Program-made: the position numbers and the translations under genes
Assembly (NCBI RefSeq): GCF_011806455.1
Contig: NZ_JAATOT010000004.1
Span: 434,001-498,000, forward strand
Reading direction: 5' to 3'
DNA length: 64,000 nucleotides
Source: Celeribacter sp. HF31
GTDB taxonomy: Bacteria > Pseudomonadota > Alphaproteobacteria > Rhodobacterales > Rhodobacteraceae
Shown here: positions 1 through 64,000 of the stretch, piece by piece
Position numbering within the stretch: position 1 is the stretch's first letter
How the letters are laid out: every line of letters begins with the position of its first letter
Notes under the pieces: model-generated
What the model was told of the DNA's origin: nothing
Databases searched by the model: none
What the model saw: the letters and a program-made list of their open reading frames with translations, nothing else

Positions 1-22
1 CGCGGTCTGATCGGCCATAGAC

Positions 23-48
23 AAAAGGGCGGGGTTTCCCGCCCTTTT
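23..48 (+). terminator. Rho-independent terminator of an upstream gene
   Basis: A perfect 7-bp GGGCGGG/CCCGCCC stem with a 4-nt loop is flanked by AAAA and TTTT. It lies just before queF and probably ends transcription of a gene outside the window; the A/T flanks would let it work in both directions. Confidence 0.8.
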
Positions 49-71
49 CGTTTTCGGAGCCAGAGAGAGCC

Positions 72-536
72 ATGGTCAAGACAGACACATCCAGCCTGAC
101 ACAACTCGGTGGCGCCACCGCCCCGCCAACCTCTCCTGAAGAGGCAGTGCTTGAACGCGTACCGCACACGCACGAAGGCGAACGCTATGTCGCGCGCTTT
201 ACCGCGCCCGAGTTCACCTCGCTCTGTCCGATGACCGGCCAGCCGGATTTCGGCCATCTGATGATCGACTACATTCCCGGGAAATGGCTGGTGGAGAGCA
301 AATCGCTCAAGCTCTTCCTCGGCTCTTTCCGCAATCACGGCGCCTTTCACGAGGATTGTTCTGTCTATATCGGCAAGCGCCTGACCGAATTCCTCGATCC
401 TGTTTGGCTGCGCATCGGTGCCTATTGGTATCCGCGCGGCGGCATTCCTATTGACGTGTTCTGGGCCTCCGGGCCGGAGCCGAAAGATGTCTGGATCCCC
501 GATCAGGGCGTGCCGCCCTATCGCGGGCGCGGGTAG
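72..536 (+). CDS. queF: NADPH-dependent 7-cyano-7-deazaguanine reductase (QueF, type I)
   Basis: QueF reduces the nitrile of preQ0 to the aminomethyl group of preQ1, the last free-base step of queuosine synthesis for tRNA modification. The 154-residue length fits the short unimodular type I enzymes. The T-fold motif is present: the nucleophile Cys52 ([11 protein letters not shown]) that forms the thioimide, Asp59 as proton donor, and the ESKSLK NADPH-binding motif at residues 75-80. The ATG follows a purine-rich GAGAGAG stretch. It is preceded by a terminator and followed by about 320 bp without a clear gene, so it appears to be monocistronic. No preQ1 riboswitch could be recognised upstream because only about 20 bp separate the terminator from the ATG. 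Confidence 0.95.
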
Positions 537-858
537 GAGACCGTTCGGAGGAGGCCGAGATGCGAGAGACCCTGCGTCCCCCTTTGGTTCTGTGCCCTGG
601 TTCTCTTTGGCCCGATCTTTTCCTGTCGCGCGGGTCTTGGCCCGCCGGTGCCGGTCGGAGAGCTGTTGCATCAACCGGCACATCTGTTTTTCGCGGCCGC
701 CGATTTCCGCGATGCGCGCCGCTGGTATGCTGACCATGGCGGCGGGGCTTTACATGATTCAGCGGGCCTGAGGACGGGTCCGGTCAGTCAGTATTGCTTT
801 CCATTGCTTTCCAGTCTGTTTCTTGGCAAAAGCCCCGCCGTAACACGCGGGGTTTTCC
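537..858 (+). other. Intergenic region, possible decayed small gene
   Basis: About 320 bp between queF and trmB without a convincing intact gene. An ATG at 560 with a GAGGAGG sequence just upstream opens a short frame (MRETLRPPLVLCPG...) that ends after about 57 codons. The neighbouring frame carries a hydrophobic run (WFCALVLFGPIF) and then a plausible protein stretch (GELLHQPAHLFFAAADF). This would fit one small membrane protein split by a frameshift, but no family was recognised. The region ends in the hairpin at 828-856. Confidence 0.3.
828..856 (+). terminator. Terminator-like hairpin abutting the trmB start codon
   Basis: CCCCGC (833-838) pairs with GCGGGG (847-852). The flanking AAAA and TTTT runs extend the stem across one bulged G. 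The T run ends only two bases before the trmB ATG, so the only G-rich ribosome-binding candidate (GCGGGG) lies inside the right arm. It may terminate queF-side transcripts while also controlling access to the trmB start. Confidence 0.6.
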
Positions 859-1632
859 ATGTCTGACGATCAACAGCACCAATCAGGAGCCGAAGAAGGT
901 GGTCACACCTCCGGCACACACGAAAGTGGTCACACCTCCGGTGCTCCGTGGCGCAACTTTTATGGCCGTATCCACGGTAAGACGCTCAATCAGGCGCAAA
1001 AGGAGTACCTCGAAGAGGACCTGCCCAAACTTGCCCCTGGGCCGGTGACCTGGGACGAAAACCCGGAACGCGAAAAGCTCGACCTGACGGCGCGGTTTGG
1101 CGGCAAACCTGTTTGGCTCGAGGTTGGCTTTGGCGCCGGTGAGCACCTCATCCACATGGCGCAGACCTATCCCAATGTGGCGATCATTGGCTGTGAACCC
1201 TATGTCAATGGCGTCGCGTCTTGTTTGGGACATATCCGCCGCGTGGGCGGCCTCGACAATGTGGCGATCCACGCAGGCGATGCGCGCGATCTCTTCGATG
1301 TGCTGCCCGATGAAAGCCTCGACAAAGCCTTTTTGAACTATCCCGATCCTTGGCCGAAAGCCCGTCACCACCGTCGCCGTTTCGTGACCGCAGAGCACCT
1401 CGAGCCGCTTTACCGCGCGCTCAAACCCTGTGCGGAATTCCGCGTGGCGACCGACATTCCGGATTACGTGCGCCAGACCATGGAAGAGGTGCCGCGCGCA
1501 GGGTTTGAATGGCTGGGCGAGAGCGCCGAAGATTGGCGCAAGCCGTGGTCGGATTGGTTCTCGACCCGCTACGAGAAAAAGGCGATCCGTGAAGGCCGCA
1601 GGCCGCATTACATGACGTTTCGCAAAAACTGA
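859..1632 (+). CDS. trmB: tRNA (guanine-N7-)-methyltransferase
   Basis: TrmB methylates G46 in the variable loop of tRNAs using S-adenosylmethionine. The 257-residue protein has the Rossmann SAM motif (WLEVGFGAGEHL, about residue 89), the family signature NYPDPWPKARHHRRRF (about residues 157-172) and the C-terminal SxxEKK-type segment (STRYEKKA). The start is the only ATG in frame before the conserved APWRNFYGR block. It sits directly behind a terminator-like hairpin, with no ordinary Shine-Dalgarno outside that stem. Residues 13-30 consist of a tandem 9-residue duplication (EGGHTSGTH, ESGHTSGAP) not expected in the family; it lies in the normally short, variable N-terminus, so activity is probably unaffected. 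Confidence 0.93.
   Translation: MSDDQQHQSGAEEGGHTSGTHESGHTSGAPWRNFYGRIHGKTLNQAQKEYLEEDLPKLAPGPVTWDENPEREKLDLTARFGGKPVWLEVGFGAGEHLIHMAQTYPNVAIIGCEPYVNGVASCLGHIRRVGGLDNVAIHAGDARDLFDVLPDESLDKAFLNYPDPWPKARHHRRRFVTAEHLEPLYRALKPCAEFRVATDIPDYVRQTMEEVPRAGFEWLGESAEDWRKPWSDWFSTRYEKKAIREGRRPHYMTFRKN
895..948 (+). repeat. In-frame 27-bp tandem duplication in trmB
   Basis: Two adjacent 27-bp units (895-921, 922-948) share the block GGTCACACCTCCGG and encode nine residues each. The phase is exactly nine codons, so copy-number change would keep the frame. Confidence 0.85.
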
Positions 1633-1727
1633 CGGAAACATCTGAGTATTTGGGCTGCAATGAAGACAGCCGATAGACCGCCTGCCGGGCTTGCGTTATC
1701 AGAACGGCAATGTGAGGAGAACGACCC

Positions 1728-3077
1728 ATGTCCAGCCATGCCACCCCGATCCCGATGTCATCGCGCAAGACCGGGCCTTTGAAAGGCACGGCGGCGGTGC
1801 CCGGCGACAAATCTATCTCGCACCGGGCGCTGATTTTCGGTGCCATGGCGGTGGGCGAGACCAAGATCACAGGGCTGTTGGAGGGCGAAGATGTGCTCGA
1901 CACCGCCAAGGCGATGCAGGCGCTGGGGGCCGATGTAGTGCGCGAAGGCGCGGGCGAGTGGACCGTGCATGGCGTGGGGGTTGGCGGCTTTACGGAGCCT
2001 GAAGACATCATTGATTGCGGCAACTCGGGCACCGGCGTGCGGCTGATCATGGGCTGTGTTGCGTGTTATGATTTCTGCACGACCTTCACCGGCGACGGCT
2101 CTTTGCGCAAACGCCCGATGGCGCGGGTGACCGATCCTTTGGCGCTCTTTGGGACGCGGTCTGTCGGGCGCTCTGGCGGGCGTTTGCCGCTCACTTTGGT
2201 GGGCGCCGCCGATCCGGTGCCGGTGGAATATGAGACGCCGGTGCCCTCTGCGCAGGTGAAATCCGCTGTTTTGCTCGCGGGGCTGAATGCACCGGGCAAG
2301 ACCGTGGTGATCGAGAAAGAGGCCACGCGTGACCACACCGAACGTATGCTCACTGGCTTTGGCGCCGAGGTGGTCACCGAAAAGACTCCCGAAGGCTACA
2401 ACAAGATCACCCTCACCGGCCGCCCCGAACTGACCCCGCAAGAGGTCGCCGTGCCGCGCGATCCGTCCTCTGCGGCCTTCCCGGTCTGTGCGGCGCTGAT
2501 CGTCGAAGGCTCGGATATTTTCGTGCCGGGCGTGAGCCAGAACCTGACGCGCAATGGGCTTTACACGACGTTGGTCGAGATGGGCGCCGAGATCGCCTTT
2601 GAAAATGAGCGCGAAGAGGGCGGCGAGCCGGTGGCCGATCTGCGTGTGAAATACTCGAAACTCAAAGGCATCGAAGTGCCGCCCGAACGCGCCGCGTCGA
2701 TGATCGACGAATACCCGATCCTGTCTGTGGTTGCGGCCTATGCCGAGGGCACCACCGTGATGCGCGGCGTCAAGGAATTGCGCGTCAAGGAATCGGATCG
2801 CATCGACGCCATGGCGCGCGGGCTTGAGGCCTGTGGGGTGACCATTGAAGAGGACGAAGACACGCTGATCGTGCATGGTCAGGGACCGGATGGGGTCAAG
2901 GGCGGCGCCACCTGTGCGACCCATATCGACCACCGGATCGCGATGTCGTTTCTCGTGTTGGGCATGGCCTCGAAAGAGCCGGTGACGGTGGATGACGGCA
3001 GCCCGATTGCCACCTCTTTCCCGGTTTTCGAAAAGCTGATGACAGACCTCGGTGCCTATGTGACGCGGAACAACTGA
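1728..3077 (+). CDS. aroA: 3-phosphoshikimate 1-carboxyvinyltransferase (EPSP synthase, class II-like)
   Basis: The enzyme condenses shikimate-3-phosphate with PEP, the sixth step of the shikimate pathway. The 449-residue sequence closely follows class II enzymes: PGDKSISHR (residues 25-33), RDHTE, SAQVK (174-178), [13 protein letters not shown] and KESDR are all visible. In the PEP-site loop it reads GNSGTG (98-103), with Gly101 where the glyphosate-tolerant CP4 enzyme has Ala100. By established structure-function work a glycine there leaves room for glyphosate, so tolerance should not be assumed. The ATG follows AGGAG (GTGAGGAGAACGACCC). It heads the aroA-orf-cmk-orf run with very short gaps. 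Alternative function is very unlikely. Confidence 0.96.
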
Positions 3078-3078
3078 G

Positions 3079-3600
3079 ATGCGCCGGGCGGCGTTCTGGC
3101 TGCTCTTTGCGGTGACCCTCGGGGTCTATGCCGCGATGGTGGGCGGGACGCTGGCGATGATTGCGCGCGACGCGGGGATGCCAGCCTTTGATATGCGGCC
3201 CTGGGGGATGTCGGAAGCGCAGGCGCGGGATTTTCTGAGCGCTTTGTCCGACGACGGCCGAGCCCTCTATCAGGGGCCGCAACGCTGGCTCGATGCAGTC
3301 TACCCTGCGCTTTTGGCGCTGACGGTGATCTGGTCGGCGCGATGGGCGGCGGGGCACTGGCTTTGGGTTTTTCGTCTCGTTTTCGCCGCCGCGGTTTTGT
3401 GCATGCTGGCGGATTACGCCGAAAACATTGCGGTGGCGGGGCTGTTGGGCCAATCCCCCGAGGATGTGAGCGCGGCGGAGATCGCCCGTGCCACGCTCTT
3501 TACCCGTCTTAAAGCCGCAAGTGGGGCCGTTGCGATGACACTTTGGGGCGTGCTTTTGCTCAGACAGCTGGGGCAGAAATTGACAGTGCCGCGCAGCTGA
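3079..3600 (+). CDS. Conserved membrane protein of unknown function
   Basis: A 173-residue protein starts one base after the aroA stop, implying translational coupling. Four hydrophobic segments are visible: about residues 4-28, 74-90, 92-112 ([21 protein letters not shown]) and 145-163. A soluble loop (about 30-72) contains an [18 protein letters not shown] stretch. No catalytic motif or family was recognised. Its place between aroA and cmk is its only functional hint; it could be a bystander carried by the operon. Confidence 0.75.
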
Positions 3601-3632
3601 GTCAGAACTTGTCTCCCGAACTGGAGGTTCAC

Positions 3633-4241
3633 ATGAGTTTCTGCATCGCCATCGATGGCCCCGCCGCCGCGGGCAAAGGTACGATTTCCAAAGCCGTTGC
3701 CACGCATTTCGGATTCGCTCATCTCGACACCGGGCTTTTGTACCGTGCGACCGGGGCGAAGACATTCGAAGGGCTGACCCCGATTGAGGCGGCACAGTCT
3801 TTGACGGCGAAGGATTTGGAACGTGACGATTTGCGCTCGGGCGATGCCGGACAGGCAGCGTCTCGTGTGGCCGCCGTGCCCGAAGTCCGCGCCGCTCTCG
3901 TGGATTTTCAACAGGCCTTTGCCCGTCGTGAAGGTGGTGCCGTTCTGGACGGGCGCGACATCGGCACGGTGATTTGCCCCGATGCCGAGGTGAAGCTTTA
4001 TGTCGTGGCCTCCGACGAGGTGCGCGCGATGCGGCGGCATAAAGAGTTGGTTGCGAAGGGCGAAGACATCACGCTGGACGAGGTATTGGAAGACCTGCGC
4101 GAGCGCGATGAGCGCGACGCGGCGCGGGCTTCGGCGCCATTGAAGCCCGCCGAAGACGCCACCGTGATCGACACGACCGAGATGAGCATCGACGAGGCGG
4201 TGGCCCAGGTGATCGCCCTGATCGAGGCGCGCCGGGCATGA
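3633..4241 (+). CDS. cmk: Cytidylate kinase
   Basis: Phosphorylates CMP and dCMP with ATP in pyrimidine nucleotide recycling. The 202-residue protein has the P-loop GPAAAGKGT (9-17), the LDTGLLYRA substrate motif, the DGRDIGT motif and the basic lid region LRERDERD. The ATG at 3633 is chosen because of the GGAGG at 3623-3627 and because the protein then begins at the conserved SFCIAIDGP; upstream starts would run through the preceding gene. The stop overlaps the next start as ATGA. The aroA-cmk-rpsA order is conserved in alphaproteobacteria, here interrupted by accessory genes before rpsA. Confidence 0.95.
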
Positions 4242-5182
4242 CGGCAAAGCTCGTTCTCCATCTGCCCGATCACGAGCGGGCGGCCTTGGAGGCGGGCAAG
4301 AGGACGTCGCTTTATCCGCGCCTCAAACGCATGATCGAACAGCGCGGCGGCACGGTCGAGATCGCCCCGCGCTTTCCGCCTACGGCGCCGGACGGCAACC
4401 TTCACGTCGTCGACAATGCCCGCAAGCCGCACCCGGATGTGCTGATTTCTGCGCTGGCCTATCTCGACGGCTGCTGGCATCTCGATCCCAAAGGCGTGCT
4501 GGCCGACAGCTCTATTGCCGCGCGCCGTTTCGATCCCGAGACGGTCGATCCGGCGGAGGCAGAGGCCTATGTGAGCCGGCTCAGGGCCCGGTTTTCGGAC
4601 CCGCGCAATTCACGCTATCACCAAAAGAAAGCCGTCGAGCAGATCGACCCCGAGGGCATTGTGGTCTTTCTGCAAGGTCCGCCGCCCTATCGCCGGGGGC
4701 ATGCCTATATGGGGCTCGATGAGATGCTGCACACGGTGCTGGAAGGCGCGGGCGGTCGGCCGGTTTACATCAAACCGCATCCGATCCGCAAAGACGAAGG
4801 CCTTCAGGTGATTAAGAACCTCAAGGCGCAGGGCTACCAGCCGATCAAGACCAACGCCAATGTGCACGATCTGCTGAGGCAGGCGGCGGTGACAGTCTCG
4901 GCCAATTCGGCGGCCTCTCTCGAGGGCTTCCTGCACGGAACGCCGACGCTTTTGTTTGCGCGCGCCGATTTCGATCAGGTGGCGGGGATTGTGCGGACGC
5001 CTGAGGACTTTGCCCCCGCGCTGGAACAGGCTGTGACGGGCAAGCGCGATTACACCAAATTCCTCTACTGGTATTTTTCGCAATGCCTCTGGCTGGACGA
5101 TCCGGAGTTCGAGGCACAGGTGTTGCGTCTTTTTGCCGAGATCGGATTTGATGCCGACCGGCTTGGTTTGTCGCATTTTTGA
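4238..5182 (+). CDS. Capsule-polysaccharide (KpsS/KpsC)-like glycosyltransferase-fold protein
   Basis: A 314-residue protein overlaps cmk by four bases (ATGA). The C-terminal half resembles the Kdo-transferase/KpsS type: a [10 protein letters not shown] motif near residue 180, followed by a region ending [19 protein letters not shown], matching the usual SSVxFEAxLxGxPV nucleotide-sugar-binding block. The N-terminal half is not recognised. No signal peptide or membrane segment is seen, so it should be cytoplasmic. There is no capsule operon around it. Assignment to the glycosyltransferase fold is from motif resemblance only; specific substrate unknown. Confidence 0.5.
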
Positions 5183-5362
5183 TCGGATCATCAGATCATT
5201 TCTGCACAGCAGCATTTGCATCGCGGCGAAACGGAGCGGTTTTATCATTTAAAAACAAAATTCTGCGGAAAGCGTGCAGCGGGTTGTGCGTTCCGGGAGG
5301 TTTGCCCACCGCAGCAGAGAGGCGCATGTCTAGGGCAACGCAACCTCTCTTGGAGACATCAC

Positions 5363-5995
5363 ATGTTTCTCGACAAATTGAATTGGCGCTATGCCACCAA
5401 GGCCATGGATCCGACAAAACCCGTGGACGAGGCCAAAGTGGCCCAGATCGTCGAAGCCATCCGCATGGCGCCGACCTCGTCCGGGCTTCAGCCCTTTCAC
5501 CTCTTCGTCATCCGCAACGCGGAGCTGAAATCCAAACTCAAGGAGGCAGCCAATGCCAAGGACCTGCTGACGGACAGCTCGCATCTCTTGGTCTTTGCCG
5601 CTTTCGATTCTTACACGGAGGCGCGGATCGATGCGGTCGTCACCCGCCATGCGGCAGAGCGTCCGGGCACCGAAGCGGCACTCGACACCTACTATGGCAA
5701 TCTCAAAGCCGCCTACCTGCCGCGTCCGGATGCGGTCAATTTCGATCACGCCGCCCGTCAGACCTATCTCGCGCTCGGCTTTGCGCTCGCCGCCGCCGCC
5801 GAGCTTGAGGTCGACAGCACGCCGATGGAGGGCTTTGACAACGCCAAATTCGATGACATCCTGGGGCTGAAAGACAAGGGGCTCAAATCCGTCGTGGCGC
5901 TTGCGCTGGGCACGCGGCGGGTCGAGGGCGATTGGCTTTTGCCGCTCAAAAAGGTCCGCAAACCGGCCTATGATCTGGTCACGGATTTGAATTGA
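5363..5995 (+). CDS. NAD(P)H-dependent nitroreductase family protein
   Basis: A 210-residue FMN-dependent oxidoreductase of the NfsB-like family. The FMN-phosphate motif is at the N-terminus (RYATKAMD, residues 8-15), SSGLQPF (about 39-45) follows, and a family-type LALGF...E region is present around residues 134-145. The ATG at 5363 is preceded by GGAGA; an upstream in-frame start would add about 50 non-conserved residues. It is separated by 180 bp from the gene before it and about 200 bp from the BLUF gene after it, so it probably has its own promoter. Such enzymes reduce nitroaromatics or quinones; the physiological substrate cannot be told from sequence. Confidence 0.85.
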   Translation: MFLDKLNWRYATKAMDPTKPVDEAKVAQIVEAIRMAPTSSGLQPFHLFVIRNAELKSKLKEAANAKDLLTDSSHLLVFAAFDSYTEARIDAVVTRHAAERPGTEAALDTYYGNLKAAYLPRPDAVNFDHAARQTYLALGFALAAAAELEVDSTPMEGFDNAKFDDILGLKDKGLKSVVALALGTRRVEGDWLLPLKKVRKPAYDLVTDLN

Positions 5996-6193
5996 GCACA
6001 GAGTTGATCTGCTGAGGCGCGCAGCTGTGCTAAAATATATGTGATTTTGATAAGGGTGGCCGAAATTTTGCGGCTGTCCTTTCTTTTTTGAACAGCTCTG
6101 TGCGAATTTATCTTGCCTGTTCCTTGACTTCGGGGCAACTTCGCGCCGCTGCGATGGACTGCGGCAAGACGAGATGCGCGAGGAGGGTCCTGA

Positions 6194-6703
6194 ATGGAAA
6201 GCCGCGTAACCCCTTATGTACAAGTTCTATATCGTTCTGTTGCCCGCCACGAAGATTTTCACCCGTCGGACCTCGACATCCTGCGGACGGCCATCAAATT
6301 CAACGCCGAACATGGTGTGACCGGCATCTTGCTGCGCATCGACGAGCAATTCTTTCAGGCGCTGCACGGGCCTGTGCAGCATGTTGACGCGCTCATGACC
6401 CGCATCGCGGCGGACGACCGGCATCAGAATGTAGAGATTCTGCTGCACGAAGAGGCCATGGACACCTCGCCCTTCAAAGATTGGTCGATGTCCTATGACT
6501 CGATCTTGGGTTTCGAACAGGAGCTCGGGCTTCAGGAGGACAACACCTATCCGGTGATTACCCCGGATCGCGCCCGCGAGCTGATCGCACTCTTCGCCAA
6601 AACCGCCACCAGCGTCGCCACCTACGGCTCCGCCTTCCCCTACGCGCGCCTGTCAGGCGAAAACGACGCGGCCTATCTGGCGCGGCTCGACGGGTTGGTG
6701 TGA
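6194..6703 (+). CDS. BLUF-domain blue-light sensor protein
   Basis: A 169-residue protein whose first 105 residues form a BLUF (FAD-binding blue-light) domain. All photocycle residues are present with AppA-like spacing: Tyr13 (VLYRSVA), Asn37 (NAEHGVTG), Gln55 (FFQALHG), Trp97 and Met99 (FKDWSMSY). Residues 106-169 form an extension that matches no output domain I recognise; it is not GGDEF, EAL or cobalamin-binding. Short BLUF proteins usually act by protein-protein contact, so a partner is expected, possibly the neighbouring KAP NTPase 45 bp downstream on the same strand, but that link is inference only. Start chosen from the AGGAGG at 6181-6186 and the domain start. Confidence 0.88.
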   Translation: MESRVTPYVQVLYRSVARHEDFHPSDLDILRTAIKFNAEHGVTGILLRIDEQFFQALHGPVQHVDALMTRIAADDRHQNVEILLHEEAMDTSPFKDWSMSYDSILGFEQELGLQEDNTYPVITPDRARELIALFAKTATSVATYGSAFPYARLSGENDAAYLARLDGLV

Positions 6704-6748
6704 GAGCGATAGGGTGAAGGCTGTTGCGTTTCTTGAAAAGCCTTTGCC

Positions 6749-8140
6749 ATGCCTCACGATACCCTTCCAGCCCCCGCGTCCCCTTGGGCCGACGACCTTC
6801 TCGAATATGAGAAACTCGGGGAAACCTTCACCCGGTTGATCCAGACGGTGGATGACAGCAAGGTCATCTCCATCGAGGCAGGCTTTGGTCACGGCAAAAC
6901 CTTTTTCCGGGAGGCCTGGGCCAAACACCTGCGTCAGGCGGGGGAGGTGGTGATCGAGGTCGATGCGCAGCGCTCGGACCACTCCGGCGATCCGGTGGTG
7001 ACCTTTCTCGGCGCTTTGCTGGCGGAATTGCCGGTGGAGGAAAAGGGGAAGGTTCAGAAGGCTGGCGCTTTGGGCCGTAAATACGGCGGTGTTGTCGCGC
7101 GTTCGCTGACGAAGGCGGTGCTCAAGGCCGGGGCTGATGAGGTCATCGACGCCGTGTCCGGCGAGATTGGCGAGGTCTTCGAAGGACAAGAGGCTTTGCA
7201 AAGCATGGCGGACAGTGTCGGCGAGGAAATGTCCAAAACCGCCGCCCAGATGATTGCCACGCAACTGGCCGCTGAGAAGGCCATTCAAAAAGAACTGCCC
7301 GCGCAGCTTGATGCCCTCAAAGCCGAGTTGACCAAGGGCAAGGAGACGGATCGGGTGATCATCCTGATCGACGAGTTGGACCGGTGTCATCCAGAATATG
7401 CCATCGCGCTCTTGGAGGCGATGAAACATGTGTTCGACCGTCCCGGCTATGTGTTCTGCTTGATGGTCAATGCCGATTATTTGGAGAAAGTCGCACAGCA
7501 TCGGTTCGGCGCGCATGGCGAGGGGGAACGGTATCTCGATAAATTCGTCGATCTCCGACTGGCGTTGAAGGCGACGGCGGAAGCGAAGGGGCGGGCGACC
7601 TACCAACTGGTTTTGCAGCAGTTGGATATTGGGACGCCCTATTCCGATGATGAGACTTTTTCGATTGAAGCAGCCGCAAAACTTACAGCGAGTATTGTTG
7701 TGAACAGCGATCTGTCATTTCGACAAATCAAGCGCATATTGGATCGGGTCGAGATCGCATTACGATGCTATGTGGAGATGCCATTAGATCGCTCAATGCT
7801 GATTTATCTGGCATTTTGCCATTCTGGTACGCGATTCACCTTCGAAGAAAGCTGGCTGCCACAGGCAATACTGGTTCCGGTGAGTGTTCGTAAAACATTG
7901 CTAGGGTCCGAGGAGCGTGAGGAAAAAAATCGAGAAGAATTACGGCAAAAGAACAGGGAAAAAGAAGAGAGGAGGAAAGCAGGCTTGGAGCCTCTGTTTG
8001 GCGCGGAAAGGATGTTTCCTCCTAAACACATTGTAACGCCTTACCAAAAGCAGGCTAAAATTTTTGGTCCCCACTACATCCCCGACCACGAAGCCGTTCT
8101 CAACGCCGCCCACGCTCTCATGGCCAATCCTGCCGATTAA
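6749..8140 (+). CDS. KAP-type P-loop NTPase, soluble
   Basis: A 463-residue protein with a P-loop (GFGHGKT, 45-51) and Walker B (VIILIDELDRC, 202-212) followed by HPEYAIALLEAMKHVFD, the typical KAP/STAND arrangement. Unlike classical KAP proteins there is no pair of membrane segments between Walker A and B; that stretch (about 95-195) is alanine-rich and probably helical. The C-terminus has a highly charged segment (EEREEKNREELRQKNREKEERRK, about 391-413). The last third (about 7640-8060) is visibly more AT-rich than the rest, a hint of transfer or patchwork. KAP ATPases occur in phage-defence systems such as Qat, but no Qat partners are nearby. Function unknown. Confidence 0.8.
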   Translation: MPHDTLPAPASPWADDLLEYEKLGETFTRLIQTVDDSKVISIEAGFGHGKTFFREAWAKHLRQAGEVVIEVDAQRSDHSGDPVVTFLGALLAELPVEEKGKVQKAGALGRKYGGVVARSLTKAVLKAGADEVIDAVSGEIGEVFEGQEALQSMADSVGEEMSKTAAQMIATQLAAEKAIQKELPAQLDALKAELTKGKETDRVIILIDELDRCHPEYAIALLEAMKHVFDRPGYVFCLMVNADYLEKVAQHRFGAHGEGERYLDKFVDLRLALKATAEAKGRATYQLVLQQLDIGTPYSDDETFSIEAAAKLTASIVVNSDLSFRQIKRILDRVEIALRCYVEMPLDRSMLIYLAFCHSGTRFTFEESWLPQAILVPVSVRKTLLGSEEREEKNREELRQKNREKEERRKAGLEPLFGAERMFPPKHIVTPYQKQAKIFGPHYIPDHEAVLNAAHALMANPAD

Positions 8141-8151
8141 CCCGATTTCCC

Positions 8152-8180
8152 TTGCTTTTCACGGGATTCGCGCCTATACG
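8152..8180 (+). promoter_or_regulatory. Sigma-70 type promoter of rpsA
   Basis: TTGCTT (8152-8157) and TATACG (8175-8180) are separated by exactly 17 bp and placed right after the KAP gene. Transcription from here would give an rpsA leader of about 200 nt, in keeping with S1 autoregulation at long leaders. Confidence 0.6.
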
Positions 8181-8385
8181 CGCGCCAGTCTATGAGGCCA
8201 TCAGACGTCATCAAGACACTCCGGGCAGGGTCGAAGAACAGCTTCGGCCCTGATTTGTGTTTTTCCCGCAGTGCCTTCTGAGCGTCGTCTTTTTAAGGGG
8301 TGGTTTTATAGGCGATCTGAAATCAAGACCGGTGGAGACAACCGCCCGGCCCGCATAACCGTATGAAAAGGAATCTAGAGACCAC

Positions 8386-10065
8386 ATGGCTCAGAACGTA
8401 TCTATGGAGGATTTCGAAGCCCTCCTGAATGAAAGCTTCGAAATTGACACCCCGGCCGAGGGCTCGGTTGTCAAAGGCAAAGTGATCGCGATTGAAGCAG
8501 GTCAGGCCATCATCGACGTCGGCTACAAAATGGAGGGCCGCGTTGATCTGAAAGAATTCTCCAACCCGGGCGAAGCACCCTCCGTGGCCGTTGGCGACGA
8601 AGTCGAAGTGTTCCTCGACCGCGTTGAAAACGCCCGTGGCGAAGCCGTCATCTCCCGCGATAAAGCCCGTCGCGAAGAAGCCTGGGATCGTCTCGAAAAA
8701 GCCTACGCTTCCGAAGAGCGCGTCGAAGGCGCCATCTTTGGCCGCGTCAAAGGCGGTTTCACCGTCGATCTGGGCGGCGCAGTTGCCTTCCTTCCGGGGT
8801 CGCAAGTGGACGTGCGTCCGGTGCGCGACGCGGGCCCGCTCATGGGTCTCAAGCAGCCGTTCCAAATCCTCAAGATGGACCGTCGTCGTGGCAACATCGT
8901 TGTGTCGCGTCGTGCGATCCTCGAAGAGTCCCGTGCGGAACAGCGCGCTGAAGTCATCGGCAACCTCACCGAAGGTCAGACCGTTGACGGTGTCGTCAAG
9001 AACATCACCGAATACGGTGCCTTCGTGGACCTCGGCGGTGTCGACGGCCTGCTGCACGTCACCGACATGGCATGGCGCCGTGTGAACCACCCGTCCGAGA
9101 TCCTCTCCATCGGCGAGACGATCAAGGTTCAGGTGATCAAGATCAACAAAGAGACTCATCGTATCTCGCTGGGCATGAAACAGCTGCAGGACGATCCGTG
9201 GGATTCCGTTGAAGCCAAATACCCGCTCGAATCCGTGCACACGGGCCGCGTGACCAACATCACCGACTACGGCGCATTCGTTGAGCTGGAAGCTGGCGTT
9301 GAAGGTCTGGTGCACGTCTCCGAGATGTCCTGGACCAAGAAAAACGTCCACCCGGGCAAAATCGTCTCCACCTCGCAAGAAGTGGAAGTCATGGTGCTCG
9401 AGATCGACCCGTCCAAGCGTCGCGTGTCCCTCGGCCTCAAACAAACCATGCGCAACCCGTGGGAGCTCTTTGCCGAGACTCACCCGGAAGGCACCGTGGT
9501 CGAAGGCGAAGTCAAGAACATCACCGAATTCGGTCTGTTCGTGGGTCTGCCGGGCGACATCGACGGCATGGTTCACCTCTCCGACCTGTCTTGGGAAGAG
9601 CGTGGCGAGGATGCCATCCAGAACTACCACAAGAACGACATGGTCAAAGCCGTCGTCACCGAAGTGGACGTGGAAAAAGAGCGTATCTCTCTCTCCATCA
9701 AAGCACTCGACGACAGCTTCTCCGGTGCGGTTGAGGGCGTGAAACGCGGCTCCATCGTGACCGTGACCGTGACCGCCATCGAAGACGGCGGCATCGAAGT
9801 GGAATATGAAGGCGCGAAATCCTTCATCCGCCGCTCCGACCTGTCGCGTGACCGTGCGGAACAGCGCCCCGAGCGCTTCCAGATCGGCGACCACATCGAT
9901 GTGCGCGTGACCAACGTGGATCAGAAAACCCGTCGTCTGGGCCTGTCCATCAAGGCACGTGAGATCGCGGAAGAGAAAGAAGCCGTCGAACAGTACGGTT
10001 CCTCCGACTCCGGTGCGTCCCTGGGCGATATCCTCGGCGCGGCTCTGAAGACCGGCGACGAGTAA
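8386..10065 (+). CDS. rpsA: 30S ribosomal protein S1
   Basis: S1 binds mRNA leaders and brings them to the 30S subunit. The 559-residue protein holds six S1 (OB-fold) repeats, starting near residues 25, 110, 195, 280, 367 and 455. Repeats 3-5 carry the strongest RNA-binding signature (GAFVDLGGVDGLLHVTDM, GAFVELEAGVEGLVHVSEM, GLFVGLPGDIDGMVHLSDL). The gene uses a strict high-expression codon set. The upstream promoter with a ~200-nt leader and a strong terminator just downstream make it a single-gene unit. The ATG follows AAAAGGAATCTAGAGACCAC. Confidence 0.98.
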   Translation: MAQNVSMEDFEALLNESFEIDTPAEGSVVKGKVIAIEAGQAIIDVGYKMEGRVDLKEFSNPGEAPSVAVGDEVEVFLDRVENARGEAVISRDKARREEAWDRLEKAYASEERVEGAIFGRVKGGFTVDLGGAVAFLPGSQVDVRPVRDAGPLMGLKQPFQILKMDRRRGNIVVSRRAILEESRAEQRAEVIGNLTEGQTVDGVVKNITEYGAFVDLGGVDGLLHVTDMAWRRVNHPSEILSIGETIKVQVIKINKETHRISLGMKQLQDDPWDSVEAKYPLESVHTGRVTNITDYGAFVELEAGVEGLVHVSEMSWTKKNVHPGKIVSTSQEVEVMVLEIDPSKRRVSLGLKQTMRNPWELFAETHPEGTVVEGEVKNITEFGLFVGLPGDIDGMVHLSDLSWEERGEDAIQNYHKNDMVKAVVTEVDVEKERISLSIKALDDSFSGAVEGVKRGSIVTVTVTAIEDGGIEVEYEGAKSFIRRSDLSRDRAEQRPERFQIGDHIDVRVTNVDQKTRRLGLSIKAREIAEEKEAVEQYGSSDSGASLGDILGAALKTGDE

Positions 10066-10085
10066 TTTCGTACAATAGAATAGAG

Positions 10086-10114
10086 AAAGGCCCCGCTTTT
10101 GCGGGGCCTTTTTT
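10086..10114 (+). terminator. Rho-independent terminator of rpsA
   Basis: GGCCCCGC / GCGGGGCC stem with a TTTT loop, followed by six T residues. Confidence 0.95.
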
Positions 10115-10462
10115 GTGCCATCGGTTTGATATCTAAAAAAATCGTTTCCAAACGGCTTTGAACGCGAAGCCGGGCGAAAAAGCGATTTATCAATGATGAG
10201 AAGGCCGAATCGCTTTGATCCTTGCCGCGATGCGGCAAATCGGGTGGCGCGGGGAAATTTCCAGTTTCGCACAGGCAAGTTGGATTTTTAGGCTAAAACT
10301 CAGCACATTAGCCCTAAAAAACACCGTTCTCTCCCCTACGAGACGCTTTCCCGGATCGCTATCCCATCCTATAGTCAGTCTATGAAAAACATCATGCGGG
10401 CAAAGCGTTTGCCGCATGTCATGAGAACGCAAAAAGCGCCTGATATGTAAGGGGGGACTTCC
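10115..10462. other. rpsA-ihfB intergenic region with an inverted repeat and a possible ihfB promoter
   Basis: No gene is evident. A 12-bp imperfect inverted repeat is present: TTTTTAGGCTAA at 10285-10296 and TTAGCCCTAAAAA at 10308-10320, with an 11-nt spacer. It could be a protein-binding site or weak hairpin. TATAGT at 10370-10375 is a plausible -10 element for ihfB, with a poor -35 (TTTCCC, 17-bp spacer). The leader to the ihfB ATG would be about 85 nt. Confidence 0.45.
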
Positions 10463-10744
10463 ATGATCCGGTCCGAGCTGATCCAGAAGATCGCCGATGA
10501 GAACCCGCATCTCTACCAACGAGATGTGGAGCGCATCGTGAACACGATTTTCGAGGAAATCATTGAAGCGATGGCACGGGGCGATCGGGTGGAGCTGCGC
10601 GGTTTTGGCGCGTTTTCCGTCAAGAAGCGCGATGCCAGAATGGGTCGCAACCCGCGCACCGGCGAGAGCGTGCCTGTTGAGGAAAAACATGTGCCGTTCT
10701 TCAAAACCGGCAAGCTGCTGCGCGACCGTTTGAACGACGAATAA
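10463..10744 (+). CDS. ihfB: Integration host factor subunit beta
   Basis: The beta subunit of the IHF heterodimer bends DNA sharply for recombination, replication and sigma-54 promoters. The 93-residue HU-fold protein starts [17 protein letters not shown], typical of IhfB rather than HU. It has the [22 protein letters not shown] beta-ribbon with the intercalating proline in RNPRTGE. The ATG follows AAGGGGGGACTTCC. It is followed after 18 bp by the LapA-domain gene, the usual alphaproteobacterial order. It could serve the tyrosine integrase of the island in this genome, since many such integrases need IHF; that is inference. Confidence 0.96.
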
Positions 10745-10762
10745 GACAATAGAGGCCTCCCC

Positions 10763-11110
10763 ATGCGATACATCCGTTACGCTTTTCTCGCGGCGCTTGC
10801 CGTGGTGCTGGTGACCGTTGCCATCGCGAACCGGGACATGGTGACTCTCAATCTTCTGCCCGCCGATCTGGCGGTGCTGAGCGGCGTGTCGATGTCGATC
10901 AGCCTGCCGCTCTTCGTGGTGATCTTTGGCGCCATCGTGGCCGGTCTTTTGATCGGCTTCGTCTGGGAATGGATGCGCGAGTACAAACATCGTTCCGCCG
11001 CCTCGACCCATAAGCGCGAGAAGGAACAGCTGGCCCGCGAAGTGAGCAAGCTGAAAACCGACAAGGCGAAGAAAGAGGGCGACGAAGTCTTGGCGCTCTT
11101 GGAACGCTGA
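10763..11110 (+). CDS. LapA-domain (DUF1049) inner-membrane protein
   Basis: A 115-residue protein with two transmembrane helices (about residues 6-22 and 46-70: [23 protein letters not shown]) and a C-terminal charged coiled coil ([21 protein letters not shown]). This is the lipopolysaccharide assembly protein A domain. In E. coli LapA works with LapB in adjusting LPS synthesis through LpxC turnover. No lapB lies beside it here; the position after ihfB is conserved in related bacteria. The name lapA is not assigned because only domain membership is visible. Confidence 0.8.
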
Positions 11111-11132
11111 CCCGCGAGCCCCGGATAGACTT

Positions 11133-11774
11133 ATGGACACTCGTGTAAAAATCTGCGGGCTGAAAACGCCCGAAGCGGTCGCCGCTGCCGTGGACGCAGG
11201 CGCGCAATACCTCGGCTTTGTCTTCTTCCCGAAATCCCCGCGTCATGTCGAGGTCGCCAGCGCGCGCGATCTGGCGACGGAGGTGCCGGTGGGCGTCGCG
11301 AAAGTGGCGCTTGTGGTGAACCCGACGGATGCCGAGCTTGACCGGATCACCTCCGAGGTGCCGCTCGATATGTTGCAGCTTCACGGGTCTGAAAGCCTTG
11401 AGCGGGTGGCGGAAGTGCGCGCGCGCTATGGTTTGCCGGTGATGAAGGCGGTGGGGATCGCAGGGCCGGAAGACGTGGCCGCGCTTGATGCCTATGGCAT
11501 GGTTGCGGATCAACTCTTGGTGGAGACAAAAGCCCCGAAAGACGCGACTCGTCCGGGCGGCAATGGCCAGACCTTTGACTGGCGGCTGATCTCCAAACGC
11601 GCCTGGAACCGGCCCTGGATGCTGGCGGGTGGGCTGACGGTCGACAATGTGGTTCAGGCGATCCAGATGACGGGCGCGAAACAGGTGGATCTCTCGTCGG
11701 GCGTGGAGAGCGCGCCGGGGGTGAAAGACCCTGCCAAAATCCGCGCCTTTTTTGAGGCGATCCGCGCTGCCTGA
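11133..11774 (+). CDS. trpF: Phosphoribosylanthranilate isomerase
   Basis: Catalyses the Amadori rearrangement of PRA to CdRP in tryptophan synthesis. The 213-residue TIM barrel shows KICGLKTPE with the general base Cys8, the PKSPRHV loop, and the C-terminal general acid in [15 protein letters not shown] with its phosphate-binding SSGVE. It lies 22 bp after the LapA gene and about 100 bp before trpB. trpA is 11.5 kb away on the opposite strand, so the trpFBA cluster common elsewhere is split here. Confidence 0.96.
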
Positions 11775-11874
11775 CCGGCAATCCTTGAGTATTTTTGCCA
11801 AGAAAAAGGCGGGCGCGCTTTACCGTGCCGGACCTCTGCGCTACATCCTGTGAGATCCGCAAAGGAGCATCGCG

Positions 11875-13125
11875 ATGAACGATCTTTTCAACAGCTTTAT
11901 GAGTGGCCCGGACGAAAAGGGCCGCTTTGGTATCTACGGCGGGCGGTTCGTGTCGGAGACATTGATGCCGCTGATCCTCTCTTTGGAAGAGGAATACAAC
12001 AAGGCCAAGGACGATCCGTCGTTCTGGGAAGAGATGCGCGATCTCTGGAAGCATTACGTGGGCCGTCCTTCGCCGCTTTATTTCGCGGAGAAGATGACCG
12101 ACGAGCTGGGCGGCGCGAAGATTTATCTCAAGCGCGAAGAGCTCAACCACACCGGCGCGCATAAGATCAACAATGTGCTGGGGCAGATCCTCTTGGCACG
12201 TCGCATGGGGAAAACCCGGATCATCGCCGAAACCGGCGCGGGTCAGCATGGTGTGGCGACGGCGACGGTCTGTGCCAAGTTCGGTCTGGAGTGCATCGTC
12301 TACATGGGCGCCACCGACGTGGAGCGGCAAAAGCCGAATGTGTTCCGCATGCAGCTTTTGGGCGCCAAGGTTGTGCCGGTGGAGTCCGGTCGTGGCACGC
12401 TCAAGGACGCGATGAACGATGCGTTGCGCGATTGGGTGACCAATGTGCGCGACACATTTTATTGCATCGGCACGGTGGCGGGGCCGCACCCGTACCCGGC
12501 GATGGTGCGCGATTACCAGGCCATCATCGGCCAGGAAACCCGCTGGCAGCTCGCCGAGCAGGAGGGCGAAGGTCGCCTGCCCGATACGCTCGTGGCCGCT
12601 GTGGGCGGTGGTTCGAATGCCATGGGGCTGTTCCACCCGTTCCTTGACGACGAAAGCGTGAACATCATCGGCGTTGAGGCCGGTGGGCATGGCGTCGATG
12701 ACCGGATGGAGCATTGTGCCTCTCTGACAGGCGGGCGTCCGGGCGTTTTGCATGGTAACCGCACCTACCTGTTGCAAGATGAGGATGGGCAAATCCTCGA
12801 AGGCCATTCGATCTCGGCGGGGCTGGATTATCCGGGGATCGGGCCGGAGCACAGCTGGCTGCATGACACCAAACGTGCGACTTACGTGTCGATCACGGAT
12901 AAGGAAGCATTGGATGCCTTCCAATTCTGTTGCCGCACGGAGGGCATCATCCCGGCGCTCGAATCGAGCCATGCGGTGGCCCATGTGATGAAGATCGCAG
13001 GCGATTTGCCGAAGGACCATATCATCGTCATCAACCTTTCGGGGCGGGGCGATAAGGACATCTTTACCGTGGCGCGTCACCTGGGCGCAGATCTCGCGGG
13101 CGAAGAAGGCCGCGATATGGAGTGA
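11875..13125 (+). CDS. trpB: Tryptophan synthase beta chain
   Basis: PLP enzyme joining indole and serine to make tryptophan in the alpha2-beta2 complex. The 416-residue protein carries the PLP lysine Lys97 in HTGAHKINN, the ETGAGQHG substrate-carboxylate motif, the [11 protein letters not shown]-phosphate loop and the C-terminal LSGRGDKD. Start chosen from AAAGGAG upstream at 11861-11867. The alpha subunit gene is at 24610-25401 on the other strand, so stoichiometric expression must be achieved from separate transcripts. Confidence 0.97.
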
Positions 13126-13147
13126 TCGCACTCCGAAATTCTCTAGC

Positions 13148-13173
13148 AAAAGCCGTCCCTTGGGGCGGCTTTT
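13148..13173 (+). terminator. Terminator after trpB
   Basis: AAAAGCCGTCCC pairs with GGGGCGGCTTTT (one G-T pair), giving a 12-bp stem with a two-base loop and a following T-rich tract. Confidence 0.85.
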
Positions 13174-13356
13174 CTTTTGTGTGGCGGTTTTAAACCAAAG
13201 TTTATGACCGAATACCAAAGGTTTAGAGACAGGCCCGTAAACCCGGATAAACCTCATGCCAATGGGCGCGCCGCCGTTTTTCGACCACATCTCAGGGCGA
13301 GGTCACGATGACCCTCGTTGAACGATTTGTTTGAAAACGCATGAAAGGATAGTCCA

Positions 13357-13815
13357 ATGCACAAGGTTCTTATGATGTCGGCGCTCGTTTGCGGGCTGGG
13401 TGTGACGGCAGTTTCGGCACAGCCGACGACGGAAGAAATCGTCGCACAATACCCCGGCGCGACGCGGATCGAGATCGACCGCGGGTTCCGCCAGACTGAG
13501 GTCGAGGTCTATATCGACGGCAAGGAGATCGACCTGCGCATCGACAATGCGACGGGCGAGGTTCTGCGGGAACGCGAGCGTGTGCTGAGCGAGCGGGAAT
13601 GGCGGGATGAGACCTATGACGATGACCGCACATCGCGCGTGAATGGTGTCGAGGTCGAAGAGGATGACGATCGCTATGACGATGATCGTGACGATGACCG
13701 CTATGACGATGACCGTTATGACGATGATCGTGACGACGACCGCGATGATCGCGATGATGATCATGACGACGACCGCGACGATCACGATGACGACAACGAC
13801 GACGATGACGATTGA
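13357..13815 (+). CDS. Secreted PepSY-like protein with an aspartate-rich tail (copy 1)
   Basis: A 152-residue protein with a signal peptide (VLMMSALVCGLGVTAVSA, cleavage after about residue 21). A short PepSY-like module follows (about 25-75: EEIVAQYPGATRIEIDRG...EVEVYIDGKEIDLRIDNATGEVLRE). The last 50 residues are almost only Asp with Arg, Tyr and His in DDDR/YDDDR periods. Export to the periplasm is predicted. Acidic tails of this kind may bind divalent cations, but no function is established. A second protein with the same plan and a membrane LuxR regulator follow, suggesting one locus. The GACGATGAC-type DNA repeat encoding the tail may vary in length. Confidence 0.75.
   Translation: MHKVLMMSALVCGLGVTAVSAQPTTEEIVAQYPGATRIEIDRGFRQTEVEVYIDGKEIDLRIDNATGEVLRERERVLSEREWRDETYDDDRTSRVNGVEVEEDDDRYDDDRDDDRYDDDRYDDDRDDDRDDRDDDHDDDRDDHDDDNDDDDD
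13660..13812 (+). repeat. Degenerate Asp-codon repeat tract
   Basis: Reiterated GACGAT/GATGAC units, with a visible 12-15 bp period around TATGACGATGACCG, encode the acidic tail. The antisense strand gives long valine/isoleucine frames that are artefacts of this repeat. Confidence 0.8.
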
Positions 13816-13907
13816 TCCGTCTGTAAAATGAAAACCGCACCTGCCCCATGGAGGGGCGGGTCGCAATCGTGTTAACAGGGGCGGGAGGCTGGACAGGACA
13901 GGACATC

Positions 13908-14318
13908 ATGCACCGCAGGCTTTTCATAACCGGACTTACGGCGGTCGTTCTGACCGCGGCGCCCGCGCTCGCGCAGACAACGAGCGTGGTCGATCAGGTC
14001 ATCGCCCAGCTTAAGTCGCAAGGCTACACCAAGATCACCATGGGCCGGACCTTTTTGGGCCGCACGCGGATCGTGGCGCAAAACGATGAAATGCGCCGTG
14101 AGATCATCATCAACCCGGCGACAGGGGAGGTGCTTCGCGATTATTGGGAGGTCGAGGAGGACGATCATGACGACGATGATGATCGCGATCGGTCTGATCG
14201 CGATCACGGTGATCGGGATGACGATGATGAGAACGATGATGAGGGCGACGACGATGATCGTGATGATCGCGGCGGGCGCGATGACGACGACGATGACGAC
14301 GGCGATGATGATGACTGA
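13908..14318 (+). CDS. Secreted PepSY-like protein with an aspartate-rich tail (copy 2)
   Basis: A 136-residue paralogue-like neighbour of the previous gene, with the same order. It has a signal peptide (FITGLTAVVLTAAPALA, cleavage near residue 23), a PepSY-like core (VVDQVIAQLKSQGYTKITMGRTFLGRTRIVAQ...EIIINPATGEVLRDYWE) and an Asp/Arg/Gly tail from about residue 83. The ATG at 13908 is chosen because it leaves a clean signal peptide; the upstream in-frame ATG would place 20 extra residues in front. The two cores share the ATGEVLR motif. The tandem arrangement suggests duplication followed by divergence. Function unknown. Confidence 0.72.
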   Translation: MHRRLFITGLTAVVLTAAPALAQTTSVVDQVIAQLKSQGYTKITMGRTFLGRTRIVAQNDEMRREIIINPATGEVLRDYWEVEEDDHDDDDDRDRSDRDHGDRDDDDENDDEGDDDDRDDRGGRDDDDDDDGDDDD

Positions 14319-14330
14319 GGTACAGGGCCG

Positions 14331-14846
14331 GTGAAAGACAGTGTCATCCTCGCGATTATCCTCGCCGTGCAGTCGCTCTGCGCCATCTTTTTCGTCTTCG
14401 ACATTCTGGCTTCGGTTCTGGGCCTGCGCGCGCGTCCGATTTCCTGGCAAATTCGCGAGGTGATCGAATTGGGGGCGGCGCTTGGCCTCATCTTAGGCGT
14501 GATCATGGGCGGGCTGGCGCTCAGACGCTCGATGATCCGACGGAGCATGGCTGAGACCAAATTGCGTCGCGCCGCTTCTGCCTTTGCCGATGTACTCGAA
14601 GATCGCTTTGCGACCTGGGGCCTGACGCCGGCCGAGCGCGACGTGGCGCTTTTCCTGATCAAGGGGCTTCCCATCGCGGAGATCGCCCGGCTGCGGCAGA
14701 CCTCCGAAGGCACCGTCAAGGCGCAGACCAATGCGGTCTACCGCAAAGCGGGCGTGGGCGGCTCTTCGCAGCTTTTGAGCCTTTTTATTGACGATCTGAT
14801 GGATGATCAGATCATGCCGGTCGAGGCGGGCGAACGCGTGGCCTGA
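14331..14846 (+). CDS. Membrane-anchored LuxR-type transcriptional regulator
   Basis: A 171-residue protein starting with GTG, 12 bp after the second acidic protein. Two transmembrane helices are visible (about 5-25 ILAIILAVQSLCAIFFVFDIL and 43-64 EVIELGAALGLILGVIMGGLA), then a linker. A LuxR/GerE helix-turn-helix follows (98-156: LTPAERDVALFLIKGLPIAEIARLRQTSEGTVKAQTNAVYRK), with the usual TPxE start and recognition helix. There is no receiver or autoinducer domain, so any signal must come through the membrane part. Proximity suggests it senses or controls the acidic secreted proteins; this is inference. Confidence 0.78.
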   Translation: MKDSVILAIILAVQSLCAIFFVFDILASVLGLRARPISWQIREVIELGAALGLILGVIMGGLALRRSMIRRSMAETKLRRAASAFADVLEDRFATWGLTPAERDVALFLIKGLPIAEIARLRQTSEGTVKAQTNAVYRKAGVGGSSQLLSLFIDDLMDDQIMPVEAGERVA

Positions 14847-14850
14847 GCCC

Positions 14851-15225
14851 TCAAAGATCGACCGCGTGACGTTGCAAAATGTCCAAAGGTACGATCTCTA
14901 GCGCTCGCAGATGCGTGGCGGCCAGCGTCACCTGCGGCGCGCAGCCTTCGTCATAGGCTTGCAGGAACCGCCCGGCGCAGAGGCACCACTGATCCCCCGG
15001 TTTCAGACCGGCAAAGCCATACTCCGGGCGTGCGGTCGACAGGTCGTTGCCGACATATTTCGAATAGGCCAGAAACTCCTCCGTCATCACGGCGCAGACC
15101 GTGTGGCTGCCATGATCTTCGGCGCAGGTGTTACAGGCCCCGTCGCGGAAAAATCCAGTCACAGGATCGGTGGAGCAAGGCGCGAGCGTGCCGCCCAGAA
15201 CATTAAGGGAAGGGGCCTTTTCCAT
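14851..15225 (-). CDS. DUF2237 family protein
   Basis: A 124-residue protein matching the DUF2237 pattern closely: NVLGGTLAPCSTDPVTGFFRDGACNT, GSHTVCAVMTEEFL, GNDLSTARPEYGFAGLKPGDQWCLCA and LEIVPLDILQRHA. Five conserved-looking cysteines suggest metal or redox chemistry, but no function is known. The internal ATG at 15225 is preferred because a GGAG lies just upstream on the coding strand and the family begins there. It is read in the same direction as, and 11 bp after, the DUF2332 gene, so the three genes pth, DUF2332 and DUF2237 form one unit. Confidence 0.85.
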   Translation of the reverse strand: MEKAPSLNVLGGTLAPCSTDPVTGFFRDGACNTCAEDHGSHTVCAVMTEEFLAYSKYVGNDLSTARPEYGFAGLKPGDQWCLCAGRFLQAYDEGCAPQVTLAATHLRALEIVPLDILQRHAVDL

Positions 15226-15236
15226 TTTGGTCTCCG

Positions 15237-16274
15237 TCACAGTTTTGGCGTGATCCAGTCGATCCAACGCCCGTGAAAATCGAACCGCCCGAGGTCGTGC
15301 TCTGTGCCTCCGGGCCACAGCGTGAGCGTCAGTTTGGCGCCGGGCCCCTCACCATCGGCCTCCATCGAGAGACGGGCAAGCGGGGCGTCTTTTCTGGCAC
15401 GCGCGCCGGCCTCGGCCAACAAGGCCTCCCCCCGATCCTGAACAGTCTGCGGGAAATATTGCCAAGCCACCGTATGGTAAACCAGATGCAGATGGCCGTC
15501 CAAGCGCCGCGACAGTCGCTCCTCCAGCCAGTCGATGGCGTCGGCTTGGTCCACGCGCGGCGGATGCTCTGCGGCCAAATCGAGCGCGGCTGAGATGCGC
15601 TCGAACCGCGCCGTCTGGTCGGGCCAGATGAAGGACAACAACCTGAGCCTCTCCGCCACCGGATCACGCGGGCTGAGATCCACGCCTTGTCGCTCTGCGA
15701 CGGTGAACCCATGCGGCTTCGGCGCCGCGTTCCGCCAGTCGGGCGTCAAGATCACGGGGCTGTCCGAGGGACCGAAATCCCCGTTGGGCGCGCAGAGGCG
15801 AAAGCGATCAAAGTTCAGGTTCAACCCCGCGCTCGCGCCCAATTCCGACAGAACCAAAGGCAGGCCAAACCGTTCGGACAGGGCGTCGGCCGCGAGGATC
15901 AGCGCCGTGGCGCGGGCCACCTCGTTGGTTTGCGGCGCATCGTTGAGACGCTGGTCGAGATAGCTCCCATGTCGCAGGATGGCGGCACTGGCTGCCGCGT
16001 GCAGCTCCGCCTCTGTCGAGACATGAGGCGGATAAAATGCGGCCAGCTCCGGGTCTTTCCCCTCAAGCACAAGCCCATGCAGAGCGCCCGCCAGACGCAG
16101 CGGCACGGAGGCCCCTTTGCTGGACATATCCCCGGGCCAAGAGGCGATGCGCTCCGCGATGGGACCGTCCGGCAGGCCGAGATTGGCAAAGCCATCGAGC
16201 AGCGTGGCGGTGAACGGCGAACCGAGGTCGCGGCAGGCGCGGGCCTGATCGTGGAACGCCGCGCGCCAGCTCAT
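15237..16274 (-). CDS. DUF2332 family protein
   Basis: A 345-residue protein of the DUF2332 family, with RLAGALHGLVLEGKDPELAAFYPP near residue 60. A methyltransferase-like glycine loop LSELGASAGLNLNFDRF follows at about residues 142-158. The HxxxWQYF motif lies near the C-terminus (LVYHTVAWQYFP). A Rossmann-like SAM-binding fold is likely, but the reaction is unknown. The ATG overlaps the pth stop by four bases (ATGA on the coding strand), so the two are translationally coupled. Confidence 0.82.
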   Translation of the reverse strand: MSWRAAFHDQARACRDLGSPFTATLLDGFANLGLPDGPIAERIASWPGDMSSKGASVPLRLAGALHGLVLEGKDPELAAFYPPHVSTEAELHAAASAAILRHGSYLDQRLNDAPQTNEVARATALILAADALSERFGLPLVLSELGASAGLNLNFDRFRLCAPNGDFGPSDSPVILTPDWRNAAPKPHGFTVAERQGVDLSPRDPVAERLRLLSFIWPDQTARFERISAALDLAAEHPPRVDQADAIDWLEERLSRRLDGHLHLVYHTVAWQYFPQTVQDRGEALLAEAGARARKDAPLARLSMEADGEGPGAKLTLTLWPGGTEHDLGRFDFHGRWIDWITPKL

Positions 16275-16951
16275 TGGAATTTGTCCTTGAGCTTTTGAAG
16301 CGGCGAGCGGGTGTCCTCGGCGGGCGGTTCCGGTGTTTCTGTCGTTTTTTCCTTGGGTGGTTTCGTCCCGGTCGAACTGCGCGGCGGCGCGGTTCTGAGC
16401 GCGACGGCGTTGGAGAACTTCGCGGGTTCATTATCGGCCAGAGCGGGGGCGCCATCGGAACAGCCGCGGATCACATCGTCGAGCCAGTCCTGTTCGGCCT
16501 TGGCGAAATCCGACAAGACATAGGGCGCCACGCGGTCCTTATGCCCGGGATGCCCGATGCCGAGGCGCACACGGTCATACTCCGCACCGATATGCTGATG
16601 GATCGAGCGAAGCCCGTTGTGACCCGCATGCCCGCCGCCGGATTTGACCCGCACCTTGCCGGGCGCCAGATCCAACTCGTCGTGAAACACCACCACGTCG
16701 GCGGGGGTGAGTTTGTAGAACCGCATCGCTTCGCCGACGGCTTGGCCGGAGAGGTTCATGAAGGTTTCGGGTTTCAGAAGAATGACCTTGTCGCCGCCCA
16801 GACGGCCCTCGGTCATCTGGCCCTGAAACTTCGCCCGCCACGGGCCAAAGCCGTGATCCTCGGCGATCCTGTCCAGCACCATGAAGCCGATATTGTGACG
16901 GTTGTGCGCGTATTTCGCGCCGGGATTGCCGAGGCCAACAAAGAGTTTCAT
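16271..16951 (-). CDS. pth: Peptidyl-tRNA hydrolase
   Basis: Releases tRNA from peptidyl-tRNA dropped during translation. The 226-residue protein has the conserved start MKLFVGLGNPGAKYAHNRHNIGF (Asn and catalytic His20 region), KPETFMNLSG, and HDELDLAPGKVRVKSGGGHAGHNGLRS. The start at 16951 follows AAAGGAG; a slightly longer frame exists upstream without conserved residues. After the family core a proline/threonine/lysine-rich tail of about 45 residues ends in SPLQKLKDKFQ. Such tails occur in alphaproteobacterial Pth and are of unknown role. Confidence 0.94.
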   Translation of the reverse strand: MKLFVGLGNPGAKYAHNRHNIGFMVLDRIAEDHGFGPWRAKFQGQMTEGRLGGDKVILLKPETFMNLSGQAVGEAMRFYKLTPADVVVFHDELDLAPGKVRVKSGGGHAGHNGLRSIHQHIGAEYDRVRLGIGHPGHKDRVAPYVLSDFAKAEQDWLDDVIRGCSDGAPALADNEPAKFSNAVALRTAPPRSSTGTKPPKEKTTETPEPPAEDTRSPLQKLKDKFQ

Positions 16952-17031
16952 GCGCGTCTCCTTTGGAAATGACACCTAAAGCCTCTGCGCCGGATTTGCG
17001 AGTCCCCCTGACATGCGAAACGCCCACAACG

Positions 17032-17061
17032 AAAAACGCGAGCCCCGAAGGACCCGCGTTT
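17032..17061 (-). terminator. Terminator after rplY
   Basis: On the minus strand AAACGCGGGTCC pairs with GGGCTCGCGTTT around a TTCG tetraloop and is followed by more T residues. It lies between rplY and pth, so pth needs its own promoter or readthrough. Confidence 0.7.
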
Positions 17062-17087
17062 CAATTCTTGCCAGAGGCTGCGAAGGA

Positions 17088-17717
17088 TTATTCCTCTGCG
17101 GCGGCCTCTTCAGCTTCTTCGTCCTCATCGGAGGCACCAGCGCCGAGACCGGCCGGGGCTGCGATGTTGGCGATCACGAAGTCACGCTCGATGACCGGTT
17201 TCGCGCCTGCCGGCAGGGTCACGTCGGAGATGTGGTACACATCGCCAATGTTGCCGCCGGTGATGTCGAGGGTGATTTTTTCCGGAATGTCGGACGCGGT
17301 CACGATCAGCTCGACGTCGGTACGGACGTGGGTCACAACGCCGCCCTTTTTGATGCCCGGAGCCGCCTCTTCGCCGACGATTTCGACGGGAATGAAGAGG
17401 TTGATGCGGGAGTTGCGGTGCAGACGCATGAAATCGACGTGGGTCGGAAGGTCTTTCACAACGTCACGCTGAACGCCGCGGCAGATCACGCGGACGTCGT
17501 CCTGGCCTTCAACTTTGAGGTTGAAGAGCGTGGACAGGAAACGGCCGGCTTTCAGGCGCTTCAGCAGCTCGTTGAATTTGATGTTGATCGGAAGCGGTTC
17601 TTTGTCATCACCGTAAACGATCCCCGGAACCAGACCGTCGCGACGTGCCTGACGAGCGGCGCCCTTGCCTGTCCCCGTACGTTCCTGGGCAATAAGATCA
17701 GGAATCTCACCAGCCAT
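17088..17717 (-). CDS. rplY: 50S ribosomal protein L25 / general stress protein Ctc
   Basis: Binds 5S rRNA in the large subunit. The 209-residue form has an N-terminal L25 domain ([25 protein letters not shown]) and the C-terminal TL5/CTC domain. It ends in an acidic tail ([14 protein letters not shown]) usual in alphaproteobacteria. The start MAGEIPD at 17717 is chosen because GGAGA stands just upstream on the coding strand and because it matches the family N-terminus. It is followed by pth in the same direction, a common pairing. Confidence 0.95.
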
Positions 17718-17914
17718 TTTGAATTCTCCATAAATAGGGCGGGACTCCTCCAAGGCTGTAGTCCCGCGTGAAGCCGTGGCCTTACACGGGAATCGGCGAA
17801 ATGGGAAGGATTTTGTTGCCAGGGTCGCATGGTTTCCCGCAAAGGGGCCTCTTTGGGGGCTTTGTCTTGGTGGCGTGAAAAATCTGTTGTGTCCATGGCA
17901 CCATCCCTCTTACC

Positions 17915-17943
17915 TATAAAACAATCACTCAAAGCGCTTTGAG
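17915..17943 (+). promoter_or_regulatory. LacI-type palindromic operator next to a -10 box
   Basis: A perfect 16-bp palindrome CTCAAAGCGCTTTGAG (17928-17943) stands in the divergent rplY/MFS region. The AAAGCGCTTT centre is typical of LacI-family operators. TATAAA at 17915-17920 would place the start point of a rightward MFS transcript at the palindrome, the usual geometry for repression. No good -35 was found. Confidence 0.5.
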
Positions 17944-18000
17944 AATCCCATTTAGAACCCCACTGAGAAACACATTGGGCCAGATGCAGAGGGTCAAACC

Positions 18001-19152
18001 ATGTCACAATCTCTCCTGAAGGCCATCACCGTTTCCCGAGCGCCTTTGGCGGCTCTGGGTGCGACAGGGTTTCTGTGGGGCACATTTGCGGCCATGGTGC
18101 CCGTGGTCAAAATGCGCGCCGAGGCCTCGGATGCCGTCTTCGGGTTGGCGCTTTTGGGCTCGGCGGCAGGCGGTATGTTGGCCATGTATCTTGCTCCGGC
18201 GCTCAACAAAAAACTCGGGCGGCTGGCCTTGCCGGTCCTTGGTCTGTGCTCGCTCATCGCGTTGCAATTGCCGGTATTGGTGACCAGCCCCTTGAGCCTG
18301 TTTCCCGTTATGCTGGCTTTGGGCATGGTTGTCGCGAGTTTCGACGTGAACGCCAATCTGCGGATTTCCAGCCTTGAGGAGCAGCACGGCCTCCATCTCA
18401 TGAACCTCAACCATGCAATGTTTTCCCTCTGCTTCGGGATGGCCTCGTTGGCGGTCGGGGCGATGCGCGCGCGCGGGATTGCGCTGGAACAGGTGTTGCC
18501 GCTGATGAGCGTTGTGATTTTTGCGGCGGGGATTTTGACGATCGAACGTCGGGGCTTTGTCGCGGAAGACGAGGATCAGAGCCCGACGCCCGATAGGCTG
18601 CCTTGGCGGGCGATCCTGTTGATTGCCTTGATGATGTTTGTGGCCTTCGTGAGTGAAAACACGGTGGAAACCTGGTCGGCGCTGTTTCTGGAACGCGAAT
18701 TGGGCGGCGCGCCGGGGCAGGGGGGATTCGGGCCTGCGATGCTGGGCTTTACCATGGCCGCGTTTCGACTGGCCGGGCAGTTGACGACGGAGCGTATGGG
18801 CGAGCGCCGTGTGATTTTTTGGTCGGGTCTGATCGGCATGTGCGGCGCGGTGGCCTTGTCTCAGGCGCCGACACAGGGCATGGCTTTGCTGGGGATCTCG
18901 CTCATGGCCACCGGGCTGGCGGTGATCGTGCCGACGGCGACCTCGCTTTTGGGCAAGCTCAGCCATCGCAGGCAACGCGACATGGCCATTTCCCGCGCCT
19001 GGATGATTGGTTTTGTCGGCTTTTTTGTTGGGCCGACCTCGATTGGCTATCTCTCCGAACATTTCGGATTGCGCGCGGCGTTTCTGGTGGTGGCGGGGCT
19101 CATCGGACTGATTATCCCGGCGATCTTGAGCCTGCCCACGCGCAAAGACTGA
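18001..19152 (+). CDS. MFS transporter, YbjJ-like
   Basis: A 383-residue protein with about 12 hydrophobic segments and no large soluble domain, resembling the YbjJ/FucP-like branch of the major facilitator superfamily. The NLRISSLEEQHGLHLMNLNHAMFSLCF segment in helix 4-5 is characteristic of that branch. The start is the ATG at 18001, about 60 bp after a LacI-type palindrome. Substrate is not predictable; a sugar or small metabolite would fit the operator type. No LacI gene lies next to it. It has a convergent neighbour (lactate dehydrogenase gene). Confidence 0.8.
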   Translation: MSQSLLKAITVSRAPLAALGATGFLWGTFAAMVPVVKMRAEASDAVFGLALLGSAAGGMLAMYLAPALNKKLGRLALPVLGLCSLIALQLPVLVTSPLSLFPVMLALGMVVASFDVNANLRISSLEEQHGLHLMNLNHAMFSLCFGMASLAVGAMRARGIALEQVLPLMSVVIFAAGILTIERRGFVAEDEDQSPTPDRLPWRAILLIALMMFVAFVSENTVETWSALFLERELGGAPGQGGFGPAMLGFTMAAFRLAGQLTTERMGERRVIFWSGLIGMCGAVALSQAPTQGMALLGISLMATGLAVIVPTATSLLGKLSHRRQRDMAISRAWMIGFVGFFVGPTSIGYLSEHFGLRAAFLVVAGLIGLIIPAILSLPTRKD

Positions 19153-19172
19153 GGCGGCACAGAGGCCGCCTC
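19151..19172. terminator. Hairpin between convergent MFS and lldD-type genes
   Basis: GAGGCGGC (19151-19158) pairs with GCCGCCTC (19165-19172) around a 6-nt loop. It covers the MFS stop codon and lies 12 bp from the end of the convergent gene. There is no real T tract, so termination is uncertain. Confidence 0.45.
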
Positions 19173-19183
19173 GTCATTTGGCG

Positions 19184-20347
19184 TTAGGCCCAGCGTCCGG
19201 CGAAATTTTCCGGCACACGCAGGATGTTGCGGTCGACATCTTCGATATGTTTGCGACCACAGAGCGCCATGGAGACGTCCAGCTCCTTGTGGATCACCTC
19301 GAGCGCCTTGGTCACGCCAGCTTCGCCCATGGCGCCGAGGCCGTGGACGAAAGCGCGGCCGATATAGGTGCCTTTCGCGCCCATCGCCATCGCTTTGAGC
19401 ACGTCCTGACCGGAGCGGATGCCGCTGTCGAGATGCACCTCGACCTGATCGCCCACGGCGTCCAGAATTGGCGACAAAGCGCGGATCGAGGACAGCGCGC
19501 CGTCCAGCTGACGTCCGCCGTGGTTCGATACGACAATGGCATCGCAGCCGGTTTTCGCGGCCATGATGGCATCCTCCGGCTCCATCACGCCCTTGAGGAT
19601 TAGCGGCCCGCCCCACATTTCTTTGATGGCTTCGATCTTTTTCCAGTCGAGGCGCGGATCGAATTGCTCGGAGGTCCATTTGAACAGCGACGCTGGATCG
19701 TCGACATCCTTGGCGTGGCCAACGATATTCCCGAAGCTGCGGCGTTTGGTCTGAAGCATTTCCAAGCCCCACTCCCATTTCGTCGCCAGATCGGCGATCA
19801 CGGCGGGGGTCAGTTTCGGCGGAGCGGAGAGGCCGTTTTTCAGATCCTTGTGGCGTTGGCCGAGGATTTGCAGATCGAGCGTCAGGACAAGCGCCGAACA
19901 TCCCGCGTCCTTGGCCCGCTGGATGATGTTTTTCAAAAACTCCTGGTCGCGCATCACATAGAGTTGGAACCAAAAAGGTTTCGAAGTGTGTTCCGCCACA
20001 TCCTCGATCGAACAAATCGACATGGTCGAGAGTGTGAAAGGCACGCCGAATTTCTCCGCCGCTTTCGCCGCTTTGATCTCGCCATCGGCGCGCTGCATGC
20101 CGGTGAGGCCAACGGGCGCCAGTGCGACGGGCATGGCGACATCCTCGCCGATCATTTTCGTGGCGGTGGAGCGGCCTTCCATATCGACGGCCACACGTTG
20201 GCGCAGGCGAATCTGGTCGAAATCCGACACGTTCTCGCGAAAGGTCTGCTCGGTCCAGGAGCCGCTTTCACAATAGTCATAGAACATCTTCGGCGTGCGC
20301 CGTTTGTGCAGCCGTTTGAGATCGTCGATATTGGTTATGACCGTCAT
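19184..20347 (-). CDS. FMN-dependent alpha-hydroxy-acid dehydrogenase (L-lactate dehydrogenase type)
   Basis: A 387-residue TIM-barrel flavoprotein. The N-terminal MFYDYCESGSWTE motif holds the active-site tyrosine region. ALAPVGLTGMQRADGE, TLSTMSICSIEDVAE, the LKGVMEPEDA lysine and VVSNHGGRQLDG (catalytic His, substrate Arg) follow in order. GSGxR-like DSGIRSGQDVLKAMAMGAKGTYIGR binds the FMN phosphate. Closest to LldD (L-lactate to pyruvate, electrons to quinone), but mandelate or glycolate-type substrates are not excluded. The start at 20347 follows AAGAAGAG; an upstream frame extension has no family similarity. LldD genes often sit with LldP permeases; the MFS neighbour is convergent. Confidence 0.88.
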   Translation of the reverse strand: MTVITNIDDLKRLHKRRTPKMFYDYCESGSWTEQTFRENVSDFDQIRLRQRVAVDMEGRSTATKMIGEDVAMPVALAPVGLTGMQRADGEIKAAKAAEKFGVPFTLSTMSICSIEDVAEHTSKPFWFQLYVMRDQEFLKNIIQRAKDAGCSALVLTLDLQILGQRHKDLKNGLSAPPKLTPAVIADLATKWEWGLEMLQTKRRSFGNIVGHAKDVDDPASLFKWTSEQFDPRLDWKKIEAIKEMWGGPLILKGVMEPEDAIMAAKTGCDAIVVSNHGGRQLDGALSSIRALSPILDAVGDQVEVHLDSGIRSGQDVLKAMAMGAKGTYIGRAFVHGLGAMGEAGVTKALEVIHKELDVSMALCGRKHIEDVDRNILRVPENFAGRWA

Positions 20348-20459
20348 ATCACTCTTCTTTGCCAAATTGGTTCGATTGCATAACCAATTCGCACAAATTT
20401 CGATGCACTCCAAGCCGCAATTCGGAACGTCGCCACGGATTGCCCGCGTTGGCCCGGTT

Positions 20460-21362
20460 CTAAAGTGCCATGAAAATCTCGAGCGTTTCCACAAGTTGCA
20501 GGTCCATATATTCAATACTGAACGACAATTCCGGGAGCAACGCGGAGAGATTGGCCTGATTGCTCGGGGTGATCAGAGCATAGAAGAGAGGCTCAAGCCC
20601 GACCCAGGTTTGCCAGGTGCTGAATGTGGCTTGCTCAAGGGCGGGGGCGTCGGGTTGATCTGATTGCGCCGGACGCGTGAAGGTCAGATTGAAGATATTC
20701 TGGTTGAAGGTCGACAGGTCCGCTGACAGGTCCTCGCGACGGGCGACATTGGTCTCCGCCCCCTGATCGAGATAGATGAGGCAGGCGTCCTTGCCAGCCT
20801 GTTGCAACAGCCGGTTTTGATCGCCAGCGGTGATGACAAGACGGCTGCGCATCAGATATTCGGGCGACAGCTCGACAGAGGTTCTGAGCTCCAGAGACTG
20901 AGACACATTGCGCCAAAGCTTTTCGAGCGACTGGGATTTGAAGGTGAGTTTCAACACCTCGTCATCCTGCATCCCTTCTGACAGAAAGCTCGCCGCTTTC
21001 TTGTCGAGCCCGTTCCAAACCATTTCAGCGGAGCCGAGCTGGGTCAGGATATTGCCATTGGTGATCGGGGCAATACCGCGCGCGGGATCGCCCTCTCGAA
21101 GCGCCACGAAGGCGGCCGTGACCTCCCGCCGCGTGTCGGCGACCAAGGCGCGATTGCGTTTCACATCAATCCCCGCCTGAGCAAAACACATGCTGCGCAC
21201 CAGACGATGTGCCAGCGCAGTTTGCCGCCCGATCAGCTGAATTTGGCGTTCATAGGAGGTGTCGCCGGCTGTCTCCCCCGTCTCGGGTTCCGCCGCCGTC
21301 AGGGTGAGCGGCAGCAGGGCAAGGGTCAGGATCAGGACGAGAAACTTACGAGATGCGGACAT
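20460..21362 (-). CDS. Periplasmic protein with a PilJ-like sensory domain
   Basis: A 300-residue protein with a signal peptide (FLVLILTLALLPLTLTAA, about residues 7-24). A PilJ/NarX-type helical motif follows: QIQLIGRQTALAHRLVRSMCFAQAGID, matching the usual INLAGRQRMLSQRM block, here with A-HRL in place of SQRM. A second, similar block appears at SRLVITAGDQNRLLQQAGKDACLIYLDQG. There is no transmembrane helix after the signal, so it is a soluble periplasmic protein rather than a chemoreceptor. Its partner is not evident from neighbours. Confidence 0.65.
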   Translation of the reverse strand: MSASRKFLVLILTLALLPLTLTAAEPETGETAGDTSYERQIQLIGRQTALAHRLVRSMCFAQAGIDVKRNRALVADTRREVTAAFVALREGDPARGIAPITNGNILTQLGSAEMVWNGLDKKAASFLSEGMQDDEVLKLTFKSQSLEKLWRNVSQSLELRTSVELSPEYLMRSRLVITAGDQNRLLQQAGKDACLIYLDQGAETNVARREDLSADLSTFNQNIFNLTFTRPAQSDQPDAPALEQATFSTWQTWVGLEPLFYALITPSNQANLSALLPELSFSIEYMDLQLVETLEIFMAL

Positions 21363-21437
21363 GAGACTCTCTGCTTTTAGGTTGGCAGAGACTCCGCGAT
21401 TCTCCTTTCCAACGGATTAAACTGCAGCGAATTCATG

Positions 21438-21463
21438 AAAAAACCCGCCAGAGGCGGGTTTTT
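21438..21463. terminator. Bidirectional terminator
   Basis: CCCGCC/GGCGGG stem with an AGA loop, flanked by six A and five T residues. It ends the leftward saccharopine-dehydrogenase-like gene. Confidence 0.85.
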
Positions 21464-21485
21464 AAGTGCTTTTGTTTTTGCGGGA

Positions 21486-22730
21486 TCAGGCGTCCCAGGC
21501 CTTGTCTTCGCCACCAAGCCCGCCGATCTGCACGCGGGTCGGGAGACCCATCTTGTCGAGCAGGGTAAAGAACGGTTTCGGGTCCAGTTCCTCGACGTTT
21601 TTCATCGTGCCCGCGTCCCAGTCGCCCGTGGCAATGAGCATGGCGGCGGCCACCGGCGGCACGCCTGCGGTGTAGGAAATGCCCTGCGAGCCGACCTCGT
21701 TATAGGCCTCTTTGTGGTCCGCGACGTTATAGACGAAGACCTCGAAATCCTCGCCATCCTTGGTGCCTTTCACCAGGTCGCCGATGCAGGTCTTGCCCTC
21801 GTAATTCGGCGCCAGAGAGGAGGGATCGGGCAGCACGGCCTTGACCACCTTGAGCGGCACGACTTCGAGGCCCTCGGCGGTTTTCACCGGCTGTTCGGAG
21901 AGAAGGCCGAGGTTTTGCAGCACGGTGAAGACGTTGATGTAATGCTCGCCAAAGCCCATCCAGAACCGCACGTCGGCCTGCGGATAGTTGGTGGCAAGCG
22001 AATGCACCTCGTCGTGACCCGACTGATAGGCGCGGCAGGCCCCCACCACCGGCAGGTCCCAATCGTGCCCGCTCTCGAACATCTTTTTCTCTTTCCACTG
22101 GCCGTCTTCCCAATAGTAGACGACGCCAGTGAATTCGCGGAAGTTGATCTCCGGGTCGAAGTTCGTGGCGAAATATTTGCCATGCGAGCCCGCGTTGATG
22201 TCGACGATGTCGATCGATTTGACCTCATCCATCATGTCGATGGCAAAGCGCGCGTAGGCGTTCACAACACCCGGATCAAAGCCAGCACCCAGAATGGCCG
22301 TGACGCCCTTTTCTGCGCAGAGATCGCGTTTCTTCCACTCGTAGTTGCCGTACCATGGCGGGGTTTCGCAGATCTTGGTCGGGTCTTCGTGAATCGCGGT
22401 GTCGATATAGGCGGCGCCCGTCTCGATACAGGCGTCGAGCACGGTCATGTTGACAAACGCCGAGCCGACGTTGATCACGATCTGCGCACCGGTTTTTTCG
22501 ATCAGGGCGGCGACGGCTTTGCTGTCCATCGCGTCGACCTGATGGGCCTCTAGAACGCCCTCCTGTTTCATCGCGGCCTTTTCACGGACCGACTCAAGGA
22601 TCGCTTCGCATTTCGAAAGCGTCCGGCTTGCGATATGAATTTCGCCAAGCACATCGTTGTTTTGGGCGCATTTATGCGCGACGACCTGAGCGACGCCGCC
22701 GGCGCCGATGATGAGTACGTTCTGTTTCAA
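21486..22730 (-). CDS. Carboxynorspermidine/carboxyspermidine dehydrogenase (saccharopine dehydrogenase family)
   Basis: A 414-residue NAD(P)H enzyme of the saccharopine-dehydrogenase family. It has the Rossmann start VLIIGAGGVAQVVAHKCAQ (GxGxxG at residues 8-13) and family blocks ASRTLSKCEAI, NVGSAFVNMTVLDACIETGAAYIDTAIHE and ILGAGFDPGVVNAYARFA. The next gene upstream on the same strand is the matching decarboxylase, which fixes the role. It condenses aspartate semialdehyde with a diamine (putrescine or 1,3-diaminopropane) to a carboxy-triamine for spermidine, norspermidine or homospermidine formation. Which amine is used cannot be read from sequence. Confidence 0.88.
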   Translation of the reverse strand: MKQNVLIIGAGGVAQVVAHKCAQNNDVLGEIHIASRTLSKCEAILESVREKAAMKQEGVLEAHQVDAMDSKAVAALIEKTGAQIVINVGSAFVNMTVLDACIETGAAYIDTAIHEDPTKICETPPWYGNYEWKKRDLCAEKGVTAILGAGFDPGVVNAYARFAIDMMDEVKSIDIVDINAGSHGKYFATNFDPEINFREFTGVVYYWEDGQWKEKKMFESGHDWDLPVVGACRAYQSGHDEVHSLATNYPQADVRFWMGFGEHYINVFTVLQNLGLLSEQPVKTAEGLEVVPLKVVKAVLPDPSSLAPNYEGKTCIGDLVKGTKDGEDFEVFVYNVADHKEAYNEVGSQGISYTAGVPPVAAAMLIATGDWDAGTMKNVEELDPKPFFTLLDKMGLPTRVQIGGLGGEDKAWDA

Positions 22731-22774
22731 CTGTAGAGACCCCCTTATCGTTTCGGGTGGTGAATGGAGCGGGC

Positions 22775-23869
22775 TTAGCCAAGCGCCGCGACGAAATCCT
22801 CGTAACCGAAGTCACGTACCAGTTTGACGGTGCCGTCGAGTTCGCGAATGGCGATCCCCGGCATCTTCACCCCGTTAAACCAGTTCTTTTTAACCATTGT
22901 GTAACCGGCGGCATCGTCGATGGAGATTTTATCCCCAATTTCGAGCGGTTTGTCGAATTTGGCCTCGCCAAAGATGTCGCCCGCCAGACAGGTCTTGCCC
23001 GCGATCTGATACTCATGCGCGCCGTTTTGCGGCAGTTTCGCGGTCTCGCGGTAGATCAGAAGATCGAGCATGTGGGCCTCAATCGAGCTGTCCACGATGG
23101 CGACTTTTTTCCCGTTGTCGATGATGTCGAGCACGGAAACCTCGAGCGTGGTGGAGCGGGTGATCGAGGCCTCGCCGGGCTCCAGATAGACCTGCACGCC
23201 CATCGCGTCAGAGAAAGATTTCAACCGATCCGCCAGCTTGTCGAGCGGGTAACCTTCGCCCGTGAAGTGAATGCCGCCACCGAGAGAGACCCAATCGAGC
23301 CGCTTCAGGAAATCGCCAAAGTCGCGCTCGATCCGCGAAAGCTGCTCTGAAAACAGGGCGAAGTCATTGTTTTCACAATTATAGTGGATCATCACGCCAT
23401 TGATGCGGGTCTCCGCCATCTCCAGCCGCGCCATGTCCCATTCGCCCAGACGCGAAAACGGCCGCGCCGGGTCGGCAAGGTCAAAGCCGGAGGTCGAGAA
23501 CCGCGGATTGAGGCGCAGGCCAGTGGCGATGCCCTTGGCTTTGTCGCCAAAGCGATCCAACTGGCCGAGAGAGTTGAAGATGATCTTGTCGGCGTAGCTC
23601 ACCGCCTCGTCGATCTCATTGTCCGCCCAACCCACGGAATAGGCATGGGTTTCCTTGCCGAATTTCTCAGCCCCCAAGCGCAGTTCGTACAAAGACGACG
23701 AGGTCGTCCCGTCCATATAGTCGCGCATGAAATCGAACACAGGCCAGGTCGAAAAGCACTTGAGCGCCAACAGGGCTTTCGCCCCGGAGGCCTCGCGCAA
23801 CCGGGCGATTTTATCCATGTTCGGAAGCAGGCGCGCCTTGTCGATCAGGTAGTAAGGCGTCTGGATCAT
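22775..23869 (-). CDS. nspC: Carboxynorspermidine/carboxyspermidine decarboxylase
   Basis: PLP-dependent fold-III (alanine racemase-like) decarboxylase of 364 residues. It has the PLP lysine region ALLALKCFSTW (about residue 38), the phosphate-binding and dimer region SLGGGIHFTGEGYP, and LEPGEA. The C-terminal CLAGDIFGEAKF motif contains the cross-subunit catalytic Cys of this family. The start at 23869 gives the conserved MIQTPYYLIDKARLLPNM and is preceded by a GGGGGAA sequence. Together with the downstream dehydrogenase it forms the alternative spermidine route common in alphaproteobacteria that lack spermidine synthase. Confidence 0.9.
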   Translation of the reverse strand: MIQTPYYLIDKARLLPNMDKIARLREASGAKALLALKCFSTWPVFDFMRDYMDGTTSSSLYELRLGAEKFGKETHAYSVGWADNEIDEAVSYADKIIFNSLGQLDRFGDKAKGIATGLRLNPRFSTSGFDLADPARPFSRLGEWDMARLEMAETRINGVMIHYNCENNDFALFSEQLSRIERDFGDFLKRLDWVSLGGGIHFTGEGYPLDKLADRLKSFSDAMGVQVYLEPGEASITRSTTLEVSVLDIIDNGKKVAIVDSSIEAHMLDLLIYRETAKLPQNGAHEYQIAGKTCLAGDIFGEAKFDKPLEIGDKISIDDAAGYTMVKKNWFNGVKMPGIAIRELDGTVKLVRDFGYEDFVAALG

Positions 23870-24127
23870 CTCATTCCCCCAATGGGCCCTTAATGGCCCC
23901 GCAGTGGTCAAAAAGGAACGGCTTTAGGGGGCTGCACTTAGGGCGATTCAATCCATGAGGCAAGAAAAACATCGGCAATAAAATGTGACAGTTTCCCCTT
24001 GCGTTTCCGTCAGAGAGGCGACGAAAACGTGATGCCTAAGTGACAGGGGCGCGCTTGACCGTCCAATGTGAGATATGCCCCACAGGCGCTCCGACCAAGA
24101 TGCACCCTCTTTGTAAAGCAGGCCCTC

Positions 24128-24597
24128 ATGACCGATCTTCGCTTTGCCCGTTTGACGGAGGTCCCGCCGCCGACATCCTCAACCACATGCGCGACCCGCG
24201 CGTGGCGGAGCATATGCCGCTTTTGACCATGCCCTAGACCGGGTAAACCGTCGGGGCCTTCGTCGCCGCCAAAGAAGCCTGCTGGACGCGCGACGGGTTG
24301 GGGCACTGGGCGTTTTTCGCGGATGGCGCCTATGTCGGCTGGGGCGGATTTCAAAAAGAGGGCGAGGAGTGGGATTTCGGTTTGGTTCTGCGCCCGGACA
24401 GCTTTGGACTGGGCGTAAAGATCGCGAAAAAGGTGCTTGAGTTCGTCCACAATGATGCGCGCATTCCCTACGCCACCTTCCTCCTGCCACCGTCCCGCCG
24501 CCACCTCGGCGCTCTGCGGCGCATGGGGGCGGAGCAGGTGGGGGAGACGCTTTATGAGGGCAATCGGTTTCTCAAGTTCCGGTTGGAAACAGGCTGA
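24128..24597 (+). pseudogene. Broken GNAT-family N-acetyltransferase
   Basis: The reading begins ATG ACC GAT at 24128 (MTDLRFARLTEVPP). It needs a one-base compensation near 24166 to continue as ADILNHMRDPRVAEHMPLLTMP. It then meets TAG at 24235 and TAA at 24244, and resumes VGAFVAAKEACW...GHWAFFADGAYVGWGGFQKEGEEWDFGLVL to a natural stop at 24597. The acetyl-CoA region (SFGLGVKIAKKVL) and LPPSRRHLGALRRMGAEQVGETLYEG are typical of RimJ/GNAT proteins. Three separate lesions within 80 bp make sequencing error unlikely and inactivation well advanced, although the 99-residue 3' part remains open. Confidence 0.82.
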
Positions 24598-24609
24598 CGG
24601 CGCCAAATA

Positions 24610-25401
24610 TCAGGCGCGGTGTGCCCCATCCGCCAAGGATTTCACATAGGCTGCGACCTCTTCGACCGATTTACCTTCTGCGATCTCGCTGACGATGGCG
24701 GAGCCGACCACGGTGCCGTCGGCGACGGCGGCGATCTCTTCGGCTTTTTCCGGCGTGCGCACGCCGAAGCCCACGATCACCGGCAGGTCGGTCTTGGCTT
24801 TGATCCGCGCCACTTCCGGGGCGACATCGGCGCCTGACGCGGCAGCGGCCCCGGTGGTGCCGGTCACGGAGACGTAATAGACAAACCCGGAGGTGTTTTG
24901 CAGCACGGTCGGCAGGCGTTTGTCATCGGTCGTGGGGGTTGCCAGACGGATGAAGTTCAGACCGGCTTTTTGCGCCGGAATACAAAGTTCTTCGTCTTCT
25001 TCGGGCGGAAGATCCACAACGATCAGCCCGTCGATCCCGGCCTCGACCGCGTCGACCAGAAACTGATCCACGCCATGGGAATAGATCGGGTTGTAATAGC
25101 CCATCAGAACAATCGGCGTTTTGTCATCCGTCTTGCGGAATTCTTTCGCCAGAGCGAGCGTCTTGTTCAGCGTCATGCCCTGATCCAGCGCGCGCTGACC
25201 GGCCAGCTGAATGGTTGCGCCATCGGCCATCGGATCGGTGAAGGGCAGGCCCAGCTCGATGATGTCGACACCCGCCTCGGGCAGCGCCTTGACGATTTCC
25301 AGAGATTTCGCCTCATCCGGATCGCCCGCCATGACATAAGCGACGAAAGCTTTCTTACCAGCGGCTTTCAATTCGGCGAATTTGGCGTCGATACGGGTCA
25401 T
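24610..25401 (-). CDS. trpA: Tryptophan synthase alpha chain
   Basis: Cleaves indole-3-glycerol phosphate to indole for the beta subunit. The 263-residue TIM barrel has catalytic Glu49 ([13 protein letters not shown]) and Asp60 (DPMADG) at exactly the numbering of the Salmonella enzyme. The loop-6 region SVTGTTGAA and the phosphate site VGFGVRTPE...GTVVGSAIV are also present. The start at 25401 is preceded by GGAG. It is separated from trpFB by 11.5 kb and lies on the opposite strand, so its regulation is independent of trpB. Confidence 0.96.
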
Positions 25402-25528
25402 GTGGCGGCTCCATGGCTGTTTGCGCAACGGGTTTGGCCGATCTTTGACGCAAGTGCAATGGGGAAGGCTTGCGCGAGGCCTCTTTGCACCTTAGACAGC
25501 CTAGGAATTTCGGACAAAGGAGGCCGCA

Positions 25529-26626
25529 ATGGGCTTCAAGATGGGCATCGTCGGTCTGCCAAACGTGGGCAAATCGACGCTTTTCAATGCGCTGACCAAA
25601 ACCGCCGCGGCGCAGGCGGCGAACTTTCCGTTCTGTACCATCGAGCCCAACGTGGGCGACGTGGCGGTGCCGGACCCGCGTTTGGACAAGCTGGCAGAGA
25701 TTGCCGGCTCGAAACAGATCATCCCGACGCGCATGTCCTTCGTGGACATCGCCGGTCTGGTGAAAGGCGCCTCCAAGGGGGAGGGCCTCGGCAACCAGTT
25801 CCTCGCGAACATTCGCGAATGTGACGCGATTGCCCATGTGGTGCGCTGTTTCGAGGACGGGGATGTGACCCACGTCGAGGGCCGCGTCGATCCAGTGGAC
25901 GATGCGCAGGTCATCGAGATGGAGCTGATGCTCGCCGATCTGGAAAGCATCGCCAAACGCCGTGCCAATTTGGTGCGCAAGCTCAAGGGCAACGACAAAG
26001 AGGCGAAACTCCAAGACGATCTCCTGGCCCGCGCGCAGGCCGCTTTGGAGGACGATAAACCGGCCCGCACCGTCGAGATCACCGACGAAGAGCGCAAGCA
26101 GTGGAACATGCTGCAACTTCTGACGCAAAAGCCGATCCTCTATGTCTGCAATGTCGAGGAAGAAAACGCCGCCAAGGGCAATGCTTTCTCGGATGCGGTC
26201 GCGAAAATGGCCGAGGAGCAGGGCGCAGGCACCGTGGTGATTTCCGCCAAGATCGAGGAAGAGATTTCGCAACTCGAAGGCGAAGAAGCCGAGATGTTCC
26301 TTGAGGAATTGGGGCTGCACGAGGCCGGTCTCGACCGTCTCATTCGCGCGGGCTACGAGTTGCTGCACCTTGAGACCTATTTCACGGTTGGCCCGAAAGA
26401 GGCCCGCGCCTGGACCATCACCAAAGGCACCGCCGCGCCGGCCGCCGCCGGTGTGATCCATGGTGACTTTGAGCGTGGCTTCATTCGGGCTGAGACCATC
26501 GCCTATGACGATTTCATCGCGTGCAAGGGCGAAGCGGGCGCGAAAGAAGCGGGCAAGATGCGCGCGGAAGGCAAAAGTTACATCGTGCAGGACGGCGATG
26601 TGATGCACTTCCTGTTCAACACCTGA
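25529..26626 (+). CDS. ychF: Ribosome-binding ATPase YchF (Obg family)
   Basis: A universally conserved P-loop protein that binds ribosomes and prefers ATP. The 365-residue protein carries G1 [15 protein letters not shown] (8-22), G3 [20 protein letters not shown] and the altered G4 NVEEEN that explains ATP preference. The coiled coil (about 130-200) and the C-terminal TGS domain ([40 protein letters not shown]) follow. The ATG stands 6 bp after AAAGGAGG. Single-gene unit with a terminator behind it. Confidence 0.97.
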
Positions 26627-26648
26627 TCGGGGTTGAGAGATGATTTGG

Positions 26649-26674
26649 AAAGGCGGTCTTCGGGCCGCCTTTTT
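26649..26674. terminator. Terminator between convergent ychF and dgt genes
   Basis: AAAGGCGG pairs with CCGCCTTT across an 8-nt loop, with T residues following. It can serve both converging genes. Confidence 0.8.
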
Positions 26675-26677
26675 CGT

Positions 26678-28018
26678 TTAGAGCCGGTCGAACACCGACC
26701 CCATGCGCGGCGCAAACAGCCGCTCATAGGTCTTGAGCAAAGCCGCATCCGTCATGCTCGCCACATAGTCGCAGATCACCCGCAGATCGCCCGCCGCTTC
26801 CGCATAGCGCTCCTGATGATCGCGTGGCAAAAGCCGCTCGGGATCGGAACAGAGTGCCTCAAACACCGAGACCACCATCTGCTGGCCCTTGAATTCGAGC
26901 TGCTGCACGTTGGGGCTTTTGATCACCACTTTGAACACCAGCTCTTTCAGCGCCTTCAACACCGGACGCCGCGCGGCAGGCAGGCTGGCGCGGTAGCGCA
27001 GGAGCGGTTCGGAGAACTCGGGCGCTTCGGTGTATTCGACAGCCGTGATCAGATAATTCACAAACCGCGAAATGAAGCGTTTCCGCGTGTCGCGCCCGCC
27101 GAACAACCCATCGAGCATCTGGCCATAGACGTCATTGCCGAACTGATCCGGGTATTTGTGTTTGAGCATGTCGAGAAAATCGCCGATCTGATCCGCCGAC
27201 ACATGCGTGACAAAATCGTCACGCGTCAAAAGCGTGAGCGCAATCGCATCCTCCAGATCATGCACCCCGTAGGCGATGTCATCGGCCAGGTCCATGATGC
27301 TGCAATCAAAGGATTTATGCAGCGCCTTGCGGTGTTTCCCGGCCTCCACCTGCCCCATGGCACAAAAAGCGCTGCGGTCTTCGGGGGAGAGCGGGGCGAG
27401 TACCCATTCCACCACGTCCTGCTCGCTGTCGAGGTAACATTTCGGCGGCGTCGAGGCCTCTGTGTCGATCAGCTTGAGCGTGTCAGGGCGGTCGCTCAGT
27501 TTGGGCCTGAGCGCGGAGTTGCGGGCCTGCGCGTAGGAGACCGGGTATTTCAACAGGCCCAAAAGGCTGCGCCGGGTGAGGTTTGCACCACTCTGCGCGG
27601 AAAAGCTCTCAAGCCGGGACAGGATGCGCAGGCTCTGGCCATTGCCCTCGAACCCGCCCGCTTCGCGCATACAGTAATTCAGCGCCACTTCGCCGCCATG
27701 ACCGAACGGCGGATGGCCCAGATCGTGCGAACAGCCGATCGCATGGATCATCGAACGATCCGGCAGATGGGCGGTGGCGGGATGTGTGGGGAAACTCTGT
27801 TCCAACTGGCGCGCGAGGCCACCGGCGATCTGCGCGACTTCCAGCGAATGCGTCAGACGGGTGCGATAGAAATCGCTGTCGCCGAGGTTGAGGATTTGCG
27901 TCTTGCCCTGAAGCCGCCGAAAGGAGGCGGAATGGATCACGCGCGCATAATCGACGTCGCCCGCCCCGCGCGCGTCCTCGGAATGCCCGCTCCATGTCTC
28001 TCTGCGTTCAAGCCACAT
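26678..28018 (-). CDS. dgt: Deoxyguanosinetriphosphate triphosphohydrolase-like protein
   Basis: An HD-domain dNTPase that splits dNTPs into deoxynucleoside and triphosphate. The 446-residue protein shows the R-x-L-Q-x-KTQ start region (SASFRRLQGKTQI), the metal site HSLEVAQIAGGL ... HDLGHPPFGHGGE, and the second metal Asp in SIMDLADDIAYGVHDLED. The start at 28018 (MWLERRETWSG) is selected because GAGGAGG stands 7 bp upstream on the coding strand; longer forms would run into a region without similarity. Such enzymes may also limit phage by dNTP depletion, but there is no defence context here. Confidence 0.88.
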   Translation of the reverse strand: MWLERRETWSGHSEDARGAGDVDYARVIHSASFRRLQGKTQILNLGDSDFYRTRLTHSLEVAQIAGGLARQLEQSFPTHPATAHLPDRSMIHAIGCSHDLGHPPFGHGGEVALNYCMREAGGFEGNGQSLRILSRLESFSAQSGANLTRRSLLGLLKYPVSYAQARNSALRPKLSDRPDTLKLIDTEASTPPKCYLDSEQDVVEWVLAPLSPEDRSAFCAMGQVEAGKHRKALHKSFDCSIMDLADDIAYGVHDLEDAIALTLLTRDDFVTHVSADQIGDFLDMLKHKYPDQFGNDVYGQMLDGLFGGRDTRKRFISRFVNYLITAVEYTEAPEFSEPLLRYRASLPAARRPVLKALKELVFKVVIKSPNVQQLEFKGQQMVVSVFEALCSDPERLLPRDHQERYAEAAGDLRVICDYVASMTDAALLKTYERLFAPRMGSVFDRL

Positions 28019-28130
28019 CTGCGCCTCCTCGTGGTTCGGGCGCACCATATGGGGCGCGTGGAGGGAAGGCCAGATGGGGAAACCCCGGAGCGGCACGATG
28101 AGGAAAAGGCGCACCGCTCCGGGGCAGAGA

Positions 28131-29441
28131 TTATTCCGCCTTCAAAAACTCGGCGACGTCGAGAAGGATCATCTCGTTGTCGTCAACGCGGCCTTGCTGG
28201 CGACCGGTCGAGAAGGGGTAGTTGTTGTCATTGGCGACGACGATGGTGGTCTCGTCCACACGGTCCACATCCTCGATGGTGAAATAGGGGAAGGTGTAGA
28301 CCCCATCCATCGTGCCACGCGGCGCGATGCCGTCGGGGTCCTGAATGTCCATCAGGTCGATATAGGCGATTTTTTCCAAGACATTGTTCTCGTCCATCCG
28401 CTCCAGATCAATCAGGTAGATGCGTTTGAACATCGCCGGATTTTCGGACCAGCCTTCGCGCGGATCGCCTTGGAAGTTGTCGCGCTCGATGATCAGACCA
28501 CGGGTGCCTTCGATCAGGTTGAAATCGCCGATGGCGTGGTTTTCGTCCTCAAGCGGGAAGTAACGCACCGTGTCACCCCATGCGCCGGTTTCGGTGGACA
28601 GTTCGAACATCGACAGAACCGGCTTGCCGCCGACATGTTTCTTGCCGCCGGTTTCCGGGTCATAGACCGGCTTTTCCAACAGCGGGTAGAGGGTTTTCAT
28701 ATCCTCGGACAAAGCCATGCCCTCATAGCCGCCGGAACGGTAGGAGACGACCGTGTCGGGCAGGGCGCCGCCGGGGTTCGGCGTGGCGACAAAGAAGTTG
28801 TCCGGCGATTGGATCAACTCACCGCCCGGCTCGGTCGCCAGCACGCGGAGCACCTCGCCCTCAGCATTCACTTCGATGATCCACGGACCGAATTCGTCAC
28901 CGATCCAGTAGGTGTCACCCACGGGCTGGATGGATTCGATGTCGAAATCCGCACCCGTCAGCGCCCGCAGATCTGTGGCTTCGTTCATGATCGGGAAGGG
29001 CACTTTGTGGTCCGGGTCCGACAGTTGCACGGTCTTCTCGATGGCCACGCGGCCCGTCTCCCAATCGACTTTGACGATGTTGAACATCAGGATGACGTCG
29101 GAGGAGTTGGCTTTCGCGCCAAAGCCGTTGTCGGTCAGCACGAGGAAACGGTCATCGCCCAAGGAGCGGATGCCGGAAAACCCCTGAAGCGGCTGGCCGG
29201 GGAAGGGGAGCGCGAGGCCGGTGGCCTCTTGGAAATTGTCATAGAGCACCTCGTTGCGCGCGCCATTGGTGAAGCGGCCGGAGGTGTTGTAATAGGGCGA
29301 GGCGCCTTCGGGGGCGGGGACGAAGCTATGGCCGGTCAGTTCGGCCTGTGCCTTGAGCGTGGCGGGGAAGGCCTCTTGCGCCTGGGCGGTGCTGGCAAGC
29401 ATGAGTGCCGCGAGGGCTGCGCCGTAAACGGGTTTGGTCAT
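28131..29441 (-). CDS. Secreted phytase-like / esterase-like protein
   Basis: A 436-residue exported protein with a signal peptide (VYGAALAALMLASTAQAQ, cleaved after about residue 21), followed by a beta-propeller-type phytase-like domain (esterase-like activity of phytase family). Blocks include FSGIRSLGDDRFLVLTDNGFGAK, DIESIQPVGDTYWIGDEFGPWIIE, SYRSGGYEGMALSEDMKTLYPL and the C-terminal VDRVDETTIVVANDNNYPFS. Acidic clusters suggest calcium binding. The start at 29441 leaves an ideal signal peptide; the longer frame upstream does not. Periplasmic phosphoesterase activity is plausible but unproven. Confidence 0.82.
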   Translation of the reverse strand: MTKPVYGAALAALMLASTAQAQEAFPATLKAQAELTGHSFVPAPEGASPYYNTSGRFTNGARNEVLYDNFQEATGLALPFPGQPLQGFSGIRSLGDDRFLVLTDNGFGAKANSSDVILMFNIVKVDWETGRVAIEKTVQLSDPDHKVPFPIMNEATDLRALTGADFDIESIQPVGDTYWIGDEFGPWIIEVNAEGEVLRVLATEPGGELIQSPDNFFVATPNPGGALPDTVVSYRSGGYEGMALSEDMKTLYPLLEKPVYDPETGGKKHVGGKPVLSMFELSTETGAWGDTVRYFPLEDENHAIGDFNLIEGTRGLIIERDNFQGDPREGWSENPAMFKRIYLIDLERMDENNVLEKIAYIDLMDIQDPDGIAPRGTMDGVYTFPYFTIEDVDRVDETTIVVANDNNYPFSTGRQQGRVDDNEMILLDVAEFLKAE

Positions 29442-29586
29442 GTCACTGTCCTGTGTGATTTCTGTGTGATGCGTTTCTTGTGCGCTCGGGCGCTTGGCGG
29501 CCCAAAGCGATGCGCGCAAGGAACCGAAGAAACGCAACGGATTTGCGACCGTTTGGTCAAAATCCCACAAAACTTGCGTGACAGGA

Positions 29587-30984
29587 TCACATCAGCTTGC
29601 GCATCATCCCCAGCGCGCGTTTGCGCCAGCCTTTGAACGGCGGCTCGGCGATGGCCATGCCGTTGCGCTTGGCCTGCCGCACCACGGGTTTCGGATGCGA
29701 AAACGTCTCAAAGCCTGCGCGGCCATGATAGACGCCTTGACCGGAGGCGCCGACACCGCCAAACGGCAAGGTGCCAAAGCCCACATGGATCGCCACATCG
29801 TTGACCGTCACGCCCCCGGAGATGGAATGGTCGAGCCACAACTCTTGCTCGTCTTTGTTGTCCGAGAAGACATAAAGCGCCAGCGGATGGTCGCGCGCGG
29901 CAACGAAGTTTAGCGCCTCTTGCGGGTCGTCATAGGGGATGAGCGGCAGGATCGGACCGAAGATTTCCTCCTGCATCAAGGCGATGTCTTGCGGCGGATC
30001 GAGCACCACCGTGGGGGCGAATTTGCGGGCGTTGCCTGTGGCCCCTTCGAGGCGCAGGATTTGCGCACCGCGGGCCTCAGCCTCTGCCAGCATCGCGGTC
30101 AGCCGGGCATGATGGCGTTCGGAAACGATCGCGGCGTAGTCGTCGCTTTCGGGGCCTTTAGGGAAGAAATGCATGAAGCCGCCCATGATCGCATCGGCGA
30201 CGGCCAGCATTTTCTTGCGCGGCACCAAGACGTAATCGGGCGCGACACAGACCTGCCCGGCATTCATCGCCTTGCCCCAGGCAATCCGCCGCCCCGCGCG
30301 GTCGAGATCGGCGCCGGGCATGATCACGGCGGGGCTTTTGCCACCCAGCTCCAAGGTGACAGGCGTCAGGTTACGCGCCGCCGCCTCGGCCACCTTGCGC
30401 CCGACCGCGGTGGAGCCGGTGAAGAACAGATGATCAAATGGGAGCGCGGAAAACGCCTCTGCGACCTCCGGCCCGCCGGTGACGGTCGCGATCTCTTCGG
30501 GGGCGAAGGCGCCTGAGAGCATCTCGGCCAAAACCTCAGAGGTGCGGGGCGTCAATTCAGAGGGTTTGAGCATCACGCGATTGCCCGCCGCCAAAGCCGC
30601 GACCATCGGCGCCAGGGCCAGCTGCACCGGGAAATTCCACGGTGAGATGATGCCGACAACGCCCAAGGGCTGCGGCCGGATTTCGGCGCGGGCGGGTTTA
30701 TAGACCAGCGGCACAGGCGCGCGACGGACCCGCATCCAGCGTTTCAAATGCCGTTTGGCCTGACGAATTTCGCCCAGAACCAGATCGATGTCGTAGAGGC
30801 GGCTTTCCATCGCGGGGCGATGGGAAAAGTCATCTGACATCGCTGCGATCAGTGCGGGTTCGGCCGAGAGCAATGCCTCTTGCAACCGCGTCAAACGGTC
30901 CAGCCGCAGGTCCAATTCGATAAGGGGCTGACCGCGCTGGGCGGTCTTTTGGCTGCGGAACAGCTCTGCTATTTGGGCGGTCAT
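29587..30984 (-). CDS. Coniferyl-aldehyde-dehydrogenase-like NAD(P) aldehyde dehydrogenase
   Basis: A 465-residue aldehyde dehydrogenase. It shows the class-3/CalB type order: PLGVVGIISPWNFPVQL, FTGSTAVGRKV, the general base in TLELGGKSPAVI, and the nucleophile cysteine in GKAMNAGQVCVAPDYVL. EEIFGPILPLIPYDD and GVGASGQGVYHGRAGFETFSHPKP follow at the end. The start at 30984 follows GAGAGG; another ATG lies nine codons upstream. The substrate could be coniferyl or medium-chain aldehydes. It is read in the same direction as the phytase-like gene with 145 bp between. Confidence 0.87.
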   Translation of the reverse strand: MTAQIAELFRSQKTAQRGQPLIELDLRLDRLTRLQEALLSAEPALIAAMSDDFSHRPAMESRLYDIDLVLGEIRQAKRHLKRWMRVRRAPVPLVYKPARAEIRPQPLGVVGIISPWNFPVQLALAPMVAALAAGNRVMLKPSELTPRTSEVLAEMLSGAFAPEEIATVTGGPEVAEAFSALPFDHLFFTGSTAVGRKVAEAAARNLTPVTLELGGKSPAVIMPGADLDRAGRRIAWGKAMNAGQVCVAPDYVLVPRKKMLAVADAIMGGFMHFFPKGPESDDYAAIVSERHHARLTAMLAEAEARGAQILRLEGATGNARKFAPTVVLDPPQDIALMQEEIFGPILPLIPYDDPQEALNFVAARDHPLALYVFSDNKDEQELWLDHSISGGVTVNDVAIHVGFGTLPFGGVGASGQGVYHGRAGFETFSHPKPVVRQAKRNGMAIAEPPFKGWRKRALGMMRKLM

Positions 30985-31053
30985 GTCGGCCTCTCGCATC
31001 GTTTCGGGCATTCAGCCAGAAAAGATGGGCAAGAAAAAGGCCCGCCAGACGCG

Positions 31054-31161
31054 TCAGACGCCGTTGCGGCTCAGGACGCGGCGTAACGTGGCGCGAAACC
31101 CGTTGCGCGATGGTTCCCACAAACAGCCCAACACAAAGGCGAAAGGTCTGATCTCGGTCAT
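31054..31161 (-). CDS. Possible 35-residue small protein
   Basis: A short frame (MTEIRPFAFVLGCLWEPSRNG... ending RVLSRNGV) begins after a GGGGGAC sequence on the coding strand and ends about 70 bp before the aldehyde dehydrogenase start. Mixed hydrophobic/basic composition; no family recognised. Chance is a real alternative. Confidence 0.25.
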   Translation of the reverse strand: MTEIRPFAFVLGCLWEPSRNGFRATLRRVLSRNGV

Positions 31162-31400
31162 GTCTCGGGTCCCCCAAACAACACGGACAGATGCGTTTAA
31201 CGCGCTGTTAAGGGTAAAATGTCTCAGTCCGGTGACAGCTCTGCGAAATCGCTGTGACGCAAAGGGCATGCGGGGTGCCCCCACGACGGCCAAACTGCCT
31301 AAAAACTCTGCAAATTGAAGCACATTCCAACTGTTCTCTGGATTACCGCAAATGCATCTATTACCATGAGGGGCAATGAAAGTTGTGCAAGGGTTCAGGG
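31162..31400. other. Divergent intergenic region upstream of UDP-glucose dehydrogenase
   Basis: About 240 bp. The stretch near 31310-31380 is AT-richer and would hold the ugd promoter. No confident -35/-10 pair, operator or RNA element was recognised. Confidence 0.3.
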
Positions 31401-32567
31401 ATGAAGATTGCGGTTGCCGGGATCGGCTATGTGGGGATGTCGAACGCGGTTTTGCTCGCGCAGCATCATGAAGTTGTCGCGGTGGACATTTCCGAGAGCC
31501 GCGTCCAGATGGTCAACGGGCGGCAATCTCCGATTGTCGATGCGGAACTTGAGGACTTTCTCGCGCACAAAGAGCTGAACCTGTCGGCGACGACGGACGG
31601 GGCTTCGGCCTACACCGGCGCGGATTTCGTCATCGTGGCGACGCCCACGAATTACGACACCAAATCCAATTATTTCGACACCTCCTCCGTGGAGGCCGTG
31701 ATCGCGCAGGTGATCGCGGTGAACCCGACCGCCACAATCGTCGTGAAATCCACCATCCCCGTGGGCTTTGTCACCCGCGTGCGCGCCGAGATGGCCACCG
31801 ATCAGGTGATCTTTTCGCCGGAATTCCTGCGCGAGGGCCGCGCGCTTTACGACAACCTGCATCCCTCCCGGATCATCGTCGGCGAACAATCCGAGCGCGC
31901 CCGCACCTTTGCCGATCTTCTGGTCGAGGGCGCGGTGGACAAGGATGTGTCGGTGCTCTTCACCGACGCCGATGAGGCCGAGGCGATCAAACTTTTCGCC
32001 AACACCTATCTCGCGATGCGCGTGGCGTTTTTCAACGAGTTGGACAGCTACGCCATGGCGCGCGGCATGGACACGCGCCAGATCATCGACGGCATCGGGT
32101 TGGACCCGCGCATCGGCAGCCATTACAACAACCCGTCCTTCGGCTACGGCGGCTATTGCCTTCCGAAAGACACCAAACAGTTGCTCGCAAACTATTCCGA
32201 AGTGCCGCAAAACCTGATCGCGGCCATCGTGGAAACCAACCGCACGCGCAAGGATTTCCTCGCCGATCAAATCATCGCCAAAGGCCCCAAGGTCGTGGGC
32301 GTCTACCGTCTGGTGATGAAAGCGGGCTCGGACAATTTCCGCCAGTCGTCCATTCAGGGCATCATGAAGCGGATCAAGGCCAAGGGCATCGAAGTGATCG
32401 TCTATGAGCCGGTGCTGGACGACGACGATTTCTTTGGCTCGCGTGTGGTGCGCGACCTGGAGGCGTTCAAGGCGGAAGCCGATGTCATCGTCGCCAACCG
32501 TATGACCGATGATGTCGCGGATGTCGCGGACAAGATCTTTACCCGCGACCTGTTCCACGCTGACTAA
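31401..32567 (+). CDS. ugd: UDP-glucose 6-dehydrogenase
   Basis: Oxidises UDP-glucose to UDP-glucuronate, the precursor for uronic-acid polysaccharides. The 388-residue protein begins with the NAD site [16 protein letters not shown]. It has [39 protein letters not shown], and the catalytic Cys253 in [15 protein letters not shown]. The ATG at 31401 is used because the Rossmann strand starts there; a TTG start six codons upstream is less likely. The epimerase gene for the product follows after 25 bp, so the pair likely makes UDP-galacturonate. The form resembles short Ugd of LPS/capsule loci. Confidence 0.94.
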
Positions 32568-32592
32568 CGACGCCGACCAAGGACTGCTCCCC

Positions 32593-33603
32593 ATGCCCAC
32601 CGCTCTCGTCACCGGCGCCGCCGGGTTCATTGGCTCTTTCGTTTGCCGCACCCTCTTGGAAGAAGGCTGGCGTGTCATAGGCCTAGACTGCCTGTCGGAT
32701 TACTACGATGTCGCCCTCAAGGAACGCCGCGAAGAAACGCTGTCGGCCTATGACGGCTACCGCTCCGTGCATGACAAGGTCGAGACCCCCGGTCTCTTGA
32801 TGTCTTTGTTTGCGGAGGAAAAGCCCGATGTGGTGATCCACCTCGCGGCCCAGGCGGGTGTGCGCTATTCGATCGAGAACCCGCGGTCTTACCTCGAGAG
32901 CAACATCATCGGTACGTTTGAACTTCTGGAGGCGGCGCGGGCCTATCCGCCGAAGCACATGCTCTTGGCCTCGACCTCTTCGGCCTATGGCGCCAACACC
33001 GTGATGCCCTATCAGGAGACGGTGAAGGCCGACCACCAAATGTCGTTTTATGCGGCCACGAAAAAATCGACCGAAAGCATGGCGCACAGCTACGCGCATC
33101 TTTTCGACCTGCCGATCACCGTGTTCCGATTTTTCACCGTCTATGGCCCTTGGGGGCGCCCCGACATGGCGCTGTTTAAATTCACCAAGGCGATCCTCGA
33201 AGGTAAGCCCATCGACGTCTACAATTACGGCGACATGAAGCGCGATTTCACCTATGTCGAAGACCTCGTGCACGCCATACGTCTGCTGATCGACGCGGTG
33301 CCGGTGCGGCCCGAAGACGGCGTGGTCGAGGAGGGCGACAGCCTCTCGCCCGTGGCGCCCTACCGTGTGGTGAACATCGGCAACTCGGACGCCGTGCAGC
33401 TCACCGATTTCATTGCCGCCATCGAGGCCGCCACCGGCCAGACCGCAGACCGCAACCTGATGGAAATGCAGCCAGGCGATGTGCCCGCGACCTGGGCCGA
33501 TGCCTCTTTGCTCAAACGCCTGACGGGCTACGCGCCGAAAACCTCCGTGCCCGAAGGTGTGGCGAATTTCGTGCGCTGGTATCGGCAATATTACAACGCC
33601 TGA
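32593..33603 (+). CDS. UDP-glucuronate 4-epimerase-like NAD-dependent epimerase
   Basis: An extended SDR enzyme of 336 residues. It has the NAD site VTGAAGFIGSFV (6-17), HLAAQAGVRYSIENPRSYLESNIIG, STSSAYGAN and the YxxxK pair in SFYAATKKSTE. FRFFTVYGPWGRPDMALFKF is the hallmark of UDP-glucuronate epimerases. The start at 32593 follows AAGGA. It acts on the product of the preceding gene, giving UDP-galacturonate for envelope polysaccharide or LPS. It is the last chromosomal gene before the tRNA-Ser integration site. Confidence 0.9.
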   Translation: MPTALVTGAAGFIGSFVCRTLLEEGWRVIGLDCLSDYYDVALKERREETLSAYDGYRSVHDKVETPGLLMSLFAEEKPDVVIHLAAQAGVRYSIENPRSYLESNIIGTFELLEAARAYPPKHMLLASTSSAYGANTVMPYQETVKADHQMSFYAATKKSTESMAHSYAHLFDLPITVFRFFTVYGPWGRPDMALFKFTKAILEGKPIDVYNYGDMKRDFTYVEDLVHAIRLLIDAVPVRPEDGVVEEGDSLSPVAPYRVVNIGNSDAVQLTDFIAAIEAATGQTADRNLMEMQPGDVPATWADASLLKRLTGYAPKTSVPEGVANFVRWYRQYYNA

Positions 33604-33644
33604 TCGCCGGCGCTTTTCAGGGCGATGTGACGTGAGATTTTGCC

Positions 33645-33673
33645 TTGTGTCTCTGTGACGGCTCCATTACACG
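33645..33673 (+). promoter_or_regulatory. Possible promoter of tRNA-Ser
   Basis: TTGTGT (33645-33650) and TACACG (33668-33673) with 17-bp spacing, ending 7 bp before the tRNA. The -10 is poor. Confidence 0.4.
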
Positions 33674-33680
33674 GGTCGAC

Positions 33681-33770
33681 GGAGACGTGGCCGAGTGGTC
33701 GAAGGCGCTCCCCTGCTAAGGGAGTAGGCGGGAAACCGTCTCGAGGGTTCGAATCCCTTCGTCTCCGCCA
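33681..33770 (+). tRNA. tRNA-Ser (anticodon GCU)
   Basis: A 90-nt tRNA with encoded CCA. The acceptor stem is GGAGACG/CGTCTCC and the D region is TGGCCGAGTGGTC. The anticodon stem CTCCC/GGGAG carries loop CTGCTAA (anticodon GCT in DNA). The long variable arm is typical of serine tRNAs, and the T arm is GAGGGTTCGAATCCCTT. Its 3' end is the integration site of the downstream element and is left intact by it. Confidence 0.97.
33757..33770 (+). repeat. attL core (3' end of tRNA-Ser)
   Basis: CTTCGTCTCCGCCA, the last 14 nt of the tRNA gene, identical to 45373-45386. Confidence 0.88.
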
Positions 33771-33890
33771 CCATACCATTTCCAAGAGTTTGATTGGGTC
33801 GCCCCTGGCGGCCCTTTTGCTTTGTTTTGTTGGGAAATACGAGCGTTCTTGATTGCCTTGAGTTTTCTTCGGTGATGCCTATATTCGTTC

Positions 33891-33914
33891 CTTGAGTGGT
33901 ATGGAATGTGGTAT
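33891..33914 (+). repeat. Arm-type repeat, left copy
   Basis: CTTGAGTGGTAT, three bases, then ATGTGGTAT, just in front of the integrase ATG. The same arrangement occurs at 45287-45310 (21 of 24 bases equal). Each copy holds two GTGGTAT half-sites 12 bp apart. The position suggests integrase arm binding and possible autorepression. Confidence 0.65.
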
Positions 33915-33919
33915 TTTTA

Positions 33920-35104
33920 ATGGCCCTTTCTGGCAAGCTGACTAAGAAACTGGTCGAGAGCCTTGGCGCTGGGCGACATGGGGATGGCAACGGGCTTTAT
34001 CTTGTGGTCGATCCGTCCGGTGCGCGGCGCTGGATCGTGCGCGTTGTGGTCAAAGGGGCCAAGAACAAGAAGGGCGCTCCGTTGCGGACGGACTTCGGAT
34101 TGGGCGGGGCGGATATTGTCACGATCAACCAAGCGCGCGAACGGGCGCTGGAGTATCGGCGGATGGCCAAGCAAGGCTTGAACCCGCGTTTCAACGCCCA
34201 GCGCGAAATTCCCACCTTCGAAGAGTTCGCCCAGCAGGTCCACATTGATCGGATGCCGACGTGGAAGAACGCCAAGCATGGCCAGCAATGGATCAACACG
34301 CTGCGTGATTATGCCTTCCCGAAGATCGGCCGAATGCCGCTGGACAGTATCGACCAGCCCGAAGTCATGATGTGCCTGTCGCCAATCTGGACCGAAAAGC
34401 ATGAAACCGCCAAGCGGTTGGCTCAGCGGATCAAGACGGTGCTGGATGTGGCGAAGTCCAAGGGCTTCCGATCCGGCGAAAACCCCGTCACAGGGATCAA
34501 GGACGCAGGTGCGCTGCCAAAGGTGAAGGCCAAGCCCAAACACCACAAGGCAATGCGCTGGCAGGACGTGCCTGCCTTCTACGCGGACTTGAAGGGACGG
34601 AGCGCAATGTCTGCCAATGCACTGCGCTTCACCTGCTTGACCGGATCGCGGACCAGCGAAGTCTTGGGGATGCGTTGGGAAGAGATCGACTTTGACGCGC
34701 GGCTGTGGACCTGCCCCGACGAGCGGATGAAAACGGGGGAAGATCACCGCGTTCCCCTGACAGACGAAATGCTGGCAATTATTGAGCCACTCAAGGGACT
34801 GAAATCCGACTTCGTGTTCGAGGGCCAGAAACGCCACAAACCGCTTTCCAATATGTCCATGCTGATGCTGTTGCGCCGGATGAATGTTGAGGGGATCACG
34901 GTACACGGGTTCCGGTCCACCTTCCGCGATTGGGCGTCCGAAGTGACCAGCGCCCCACGCGAGATTGCCGAAATGAGCTTGTCGCACAGGGTCGGGTCAG
35001 ACGTAGAGCGCGCCTATGCGCGGTCAGATTTATTGGACAAGCGCCGGACCCTTATGGAACGTTGGTCGGGATTTGTATCCGGCATGGGTGAAAATAGTGA
35101 TTGA
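33920..35104 (+). CDS. P4-type tyrosine integrase of the island
   Basis: A 394-residue tyrosine recombinase with an N-terminal DUF4102-type arm-binding region (LTKKLVESLGAGRHGDGNGLYLVVDPSGARRWIVRVV). A central SAM-like core-binding domain (about 100-190) and the C-terminal catalytic domain follow. The catalytic residues fit Arg in LTGSRTSEVLGM, His-x-x-Arg in VHGFRSTFRDW, a His in LSHRVGSDVERAY and the nucleophile Tyr in ERAYAR. The start at 33920 is chosen because it begins the usual fold; an earlier GTG/ATG would overlap the arm repeats. It catalyses insertion in tRNA-Ser and, with an excisionase, excision. Confidence 0.93.
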   Translation: MALSGKLTKKLVESLGAGRHGDGNGLYLVVDPSGARRWIVRVVVKGAKNKKGAPLRTDFGLGGADIVTINQARERALEYRRMAKQGLNPRFNAQREIPTFEEFAQQVHIDRMPTWKNAKHGQQWINTLRDYAFPKIGRMPLDSIDQPEVMMCLSPIWTEKHETAKRLAQRIKTVLDVAKSKGFRSGENPVTGIKDAGALPKVKAKPKHHKAMRWQDVPAFYADLKGRSAMSANALRFTCLTGSRTSEVLGMRWEEIDFDARLWTCPDERMKTGEDHRVPLTDEMLAIIEPLKGLKSDFVFEGQKRHKPLSNMSMLMLLRRMNVEGITVHGFRSTFRDWASEVTSAPREIAEMSLSHRVGSDVERAYARSDLLDKRRTLMERWSGFVSGMGENSD

Positions 35105-35960
35105 GCGGGCTACAGTCCTTGAGATTATTGACTACAAGAGTTTCCCTCAACCGCTTGGAGTTGGCGCCGTTGGCATGGTTTTTGGGAAAGTATCGAACGG
35201 TTTGACAGTCAATTTCTTCTCTGAATTGATCTACCCCTTCCATCTTGATGCAGATGGCAAGCCATCCATCAGCTCCCAATTTGCTCTAAACGCCATTCGA
35301 TATAGTGCGACATCAGAAGTTCTTGTCGCGGTCCAATACTTGCAAGGTCACGGCTGGTTTGAGAGCGACGTCGAGTTCATCATATCTGGCGAAGACCCAT
35401 TCGATGAGCTTCAGGCGAGAGGATGGAAAAATGAGAGAGGTTCCAGTGATGATTGGGGTGTTGCTGAGCGGGTCGATATGGCGTTCTATTTGGAAGATGT
35501 CGTCGGAGAGCTAGAGCAGGATGGCAGCGAGTTCTCAAAAGAGTGGTACTATGCAAAGATCTCTCACCTCTATTTTAGCGATGTGGAAATGCCCGATGTT
35601 GCCATGACGATGGGGATTTTGCTCGCTCAACTTTGGTGGAGGGCAGACGTCGGAGATGTCGCAGAGCGGGGGCAGGCAAACTCTGCGGCGCTGCAAAAGG
35701 CCAACTCTGCTAGGAAAGAGCATTCCAAGGCCCAATCTGAGGACAAAAACAAGGTAATCGCTGAGTATTGGTTTGAAGCGCGGGTGGAGCTAGGAAACGA
35801 AGTAATGCGGCGCGATAGCAACGCTGCTCAGGCAATCTATGCGATAGCCATGCGAAAGCGACCCAAACAACTCTTGATCAAAGCAACTGGCGAAGTGATA
35901 GGCGTTGAAGCCATACGAAAGCGAGTTTCTGCGCTTAGGAAGCTAGAAAAAATCGGATAG
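35088..35960 (+). CDS. Hypothetical island protein
   Basis: A roughly 290-residue protein, probably from the GTG at 35088 that overlaps the integrase end by 17 bp. It contains no motif I recognise. The N-terminal half is mixed alpha/beta (LEIIDYKSFPQPLGVGAVGMVFGK); around residues 195-225 there is an Ala/Gln/Lys-rich helical stretch (GQANSAALQKANSARKEHSKAQSEDKNK). The end is a basic helix-rich segment (IRKRVSALRKLEKIG) that could bind DNA. GC content is lower than in flanking genes. Role in the island unknown; start uncertain. Confidence 0.6.
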   Translation: MKIVIERATVLEIIDYKSFPQPLGVGAVGMVFGKVSNGLTVNFFSELIYPFHLDADGKPSISSQFALNAIRYSATSEVLVAVQYLQGHGWFESDVEFIISGEDPFDELQARGWKNERGSSDDWGVAERVDMAFYLEDVVGELEQDGSEFSKEWYYAKISHLYFSDVEMPDVAMTMGILLAQLWWRADVGDVAERGQANSAALQKANSARKEHSKAQSEDKNKVIAEYWFEARVELGNEVMRRDSNAAQAIYAIAMRKRPKQLLIKATGEVIGVEAIRKRVSALRKLEKIG

Positions 35961-36076
35961 ATTGGCGATTTTTCCCAATTTGGGAAGAACCGCCGATGGC
36001 TCTCAGTCTATTGGGTGTGGCGAATGAAAATGCCCATTACCAAACAACAGCAAGAAGTTGTTGAGAGGAATGGAGC

Positions 36077-36286
36077 ATGGCAGACCTATTCGAGCAAAAC
36101 CGAAACTACGTTCTTGGCGACGAAGAACTTAACCTCCTAGGCGACCGCGAGAAGCTGGCGCAATGGCGGCACAAGGGCGTCGGGCCAGCGTTCTACAAAC
36201 TCGGTCGCAAGATCATCTATCGCGGAGCAGATTTGAACGCATGGGCCGATGCCCAGCGCGTCGATCCGAGTGAAGGGCGCACCTAG
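36077..36286 (+). CDS. Excisionase/AlpA-like helix-turn-helix protein
   Basis: A 69-residue protein with a MerR-like winged HTH of the AlpA/excisionase kind: DEELNLLGDREKLAQWRHKGVGPAFYKLGRKIIYRGADLNAWADAQRV. The final ...KLGRKIIYRGADLNAW is the family hallmark. It has a GAGAGGAATGGAGC leader before the ATG. Its TAG stop overlaps the GTG start of the next gene (TAGTG), so it is coupled to it. It could be the recombination directionality factor for one of the two tyrosine recombinases or a regulator of this module. Confidence 0.75.
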   Translation: MADLFEQNRNYVLGDEELNLLGDREKLAQWRHKGVGPAFYKLGRKIIYRGADLNAWADAQRVDPSEGRT

Positions 36287-36705
36287 TGTCGCGGCGTTTC
36301 AAGACGCGCCGTATCAAAGCCAACAAAGCCTATCGAATTGACGAGCTAGCGGATGTCACTGACGTTGTGCCTGCGACTGTCCGCCAATGGCTAAAAGACG
36401 GTATGGATCGGCTCGATGGCAACCGCCCGACGTTTATCATGGGGTTTCAGGCGCTCGCCTTTTTGGAAGCTCGCAAGGCAAAGGCAAGCCGCCCGTTGGG
36501 CTTGGGAGAATTCTACTGCTTCCGGTGCAAAGCCCAAAGAAGCGCGCTTGGCGCGATGGCGGACTATGTGCCTACGAGTACCAGCGGCGGTCGTCTAAAG
36601 GCGTTGTGTTCCGTCTGTGAGTGCCAATGCAATCGCAACGTTAGTGCCCGTGACATGCCTGCCATTCGGAAAGTTCTGGAAGTGGTGAACAGGGACAGTT
36701 GGTGA
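36286..36705 (+). CDS. HTH plus zinc-ribbon protein of a recombinase module
   Basis: A 139-residue protein beginning with GTG. Residues 15-40 look like a helix-turn-helix (YRIDELADVTDVVPATVRQWLKDGM). The C-terminal half has four cysteines as CxxC ... CxxC plus one more (FYCFRCKAQR, about residues 78-81; LCSVCECQCNRN, about 107-115), fitting a zinc ribbon. The arrangement HTH, HTH/zinc-ribbon, tyrosine recombinase is read in one direction with tight spacing, so the three probably act together in recombination. No named family. Confidence 0.65.
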   Translation: MSRRFKTRRIKANKAYRIDELADVTDVVPATVRQWLKDGMDRLDGNRPTFIMGFQALAFLEARKAKASRPLGLGEFYCFRCKAQRSALGAMADYVPTSTSGGRLKALCSVCECQCNRNVSARDMPAIRKVLEVVNRDSW

Positions 36706-36763
36706 CCCTAAAGGAACCCCTCATCCCCCTCTTAAACCTACACTTCGGAAAGGACGCTGAGTC

Positions 36764-37783
36764 ATGCGGAAATATAATGCAGAAAACGAGCGACTGAAGC
36801 GGCGATATGAGCAGTATCTGCGCGAGGCCAAAGGGCAGGACGACAAGTCCATTGACAAGATGCGCGCGGCCTTGGTGAAATTTGAAGAGAGCACCAAGTA
36901 CAAACCGTTCAAGGCGTTCCGTGTCGATCAGGCGCGTCAATTCAAGGATGCCTTGAGCCGCGCCAAGACCATCCAAGGTAAGCCGCTGGCCCTGACAACG
37001 ATTGATGCAACGCTACGATTGGTAAAAGGGTTCTTTCATTGGCTGGCGGGTCAGCAGGGTTTCAAGAAGGTGGTGACCTATTCCGAGGTCGAATACTTCA
37101 ACAACAACCGCAACGATGCCCGAGCGGCCCACGCTCAGCGCGCAGTTCAGTATCCGTCAACAAAAGCCACGCATCATGCATTTCAAGGAATGGCAGATCG
37201 AACAGAGCTGGAACGGCGCAACAAGGCCATTTTCGCGTTTCTGGTGATCACGGGCGCACGGATTGGGGCGGCTTCTTCATTGCGCCTAAAACATATCAAT
37301 CTCGTGGACGGATACGTTTTGCAGGATGGGCGAGAAGTTCGCACGAAAGCTGGCAAGACCTTCACCACATGGTTTTTTCCAATGCATCCCGACTATCTGG
37401 CGTGTTTCACTAGGTGGGTGAACTACCTGCGCAACGAAAAGATGTTTGGCCCGGAAGACGCTTTGTTTCCTCGTCCAGAGCAGCGCTTGGTGAACGGTAA
37501 GTTCGTTTTCGACACAGTATCACGAGAGATCTACACGAACGGCTCCATCATCAACGAGGTTTTTAAGGCTGCGTTTGTGCAGGTTCAGATGCAACCATAC
37601 GGCGCGCACAGCATCCGCAAAACCCTTGTGCAAGAGATGAACGACCGCGACCTAACCCTTGCCGAACAAAAAGCATGGTCTCAGAACTTGGGGCATGAAA
37701 ACTTCACAACGACTGTTTCGAGTTATTTGCCTGTCTCAGAACAACATCAGGGTGTGTTGATCAAGGGTATGCATTTAGATTGA
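36764..37783 (+). CDS. Second tyrosine-type recombinase
   Basis: A 339-residue protein. The N-terminal core-binding domain (about 10-110, helical) ends in LVKGFFHWLAGQQGFKKV. The catalytic domain has the first Arg in VITGARIGAASSLRLKHINL, His-x-x-Arg in GAHSIRKTLVQE, a second His in NLGHENFTTTVSSY and the likely nucleophile Tyr in SSYLPVS. It differs from the P4-type integrase near the tRNA and lacks its arm domain. Having two recombinases suggests an element nested in or fused with another, or a resolvase-like task. The ATG at 36764 is preceded by GGAAAGGACGCTGAGTC. Confidence 0.8.
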   Translation: MRKYNAENERLKRRYEQYLREAKGQDDKSIDKMRAALVKFEESTKYKPFKAFRVDQARQFKDALSRAKTIQGKPLALTTIDATLRLVKGFFHWLAGQQGFKKVVTYSEVEYFNNNRNDARAAHAQRAVQYPSTKATHHAFQGMADRTELERRNKAIFAFLVITGARIGAASSLRLKHINLVDGYVLQDGREVRTKAGKTFTTWFFPMHPDYLACFTRWVNYLRNEKMFGPEDALFPRPEQRLVNGKFVFDTVSREIYTNGSIINEVFKAAFVQVQMQPYGAHSIRKTLVQEMNDRDLTLAEQKAWSQNLGHENFTTTVSSYLPVSEQHQGVLIKGMHLD

Positions 37784-37877
37784 CTTACAAGAAGGGCAGA
37801 TAGCATGAACCGCGCTTGCTGGCTCAATCATTACCCCCTAGTTTCAACCCATATCCCTCAGAGAGGACATTTTCGAA

Positions 37878-38072
37878 ATGCCCAACGAAGACATTCTGAC
37901 CGTGAAAGAGCTCGCTGAGTATCTCAAGATCGCTGAGAAAACGGCATATCGGTTCGCATCTGAGGGCAAGGTTCCCGGGTTTAAGGTGGGAAGCGCATGG
38001 CGATTTCGCAAAAGCGAGATCGACCGCTGGATTGCCGAGCAGGAACAAAAACAAGAAGGGGAGCAAAAATGA
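37878..38072 (+). CDS. Excisionase-family HTH protein upstream of hsdM
   Basis: A 64-residue winged-HTH protein: [47 protein letters not shown], a near-perfect match to the DNA-binding excisionase (HTH_17) pattern, followed by a Glu/Gln/Lys tail. The TGA stop overlaps the hsdM ATG as ATGA, so it is co-translated with the restriction genes. This makes a controller of the RM/PrrC operon more probable than an excisionase, though the latter remains possible. Confidence 0.8.
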
Positions 38073-39616
38073 CCGGGCAACAACAGGCTGAGGCATTGCG
38101 CCGAGAAATCTGGAGCATCGCAAATAGAGTGCGGGGTGCGGTCGATGGCTGGGACTTCAAGCAGTTCGTCTTGGGCGCGTTGTTCTATCGCTTCATCAGC
38201 GAGAACTTCACAAACTACATCGAAGGTGGTGACGACAGCATCGATTATGCTGGCATGTCGGACGCTGACATCCCCGATGAGGCCAAAGTCGATGCGATCA
38301 AGACCAAGGGCTACTTCATCTACCCCAGCCAACTCTTTCAAAACGTGGTGAAATCCGCGAGCAAGAACGACAGCCTGAACACTGACCTTGCCGAGATTTT
38401 TTCGGCGATTGAGGCTTCGGCCAGCGGCTATCCGTCCGAGCAGGACATCTATGGCCTCTTTGCTGATTTCGACACCACCAGCAACCGCCTGGGCAGCACG
38501 GTCAAACAGAAGAACGAAAGACTGGCTGAGGTCCTCAAGGGCGTTGCTGGCTTGCCGTTGAAGTTCGATGATAACGAAGGCGACTTGTTCGGCGACGCCT
38601 ATGAGTTCTTGATCTCGAACTACGCGGCCAACGCGGGTAAATCCGGCGGTGAGTTCTTCACGCCGACCCACGTGTCCAAACTCATCGCCAAACTGGCCAT
38701 GCACAAGCAGACCAGCGTCAACAAGATCTACGATCCGGCGGCGGGGTCTGGGTCGCTACTTTTGCAGGCCAAAGAAGAGTTTGAGAAGCACATAATCGAA
38801 GACGGCTTCTTCGGGCAGGAAATCAATTACACCACCTACAACCTCGCCCGCATGAACATGTTCCTGCACAACATCAACTACGACAAGTTCAACATCCAAT
38901 ACGGTAACACGCTCGAGGACCCGCACTTTCAGGATGACAAGCCCTTTGACGCCATCGTGTCGAACCCGCCCTATTCGGTGAAGTGGAAGGGTGCGGATGA
39001 CCCGACGCTGATCAATGACGAACGCTTTGCGCCAGCTGGGGTTCTTGCCCCGAAGTCGAAGGCCGACTTTGCCTTTGTCCTTCACGCGCTGCACTACCTG
39101 TCGGCCAAGGGGCGGGCTGCGATCGTTTGCTTCCCTGGTATCTTCTACCGTGGCGGCGCAGAGCAGAAGATCCGCAAGTATCTGGTCGACAACAACTTCG
39201 TTGAAACGGTGATCGCTCTCGCGCCGAACCTGTTTTTCGGCACAACCATCGCGGTGAACATTCTGGTGCTGGCCAAGAACAAGACCGACACAGCCGTTCA
39301 GTTCATCGATGCGACCGAGGAGGATACCTTCTTCCGCAAAGGCACGAACAACAACTTCATGGAAGACCGGCACATTGCCGAGATCATGAAGATGTTCGAC
39401 AGCAAAGAGAACGTGCCTCACGTGGCCGAAACCGTCCCCTACGACACGATTGTCGAGAAAGACTATAACCTGTCGGTCAGTGCCCATGTTGAACCCAAGG
39501 ACACCCGCGAAACCGTCGACATAACCGAACTGAACGCCGATTTGAAAACCACTGTCGCCAAGATCGATCAGTTGCGCGCAGACATCGACGCCATCGTTGC
39601 GGAGATCGAGGCATGA
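38069..39616 (+). CDS. hsdM: Type I restriction-modification methyltransferase subunit (type IC)
   Basis: HsdM supplies the N6-adenine methyltransferase of the M2S and R2M2S complexes. The 515-residue protein has the N-terminal HsdM helical domain ([41 protein letters not shown]). SAM motif I is [10 protein letters not shown] (from residue 222) and the catalytic motif IV is NPPY (299-302). The start at 38069 is set by the overlap with the HTH gene and by the conserved [12 protein letters not shown]. The stop overlaps hsdS (ATGA). Equivalent to PrrA of EcoprrI. A host methyltransferase is needed to protect the DNA. Confidence 0.96.
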
Positions 39617-40815
39617 GCAATCGGGGCTTTCTGGAAAGGCTGCTGAATGGGGCTGCGGTCGATTGGGTGCCAATCTCAGAGGTGACGTTACAGACCCGCA
39701 ACATCAGATGGGGCGAGGTCGACGGACCCGTCCGCTACATCGATTTGACTTCGGTCGATATCAAGACGCGTACCATAACTGAAACGAAAGAAATCACAGC
39801 TGACACAGCGCCCAGTCGAGCGCAAAAACTTGTTGAAACCAACGATCTTATTTTCGCGACCACTCGACCTGCACAACAAAGATATTGCCTCATCGGCTCG
39901 GACTTTTCAGGGGAGGTGGCCAGTACTGGCTACTGCGTTCTGCGGGCGGATCAAACAGCGGTTCTACCAAAATGGCTGTTGCATTGGATTGGCTCTCGCG
40001 AATTCAAACAGTACGTTGAAGAGCATCAGAGCGGCGCGGCCTATCCAGCAATTTCGGACGGGAAGGTGAAGGCTTTTCAAATCCCCATCCCATGCCCTGA
40101 GGACCCAGAAAAATCGCTGGCGATCCAAGCGGAGATTGTTCGGATTTTGGACAGTTTCACCGAGCTGACAGCCGAGCTGACAGCCGAGCTGACAGCCGAG
40201 CTTAAGGCCCGTAAGCAGCAATACAACCACTATCGAGAGCAGGTACTGAGTTTTGAAGATGGTGACGTGGAATGGAAGACTTTGGGGGAACTTGTTAACA
40301 CAATAAAGACTGGGAAATTGAATGCCAATGCAATGACGGAAGGCGGTCAATATCCATTTTTCACCTGCGACGCCAATCCTTTCAGAATTGATACCTTTGC
40401 GTTCGACACCGAAGCCATAATCGTATCAGGAAACGGCAGTCAAGTTGGGCACATCAATTACTACAAAGGGAAATTCAACGCGTACCAACGCACATATATT
40501 TTAGCCGACACAGCCGAGACGGTATCGATAGCGTTCTTGCTGACGTATCTCAAAGCGTATCTCAGGCCATATATCATGCAGCATTCAAAGAAGGGTTCCG
40601 TGCCATATATAACAATGCCCATGCTGCAGGGGTTCAAAGTTCCTGTCCCCTCTACTGAGGAGCAAGACCGCATCGTTGCTATCCTCGACAAGTTCGACAC
40701 GTTGACCACATCGCTCAGTGAGGGCTTGCCGCGTGAGATCAAGTTGCGTCAGCAGCAATATGAATACTACCGCGACTTGCTCTTGAGCTTCCCCAAACCC
40801 GAGGAGGCCGCGTAA
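39613..40815 (+). CDS. hsdS: Type I restriction-modification specificity subunit (type IC)
   Basis: HsdS reads the bipartite target and holds two HsdM and two HsdR subunits. The 400-residue protein has TRD1 (about 15-165) and the central conserved region with the spacer repeat ([33 protein letters not shown], about 182-213). TRD2 (about 215-365) and the distal conserved region ([37 protein letters not shown]) complete it. The three consecutive TAEL copies correspond to the EcoR124II-type long spacer. Target sequence is not predictable from the TRDs. It starts in overlap with hsdM and ends directly before prrC without spacing. Confidence 0.95.
40162..40202 (+). repeat. 12-bp ELTA/TAEL tandem repeat in hsdS
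   Basis: Three perfect copies of GAGCTGACAGCC (40162-40173, 40174-40185, 40186-40197) plus a GAGCT remnant. Each copy adds four residues to the helix between the two half-site readers. In EcoR124 two copies give a 6-bp and three copies a 7-bp target spacer. Confidence 0.92.
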
Positions 40816-42012
40816 ATGGGCCAGACCCTCGAGGAGATCGCACAACAGCTGCATGCAGCCGATAAGAAGGTGCAGTTGATCTACGCCTTCAACGGCACTG
40901 GCAAAACTCGGCTGTCCCGGGCCTTGAAGGACCTGATTGCTCCCAAGGCTGAAGACGGTCAGGAGGGCGAGCTCTCGCGGGAAAAAATACTGTATTACAA
41001 TGCCTTCACTGAAGATCTGTTTTTTTGGAACAATGACCTGCAGGGTGACGGCGACGCCAAGTTGGTGATCCAGCCGAACACGTTCACTGAATGGATCTTG
41101 GTCGAGCAAGGGCAAGAGCCAAATATCACCAGGAACTTTCAGCGATACGCCAATGACAAGCTGACACCCACGTTCAACCAAGAATATACCGTTCAAACCA
41201 AGGATGAGCTCGGGCAAGACAAAGAGGTCGTGATCAAGGCCTTCTCTGAAGTCACATTTTCGGTCGAAGCCGGTGGGGACGAGGAAATCGGCAACTTCAA
41301 GATATCCAAGGGCGAAGAAAGCAATTTCATCTGGAGCATATTTTTCACCCTCCTTGAAGAAGTGGTCTCGGTTCTGAGCATTGCAGAGGTCGGCGATCGA
41401 CCAACGGATCAGTTCAATGGGCTGCAGTACGTTTTTGTTGATGACCCGGTCAGCTCGCTTGATGAAAACCACCTGATCGAATTGGCGGTGAACCTGGCGG
41501 ACCTGATCACGGCTGCACCGCCGCAGCTGAAATTCGTGATCACCACCCATAGCCCTCTGTTCTACAACGTTTTGCACAACGAGCTTGATCTAAAGAAGCA
41601 GGGCAAAAAGGAAGGGTGCTATCTGCTTGAGCGGTTGGAAGATGGGAGCTTCAATCTGAATGTCAAATACGGCGATGCGAACAAGAGTTTTTCCTATCAT
41701 TTGCATTTGAAGAAGGTGTTGGAAGAGGCGATCGCTAGCAACGCTGTCGAGCGATACCATTTTACGCTGCTTCGGAACCTCTATGAGAAAACGGCTGGGT
41801 TCCTGGGCTACGCAAGGTGGAGCGATCTGCTCGACACGGTGGAAGGCAGTAAAGACGCCTATGTGCGGGCAATCAACACTTTCACGCACTCGGCGCTTTC
41901 GAATGAGCAGGTCAGGGATCCTTCACCTGCAGAGAAAAACACCGTGAAGCTCTTATTGGAAAATCTGGTTAATAATTACGCCTATTGGCAACAGGATGAA
42001 CAAAATGGTTGA
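40816..42012 (+). CDS. prrC: Anticodon nuclease PrrC
   Basis: PrrC is the tRNA-Lys anticodon nuclease that stays silent inside a type IC restriction complex and is released when a phage disables that enzyme. The 398-residue protein is almost the length of E. coli PrrC and begins the same way ([30 protein letters not shown]). It has the ABC-type NTPase: Walker A GTGKT (27-31), signature-like ISKGEESNF (163-171), Walker [14 protein letters not shown] (206-218) and a H-loop TTHS. The nuclease domain retains Arg320 and Glu324 (LLRNLYEKT) and His358 (TFTHS), matching the known Arg320/Glu324/His356 triad. It lies between hsdS (0 bp) and hsdR (8-bp overlap), exactly as in EcoprrI. Confidence 0.95.
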
Positions 42013-45000
42013 GAAGACGAAAACCATCGCTGAAACGAAGAATTTCATCGTCCTCGACAAGTACACCAAGGAGTGGGATGCCGCCGATCGCTACCAGAGC
42101 GAAGATGATCTGGAACGCGAATTGGTGCAGGATCTGATCAATCAGGGCTATGAGTTCCTGCCTGGTCTCACGACCCCAGATGCCATGCTTGCCAATGTCC
42201 GGGTGCAGCTGGAACGGCTGAACAACGTCACGTTTTCAGATGATGAATGGAAGCGTTTTGTCGAGACCTACCTCGACAAGCCAAGCGACAACATCGTCGA
42301 CAAAACCCGCAAAATCCACGACGACTACATCCATGACTTCGTCTTTGACGACGGGCGCATCCAGAACATCTACCTCGTCGATAAGAAGAACATGGCCCGC
42401 AACAAGCTGCAGGTGATCAAGCAGTTCGAGCAGGTCGGCACGCACGCTAATCGCTACGACGTGACGATCCTGGTCAACGGTTTGCCATTGGTGCAGATCG
42501 AGCTGAAGAAGCGCGGCGTGGCGATCCGGGAGGCCTTCAACCAGATTCACCGCTACAGCAAGGAAAGCTTCAACAGCGAGCATTCCCTGTTCAAGTTTCT
42601 GCAGCTCTTCGTGATTTCGAATGGCACCGACACCCGGTATTTCGCCAACACGACCAAGCGTAACAAGAACAGCTTCGACTTCACCATGAACTGGGCGAAG
42701 TCCGACAATGAGCTGATCAAAGATCTCAAGGATTTCACCGCAACTTTCCTTCAGAAGCGTACGCTGCTGAACGTTCTGTTGCAGTATTCGGTTTTCGATG
42801 TCAGCGACACGTTGCTGATCATGCGTCCTTACCAGATTGCAGCGACTGAGCGCATCCTGTGGAAGATCAAAAGCTCATATGAGGCCAAAAACTGGAGAAA
42901 GCCTGAGAGCGGTGGTTTCATTTGGCACACCACAGGCTCCGGCAAAACGCTGACGAGTTTCAAGGCGGCGCGGTTGGCAACCGAGTTGGATTTCATCGAC
43001 AAAGTCTTCTTCGTCGTGGACCGCAAGGACCTCGACTACCAGACCATGAAGGAATACCAGAGGTTTTCCCCTGATAGTGTCAATGGGTCCGACAGCACGG
43101 CCGGGTTGAAGCGCAACTTGGGCAAGGACGATAACAAAATCATCGTCACGACGATTCAAAAGCTGAACAACCTGATGAAGTCAGAGGGTGACCTGTCGGT
43201 ATATGAACAGCAGGTGGTTTTCATTTTCGATGAATGCCACCGTAGCCAGTTCGGTGAGGCACAGAAGAATCTGAAGAAGAAGTTCAAACGGTTTTACCAG
43301 TTTGGCTTCACAGGAACGCCAATCTTTCCTGAGAATGCGCTTGGGGCTGAAACGACCGCGGGCGTGTTTGGGCGCGAGCTACATTCCTATGTAATCACCG
43401 ATGCCATTCGCGACGAAAAGGTTCTGAAGTTCAAGGTCGACTACAACGATGTGCGTCCCCAGTTTAAAGCCATCGAGACAGAGCAAGATGAAAAGAAGCT
43501 CAGCGCGGCCGAAAACAAGCAAGCGCTACTTCATCCAGAACGTATTCGGGAAGTCTCTCAGTATATACTAAACAACTTCCGTCAAAAAACCCACCGGATG
43601 CAAGTAGGCAGCAGTGGGTTCAATGCCATGTTTGCTGTCAGCAGTGTGGATGCCGCGAAGCTCTACTATGAGACCTTGAACGCTCTGCAGGCGGGCAGTG
43701 AAAAGCCGCTGAAGATCGCGACGATCTTCTCGTTTGCGGCCAACGAACAGCAAGATGCGATCGGTGACATTCAGGACGAGAGCTTCGATGTGTCAGCGAT
43801 GAATAGCAGCGCGAAGGAGTTTCTGGGCGCCGCAGTCAAAGACTACAATTCCTTTTTCAAAACGAATTATAGTGTCGATAGCAGTGGCTTTCAAAACTAC
43901 TACCGCGATCTTGCCAGCCGGGTTCGCTCGAAAGAAATCGACTTGCTTATTGTCGTCGGCATGTTCCTTACAGGCTTTGACGCGCCAACGCTTAACACCT
44001 TGTTTGTCGACAAAAATCTTCGCTTTCATGGCTTGATGCAAGCGTTTTCCAGAACTAACCGGATTTACGATGCGACCAAAACGTTCGGCAATATCGTGGC
44101 GTTCAGGGATCTTGAGCAAGCAACCGTTGATGCGATCACGCTGTTCGGTGACAAGAACACAAAGAACGTCGTGCTTGAGAAGAGCTACGACGAGTACATG
44201 AACGGTTTCGTTGATCAAGAAACCGGTACGGCACGGCGCGGGTTCATTGATGTTGTGAAGGAGCTGACCGAGCGTTTTCCAAAGCCTGACGAGATTGTCA
44301 TAGAAGCAGATAAGAAAGATTTCGCGAAGCTCTTTGGTGAGTATCTGAGAGTTGAGAATGTGCTCAGAAATTACGACGAGTTTTCAGCATTGAAAGCCTA
44401 TCAGGGGCTAGATTTAGCAGATGCCGCTGCCGTTGAGGAGTTCAAGCAAAAGCACTATTTGCGCAACGAGGACCTACGCGACCTGGAGGCGATAGAACTG
44501 CCTTCAGACCGAGCAGTTCAAGACTATAGATCAACATACAACGACATTCGCGATTGGCTGCGCCGGGAAAAGTCTTCGGCTGAGCAAGAACAAGGCAATA
44601 TCGAGTGGGATGATGTTGTTTTCGAAGTGGATCTTCTGAAATCGCAGGAGATCAACCTCGACTACATCCTCGAGCTCATCTTTGAGAAAAACAAAAAGGT
44701 GAAGAGCAAAGGGGATCTGATTGAGGATGCACGCCGCGTCATTCGCGGTAGCCTTGGCAATCGAGCCAAGGAGAGCCTGATCGTGGACTTCATCAACCAG
44801 ACTGACCTTGATCAGATCGATGACAAGGCCGGTGTGATCGATGCATTTTTCTCTTTTGCCCAAGCAGAGCAACGCAAGGAAGTGGAAGAGCTTATCAGAT
44901 CGGAAGATCTAAATTCTGATGCAGCAAGGCGCTATATTTCCGCTTCCATAAAACGCGAATTTGCAAGTGAAAACGGTGCCGACCTCAATGCCATACTTCC

Positions 45001-45106
45001 CAAAATGAGCCCATTAAATCCGCAGTTTCGGACCAAAAAGACGACCGTCTTCGAGAAGATTGCCGCCTTTGTCGAAAAATTCAAAGGTGTTGGTGGGCGG
45101 CTCTAG
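42005..45106 (+). CDS. hsdR: Type I restriction endonuclease subunit R (type IC)
   Basis: HsdR translocates DNA with ATP and cuts it far from the target. The 1033-residue protein follows EcoR124 HsdR closely throughout. The PD-(D/E)xK site is Asp152 (YDVTILV) and Glu166/Lys168 (QIELKKRG), one residue off the published EcoR124 numbering 151/165/167. Walker A is TTGSGKT (about 309-315), DEAD-type box DECHR, motif [11 protein letters not shown], and motif [10 protein letters not shown]. The start is 42005, 8 nt after AGGA; an alternative ATG lies three codons upstream at 41996. It overlaps prrC. HsdR is the subunit whose state is thought to hold PrrC latent. Confidence 0.96.
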
Positions 45107-45351
45107 CGCACGTGTCGGCGATGACTAGGAGGGTTTTCGCTTCTACTTGCTATTCGTAGTGGGTCTGTTTAAGCCCCTGCGCGGGCTCCGATGCAAAGCC
45201 CTATTGTGGTTTAGAGTGAGCGAAAGTGAGACGAGGGCGCATCGGACTTCCAGTCCACTTTGAGTGGAAAAGCCTCAATTTCTGATCTTGAGTGGTATTT
45301 TATGTGGTATAAAATCCAGATAAATTCAATAAGTACAAAAAAGACAAATAG
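45107..45351. other. Element right end, non-coding
   Basis: About 245 bp between hsdR and the right flank with no gene. It contains the right arm-type repeat (45287-45310), another half-site CTTTGAGTGG near 45268-45277, and an AGCCC/GGGCT short inverted repeat around 45172-45187. The remainder is AT-rich. Confidence 0.6.
45287..45310 (+). repeat. Arm-type repeat, right copy
   Basis: CTTGAGTGGTAT, three T residues, ATGTGGTAT; same orientation and spacing as 33891-33914. Confidence 0.65.
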
Positions 45352-46020
45352 TTAAAGATTTAATGTGGCGGACTTCGTCTCCGCCATTTTGCAATCCGGC
45401 ATGGATTCTCCCCGTAATACTTTGAACAGAAACGAAACCTCCGGGGTTCGAAACCCCTCAGTCCGGCAGTAGGCCAAGCGGTCTGCAAAGGCCAGTCTGA
45501 GCACGAGTCGTTGTAGGTCGAAGCGACCTGTTTCCCAGACTTTCCAAAGGCTTGCGGGAAGCCGGATCGCGAGTTCGAACATTTGCTCGAAGGTTGCTTT
45601 CGGCTTGCCTGTTTGCTCCGCCTTTTCGGCTAGCAGTAGCTTTTCCTGTTCGATCTGCCCGATCTTCTTCTCATACGCCTTGATGACTGTGCTGGTGTCC
45701 GCCTCCATCAAGCGGGAGAGCAGCGATTCGACCTGCGCATTCAGTTCCTTGATCTTCTGAGCATAGAGCGCCGCGTTTTCGCGGGCGCGGTCCTAGCGAT
45801 CATTCCAAGCGGCACTGAACATGCGCTTGGCAATTGAGAGTTTCGCAGGTGACGGAGTGATGTCATTGAGCAGAACGGCGAACTCGCCTTCGATCACATC
45901 GCGGCGAATGGATTTGCGGTAGGAGGAACAGCCCTTGTGGAAGCACATATAATAAGGATGCTTCTTGCCCGTCTTGCTCTTCGACCAGCAGGAGGTCAGC
46001 GGGTGAGGTGCGCAAATCTT
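45352..46020 (-). pseudogene. Degraded serine recombinase (C-terminal part)
   Basis: The minus strand reads the zinc-ribbon and C-terminal part of a large serine recombinase: PLTSCWSKSKTGKKHPYYMC, FHKGCSSYRKSIRRDVIEGEF, then a TAG stop at 45793-45795. It then continues in the same frame through a coiled coil and RLVLRLAFADRLAYCRTEGFRTPEVSFLFKVL. The catalytic N-terminal resolvase domain is missing, and the first CxxC of the ribbon is disrupted. The frame ends by running through the att core (MAETK), as many tRNA-inserted recombinases do. This marks an older element at the same tRNA locus. Confidence 0.8.
45373..45386 (+). repeat. attR core
   Basis: CTTCGTCTCCGCCA identical to the 3' end of tRNA-Ser; it also encodes MAETK on the minus strand at the end of the serine recombinase remnant. 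Confidence 0.88.
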
Positions 46021-46121
46021 TCCCTCTGGCGGTGGTGCTGCATGCCATTGCGGGCAATGTGCTTTTTACCCTCGGGATGGGTGTGTTTTTCTATTCCGGG
46101 AATGTCGTCCGGCCCTTCTGA
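46011..46121 (+). pseudogene. Orphan C-terminal tail of a membrane protein
   Basis: An open frame reading RKSFPLAVVLHAIAGNVLFTLGMGVFF then YSGNVVRPF and a stop looks like the last transmembrane helix of an integral membrane protein (CPBP-protease-like HAIAGN motif). Its upstream part is replaced by the recombinase remnant, so the gene was cut during insertion or deletion at this site. Confidence 0.5.
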
Positions 46122-46143
46122 AGCGCGGAGATTCAGGCATAGA

Positions 46144-46170
46144 AAAAGGGGCGCCTAAAGCGCCCCTTTT
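46144..46170. terminator. Bidirectional terminator
   Basis: AAAAGGGGCGC pairs perfectly with GCGCCCCTTTT around a 5-nt loop. It lies 23 bp beyond the stop of the leftward flavoprotein gene. Confidence 0.9.
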
Positions 46171-46192
46171 ATGTGACCGGAAACGGCGTGCC

Positions 46193-48754
46193 TTAGCTGC
46201 GCGGTTTGGAGTTTTCCGGATCGTAAAGCGGCGCGTAGCCGACACCTGCGACCTCGACCGGGTAGGTCTCGTCGAGATAGGTGACGTGGAGCGTCCGACC
46301 CACTTCACAATACTCTTTCGGCAGGTAAGCCAGAGCGATGTTCTTGCCCACGCTCGGACCGTAAGCCACCGAAGAGGTGAACGAACGACGGCCAAGCTCG
46401 TCGATCAGAACCTCACCGGTTTCCGGGTCCATCACCGGCATGGTGGTGTTCGGGTAGCGCTTCACACCGTTTTTGTCCGTGTGCTCGAGCATCACCAGCG
46501 TGCAGAGCATCGCCGGTTGCTGTTCGCGGGCACGGTATTCGAGATGCTTCTCTTTGCCCACGAAGTCCGCCTCTTTCACTTTCGGGCGCGACAGGTCGGC
46601 CTCGTAGAGGTTGTACATCGTGTTCAGATCGGCGTTCTGCAGGCGCAGGGATTTCTCCAGACGACGGGAGTTGGCATAGGTTTCAACACCCACGGCCATC
46701 ACGCCGACACCACGCAGCGCGTCCCAAACGGCCAGACCGTCCTCGTAGCGCATGTGAAGTTCCCAACCCTGTTCCCCCACGTAGGAGATGCGGAAGGCGG
46801 AGACTTTCTTGCCTGCGATCTCGATCGTTTTGATCGCCGCGAAGGGGAAGTTCTCGATGTCCAGCATGTCCGGATCGGCGACAACCTTTTTCAGGTTCTC
46901 ACGCGCATTCGGACCCCAGATGCCGATGGTGGTGAAGTCCTCGGTCGTCTCGGTGATGGTCACGTCGAGACCGCGGTCTTCGGCCATACGCTTCATGTAC
47001 ATGAGATCGCGCGGACCGGCGTCGGCCCCGTTCACGAGGCGGCAACGGTCTTCCATGCGGAACACCGTAAAGTCGGCGCGGACCATGCCCTCGGAATCGA
47101 GCATATGGGTGTAAATCCCCTTGCCGATGTTGTTGTCGCCCCCGATTTTCGCGGCGCAGAGGTATTCCATCAGCTCGACATGATCGGGACCCGAAATGTC
47201 GGTCATGTGGAAGTGCGACAGGTTGATGATGCCGCAATCGGCGGACATCTCAAGCTGTTCGGCGTTGGAGACGCGCCAGAAGTGACGGTTGTCCCATTCG
47301 GCCTCACGCACAGGCACCTGATCGGCGTATTTCTCAAGAAGATGCTCGTTGGCCGCGTAGCCGTGGGCCCGTTCCCAGCCGCCAAGCTCCATGAAGTAGC
47401 CACCCAGTTCAACCTCGCGCTCGTAGAAGGGCGACCGACGCACGCCGCGACCGTTGGCGAAGGGCTCGCGCGGGTGAACCGGCGGGTTGTAGATCTTGGC
47501 AGCGGTTTCTTCGCAACGGCCCCAGATCCAGTCTTCGGTGAGCTGGTAGTCGCTGAAACGGGCGTAATCGATGCCGTTGTGGTCCACATCGGTGCGGCCT
47601 TTGGTCATCCAGTCGGCGATGAGCTTGCCCATGCCGGGGCCGTCTTTGACCCAGATCGCGACGGCATACCACAACCCACGCAGCTTGCGGCTTTCACCCA
47701 TGGACGGGCCGCCATCGGTGGTGGTTTGCAATAGACCGTTGAAGGAGTGACCTTCGTTAAACCCAAGCTCGGCCAGGATCGGCGTCAGCTCCATGGCTTT
47801 TTCAAGCGGCTCGATCACGTCCTCCAAACTCAAATCGCGCATGGACGGACCCATGCGGGCCTCTTCTTTCTCGAGAATGTCGCGCGGGTGAACCATGCGC
47901 ACGTCTTTCTCGTAGTAGTAGCCCCATTCCATCTGGCCACCCTCGGTGGTGGATGGGTCGCCGGTGTCGCGCATATAGGCGGAGTTGCCCTGATCGCGCA
48001 GAAGCGGACGACCAATCTCGAGGCCGGTGCCCGCGAATTCATCATAGGGCCCGAAGAAGGTCAGCGGGTGGTCGACCGGCATCACGGGGAGGTCTTCGCC
48101 CGCCATTTCGGCAATCAAACGGCCCCAAAGACCGGCACAGACCACAACGTAATCGGCCATGATCGTGCCACGGTGGGTTTTCACACCGGTGACGCGACCG
48201 TTCTCGGTCAAAAGTTCCAGAGCGGGGGTATTGGCGAAAACCTTGAGCTTGCCGGATTTCTCGGCAGCGTCGATCAATTCGCCTGCAACGGCTTGCGAAC
48301 GCGGCACAACGAGACCGGCATCCGGGTCCCACATGGCGCATTCGATCTCGTCTTCTTCGAGAAGCGGGAATTTCTCTTTGGCTTCGGCCGCCGTGATCAT
48401 CTTCACGTTGGAGCCAAAGGCACGACCGGAGTCACAGCGGCGCTTCAGCTCGGTCAGACGGTCCTCGTCGCCTTTGCGGCACACTTCGATGCCGCCGATG
48501 CGGGAGTAGCGGCCCATCTTCTCGTAGAAATCCATCGAGTACATGGTGCTCCAGGTGCTCAACAGATCGTGGCTGGTGGCAAAGCAAAAGTCCGACGCGT
48601 GGCCGGTGGAGCCGATGTCGGTGGGGACGGCGGATTTGTCGATGCCGACAATATCATCCCAGCCGTTTTCGATGAGGTGATGCGCCACGGAGGCGCCGAC
48701 GATGCCGCCGAGACCGACGATGACGACTTTGGCCCTGTTGGGGAACGAAGACAT
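46193..48754 (-). CDS. Dimethylglycine/sarcosine dehydrogenase-like flavoprotein (DAO plus GcvT domains)
   Basis: An 853-residue protein with an N-terminal FAD-binding DAO domain (VVIVGLGGIVGASVAHHL, GxGxxG at 14-20). STGHASDF contains His52 at the place of the covalent flavin histidine in dimethylglycine dehydrogenases. A C-terminal folate-binding GcvT domain (about 430-850) contains GPNARENLKKVV, RISYVGEQGWELHM and VGVETYANSRRLEKSLRL. It should remove a methyl group from dimethylglycine or sarcosine to tetrahydrofolate, electrons going to ETF. The ATG at 48754 follows AAGGATTGAG. folD, purU and etfBA upstream on the same strand supply C1 and electron handling. Confidence 0.88.
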   Translation of the reverse strand: MSSFPNRAKVVIVGLGGIVGASVAHHLIENGWDDIVGIDKSAVPTDIGSTGHASDFCFATSHDLLSTWSTMYSMDFYEKMGRYSRIGGIEVCRKGDEDRLTELKRRCDSGRAFGSNVKMITAAEAKEKFPLLEEDEIECAMWDPDAGLVVPRSQAVAGELIDAAEKSGKLKVFANTPALELLTENGRVTGVKTHRGTIMADYVVVCAGLWGRLIAEMAGEDLPVMPVDHPLTFFGPYDEFAGTGLEIGRPLLRDQGNSAYMRDTGDPSTTEGGQMEWGYYYEKDVRMVHPRDILEKEEARMGPSMRDLSLEDVIEPLEKAMELTPILAELGFNEGHSFNGLLQTTTDGGPSMGESRKLRGLWYAVAIWVKDGPGMGKLIADWMTKGRTDVDHNGIDYARFSDYQLTEDWIWGRCEETAAKIYNPPVHPREPFANGRGVRRSPFYEREVELGGYFMELGGWERAHGYAANEHLLEKYADQVPVREAEWDNRHFWRVSNAEQLEMSADCGIINLSHFHMTDISGPDHVELMEYLCAAKIGGDNNIGKGIYTHMLDSEGMVRADFTVFRMEDRCRLVNGADAGPRDLMYMKRMAEDRGLDVTITETTEDFTTIGIWGPNARENLKKVVADPDMLDIENFPFAAIKTIEIAGKKVSAFRISYVGEQGWELHMRYEDGLAVWDALRGVGVMAVGVETYANSRRLEKSLRLQNADLNTMYNLYEADLSRPKVKEADFVGKEKHLEYRAREQQPAMLCTLVMLEHTDKNGVKRYPNTTMPVMDPETGEVLIDELGRRSFTSSVAYGPSVGKNIALAYLPKEYCEVGRTLHVTYLDETYPVEVAGVGYAPLYDPENSKPRS

Positions 48755-48853
48755 ATCTCTCAATCCTTCTTTTCGAGGTGCTTGTCTGTGGATGGCGCGG
48801 GGAGGGCGCGCCGGGATCTACGGGGGAAACGGTCGGCCCCGAAACCGACGACA

Positions 48854-48884
48854 GCCGCGCGGAGGAAATCTCCCCCCGCGCGGC
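48854..48884. terminator. GC-rich hairpin between folD and the flavoprotein gene
   Basis: GCCGCGCGG (48854-48862) pairs perfectly with CCGCGCGGC (48876-48884) around 13 nt. There is no T tract on the minus strand, so attenuation or RNA processing is as likely as termination. Confidence 0.5.
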
Positions 48885-48920
48885 CAAAATCTGTGCCGTA
48901 AGCTATATCACGGCGTGGTG

Positions 48921-49808
48921 TCATGCACCCAGCTCCGGCACATCATAGTCTTTTCTGCGGTAGGCCGCGATCAGCGTGTTGTGCATGAGCGTCATGATGG
49001 TCATCGGCCCGACCCCGCCGGGCACCGGCGTGATGGCGCGGGCGCGGGTCGCGGCGGAGCCGAAATCGACATCGCCCACGAGGTGCTTTTCGCCGTCGCG
49101 GATGACGCGGCTGGTGCCCACGTCGATCACGGTGGCGCCCGGCTTGATCCATTCGCCCTTGATCATTTCGGCCTGACCGACAGCGGCCACGACGATATCC
49201 GCCTTGCCGACTTTCTCCGGCAGATCCGCCGTGCGCGAATGCGCCATGGTGACGGTGCAGTTCTCAGCCAGAAGAAGCTGTGCCATCGGTTTGCCGACCA
49301 AAATCGACCGGCCCACGACAATGGCGTCGAGACCCGACAGAGACCCGAGCTGGTCCTTCAAAAGCATCAGACAGCCTAGCGGTGTGCAAGACACCAGACC
49401 GGGAAGGCCGGAAGCCAGATAGCCAGCGCTGAGCGGGTGCAGACCGTCGACATCTTTCGCGGGATCGATGGCTTCGATCACTTGGAGGCTGTCGAGGTGA
49501 CGGGGCAGGGGCAGTTGCACGAGGATGCCGTCCACGGTCTCGTCGGCATTGAGTTGCGCGACAAGCTCCATGAGGGTTTCTTGCGTCGTGTCTTCGGGCA
49601 GCGTGTGCTCAAAGCTCTCCATGCCCAGCTTGCGGGCCATGCGGCCTTTCGAGCGGACATAGATTTCGCTGGCCGGGTCCGACCCCACCAGCACCACGGC
49701 CAGACCGGGCGCGCGGCCCGATTTTTCGGTGAAAACGGCGGCTTTTTCGGCGATGCGATCCCCAAGCCCGGCTGCAAAGGCCTTTCCGTCGATGATTTGT
49801 GCGGTCAT
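48921..49808 (-). CDS. folD: Bifunctional methylenetetrahydrofolate dehydrogenase / methenyl-THF cyclohydrolase
   Basis: FolD interconverts methylene-THF, methenyl-THF and 10-formyl-THF. The 295-residue protein has Tyr50/Lys54 in [14 protein letters not shown] (matching E. coli Lys54), [21 protein letters not shown], the Rossmann [17 protein letters not shown] and [10 protein letters not shown]. The ATG is preceded by AAGGAGGTGCG. Here it accepts the methylene-THF made by the dimethylglycine/sarcosine demethylases. This may be a second, catabolic copy beyond the housekeeping gene, which cannot be checked in this window. Confidence 0.95.
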
Positions 49809-49832
49809 GAACGCACCTCCTTAGAAAAAGCG

Positions 49833-49856
49833 AAAAGGGGACCGGCTGGACCCCTT
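49833..49856 (-). terminator. Terminator after purU
   Basis: On the minus strand AAGGGG pairs with CCCCTT around 10 nt and is followed by TTTTCGCTTTTTC. It separates purU from folD transcription. Confidence 0.6.
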
Positions 49857-49868
49857 CCGGACAGGGAA

Positions 49869-50726
49869 TTACGGCGTGAAGACGACGGTGCGGTGGTCGT
49901 TCAACATGACGCGGCCTTCGAGGTGGTATTTCACTGCACGGGCCAAGACGCGGGACTCGATGTCGCGACCGGTGGCCACGAAATCCTCGGCGGACATGGT
50001 GTGGGTGACGCGCTCGGTTTCCTGCTCGATGATCGGGCCCTCGTCGAGATCCGGCGTCACATAATGCGCGGTCGCCCCGATGAGTTTCACGCCGCGGTCG
50101 TAAGCCTGATGATAGGGCTTCGCGCCTTTGAAGCTTGGCAGGAAGGAGTGGTGGATGTTGATGATCATGCCGAAAAGCTGGGTCGACAGCTCGTTGGAGA
50201 TCACCTGCATGTAACGGGCGAGGATCACCAGCTCGGCACCGGTTTCCTGAACCAGAGCGGCAAGTTTCTCTTCCTGCTCGGCTTTGTTTTCCTTGTTCAC
50301 CGGCCAGCAGTGGAACGGGATGCCTTCCTGATCGGCGACTTTGCGGGCGTCTTCGTGGTTCGACACGATGGCCACCACTTCGGCGTCGAGCCAGCCGGTT
50401 TTGATCTGGTAGAGAAGGTGCAACATGGCGTGGTCGAATTTCGACACCATGATGATGATCTTCGGCTTGCGGGTCTCGTCCGCGATCTTGAGGTTCAGAT
50501 TGAACCGATCGACGGAGGGTTTCAGAGCCAGTTCGATGGCATCGCGCTCGATGGTCTCGGGGAAGAGGCAGGACATGCGCAGGAAGAACTTGTTCGTCTT
50601 GCGGTCCCAGAACTGGTTGGATTCGGCGATGTTCGCGCCACGCGACGCCATGGCGGTGGTGACGGCGGAGACGATGCCCGGCTGGTCGTCACAGGCGATG
50701 CGCAGGGTGTAGGAATTGGAGCTCAT
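49869..50726 (-). CDS. purU: Formyltetrahydrofolate deformylase
   Basis: PurU hydrolyses 10-formyl-THF to formate and THF, resetting the folate pool when C1 units are in excess. The 285-residue protein has an N-terminal ACT domain (YTLRIACDDQPGIVSAVTTAMASRGANI). The formyltransferase-like domain has catalytic Asn, His and Asp: INIHHSFLPSFKGAKPYHQA and GATAHYVTPDLDEGPIIEQ. The start at 50726 (MSSNSYTLR) is preceded by GGAA; another ATG lies six codons upstream. Placement with folD and the demethylase explains its role as the outlet of methyl-group oxidation to formate. Confidence 0.93.
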   Translation of the reverse strand: MSSNSYTLRIACDDQPGIVSAVTTAMASRGANIAESNQFWDRKTNKFFLRMSCLFPETIERDAIELALKPSVDRFNLNLKIADETRKPKIIIMVSKFDHAMLHLLYQIKTGWLDAEVVAIVSNHEDARKVADQEGIPFHCWPVNKENKAEQEEKLAALVQETGAELVILARYMQVISNELSTQLFGMIINIHHSFLPSFKGAKPYHQAYDRGVKLIGATAHYVTPDLDEGPIIEQETERVTHTMSAEDFVATGRDIESRVLARAVKYHLEGRVMLNDHRTVVFTP

Positions 50727-50764
50727 TGGATTGGTTCCGTTCATAAATGTCTGATGGGTGAGCG

Positions 50765-51697
50765 TCAGAGTTGACGCTCAAGCTCAGGCACGATCTCGAA
50801 GAGATCGCCAACGATGCCGTAATCGGCGACCTGGAAGATCGGCGCATCCTCATCGGTGTTGATGGCCACGATGATTTTGCTGTCCTTCATCCCGGCAAGG
50901 TGCTGGATCGCCCCGGAGATGCCGCAGGCGATGTAGAGATCCGGCGCCACGACTTTGCCGGTCTGACCGACCTGAAGATCGTTGGCGGCATAGCCCGCAT
51001 CCACGGCCGCACGCGACGCGCCAATGGCGGCGCCGAGTTTGTCGGCCAGGGGCGTGATGACCTCGTTGAACTTCTCGTCGGAGCCGAGCGCACGGCCGCC
51101 GGAGACGATGATTTTCGCGGAGTTCAGTTCCGGGCGGTCGCTCTCGGACAGGATGTTCTGCACAAAGCTGGACAGATCGCTGCCCTCAGAGGGCGCATCC
51201 ACGGAAGAGACGGCGGCGGAGCCACCTTCGCCCGCGGCGGCAAACCCGGCGGTGCGGACGGTCAGGACCTTGGTCGCGTCGGTCGCCTGCACCACTTCGA
51301 TGGCATTGCCCGCGTAGATCGGACGTTTGAAGGTGTCGGCGGAGACCACTTCGATCACCTCGGAGACCTGCATCACGTCCAGAAGGGCAGCGACGCGCGG
51401 CAGCACGTTTTTGCCGGTCGTGGTGGCAGGCGCCAGAATGGTGTCATAGTCGCCCGCGAGCGAGACGATCAGGGCTGCGGAAGCTTCGGCGAGACGCTCG
51501 GCCAGCGCATCGCTTTCAGCGACGAGCACCTTGCGCACACCGGCCAGTTTGGCGGCGGCGTCGGCTGCGGCAGAGGCGTCCTTGCCCGCGATCAGGATGT
51601 CGACGTCGCCGCCGATTTGAGACGCTGCGGTCAGAGCTTTGGCGGTCTGGTCCGACAGGGTCGCGTTGTCATGTTCTGCAAAAAGAAGAATAGCCAT
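50765..51697 (-). CDS. etfA: Electron transfer flavoprotein subunit alpha
   Basis: A 310-residue ETF alpha. The N-terminal domain is [25 protein letters not shown]. The FAD-binding C-terminal domain has [64 protein letters not shown] and [10 protein letters not shown]. It takes electrons from the dimethylglycine/sarcosine dehydrogenase to ETF-quinone oxidoreductase. The gene follows etfB after 18 bp on the same strand. Confidence 0.95.
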
Positions 51698-51715
51698 GTG
51701 TTCAGGTCCCTACGT

Positions 51716-52465
51716 TCAGATCACGCCAGCTTCGTTTTTGAGCTTTTCGATCAGCTCGGCGGGGGAGGCGACTTTGATCCCGGCCTCACGCTGTGCGGGC
51801 TCTTCGACACGCAACACGTTCAGGCGGTTCTCGACCGTCACGCCGTAATCGGCGGGGGTCTTTTGATCGAGCGGCTTTTTCTTGGCCTTCATGATGTTCG
51901 GCAAAGAGGCATAGCGCGGCTCGTTGAGACGCAGATCGGCGGTGACCACGGCGGGGAGTTTGATCTCGATGGCTTGCAAACCGCCGTCCACCTCACGGGT
52001 GACTTTCGCGGAGCCGTCGCCAAGGTCAACCTCGGAGGCAAAGGTGCCCTGCGACCAGCCCAAGAGCGCGGAGAGCATCTGGCCGGTCTGGTTGGCGTCG
52101 TCGTCGATGGCCTGTTTGCCGAGGATCACGAGACCGGCCTCTTCCTCGGTGGCAACGCCTTTGAGGAGCTTGGCAACGGTCAGCGGCTCGGTGGTGCCGT
52201 CAACGGTGATGAGAATGGCACGGTCGGCGCCCATGGCGAGCGCGGTGCGCAGAACGTCTTGCGCCTGTGCGGGGCCTACGGAAACGGCGATGACCTCATC
52301 GGCCTTGCCCGCTTCTTTCAGGCGCACGGCTTCTTCGACGGCGATCTCGTCGAAGGGGTTCATGGACATTTTGACGTTGGCGAGTTCGACACCGGAATTG
52401 TCCGCTTTGACACGGATTTTCACGTTGTAATCGACCACCCGCTTTACAGGAACGAGTACTTTCAT
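51716..52465 (-). CDS. etfB: Electron transfer flavoprotein subunit beta
   Basis: A 249-residue ETF beta with AMP site: [67 protein letters not shown] and [28 protein letters not shown]. The start at 52465 follows GAGAGGGAAAA. It is the first gene of the leftward unit, divergent from the GbdR-like regulator with about 400 bp between. Confidence 0.95.
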
Positions 52466-52872
52466 TTTTCCCTCTCTGTCGGCCCGAATGGTGAGGTTTC
52501 GGGCGCGGGCCCCGGTGCGAGGCCTTTGCATTATTTCCAAGATAAGGGAGCAAGGTGCCGTAGCGATGCCCCCGGTGGCGTTCCCGGTCCAGCCAGGTTT
52601 ACCTTCACAAATCCGATGCCGGGCGAGGGATGAAACAGAGAGGCTAAGCGGGGCGCGCGAACGTGCGACGGGCCATGAAAGATGGCGGTTCGTGATCCCT
52701 GACCTCTCGGAGTTTTCGTCGGTCTCCCGACTCGCGTCCTCGTCATGACGACCGGATTTCTGATCGTGCTGGGCAATATGACGACTTTTGCGTCGAAAAA
52801 TAGAATGATTGCGTCAATCGAAGATTATCGCTACGACAGGAAATCTGGGGTTTCCTGTTTGGAGAGACAAAG
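52466..52872. other. Divergent regulatory region etfB / gbdR-like gene
   Basis: About 400 bp without a gene. It must hold the promoters for etfBA to the left and for the AraC-type regulator to the right. The only strong symmetric element seen is the hairpin at 52836-52858. The stretch 52750-52870 is AT-richer, as expected for promoters. No confident -35/-10 could be fixed. Confidence 0.45.
52836..52858 (+). promoter_or_regulatory. Inverted repeat in front of the regulator gene
   Basis: ACAGGAAA (52836-52843) and TTTCCTGT (52851-52858) are perfectly complementary, spaced by TCTGGGG, and end 14 nt before the ATG. It could be an autoregulatory operator or an RNA hairpin close to the ribosome-binding site (GGAGAGAC). 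Confidence 0.55.
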
Positions 52873-53934
52873 ATGACGACTCCGTCCTCCCGAGAGCCAT
52901 CTGGCCGCGACTCATCCGCTTTGCCGCGCAGCACCACGTTGCGGGCGCAAAAACCGCGCACGGAGGGGCCGCGCCTGTCGGTGGGCTTTATCCTTGCGCG
53001 CCGGTTCACGCTCTGTGCCTTTGCCAATTTCGTCGATGTCCTGCGCTTGGCCGCCGATGAGGGCGACCGCAGTCGGCCGATTCTCTGCGACTGGACCGTC
53101 TTGTCGGACACCATGGACCCGGTCGCGTCGAGCAGCGGCATTACGGTGCAGCCCAAGGAACGCCTCGGCGACCCGCGGCGCTTTGACTATATTGTCGTGA
53201 TCGGCGGTTTGATGGATGAAACGCCCTCTCTGGGCCAGGCCTATCACCGGTTTCTGCAACAGGCGGCGGAGGCGAATATCCCGCTGATCGGGGTCTGCAC
53301 GGGCGCGTTCTTTTTGCACCAGGCGGGGCTTTTGGATGGCTATCGCTGTTGTGTGAGCTGGTTCCATCACTCTGATTTCCTTGAGCAATTCGAGGGTCTG
53401 AACCCTGTCGCGGATCAGATTTTCGTGGTGGACAGAGATCGCCTGACCTGTTCGGGCGGAGCGAGTTCCGCGCATCTCGCGGCCTATCTGGTGGACAAGC
53501 ATGTGGGCCGCGCGCAGGCCAGCAAGAGCCTGCACATCATGATCATCGACGACGCGTTGCAAGAGGACAAACCGCAGCCCGGCCTGCCGCTCGATCTCAA
53601 GACCCAGGACCCGATCGTGCAGCGCGCGCTCTTGTTGATGCAGCAGAATATCGACACGCCGATCACGGTGCAGGACATCGCGCAGCGCATGGGCAACAGC
53701 AAACGCCAGGTCGAACGGCACTTCCGTCTGGCGCTCAATACCTCGCCGCAGGCGGCCTTTCTCGACATGCGCCTGAACTTTGCCAAGCATCTCATCGAGA
53801 AGTCGCAGAAGTCCATCGCACGGATCGCGGTCGATGCCGGTTTCTGTGATTCTTCGCATCTGAGTCGCATGTTTCGGCGCCGTTATGGCGACACGCCGCA
53901 GGCATTTCGCGCCGGACCGACCCAGGAAGATTAA
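52873..53934 (+). CDS. GlxA-type AraC family regulator, GbdR-like
   Basis: A 353-residue regulator with an N-terminal DJ-1/PfpI-like domain (about 35-200: VGFILARRFTLCAFANFVDVLRLAADEG, VVIGGLMDE, IGVCTGAFFLHQAGLLDGYRCCVSWFHH, containing the Cys region). A C-terminal double HTH of AraC type follows (about 250-350: ITVQDIAQRMGNSKRQVERHFRLALNTSPQAAFLDMRL and IARIAVDAGFCDSSHLSRMFRRRYGDTPQAFR). This architecture equals GbdR, the activator of glycine betaine and dimethylglycine catabolism in Pseudomonas. The location amid the demethylase, transporter and serine genes supports the same role; ligand not proven. Confidence 0.85.
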   Translation: MTTPSSREPSGRDSSALPRSTTLRAQKPRTEGPRLSVGFILARRFTLCAFANFVDVLRLAADEGDRSRPILCDWTVLSDTMDPVASSSGITVQPKERLGDPRRFDYIVVIGGLMDETPSLGQAYHRFLQQAAEANIPLIGVCTGAFFLHQAGLLDGYRCCVSWFHHSDFLEQFEGLNPVADQIFVVDRDRLTCSGGASSAHLAAYLVDKHVGRAQASKSLHIMIIDDALQEDKPQPGLPLDLKTQDPIVQRALLLMQQNIDTPITVQDIAQRMGNSKRQVERHFRLALNTSPQAAFLDMRLNFAKHLIEKSQKSIARIAVDAGFCDSSHLSRMFRRRYGDTPQAFRAGPTQED

Positions 53935-54058
53935 TTTCCTGCCTGGAAAATGGTCGCAATCGTTCTTTTTCTGAGCGCGCTTGGCGTAAAAAATGAACAT
54001 TTGGTGAAACCTGCGGCATATCGCCCAGAGCTTCGACGCAATAATGCTGGGGTAATGA

Positions 54059-54077
54059 CGCAGGGCTACTCCCTGCG
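54059..54077. promoter_or_regulatory. Small perfect hairpin upstream of the ABC operon
   Basis: CGCAGGG (54059-54065) and CCCTGCG (54071-54077) around 5 nt, in the 244-bp gap between the regulator and the ATPase gene. No T tract follows. It may be a regulatory site or chance. Confidence 0.3.
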
Positions 54078-54178
54078 CTTCGGCCTTCTCTCAATATTCC
54101 CTGAAATTCTTGGCCACGGGCCGCTCCAGAGGGCGGCATACGATGGCTCAACAACAAAAACTCAGGGGAGTTTGGGTC

Positions 54179-55279
54179 ATGGCGGCATCCCGCGACGACG
54201 CGTTCGTGTCTTTCGAACATGTACAGAAAAGCTACGACGGTGAGACCCTCGTGGTGAAAGACCTCAATCTGCAATTGGCCAAGGGTGAATTCCTGACCAT
54301 GCTCGGGCCGTCGGGGTCGGGCAAGACCACCTGCCTGATGATGCTCGCAGGCTTTGAGACCGCCACCCATGGTGAGATCCGCCTCGACGGCAAACCGATC
54401 AACCAGGTGCCGCCGCACAAACGGGGCATCGGCATGGTGTTCCAGAACTACGCGCTTTTCCCGCATATGACCGTGGGCGAAAACCTGTCCTTCCCGCTCG
54501 AAGTGCGCGGCATGGGCAAGTCCGAGCGCGAGGCGAAAATCAAACGCGCGCTCGATATGGTGCAGATGGGCGCCTTCGCGAACCGTCGTCCGGCGCAGAT
54601 GTCCGGCGGTCAGCAACAGCGGATCGCTCTGGCGCGCGCATTGGTGTTCGACCCGAAACTCGTGCTGATGGACGAACCTCTGGGCGCGCTCGACAAACAG
54701 CTGCGGGAACACATGCAGTTCGAGATCAAACACCTGCACGAAAGCCTCGGCATCACCGTGGTCTATGTGACCCACGATCAGGGCGAAGCGCTCACCATGT
54801 CCGACCGCGTCGCGGTGTTCAACGATGGCCGCATCCAGCAACTCGCGCCGCCCGCCGAGCTTTATGAGCGTCCCGACAACAGCTTTGTCGCGGGCTTCAT
54901 CGGCGAGAACAACAAGCTGCCGGGGGTTGTCGAAGAGCTCAATGGTGAGCGGGCCGTGGTGCGTCTCGAGAATGGCGAGCTGATCGATGCCACCGCCGTG
55001 AACGTGAAAGCCAAGGGGGAAAAGACCCTCGTGTCGATCCGCCCCGAACGCGTTGAATTCAAACCCGAACTTATCCCCGAAGGCGCCCATACCATCGACG
55101 CTGAGGTGCTCGAAGTCATCTACATGGGTGACATTCTGCGCACCCGGATGCGGGTGGCCGGTCATGACGAATTCGTCGTGAAATGTCGCAACACCATCGA
55201 CCAGATGCCCCTGACCCCGGGCCAGCGCATCCGCATCGGTTGGAACCCGCTCGATGCGCGCGCGCTCGACATGATCTGA
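54179..55279 (+). CDS. ABC transporter ATPase, PotA type
   Basis: A 366-residue ATPase with Walker A GPSGSGKT (about 42-49), Q-loop FQNYALFPHMTVGEN, signature MSGGQQQRIALARAL, Walker B LVLMDEPLGALD and H-loop VTHDQGEAL. A C-terminal TOBE domain (VSIRPERVEFKPE...EVIYMGDILRTRMRV) marks it as PotA/CysA-like. The start at 54179 follows AGGGGAG. It is the first gene of a four-gene transporter unit. The surrounding genes suggest an amine or betaine-type substrate, not necessarily polyamine. Confidence 0.93.
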   Translation: MAASRDDAFVSFEHVQKSYDGETLVVKDLNLQLAKGEFLTMLGPSGSGKTTCLMMLAGFETATHGEIRLDGKPINQVPPHKRGIGMVFQNYALFPHMTVGENLSFPLEVRGMGKSEREAKIKRALDMVQMGAFANRRPAQMSGGQQQRIALARALVFDPKLVLMDEPLGALDKQLREHMQFEIKHLHESLGITVVYVTHDQGEALTMSDRVAVFNDGRIQQLAPPAELYERPDNSFVAGFIGENNKLPGVVEELNGERAVVRLENGELIDATAVNVKAKGEKTLVSIRPERVEFKPELIPEGAHTIDAEVLEVIYMGDILRTRMRVAGHDEFVVKCRNTIDQMPLTPGQRIRIGWNPLDARALDMI

Positions 55280-55371
55280 GTTTCTTCGCCCGGGCGTTCA
55301 GGGCCGGGGCGAGGCCATAGATGCGAAAGGCACCCCTCCGCATTTCATCCTGATCCAACATGGAGACCAAC

Positions 55372-56457
55372 ATGAACAAAAAGACTCTTTTGGCCCTGAC
55401 CACCGCGCTTGGCGGCCTGGCGCTCCCGGCTCTGGCCGAGGACATCACCATCATGAGCTGGGGCGGGTCCTACGCCGCCGCTGAAAACGAAGCCTACTAC
55501 AAGCCCTTCACCGCAGAGAGCGGCATCGGTGTCGTCTCCGTGGACGCCGACAACCCGGCGACCCCGGTGAAAGCCCAGGTGGATGCTGGCAACGTCACCA
55601 CCGACGTCGCTCTGTTCCTCCTCTCCGATGCCGTGCGTCTGTGTGACGAAGGCCAGCTGATGCCGATCGACGCCTCCCTGTTGCCGGACGGCGTCGATGG
55701 CACGCCTGCGGAAGAAGACTTCCTCGAAGGCACGCTCAGCGAATGCATGATCCCGAACGATATTTACGCCACCGCCGTGGCGTTTGACGCGTCGCAATAT
55801 GCCGAAGGTGAGGCCCCGTCCTCCATCGCCGACTTCTTTGACACCGAGAAATTCCCGGGCAAACGCGGCGTGTTGAAGAGCCCGAAAGTGGTTCTGGAAA
55901 TGGCGCTGATGGCCGATGGCGTGCCGGCCTCCGAGGTTTATGACGTGCTCGACACCGACGAAGGTGTGGATCGCGCGTTTGCGAAACTCGAAAGCATCAA
56001 AGACGACGCGATCTACTGGGAAGCCGGGGCACAACCGCCGCAGCTTCTGGCCGATGGTGAAGTCGTGATGACCATGTCCTACAACGGCCGTATCTTCAAC
56101 GCCGCCGTCAACGAAGGCAAACCCTTCGAAGTGCTCTGGGACGGTCAGGTCTATGAGTGGGAAGGCTATGTGATCCCGGAAGGCGCGCCGAACGCCGAGG
56201 CCGCGATGGACTACATCAAATACGCCACCTCGTCCGAGCAATCCGCCAGCTTCTCCGAGCGCATCTCCTACGGCACCCCGCGTAAATCCGCAGCACCGCT
56301 GGTGGGCAACGTGCACGGCACCGACATCCCGATGGCGCCGAACCTGCCGACCTACCCGGACAACATGACCAACGCTCTGGCGTCTTCCGCCGAGTTCTGG
56401 GTCGACCGCGAAACCGAGCTGGGTGAGCGTTTCAACGCCTGGCTCCTCGCCAACTGA
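55372..56457 (+). CDS. ABC transporter substrate-binding protein, PotD-like
   Basis: A 361-residue periplasmic protein with a signal peptide (KKTLLALTTALGGLALPALA, cut after about residue 22), followed by a bacterial type 2 periplasmic-binding fold beginning EDITIMSWGGSYAAAENEAYY. Aromatic residues suited to cation-pi binding of amines are present (MSWGG, AIYWEAGAQPPQLL, VLWDGQVYEWEGYVI), fitting a quaternary amine or polyamine ligand. The start at 55372 follows GGAG; the ATG four codons earlier lacks one. Strong codon bias suggests high expression. Confidence 0.9.
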   Translation: MNKKTLLALTTALGGLALPALAEDITIMSWGGSYAAAENEAYYKPFTAESGIGVVSVDADNPATPVKAQVDAGNVTTDVALFLLSDAVRLCDEGQLMPIDASLLPDGVDGTPAEEDFLEGTLSECMIPNDIYATAVAFDASQYAEGEAPSSIADFFDTEKFPGKRGVLKSPKVVLEMALMADGVPASEVYDVLDTDEGVDRAFAKLESIKDDAIYWEAGAQPPQLLADGEVVMTMSYNGRIFNAAVNEGKPFEVLWDGQVYEWEGYVIPEGAPNAEAAMDYIKYATSSEQSASFSERISYGTPRKSAAPLVGNVHGTDIPMAPNLPTYPDNMTNALASSAEFWVDRETELGERFNAWLLAN

Positions 56458-56481
56458 TCCTGTCTCAGGATTTGAAAGTGT

Positions 56482-56512
56482 TGCCGGGGGCTCCCTCCCC
56501 TTGTCCCCGGCA
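56482..56512 (+). promoter_or_regulatory. First intercistronic hairpin after the binding-protein gene
   Basis: TGCCGGGG (56482-56489) pairs with CCCCGGCA (56505-56512) around 15 nt. It stands 24 bp behind the stop codon, just before a second, stronger hairpin. Confidence 0.6.
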
Positions 56513-56551
56513 GACCGGCGAAAGAGCTTTACCTCTGCTCTTTCGCCGGTC
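56513..56551 (+). promoter_or_regulatory. Second, 15-bp perfect intercistronic hairpin
   Basis: GACCGGCGAAAGAGC (56513-56527) pairs perfectly with GCTCTTTCGCCGGTC (56537-56551) around a 9-nt loop. With the hairpin directly before it, it would block 3' exonucleases and reduce readthrough, giving more binding protein than permease, as known for ABC operons. Confidence 0.75.
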
Positions 56552-56642
56552 CCCCAAGACCCGAAATTTGACGCGTGTTCTGACACGGCCGTGAGCGCGT
56601 TCCCCGCGCAGCTCCGGCGCCAAGATAAAGATAGGAAACAGG

Positions 56643-57890
56643 ATGTCTGACGTCGCCTCTCAGTTGACCACCGCGGACGGGCGCCCGCTCAAGGCCGCGC
56701 TGGCCTCGGCCCAGGCCCGGGCCAAACGCCGCGCATTTTTCCTTGTGCTGCCTTTGCTGCTGTTCATTCTGATCAGCTTCGCCGTGCCGATCGGCCAGAT
56801 GCTGCAACGCTCGGTCTACAACGATCAGTTCTCCAAATCCGTCCCGGCGCTAACCGAGTGGTTTGCCGAGAACCCGAAAGGCACAGCGCCCGATGAGGCC
56901 GCCTTTGCGGCGCTGGCCTCCGATCTCGTGCTGATGAAAGAGACGCGGGCGGCGGGCGATGCGGGCACGCGGATCAACTATGTGGTCTCCGGCACGCGCT
57001 CGATGTTCACCAAGGCGGCACGTGGCGCGGACAAATTGGAGCCGCCCTATATGGCGGCGATGCTTGAGCTGGACGAAGACTGGGACGACCCGCTGGTCTG
57101 GAACGCGATGCGCTCAGCGGCCAGCCCCTGGACGTTTGACTTCTACACCATCGCTTTCGATCTGGAACGCGACGCGGACGGCAAGCTGACCAAGGTCGAT
57201 GAGAACCAGCGCATCTATTTCCGTTTGTTCATCAAGACCTTCCTGATTGCGGGCGTGATCACCGCGATCTGCCTGGTGCTGGCCTTTCCGATTGCGCATC
57301 TCTTGGCGACCCTGCCGATGGCCAAGGCGAACCTCTTGATGATCCTCGTGCTTTTGCCCTTCTGGACCTCGCTCTTGGTGCGGACCACTAGCTGGATCGT
57401 GCTGTTGCAAGGCCAGGGCGTGATCAACGACATCTTCGTGGCGCTGGGCATCCTCGGCGACGATGGCCGCCTGCAGATGATCTACAACCAGACCGGGACG
57501 ATCATTGCCATGGTGCACATCTTGTTGCCCTTCATGGTGCTGCCGCTCTACTCCGTGATGCGCGTTATTCCGGTCAGCTACACCCGAGCCGCACGCTCTC
57601 TGGGCGCCACCAGCTGGACCACCTTCCGCCGCATCTACCTGCCGCAGACCATTCCCGGCATCGGTGCGGGCGTGCTCTTGGTCTTCATCCTCGCGGTTGG
57701 CTATTACATCACCCCCGCGCTTGTCGGTGGCGCTGACGGCCAGCTGTTCTCCAACATGGTGCAGTTCCACATGACCAAGGCCAACTGGTCCATGGCAGCG
57801 GCTCTGGCGACCATGCTTCTGGTGGGCGTCCTGGTGCTCTACTGGCTCTACGATCGCCTGATCGGCATCGACAAACTGAAACTCGGTTAA
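56643..57890 (+). CDS. ABC transporter permease, PotB type, with an extended periplasmic loop
   Basis: A 415-residue permease. The first membrane helix (about 32-52) is followed by a loop of about 135 residues (ALTEWFAENPKGTAPDEAAF...DENQRIYFRL), longer than in PotB. Five further helices and the EAA motif region follow (YTRAARSLGATSWTTFRRIYLPQTIPGIGAG). The start is preceded by GATAGGAAACAGG. The gap to the second permease is 12 bp. The large loop may contact the binding protein; it occurs in the related proteobacterial transporters of this type. Confidence 0.88.
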   Translation: MSDVASQLTTADGRPLKAALASAQARAKRRAFFLVLPLLLFILISFAVPIGQMLQRSVYNDQFSKSVPALTEWFAENPKGTAPDEAAFAALASDLVLMKETRAAGDAGTRINYVVSGTRSMFTKAARGADKLEPPYMAAMLELDEDWDDPLVWNAMRSAASPWTFDFYTIAFDLERDADGKLTKVDENQRIYFRLFIKTFLIAGVITAICLVLAFPIAHLLATLPMAKANLLMILVLLPFWTSLLVRTTSWIVLLQGQGVINDIFVALGILGDDGRLQMIYNQTGTIIAMVHILLPFMVLPLYSVMRVIPVSYTRAARSLGATSWTTFRRIYLPQTIPGIGAGVLLVFILAVGYYITPALVGGADGQLFSNMVQFHMTKANWSMAAALATMLLVGVLVLYWLYDRLIGIDKLKLG

Positions 57891-57902
57891 GGAGAGAGAC
57901 TG

Positions 57903-58841
57903 ATGGCCCTGCCAACCTACGCCTCCCCGCTCGAACGCGCCTGGCACTACGCCTATCTGGCGATCTGTGTCCTCGTGTTCATCTTCCTGATCGCGCCGAT
58001 CCTGGTGATCGTGCCGCTCTCGTTCAACGCGGAACCCTATTTCACCTATACCGAGAAGATGCTCAGCTTCGATCCCGAAGGCTACAGCCTGCGCTGGTAC
58101 GACTCGCTTTTGACCACGGGGATGCAGGCCCATGAGGCGGTGCGCGATGCCGCCTGGTGGTCCGATCTGTGGCACAATGCGGATTGGGTGAAAGCGGCGA
58201 AGAACTCCGTGATCATCGGTTTCTGGGCGACGATCCTGTCGACCGTTCTGGGCACTTTGGCGGCCCTCGGACTGGCGCGCCCCGAAATGCCCTGGCGCCG
58301 GACGATCATGGCGATCCTGATCAGCCCGATGATCGTGCCGATCATCATCGTCGCAACTGGGATGTTCTTTTTCTATTCCAACCCCTGCGCCATCGTCGGC
58401 ATGGACTGCGGGCGCCTGACCTCGACCTATACGGGCGTCATTCTGGCCCACGCAGCGCTTGGCATTCCCTTCGTGATCATCACCGTGACGGCGACCATGT
58501 CGGGCTTTGACCAGTCGCTGATCCGGGCGTCGGCCAGCCTCGGCGCCAACCCGCGCCGGACGTTCTTCAAAGTGGTGATGCCGCTCATCTTGCCGGGCGT
58601 GATCTCCGGCGGTCTCTTCGCCTTTGTCACCTCCTTTGACGAAGTGGTCGCCGTGCTTTTCATCGCGGGCCCCGATCAACAGACCATCCCGCGCGAAATG
58701 TGGAGCGGCATCCGCGAACAGATCAGCCCTGCCATTCTGGCCGTGGCGACGATCCTCGTGATCATCTCGATCTCGCTTCTGACCACGGTGGAAATCCTGC
58801 GCCGCCGGTCCGAGCGTCTGCGGGGGGTGGCGGCGCATTAA
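57903..58841 (+). CDS. ABC transporter permease, PotC type
   Basis: A 312-residue permease with about six transmembrane helices. The EAA loop is SLGANPRRTFFKVVMPLILPGVISGGLFAF, followed by TSFDEVVAVLFIAGPDQQTIPREMWSGIREQISPAILAVATILV, which is typical of PotC/YdcV. The ATG follows GGAGAGAC. It is the last gene of the transporter unit; a hairpin with T-rich flank stands 50 bp downstream. Confidence 0.92.
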   Translation: MALPTYASPLERAWHYAYLAICVLVFIFLIAPILVIVPLSFNAEPYFTYTEKMLSFDPEGYSLRWYDSLLTTGMQAHEAVRDAAWWSDLWHNADWVKAAKNSVIIGFWATILSTVLGTLAALGLARPEMPWRRTIMAILISPMIVPIIIVATGMFFFYSNPCAIVGMDCGRLTSTYTGVILAHAALGIPFVIITVTATMSGFDQSLIRASASLGANPRRTFFKVVMPLILPGVISGGLFAFVTSFDEVVAVLFIAGPDQQTIPREMWSGIREQISPAILAVATILVIISISLLTTVEILRRRSERLRGVAAH

Positions 58842-58890
58842 GCTGGCCCATCCGGGCGATCTTGATCGCCAACTGTGTTATACTATAGCT

Positions 58891-58920
58891 ACGCGCCCTT
58901 CCGCCTGGACGGGCGCGTTT
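58891..58920 (+). terminator. Probable terminator of the ABC operon
   Basis: ACGCGCCC (58891-58898) pairs with GGGCGCGT (58911-58918) around 12 nt, followed by TTGCGTTT. The TATACTAT sequence immediately in front might instead be a -10 element for fdhA. Confidence 0.55.
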
Positions 58921-59105
58921 GCGTTTGTGACGCAGTTGTTCCCCGGTTTCGCCGCATCTCTCCGCGCGCCACAGGGGCTTGCCGCGCTCTTCTGGTCGGA
59001 CGCATGGACCGTATTTGCGAGGTCCATTTGCGGGCGGGCAGTTCCGGGAGGACGGAGCGGCCTGATCCTGAAACCGCATTGCTATGAAGAAATGGGAGGA
59101 AAGTT

Positions 59106-60293
59106 ATGAGTTCCAACAAAGGCGTCGTCTACATGGGCCCCGGCAAGGTCGAGGTCCAATCCATCGCAGATCCGGTGATGGCCGCCCCCGACGGGCGCAA
59201 GCTTGAACATGCGGTGATCCTGAAAGTGATCTCCACCAACATCTGTGGTTCCGACCAGCACATGGTCCGGGGTCGCACCACCGCGCCCGAGGGTCTTGTG
59301 CTCGGTCACGAAATCACCGGTGAGGTGATCGAAAAAGGCTCCGATGTCGAGATGCTGAACGTCGGCGACATCGTCTCCGTGCCGTTCAACGTCGCCTGTG
59401 GCCGTTGCCGCTGCTGTAAAGAACAAGACACCGGCGTTTGTCTCACCGTGAACCCGGAACGTGCTGGCGGCGCCTATGGCTATGTCGACATGGGCGGCTG
59501 GGTTGGTGGTCAGGCGCGCTATGTCATGGTGCCCTACGCGGATTTCAACCTGTTGAAATTCCCGGATCGCGATCAGGCGATGGAGAAGATCACCGATCTC
59601 ACCATGCTCTCCGACATCCTGCCCACCGGCTTCCACGGTGCGGTTCAGGCCGGTGTGGGCGTGGGCTCCGTGGTCTATGTTGCGGGCGCGGGTCCTGTCG
59701 GTTTGGCTGCGGCGGCTTCGGCGCAAATCCTTGGCGCCGCCATCGTGATGATCGGCGACTTCAACAAGGAACGTCTCGATCACGCCGCCAAGATGGGCTT
59801 TGTTCCGGTCGATCTGAACCAGAGCGACCGTCTGGGCGACATGATCGCCGAGATCACCGGCAGCCCCGAAGTGGACGCCGCCATCGACGCCGTGGGCTTT
59901 GAGGCGCGCGGGCATTCGGGCGGTGAACAGCCGGCCATCGTGCTCAACCAGATGATGGACATCACCCGCGTGGCGGGCAGCATCGGCATTCCGGGCCTCT
60001 ACGTGACCGAAGATCCGGGCGCGACCGATGAAGCCGCTAAGGTGGGCAGCCTGTCGCTGCGGTTCGGGCTCGGCTGGGCCAAGGCGCAGAGCTTCCACAC
60101 CGGCCAGACCCCGGTTCTCAAATACAACCGTCAGCTCATGCAGGCGATCCTGCACGGCCGTCTGCCGATCGCGGACATCGTGAACGCACAGGTGATCTCG
60201 CTTGAGGATGCGGCGAAGGGCTATGAGGCCTTCGACCACGGTGCCGCGAAGAAATTCGTGCTCGACCCGCATGGCATGCTCAAGGCGAGCTGA
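59106..60293 (+). CDS. fdhA: Glutathione-independent formaldehyde dehydrogenase
   Basis: A zinc-dependent, NAD-linked dehydrogenase of the Pseudomonas putida FdhA type, oxidising formaldehyde released by oxidative N-demethylation to formate without added thiol. The 395-residue protein has the catalytic zinc ligands in NICGSDQHM and GHEITGEV, four structural cysteines in CGRCRCCKEQDTGVC, and the Rossmann motif VYVAGAGPVGLAAAASAQILG. Start chosen from GGGAGGAAAG. It carries its own terminator. The link with soxG/soxA and the dimethylglycine dehydrogenase-like gene explains the need for it. Confidence 0.93.
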   Translation: MSSNKGVVYMGPGKVEVQSIADPVMAAPDGRKLEHAVILKVISTNICGSDQHMVRGRTTAPEGLVLGHEITGEVIEKGSDVEMLNVGDIVSVPFNVACGRCRCCKEQDTGVCLTVNPERAGGAYGYVDMGGWVGGQARYVMVPYADFNLLKFPDRDQAMEKITDLTMLSDILPTGFHGAVQAGVGVGSVVYVAGAGPVGLAAAASAQILGAAIVMIGDFNKERLDHAAKMGFVPVDLNQSDRLGDMIAEITGSPEVDAAIDAVGFEARGHSGGEQPAIVLNQMMDITRVAGSIGIPGLYVTEDPGATDEAAKVGSLSLRFGLGWAKAQSFHTGQTPVLKYNRQLMQAILHGRLPIADIVNAQVISLEDAAKGYEAFDHGAAKKFVLDPHGMLKAS

Positions 60294-60314
60294 GCCTGAC
60301 CCGACCAGAAACAG

Positions 60315-60346
60315 AAAGGGCGGCCAGAGTTGGCCGCCCTTTTTTT
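60315..60346. terminator. Terminator between convergent fdhA and sdaA
   Basis: AAAGGGCGGCC pairs with GGCCGCCCTTT around a 6-nt loop, with seven T residues. Confidence 0.92.
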
Positions 60347-60365
60347 CGTCTCAAACGAAGTGCCC

Positions 60366-61772
60366 TCAACACTCGGGCAGGTTCACAGCGATCCCCCCGG
60401 TGGAGGTCTCTTTGTATTTGAGGTTCATGTCGCGCCCGGTTTCCAACATCACCTGGATACAGTTGTCGAGCGGCATGAAATGCGTGCCGTCGCCGCGCAG
60501 CGACAGGGACGCCGCCGACACCGCCTTGATCGCGCCAAGCGCGTTGCGTTCGATACAGGGCACCTGAACCAGACCCGCCGCCGGGTCGCAGGTCATTCCG
60601 AGGTGATGCTCAAGCGCGATCTCGGCGGCATTCTCCACCTGTTCGTTGGTGCCGCCCAGCACCGCACAAAGCGCTCCCGCCGCCATCGCCGCAGCCGAGC
60701 CGACCTCACCCTGACACCCCACTTCGGCGCCGGAAATCGAGGCGTTGTGCTTGATCAACCCGCCGATGGCGGCGGCGACCAGCAGGAAGTCCTTGAGCTT
60801 CGCGTCTGTCGCGCCCTGGCAATGCATCCGGTAGTAGCGCATCACAGCCGGCACGACGCCCGCTGCCCCGTTGGTGGGAGAGGTCACAACCCGGCCACCC
60901 GCCGCGTTCTCCTCGTTCACCGCCATGGCGTAGACGCTCATCCAGTCGTTGGCGACATGGGGCGCGGTGATGTTGAGACCCTGTTCGGCCTTGAGCGATT
61001 CATGGATGGATTTGGCGCGGCGTTTGACCTTCAACCCGCCGGGCAGGATGCCGTCTTGGGACAGGCCGCGGTCGATGCATTCGTTCATCGTCTCAATCAG
61101 ACGGTCGAGTTTCGGTTCAAGATCGGCGCCATGCACCTTGCGCTCATTGGCGCGTTTCATCTCGGCAATCGACTTGCCCGCGTCTAGCCCCATGGCGAGC
61201 ATTTCTTTTGCCGTGCCAAAGGGGTAGGGGAAGTTCAGTGCTTCTTTTTCGTCGTGCAGAGACACACCGGTTTTGGAGGCTTCCAGCTCCTCATCGGTCA
61301 TGATGAAGCCGCCGCCGACCGAATAATAGGTTTGGGCGTAGTAGATGTTGCCGTCCTTGTCATGGCCGCGCAGGATCATGCCGTTGGCGTGACCCTCAAG
61401 CGCCGGACCGTAGTCGAACACGAGATCCACCTTCGGGTTGAAATCCAGCTCCGGCAGACCGTCGAGGGCGATTTTCTTGTCGTCATAGACCGCCTGTTCC
61501 ATCGCGTCGGCCTGATCGAGATCGAGCGTGTCGGGCAATTGCCCGCAAAGCCCAAGGATCACGGCACGGTCTGTGGCGTGGCCCTTGCCGGTGAACGCCA
61601 GCGAGCCGTAGAGCGTGGCCGACAGGCGCGACAGCGGCCCACAGCCCGGATATTTGCCCTTACCAGCGCGCAGATCCTCGATAAAGCGGTGCGCGGCGAC
61701 CATGGGCCCCATCGTATGCGACGAAGAGGGGCCGATGCCGATTTTGAAAACGTCGAAGACGGAGAGGAACAT
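60366..61772 (-). CDS. sdaA: L-serine ammonia-lyase (iron-sulphur type)
   Basis: Converts serine to pyruvate and ammonia with a [4Fe-4S] cluster. The 468-residue single-chain form has the N-terminal beta domain ([21 protein letters not shown]) and the catalytic alpha domain ([14 protein letters not shown]). Cluster cysteines are seen in GCQGEVGSA and [14 protein letters not shown] with E. coli-like spacing. The start at 61772 (MFLSVFDVF) is the family start; upstream in-frame codons lack similarity. It completes glycine betaine carbon flow: glycine to serine by GlyA, serine to pyruvate here. Confidence 0.95.
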
Positions 61773-61880
61773 GGTGGTGCCTTTCGCAAATCGGGGCCTG
61801 CGCATAAACGTCAGGCCCCTCAGATCAGAGATCAACTCGGTGTGGTGTGTCGCGGCCCCACACGGGAGGCCGCGACAGGA

Positions 61881-63149
61881 TCAGGCGCCGTAGATCGGGT
61901 GATCGGCGCAGAGTTTTTTCACCTCGGCCAGCACTTCGGCCTCGACGGCCGCGTCGCCCTCGGGATTGTTCGACAGGGCGTCGAGGACCTTAAGGATCAG
62001 CGAGCCGATCTGTTCGAACTCGGCCTCTTTGAACCCACGCGTGGTGCCCGCAGAGGTGCCGAGACGGATGCCGGAGGTCACGAAGGGCTTTTCCGGATCG
62101 TTCGGGATCGAGTTCTTGTTGCAGGTCAGACCAGCGCGTTCGAGCGCGATTTCGGCCACTTTGCCGGTCACGCCTTTGGGGCGCAGATCGACGAGGACCA
62201 TGTGACAATCGGTGCCACCGGAGACGATGCCCAGACCGCCGACTTTCAACACGTCCGCCAGAGCTTTCGCGTTCTCGATCACTTGGCCGGCGTAGTCGGA
62301 GAAGGACGGCTGAAGCGCCTCACCGAAAGCCACGGCTTTCGCGGCGATGACATGCATCAGCGGGCCACCCTGGTTGCCCGGGAAGACGGCGGAGTTCAGT
62401 TTCTTCGCGATCGCTTCGTCGTTGGACAGGATCACGCCGCCCCGCGGACCGCGCAGGGTCTTGTGGGTGGTGGAGGTGGTCACATGGGCGTGCGGCACCG
62501 GGTTCGGGTATTTGCCGCCCGCGATCAGACCGGCGTAGTGCGCCATGTCGACCATGAGGTAAGCCCCCACTTCGTCGGCGATCTTGCGGAAGCCTTCGAA
62601 ATCGATGACACGCGGGTAGGCGGAGGCACCGGCGACGATCAGCTTCGGCTTGGTTTCCAGCGCTTTCTCACGCACTTTTTCCATGTCGATCAGGTGGGTG
62701 TCGGGGTCGACCTCATAGGAGACGACATCGAACCATTTGCCGGACATGGTCACAGGCGAGCCGTGGGTCAGGTGACCACCGTGGGCCAGCGAGAGACCCA
62801 TGATGCGGTCGCCCGGCTGCAGAAGCGCCAGAAACACGGCCTGGTTGGCCTGTGCGCCGGAGTGCGGCTGCACGTTGGCGTATTCGGCGCCGAAGAGTTG
62901 TTTGAGACGGTCGATGGCCACGGCCTCGACCTTGTCCACGAACTCACAGCCACCGTAGTAGCGCTTGCCGACATACCCTTCGGCGTATTTGTTGGTCAGA
63001 ACAGAGCCCTGAGCCGCCATCACGTCCGGGGACACGATGTTCTCGGAGGCGATCAGTTCGATCTGGGTCTGCTGACGCTCCAGTTCCTCGCCAATGGCGG
63101 AGGCGATGTCGGCGTCTGCGATTTCGTATTTTTGCAGGCGGTCAAACAT
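61881..63149 (-). CDS. glyA: Serine hydroxymethyltransferase
   Basis: PLP enzyme interconverting glycine plus methylene-THF and serine plus THF. The 422-residue protein has the PLP lysine in [38 protein letters not shown] and the [11 protein letters not shown]-terminal motif. It lies between soxG and sdaA on the same strand, consistent with a catabolic use: it takes up both the glycine and the methylene-THF from sarcosine oxidation. A second housekeeping copy elsewhere is likely. Confidence 0.96.
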
Positions 63150-63167
63150 GCGGGTGATCCTTCAGGT

Positions 63168-63737
63168 TCAGGCGAGTTCGGCCGCGAGTTCTTTCGCGCC
63201 GGTCTCAAGGGTTGTGACAAGGAAGGACGCGAAGCTGTTCCAGACATCCATGCGGAAGCTGGTGTCAGAGTCGCGCCAGAGAGTGACGGTCGCGCCGTCG
63301 AAAAGCATGCGGCGGGCCTGGCCCACTTTGATCGAGGCGATGTCACGGGGCGCGCCGATGCTCAAAAGCTCGGCGGCCTGCGGACCCTCGATGGTGAGCG
63401 TCACTTCGCGCCCGGTGATGTCGGTCATCGAATGCGGCAGGGAGGGGTAGAGGGCCGCCAAAGCGTCCTCTACTTTTTCGATCTGGCCGAGCGGGACCAG
63501 AACGGTCCACTCGTCCGGGCCGAGGCAGGCGGCTTCGATGCCTTCCGCCTTGGCGCGGGTGCCGATCTGGGTCGGAAGCTCGAGGCCGATGGCTTTGCCG
63601 ACAGCGGCAAGATCACCACCGTTTTCATTGGTCCGGGCGCGCAGAGAGATGCGCCCGATCAGTTGCGAGACGGCCACACGGGCAGCAGCGGTATCCACCA
63701 CGACCGAGGGGGCCAGAGAAGAGATATGCTTGGACAT
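63168..63737 (-). CDS. soxG: Sarcosine oxidase gamma subunit
   Basis: The small subunit of heterotetrameric sarcosine oxidase, which turns sarcosine, oxygen and THF into glycine, hydrogen peroxide and methylene-THF. The 189-residue protein has the GcvT-like core seen in SoxG (ISLRARTNENGGDLAAV, CLGPDEWTVLVPLGQ, SLPHSMTDITGREVTLTIEGPQAAELLSIGAPRDI and RMLFDGATVTLWRDSDTSFRMDVWNSFASFLVTTL). It follows soxA after 13 bp and precedes glyA by 18 bp. Confidence 0.93.
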   Translation of the reverse strand: MSKHISSLAPSVVVDTAAARVAVSQLIGRISLRARTNENGGDLAAVGKAIGLELPTQIGTRAKAEGIEAACLGPDEWTVLVPLGQIEKVEDALAALYPSLPHSMTDITGREVTLTIEGPQAAELLSIGAPRDIASIKVGQARRMLFDGATVTLWRDSDTSFRMDVWNSFASFLVTTLETGAKELAAELA

Positions 63738-63750
63738 GTCTGACCTCCGA

Positions 63751-64000
63751 TCAGATTTTCAGGCGGCTGTTTTCGGGATCGTAGAACACGGTCCCGGTGA
63801 TTTTTGCGGCGATGGTCCGATCCGGCATCGGGATGTAGACCGTTTCGCCCATCTTCGAGTGCCCGCCTTCGATCACGGCCAGAGCGATCGGACGACCGGT
63901 CGTGCCCTGATTGTAGGACGAGGTCACGTGACCGCGCATGGTCATCGGGATCGGCTGTTTCGGATCGAACACGATCTGAGCGCCTTCCTCGAGCCAGCTG
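63751..64000 (-). CDS. soxA: Sarcosine oxidase alpha subunit (C-terminal end, cut by the window)
   Basis: About 82 C-terminal residues of SoxA: LEEGAQIVFDP, PMTMRGHVTSSYNQGTTGRPIALAVIEGGHSKMGETVYIPMP and FYDPENSRLKI, which is the end of the aminomethyltransferase (folate) domain. The gene continues beyond position 64000. The expected soxB and soxD would lie further right. Confidence 0.88.
   Translation of the reverse strand, partial: SWLEEGAQIVFDPKQPIPMTMRGHVTSSYNQGTTGRPIALAVIEGGHSKMGETVYIPMPDRTIAAKITGTVFYDPENSRLKI

Follow-up and report, generated by a model that had tools for sequence, protein, structure and literature searches.

Does the hsdM-hsdS-prrC-hsdR array in a 64,000-nucleotide stretch of the Celeribacter sp. 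HF31 genome (the window; all features given below lie on its + strand) encode an intact two-layer defence of the EcoprrI type, and how does it relate to other loci of its kind? We find that the array is very likely a two-layer anti-phage operon of the EcoprrI type, carried by what is probably a small integrative island. Support comes from the window and its relatives: the gene order, open frames, motifs, model ATPase fold, tRNA-Lys(UUU) gene and disagreement between prrC and the hsd genes. The locus is an ordinary member of a known family; what seems new is a comparative pattern that fits prrC exchange between restriction enzymes.

A complete type IC operon with an embedded prrC

The operon comprises hsdM, for the type IC methyltransferase subunit (38069-39616; TIGR00497, 618.7 bits), hsdS, for the specificity subunit (39613-40815; PF01420), prrC, for a predicted latent anticodon nuclease of 398 aa (40816-42012; PADLOC PrrC, E 8.8e-138), and hsdR, for the type IC restriction/translocase subunit (42005-45106; PF12008 EcoR124_C, E 6.7e-68). 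Matches to the PDB sequences of EcoR124 HsdM (E 3.5e-264) and HsdS (E 5e-62) identify the first two products. The sequence-only reading had called for an alignment of HsdR with EcoR124, and this alignment runs the full length at 1790.8 bits, beginning at residue 4 of the hsdR product. EcoR124-family HsdM, HsdS and HsdR are thus all present, as in a type IC restriction-modification system, and prrC is linked inside the hsd operon, as expected of an EcoprrI-type PrrC. The HsdS recognition domains differ from those of EcoR124, which is not known to carry a prrC. A chance origin of the four-gene array is ruled out by homology, given the PADLOC match and the Pfam matches to HsdM, HsdS, HsdR and EcoR124_C.

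That earlier reading had also described an intact operon with junctions of ATGA, 0 bp and 8 bp, and the coordinates bear this out. All four frames are open; hsdM and hsdS share a 4-bp ATGA, hsdS and prrC abut with a gap of 0 bp, and prrC overlaps hsdR by 8 bp when the second of two candidate ATG starts for hsdR (41996 and 42005) is taken. With starts picked by script, the same spacing of -8 is found between prrC and hsdR in 62 of 105 related loci. Within hsdS, a 12-bp repeat of 3.6 copies (40160-40202) encodes three TAEL units in the spacer helix, the number reported for EcoprrI (PMC3874165). Scans of the operon for promoters (5 sites against 4.6 expected) and terminators (10 against 9.7) were uninformative.

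A 64-aa helix-turn-helix protein of the excise/MAD1 type (37878-38072; TIGR01764, E 1.4e-13) is encoded in a frame that overlaps hsdM by 4 bp (ATGA), and is a probable operon regulator. The sequence-only reading had passed over this gene, as it had the probable island and the exchange of prrC alleles. The methylation-associated defence system (MADS) consists of a MAD1 helix-turn-helix protein plus MAD2 and MAD5 proteins. Membership of this system was considered and rejected: the helix-turn-helix protein scores 81.5 bits on NF047737 against a cut-off of 80, yet HsdM reaches 44.1 against 720 and HsdS 27.2 against 400, and the PADLOC mad2 and mad5 matches (193.4 and 162.5 bits) fall far under those to MTase_I and Specificity_I (388.4 and 383.8 bits).

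PrrC and its probable tRNA target

PrrC is laid out as a Rad50-like ABC ATPase (residues ~1-256), whose fold is seen in the predicted model, followed by a tRNA-recognition peptide and a predicted HEPN-type nuclease (~257-398). The claim that its functional motifs are retained holds for every element named: Walker A (FNGTGKT), Walker B with the D-loop (VDDPVSSLD), the ABC-like signature (SKGEES) and the nuclease residues Arg320, Glu324 and His358, to which we add the conserved linchpin His245. The catalytic triad, numbered Arg320-Glu324-His356 for PrrC with His358 as the third residue of the window protein, occurs in all 109 of 109 aligned sequences. A sequence search among solved structures gave no relative of PrrC at E <= 0.01. 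The related nuclease RloC likewise joins an ABC ATPase to an Arg-X3-Glu-Xn-His nuclease; PMC2610378 gives it 658-897 aa and a zinc-hook coiled coil, and gives PrrC 341-416 aa. At only 398 aa and without CXXC, the window protein has the size of PrrC and lacks the zinc hook, and RloC identity was rejected.

By analogy with EcoprrI, from which we infer the latency, trigger and tRNA target of PrrC, the operon would act in two layers. In the first, the type IC enzyme (HsdR2M2S) would methylate host DNA and cleave unmodified DNA. In the second, PrrC, in which a Rad50-like ABC ATPase is joined to a predicted HEPN-type ribonuclease, would be made alongside the restriction complex and kept latent by it; a phage inhibitor that disables the restriction enzyme would release PrrC, and the freed nuclease would halt translation by cutting tRNA-Lys(UUU) on the 5' side of its wobble base. 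A review (PMC12707154) counts PrrC among guardian systems that sense inhibition of restriction-modification.

It could be argued that only the type IC enzyme works and that PrrC is inactive or repurposed, a passenger between hsdS and hsdR that cleaves no tRNA. The gene can indeed be lost: one relative (L231, genome G209; L-numbers denote relative loci and G-numbers genomes) shows only a stretch matching the last 41 residues of PrrC ahead of an intact hsdR. Moreover, of the 28 genomes in the family that have an HsdR of the EcoR124_C type, 6 carry a full prrC of this kind beside an HsdR. However, the motifs and the triad are intact both in the window copy and in all 109 aligned sequences, and the reading frame stays open despite the divergence of prrC across the family, which makes a passenger role very unlikely.

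For an active nuclease, the substrate is the next question. As the sequence-only reading had proposed, the host was checked for tRNA-Lys(UUU): the gene is present, with the anticodon loop CUUUUAA. For the wobble-base modification that E. coli PrrC prefers, the host also has candidates for two of the enzymes, in a search that covered enzymes other than MnmE and MnmG. The tRNA-Lys recognition peptide (residues 284-294), whose role is described in PMC3014915, is kept in the window protein together with D287. According to the same review, PrrC proteins differ in their recognition sequence and substrates may vary too, so PrrC might be active here and cleave a tRNA other than tRNA-Lys. Against this stand the retained D287, the loop of the host tRNA-Lys, and a window peptide of class I (see below) that has one difference from an E. 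coli plasmid homologue over the 13 residues compared, and we consider another target highly improbable.

Relation to known systems and distribution

EcoprrI is represented in our comparison by this plasmid homologue (CP057689; L003), a record distinct from the original prr strain. It has the same hsdM-hsdS-prrC-hsdR order, with spacings of -4, +1 and -8, and its PrrC shares the triad, the recognition peptide and D287 with the window protein. Identity is 78% for HsdM, 58% for PrrC, 77% for HsdR and 35% for HsdS. With its parts intact, the triad retained and the peptide nearly identical, the EcoprrI-like identity proposed earlier is well founded. Unlike the homologue, the window has the helix-turn-helix gene overlapping hsdM and a probable chromosomal island at tRNA-Ser.

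Relatives are encoded in 516 stretches of species genomes, of which 80 loci were kept as the comparative set, the best of these being 95% identical. The record titles of the kept loci cover many Pseudomonadota and some other phyla, plasmids also carry relatives, and 22 viral-contig loci encode relatives; the phage collection searched gave no match. The great host distance, which the sequence-only reading had remarked on, is therefore no surprise. In one relative, from an uncultured Roseovarius sp. (CANMFU010000004.1; L044), the helix-turn-helix protein is 95% identical to that of the window, HsdM 90%, PrrC 95% and HsdR 93%, with HsdS at just 38%.

Probable exchange of the tRNA-cutting part of PrrC

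The C-terminal third of PrrC, which holds tRNA recognition and the nuclease, falls into two classes, and its own tree of 39 loci separates them cleanly in a single split. On the trees of HsdR and of the PrrC ATPase part for these loci, the class switches seven and six times, respectively. The class II recognition peptide is two residues shorter than that of class I and mostly reads Q-x-x-D-S-P-F. Two relatives, L083 and L229, have HsdR proteins 94.1% and 90.4% identical to that of the window, yet their PrrC C-terminal parts belong to class II, in a clade with an SH-aLRT support of 100, and are only 37-39% identical to the window's. These observations suggest, at the level of sequence, that prrC has been swapped independently of the surrounding hsd genes and that its tRNA-cutting half moves between near-identical enzymes. 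The N-terminal part would presumably retain contact with the restriction enzyme, and an interchangeable C-terminal module would explain how such similar HsdR proteins come to stand beside such dissimilar PrrC C-domains in L083 and L229.

Faster evolution of PrrC, rather than exchange, might produce the same disagreement with HsdM and HsdR. PrrC does have the lower median pairwise identity (65.5%, against 81.1% for HsdM and 80.8% for HsdR), and certain short conserved segments of HsdM and HsdR agree with the backbone no more closely than PrrC segments. A faster rate, however, cannot place L083 and L229 within the strongly supported class II clade while their HsdR proteins stay so close to the window's. 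Some pairs also differ in the opposite direction (L005 and L117: PrrC 93.9%, HsdM 86.0%, HsdR 85.8%), and the prrC of L124 is a mosaic, 72.9% identical to the window's copy in its N-terminal part and 92.3% in its C-terminal part. We regard rate variation as a very unlikely explanation.

Exchange invites a further, tentative reading, plausible though somewhat less probable than not, in which PrrC would work like a cartridge made of two parts, with an ATPase that docks on a near-constant type IC enzyme and a C-terminal part that is swapped, class II perhaps being retargeted. Exchange of the C-terminal part between lineages may resemble that of HsdS target-recognition domains, and the tRNA cut by class II parts may differ from the class I substrate. 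If so, exchange would retarget the suicide layer without altering the sensor, and could help to evade tRNA repair by phages or the decoy tRNAs that they encode. The window offers an intact alphaproteobacterial EcoprrI-type system with L083 and L229 as close natural controls, which opens to testing both the question of what portion of PrrC is silenced by the restriction enzyme and that of whether the C-terminal part sets the tRNA target. Evidence for an exchangeable effector half would change the view of how guardian systems evolve. We found no published account of prrC exchange in the literature searched, where coverage of the main PrrC papers was incomplete.

A probable integrative island at tRNA-Ser

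Upstream of the operon lies a tRNA-Ser(GCU) gene (33681-33770; ARAGORN), the probable attachment site of an island. It is adjoined by a tyrosine integrase gene with an Arm-DNA-binding domain (33896-35104; PF00589, PF22022, PF13356), and the last 14 bp of the tRNA gene (33757-33770, candidate attL) recur exactly beyond hsdR (45373-45386, candidate attR), together enclosing ~11.6 kb. This layout, with an integrase beside the tRNA gene and the 3' end of that gene duplicated at the opposite boundary, is that of a tRNA-targeted integrative island; chance was rejected as the source of the repeat, an exact 14-mer being expected ~5e-5 times per 12 kb at equal base frequencies. A 24-bp repeat (33891-33914, possibly an integrase arm site) has an 88% match at 45287-45310. 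Also enclosed are a small ORF with no family match (36286-36705), a relative of which is likewise followed by a recombinase and the operon in L058, and a second tyrosine recombinase (36764-37783; PF00589, E 1.6e-09). The operon thus probably sits on a small integrative island as a mobile copy. The window's integrases had no match at E <= 1e-8 within the 15 kb examined in the Roseovarius relative.

Among 20 same-genus genomes (own included), the left-flank query was matched in all 20, the match spanning tRNA-Ser in nine, and the right-flank gene had a full-length match in 11. The right flank shares a contig with the left in two of the ten other genomes (~80 kb away in G306 and ~430 kb in G312) and lies on a different contig in eight, which in draft assemblies proves nothing. 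No clean empty site was seen among the 20. In five of the six relatives fetched, homology ends 0-11 bp past the 3' end of tRNA-Ser.

Identity of the operon

The gene order hsdM-hsdS-prrC-hsdR holds in the window sequence, and all four frames are open: hsdM at 38069-39616, hsdS at 39613-40815, prrC at 40816-42012 and hsdR from alternative ATG starts at 41996 and 42005 to 45106. The tight packing claimed in the sequence-only reading was recovered as well, in that hsdM and hsdS have ATGA in common, hsdS and prrC abut, and the 8-bp overlap of prrC and hsdR is obtained with the start at 42005, which agrees with the start of EcoR124 HsdR in alignment. With gene starts picked by script, 62 of 105 related loci have this -8 spacing too. 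That reading had overlooked a 64-aa helix-turn-helix ORF (37878-38072) that overlaps hsdM by 4 bp, scores 81.5 against NCBIfam MAD1 (narrowly above the cut-off of 80) and also matches the NCBIfam family TIGR01764 excise. Because a helix-turn-helix relative ends at most about 60 bp from hsdM in 16 loci (L044, L045, L046, L047, L048, L050, L055, L064, L083, L096, L101, L105, L111, L123, L124 and L141, omitting L131, a copy of L111), the unit is a five-gene operon in a sizeable share of the relatives from alphaproteobacteria.

HsdM and HsdR are recognised by Pfam, PADLOC and NCBIfam, HsdS by Pfam and PADLOC, and PrrC by PADLOC; for PrrC, only AAA_13 exceeds the Pfam cut-off and the NCBIfam profile search gave no match. 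Its motifs and ATPase fold are present in the window locus. The HsdR C-terminus matches EcoR124_C (Pfam, E 6.7e-68), and HsdR and HsdM align over their full length with those of EcoR124 (1790.8 bits and E 3.5e-264, respectively). A 12-bp repeat in hsdS encodes TAEL three times; excerpts of PMC3874165 report three TAEL repeats in HsdS of EcoprrI and EcoDXXI and associate the third repeat of EcoR124II with a 7-bp gap. Identity to the E. coli plasmid homologue L003 is 78% for HsdM, 58% for PrrC and 77% for HsdR, but 35% for HsdS. The EcoprrI-like identity is confirmed, and the locus belongs, as an ordinary member, to a family that is known and widespread. The same genome has a second EcoR124_C-type HsdR (G000:C8:345729-346514, open frame of 525 aa), and genome searches found no second prrC in it.

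Distribution of related loci

Scanning 84,980 species genomes gave 516 stretches encoding relatives, the best 80 of which enter the later comparisons. Relatives also occur on viral contigs (22 loci) and plasmids (113 records), and none was found in the phage collection. A link of prrC orthologues to type IC loci is already described in passages of PMC2610378, PMC3014915 and PMC3874168. Within the family of the window, 10 of 295 genomes have a PrrC match: six carry the type IC kind of locus (its own, G121, G205, G208, G218 and G221), three have distant matches adjoining an hsdM only 34-41% like that of the window (G128, G261 and G288), and G209 has a remnant only. EcoR124_C HsdR is present in 28 of the 295, including the six type IC prrC genomes, G209, G128 and G288. 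The L083 PrrC, which bears the class II peptide described below, matched in 10 of 385 genomes drawn from the taxonomic class of the window when used as query.

In G209, the type IC locus L231 (G209:C12:4500-12500; 2579-3392) has an hsdS frame of 214 aa, and all that was found of PrrC before an intact hsdR is a match to its final 41 residues; a deletion that removed the nuclease seems to have produced this locus. A distant PrrC-like group (L143, L144, L152-L154 and L224-L226; ~28-33% identity) mostly has ETPFFHHV or DTPFFHHV in the recognition region and likewise adjoins hsdM only 34-41% like that of the window; in G128 and G288 an EcoR124_C HsdR is close to such a gene. L003 (CP057689.1, 24453-37640) carries hsdM-hsdS-prrC-hsdR beside phd/doc, a late promoter-activating protein and a terminase gene, on a plasmid that we take to be a P1-type phage-plasmid. 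PrrC is noted in phage-plasmids in part of PMC11652158.

PrrC is out of step with its neighbours

In the 87 loci where HsdM, PrrC and HsdR are all full (including L131, the duplicate of L111), HsdM and HsdR correlate in pairwise identity with a Spearman coefficient of 0.81, compared with 0.53 for PrrC and HsdM and 0.43 for PrrC and HsdR. When PrrC is divided at residue 256, agreement with three HsdR parts is only 0.14-0.23 for the C-part and 0.50-0.56 for the N-part. The contrast is milder in 60-residue windows (mean agreement 0.38 for PrrC, 0.55 for HsdM, 0.51 for HsdR and 0.14 for HsdS), and values as low as 0.30 (HsdM) and 0.16 (HsdR) occur in windows of conserved sequence; both points count against a reading by exchange.

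In the 81 loci where HsdS is full as well (L131 removed), 83 pairs have HsdR at least 90% and HsdM at least 85% identical, and their PrrC C-parts are below 50% identical in 18 and at least 90% identical in 10. For the 17 pairs with HsdR of at least 92%, these numbers are 1 and 6. HsdM, PrrC and HsdR identities to the window are 89.9, 94.7 and 93.1% for L044 (uncultured Roseovarius sp.), 87.7, 62.2 and 94.1% for L083, 97.1, 65.9 and 91.3% for L123, and 92.8, 79.9 and 94.0% for L124. Two loci of family genomes have HsdM, HsdR and PrrC C-part identities of 93.4, 90.4 and 37.3% (L229) and 82.7, 91.1 and 49.6% (L230). Sliding DNA comparisons show a step for L083 where prrC meets hsdR, and one for L124 within prrC.

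The window and the four loci whose HsdM and HsdR both match its own at 85% or more (L044, L083, L123 and L124) formed the test group in trees of 38 rows hand-picked from the 87 loci. The group is a clade on HsdR (SH-aLRT 99.9); on HsdM it is no clade in the free tree, yet is not rejected (AU p 0.359), and PrrC rejects it, at p 3e-5 for the whole protein, 1e-7 for the N-part and 7.5e-51 for the C-part. In a second set of 39 rows, with L229 and L230 added (the latter for its HsdR, its HsdM being 82.7%) and L141 omitted, HsdR still unites the enlarged group as a clade (99.9), and PrrC rejects it for both the C-part (1.4e-12) and the N-part (1.4e-5), all trees being of a quick kind and L229 and L230 lying on long end branches in the PrrC trees.

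Two classes of recognition peptide

Sorted by hand, 98 of 109 PrrCs, including that of the window, have a class I peptide (mostly K-x-G-D-S/A-N-x-SFSYHL), nine have a class II peptide that is 2 or 3 residues shorter (mostly Q-x-x-D-S/R/H-PFSYHL), and L143 and L144 have a distant form. Published work (excerpts of PMC3014915) already notes that only some PrrCs conserve the recognition sequence. Ranking the 516 stretches by similarity to the window supplied the best 80, and loci from viral contigs and plasmids were added; a sample drawn this way probably under-counts class II. We further note that L230 (G218:C10:140000-149500) encodes a class-I-like PrrC with Ala at the Asp287 position, beside an HsdR 91% like that of the window.

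On the C-part tree class II is one clade (SH-aLRT 100; 39 rows, 8 of class II). The same eight rows require seven changes on the HsdR tree and six on the N-part tree, where their unity is rejected (p 5.2e-5 and 3.5e-5, respectively); in an 86-locus set with seven class II rows, six changes are required on HsdR and seven on HsdM, with several weak supports. Since class II is unified on the C-part tree and scattered on the other two, the C-part appears, from these sequences, to be passed among ATPase parts as well as among hsd operons. We found no description of this pattern in the literature searched, which did not include two main PrrC papers, and the apparent exchange around an ordinary family member looks new.

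Such exchange may retarget PrrC, an idea supported by a published remark, in a passage of PMC3014915, that PrrC substrates may vary. Selection on the adjacent hsdS recognition domains would be a plausible driver, with prrC hitchhiking when the conserved hsdM and hsdR recombine. In L044, HsdS differs (38%) while PrrC is nearly the same as that of the window, which indicates that hsdS and prrC move separately too.

Function and candidate substrate

The sequence-only reading was right about identity, and its functional part is drawn by analogy from EcoprrI: the restriction complex would silence PrrC, an anti-restriction factor with GTP and dTTP would release it, and released PrrC would cleave tRNA-Lys. 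The host tRNA-Lys(UUU) suggested there for checking is present, with anticodon loop CUUUUAA, as the single tRNA-Lys among 44 tRNA genes found and typed. With no tRNA-Tyr among these 44 and an assembly completeness of 96.3%, a second tRNA-Lys gene may have been missed. The loop is presumably the same as in E. coli. The host also has an MnmA-type candidate gene (322 bits) and a PF05430 domain (134 bits), which we take to be the methyltransferase domain of MnmC type. At the wobble U, E. coli PrrC favours 2-thio and 5-methylaminomethyl modifications, which Asp287 contacts (a section of PMC3014915). Loop and modification-enzyme candidates fit tRNA-Lys as the candidate target.

A probable island as setting

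The operon is bracketed by tRNA-Ser(GCU) with an integrase (33681-35104) and, at 45373-45386, by 14 bp that repeat the tRNA 3' end exactly. A 24-bp repeat, 88% alike, lies close to both ends (33891 and 45287), and GC is 52.1% within the bracketed stretch vs 58.9% in the whole window. Because homology ends 0-11 bp past the tRNA in five of six fetched same-genus relatives, and in the sixth (L202) runs to 35066 and includes a related integrase, the site looks like an integration hotspot. No empty site was found in the same-genus genomes compared; of the 10 with a full right-flank match, 8 have it on a different contig from the left flank.

An ORF spanning the right repeat (45352-45711, minus strand), without a family match, resembles, by eye, a C-terminal piece of a recombinase and perhaps belongs to an older element at the same site. 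A 314-aa ORF (35016-35960) overlaps the integrase end, and none of Pfam, PADLOC, NCBIfam and PHROGs matches it at E <= 0.001. Upstream of the prrC operon, 36286-37783 holds a small ORF with two CxxC pairs, for which family searches gave no match, followed by a tyrosine recombinase; a related pair precedes the prrC operon of L058 (uncultured Erythrobacter, 2407-3893), with 37% and 40% identity for small ORF and recombinase, respectively.
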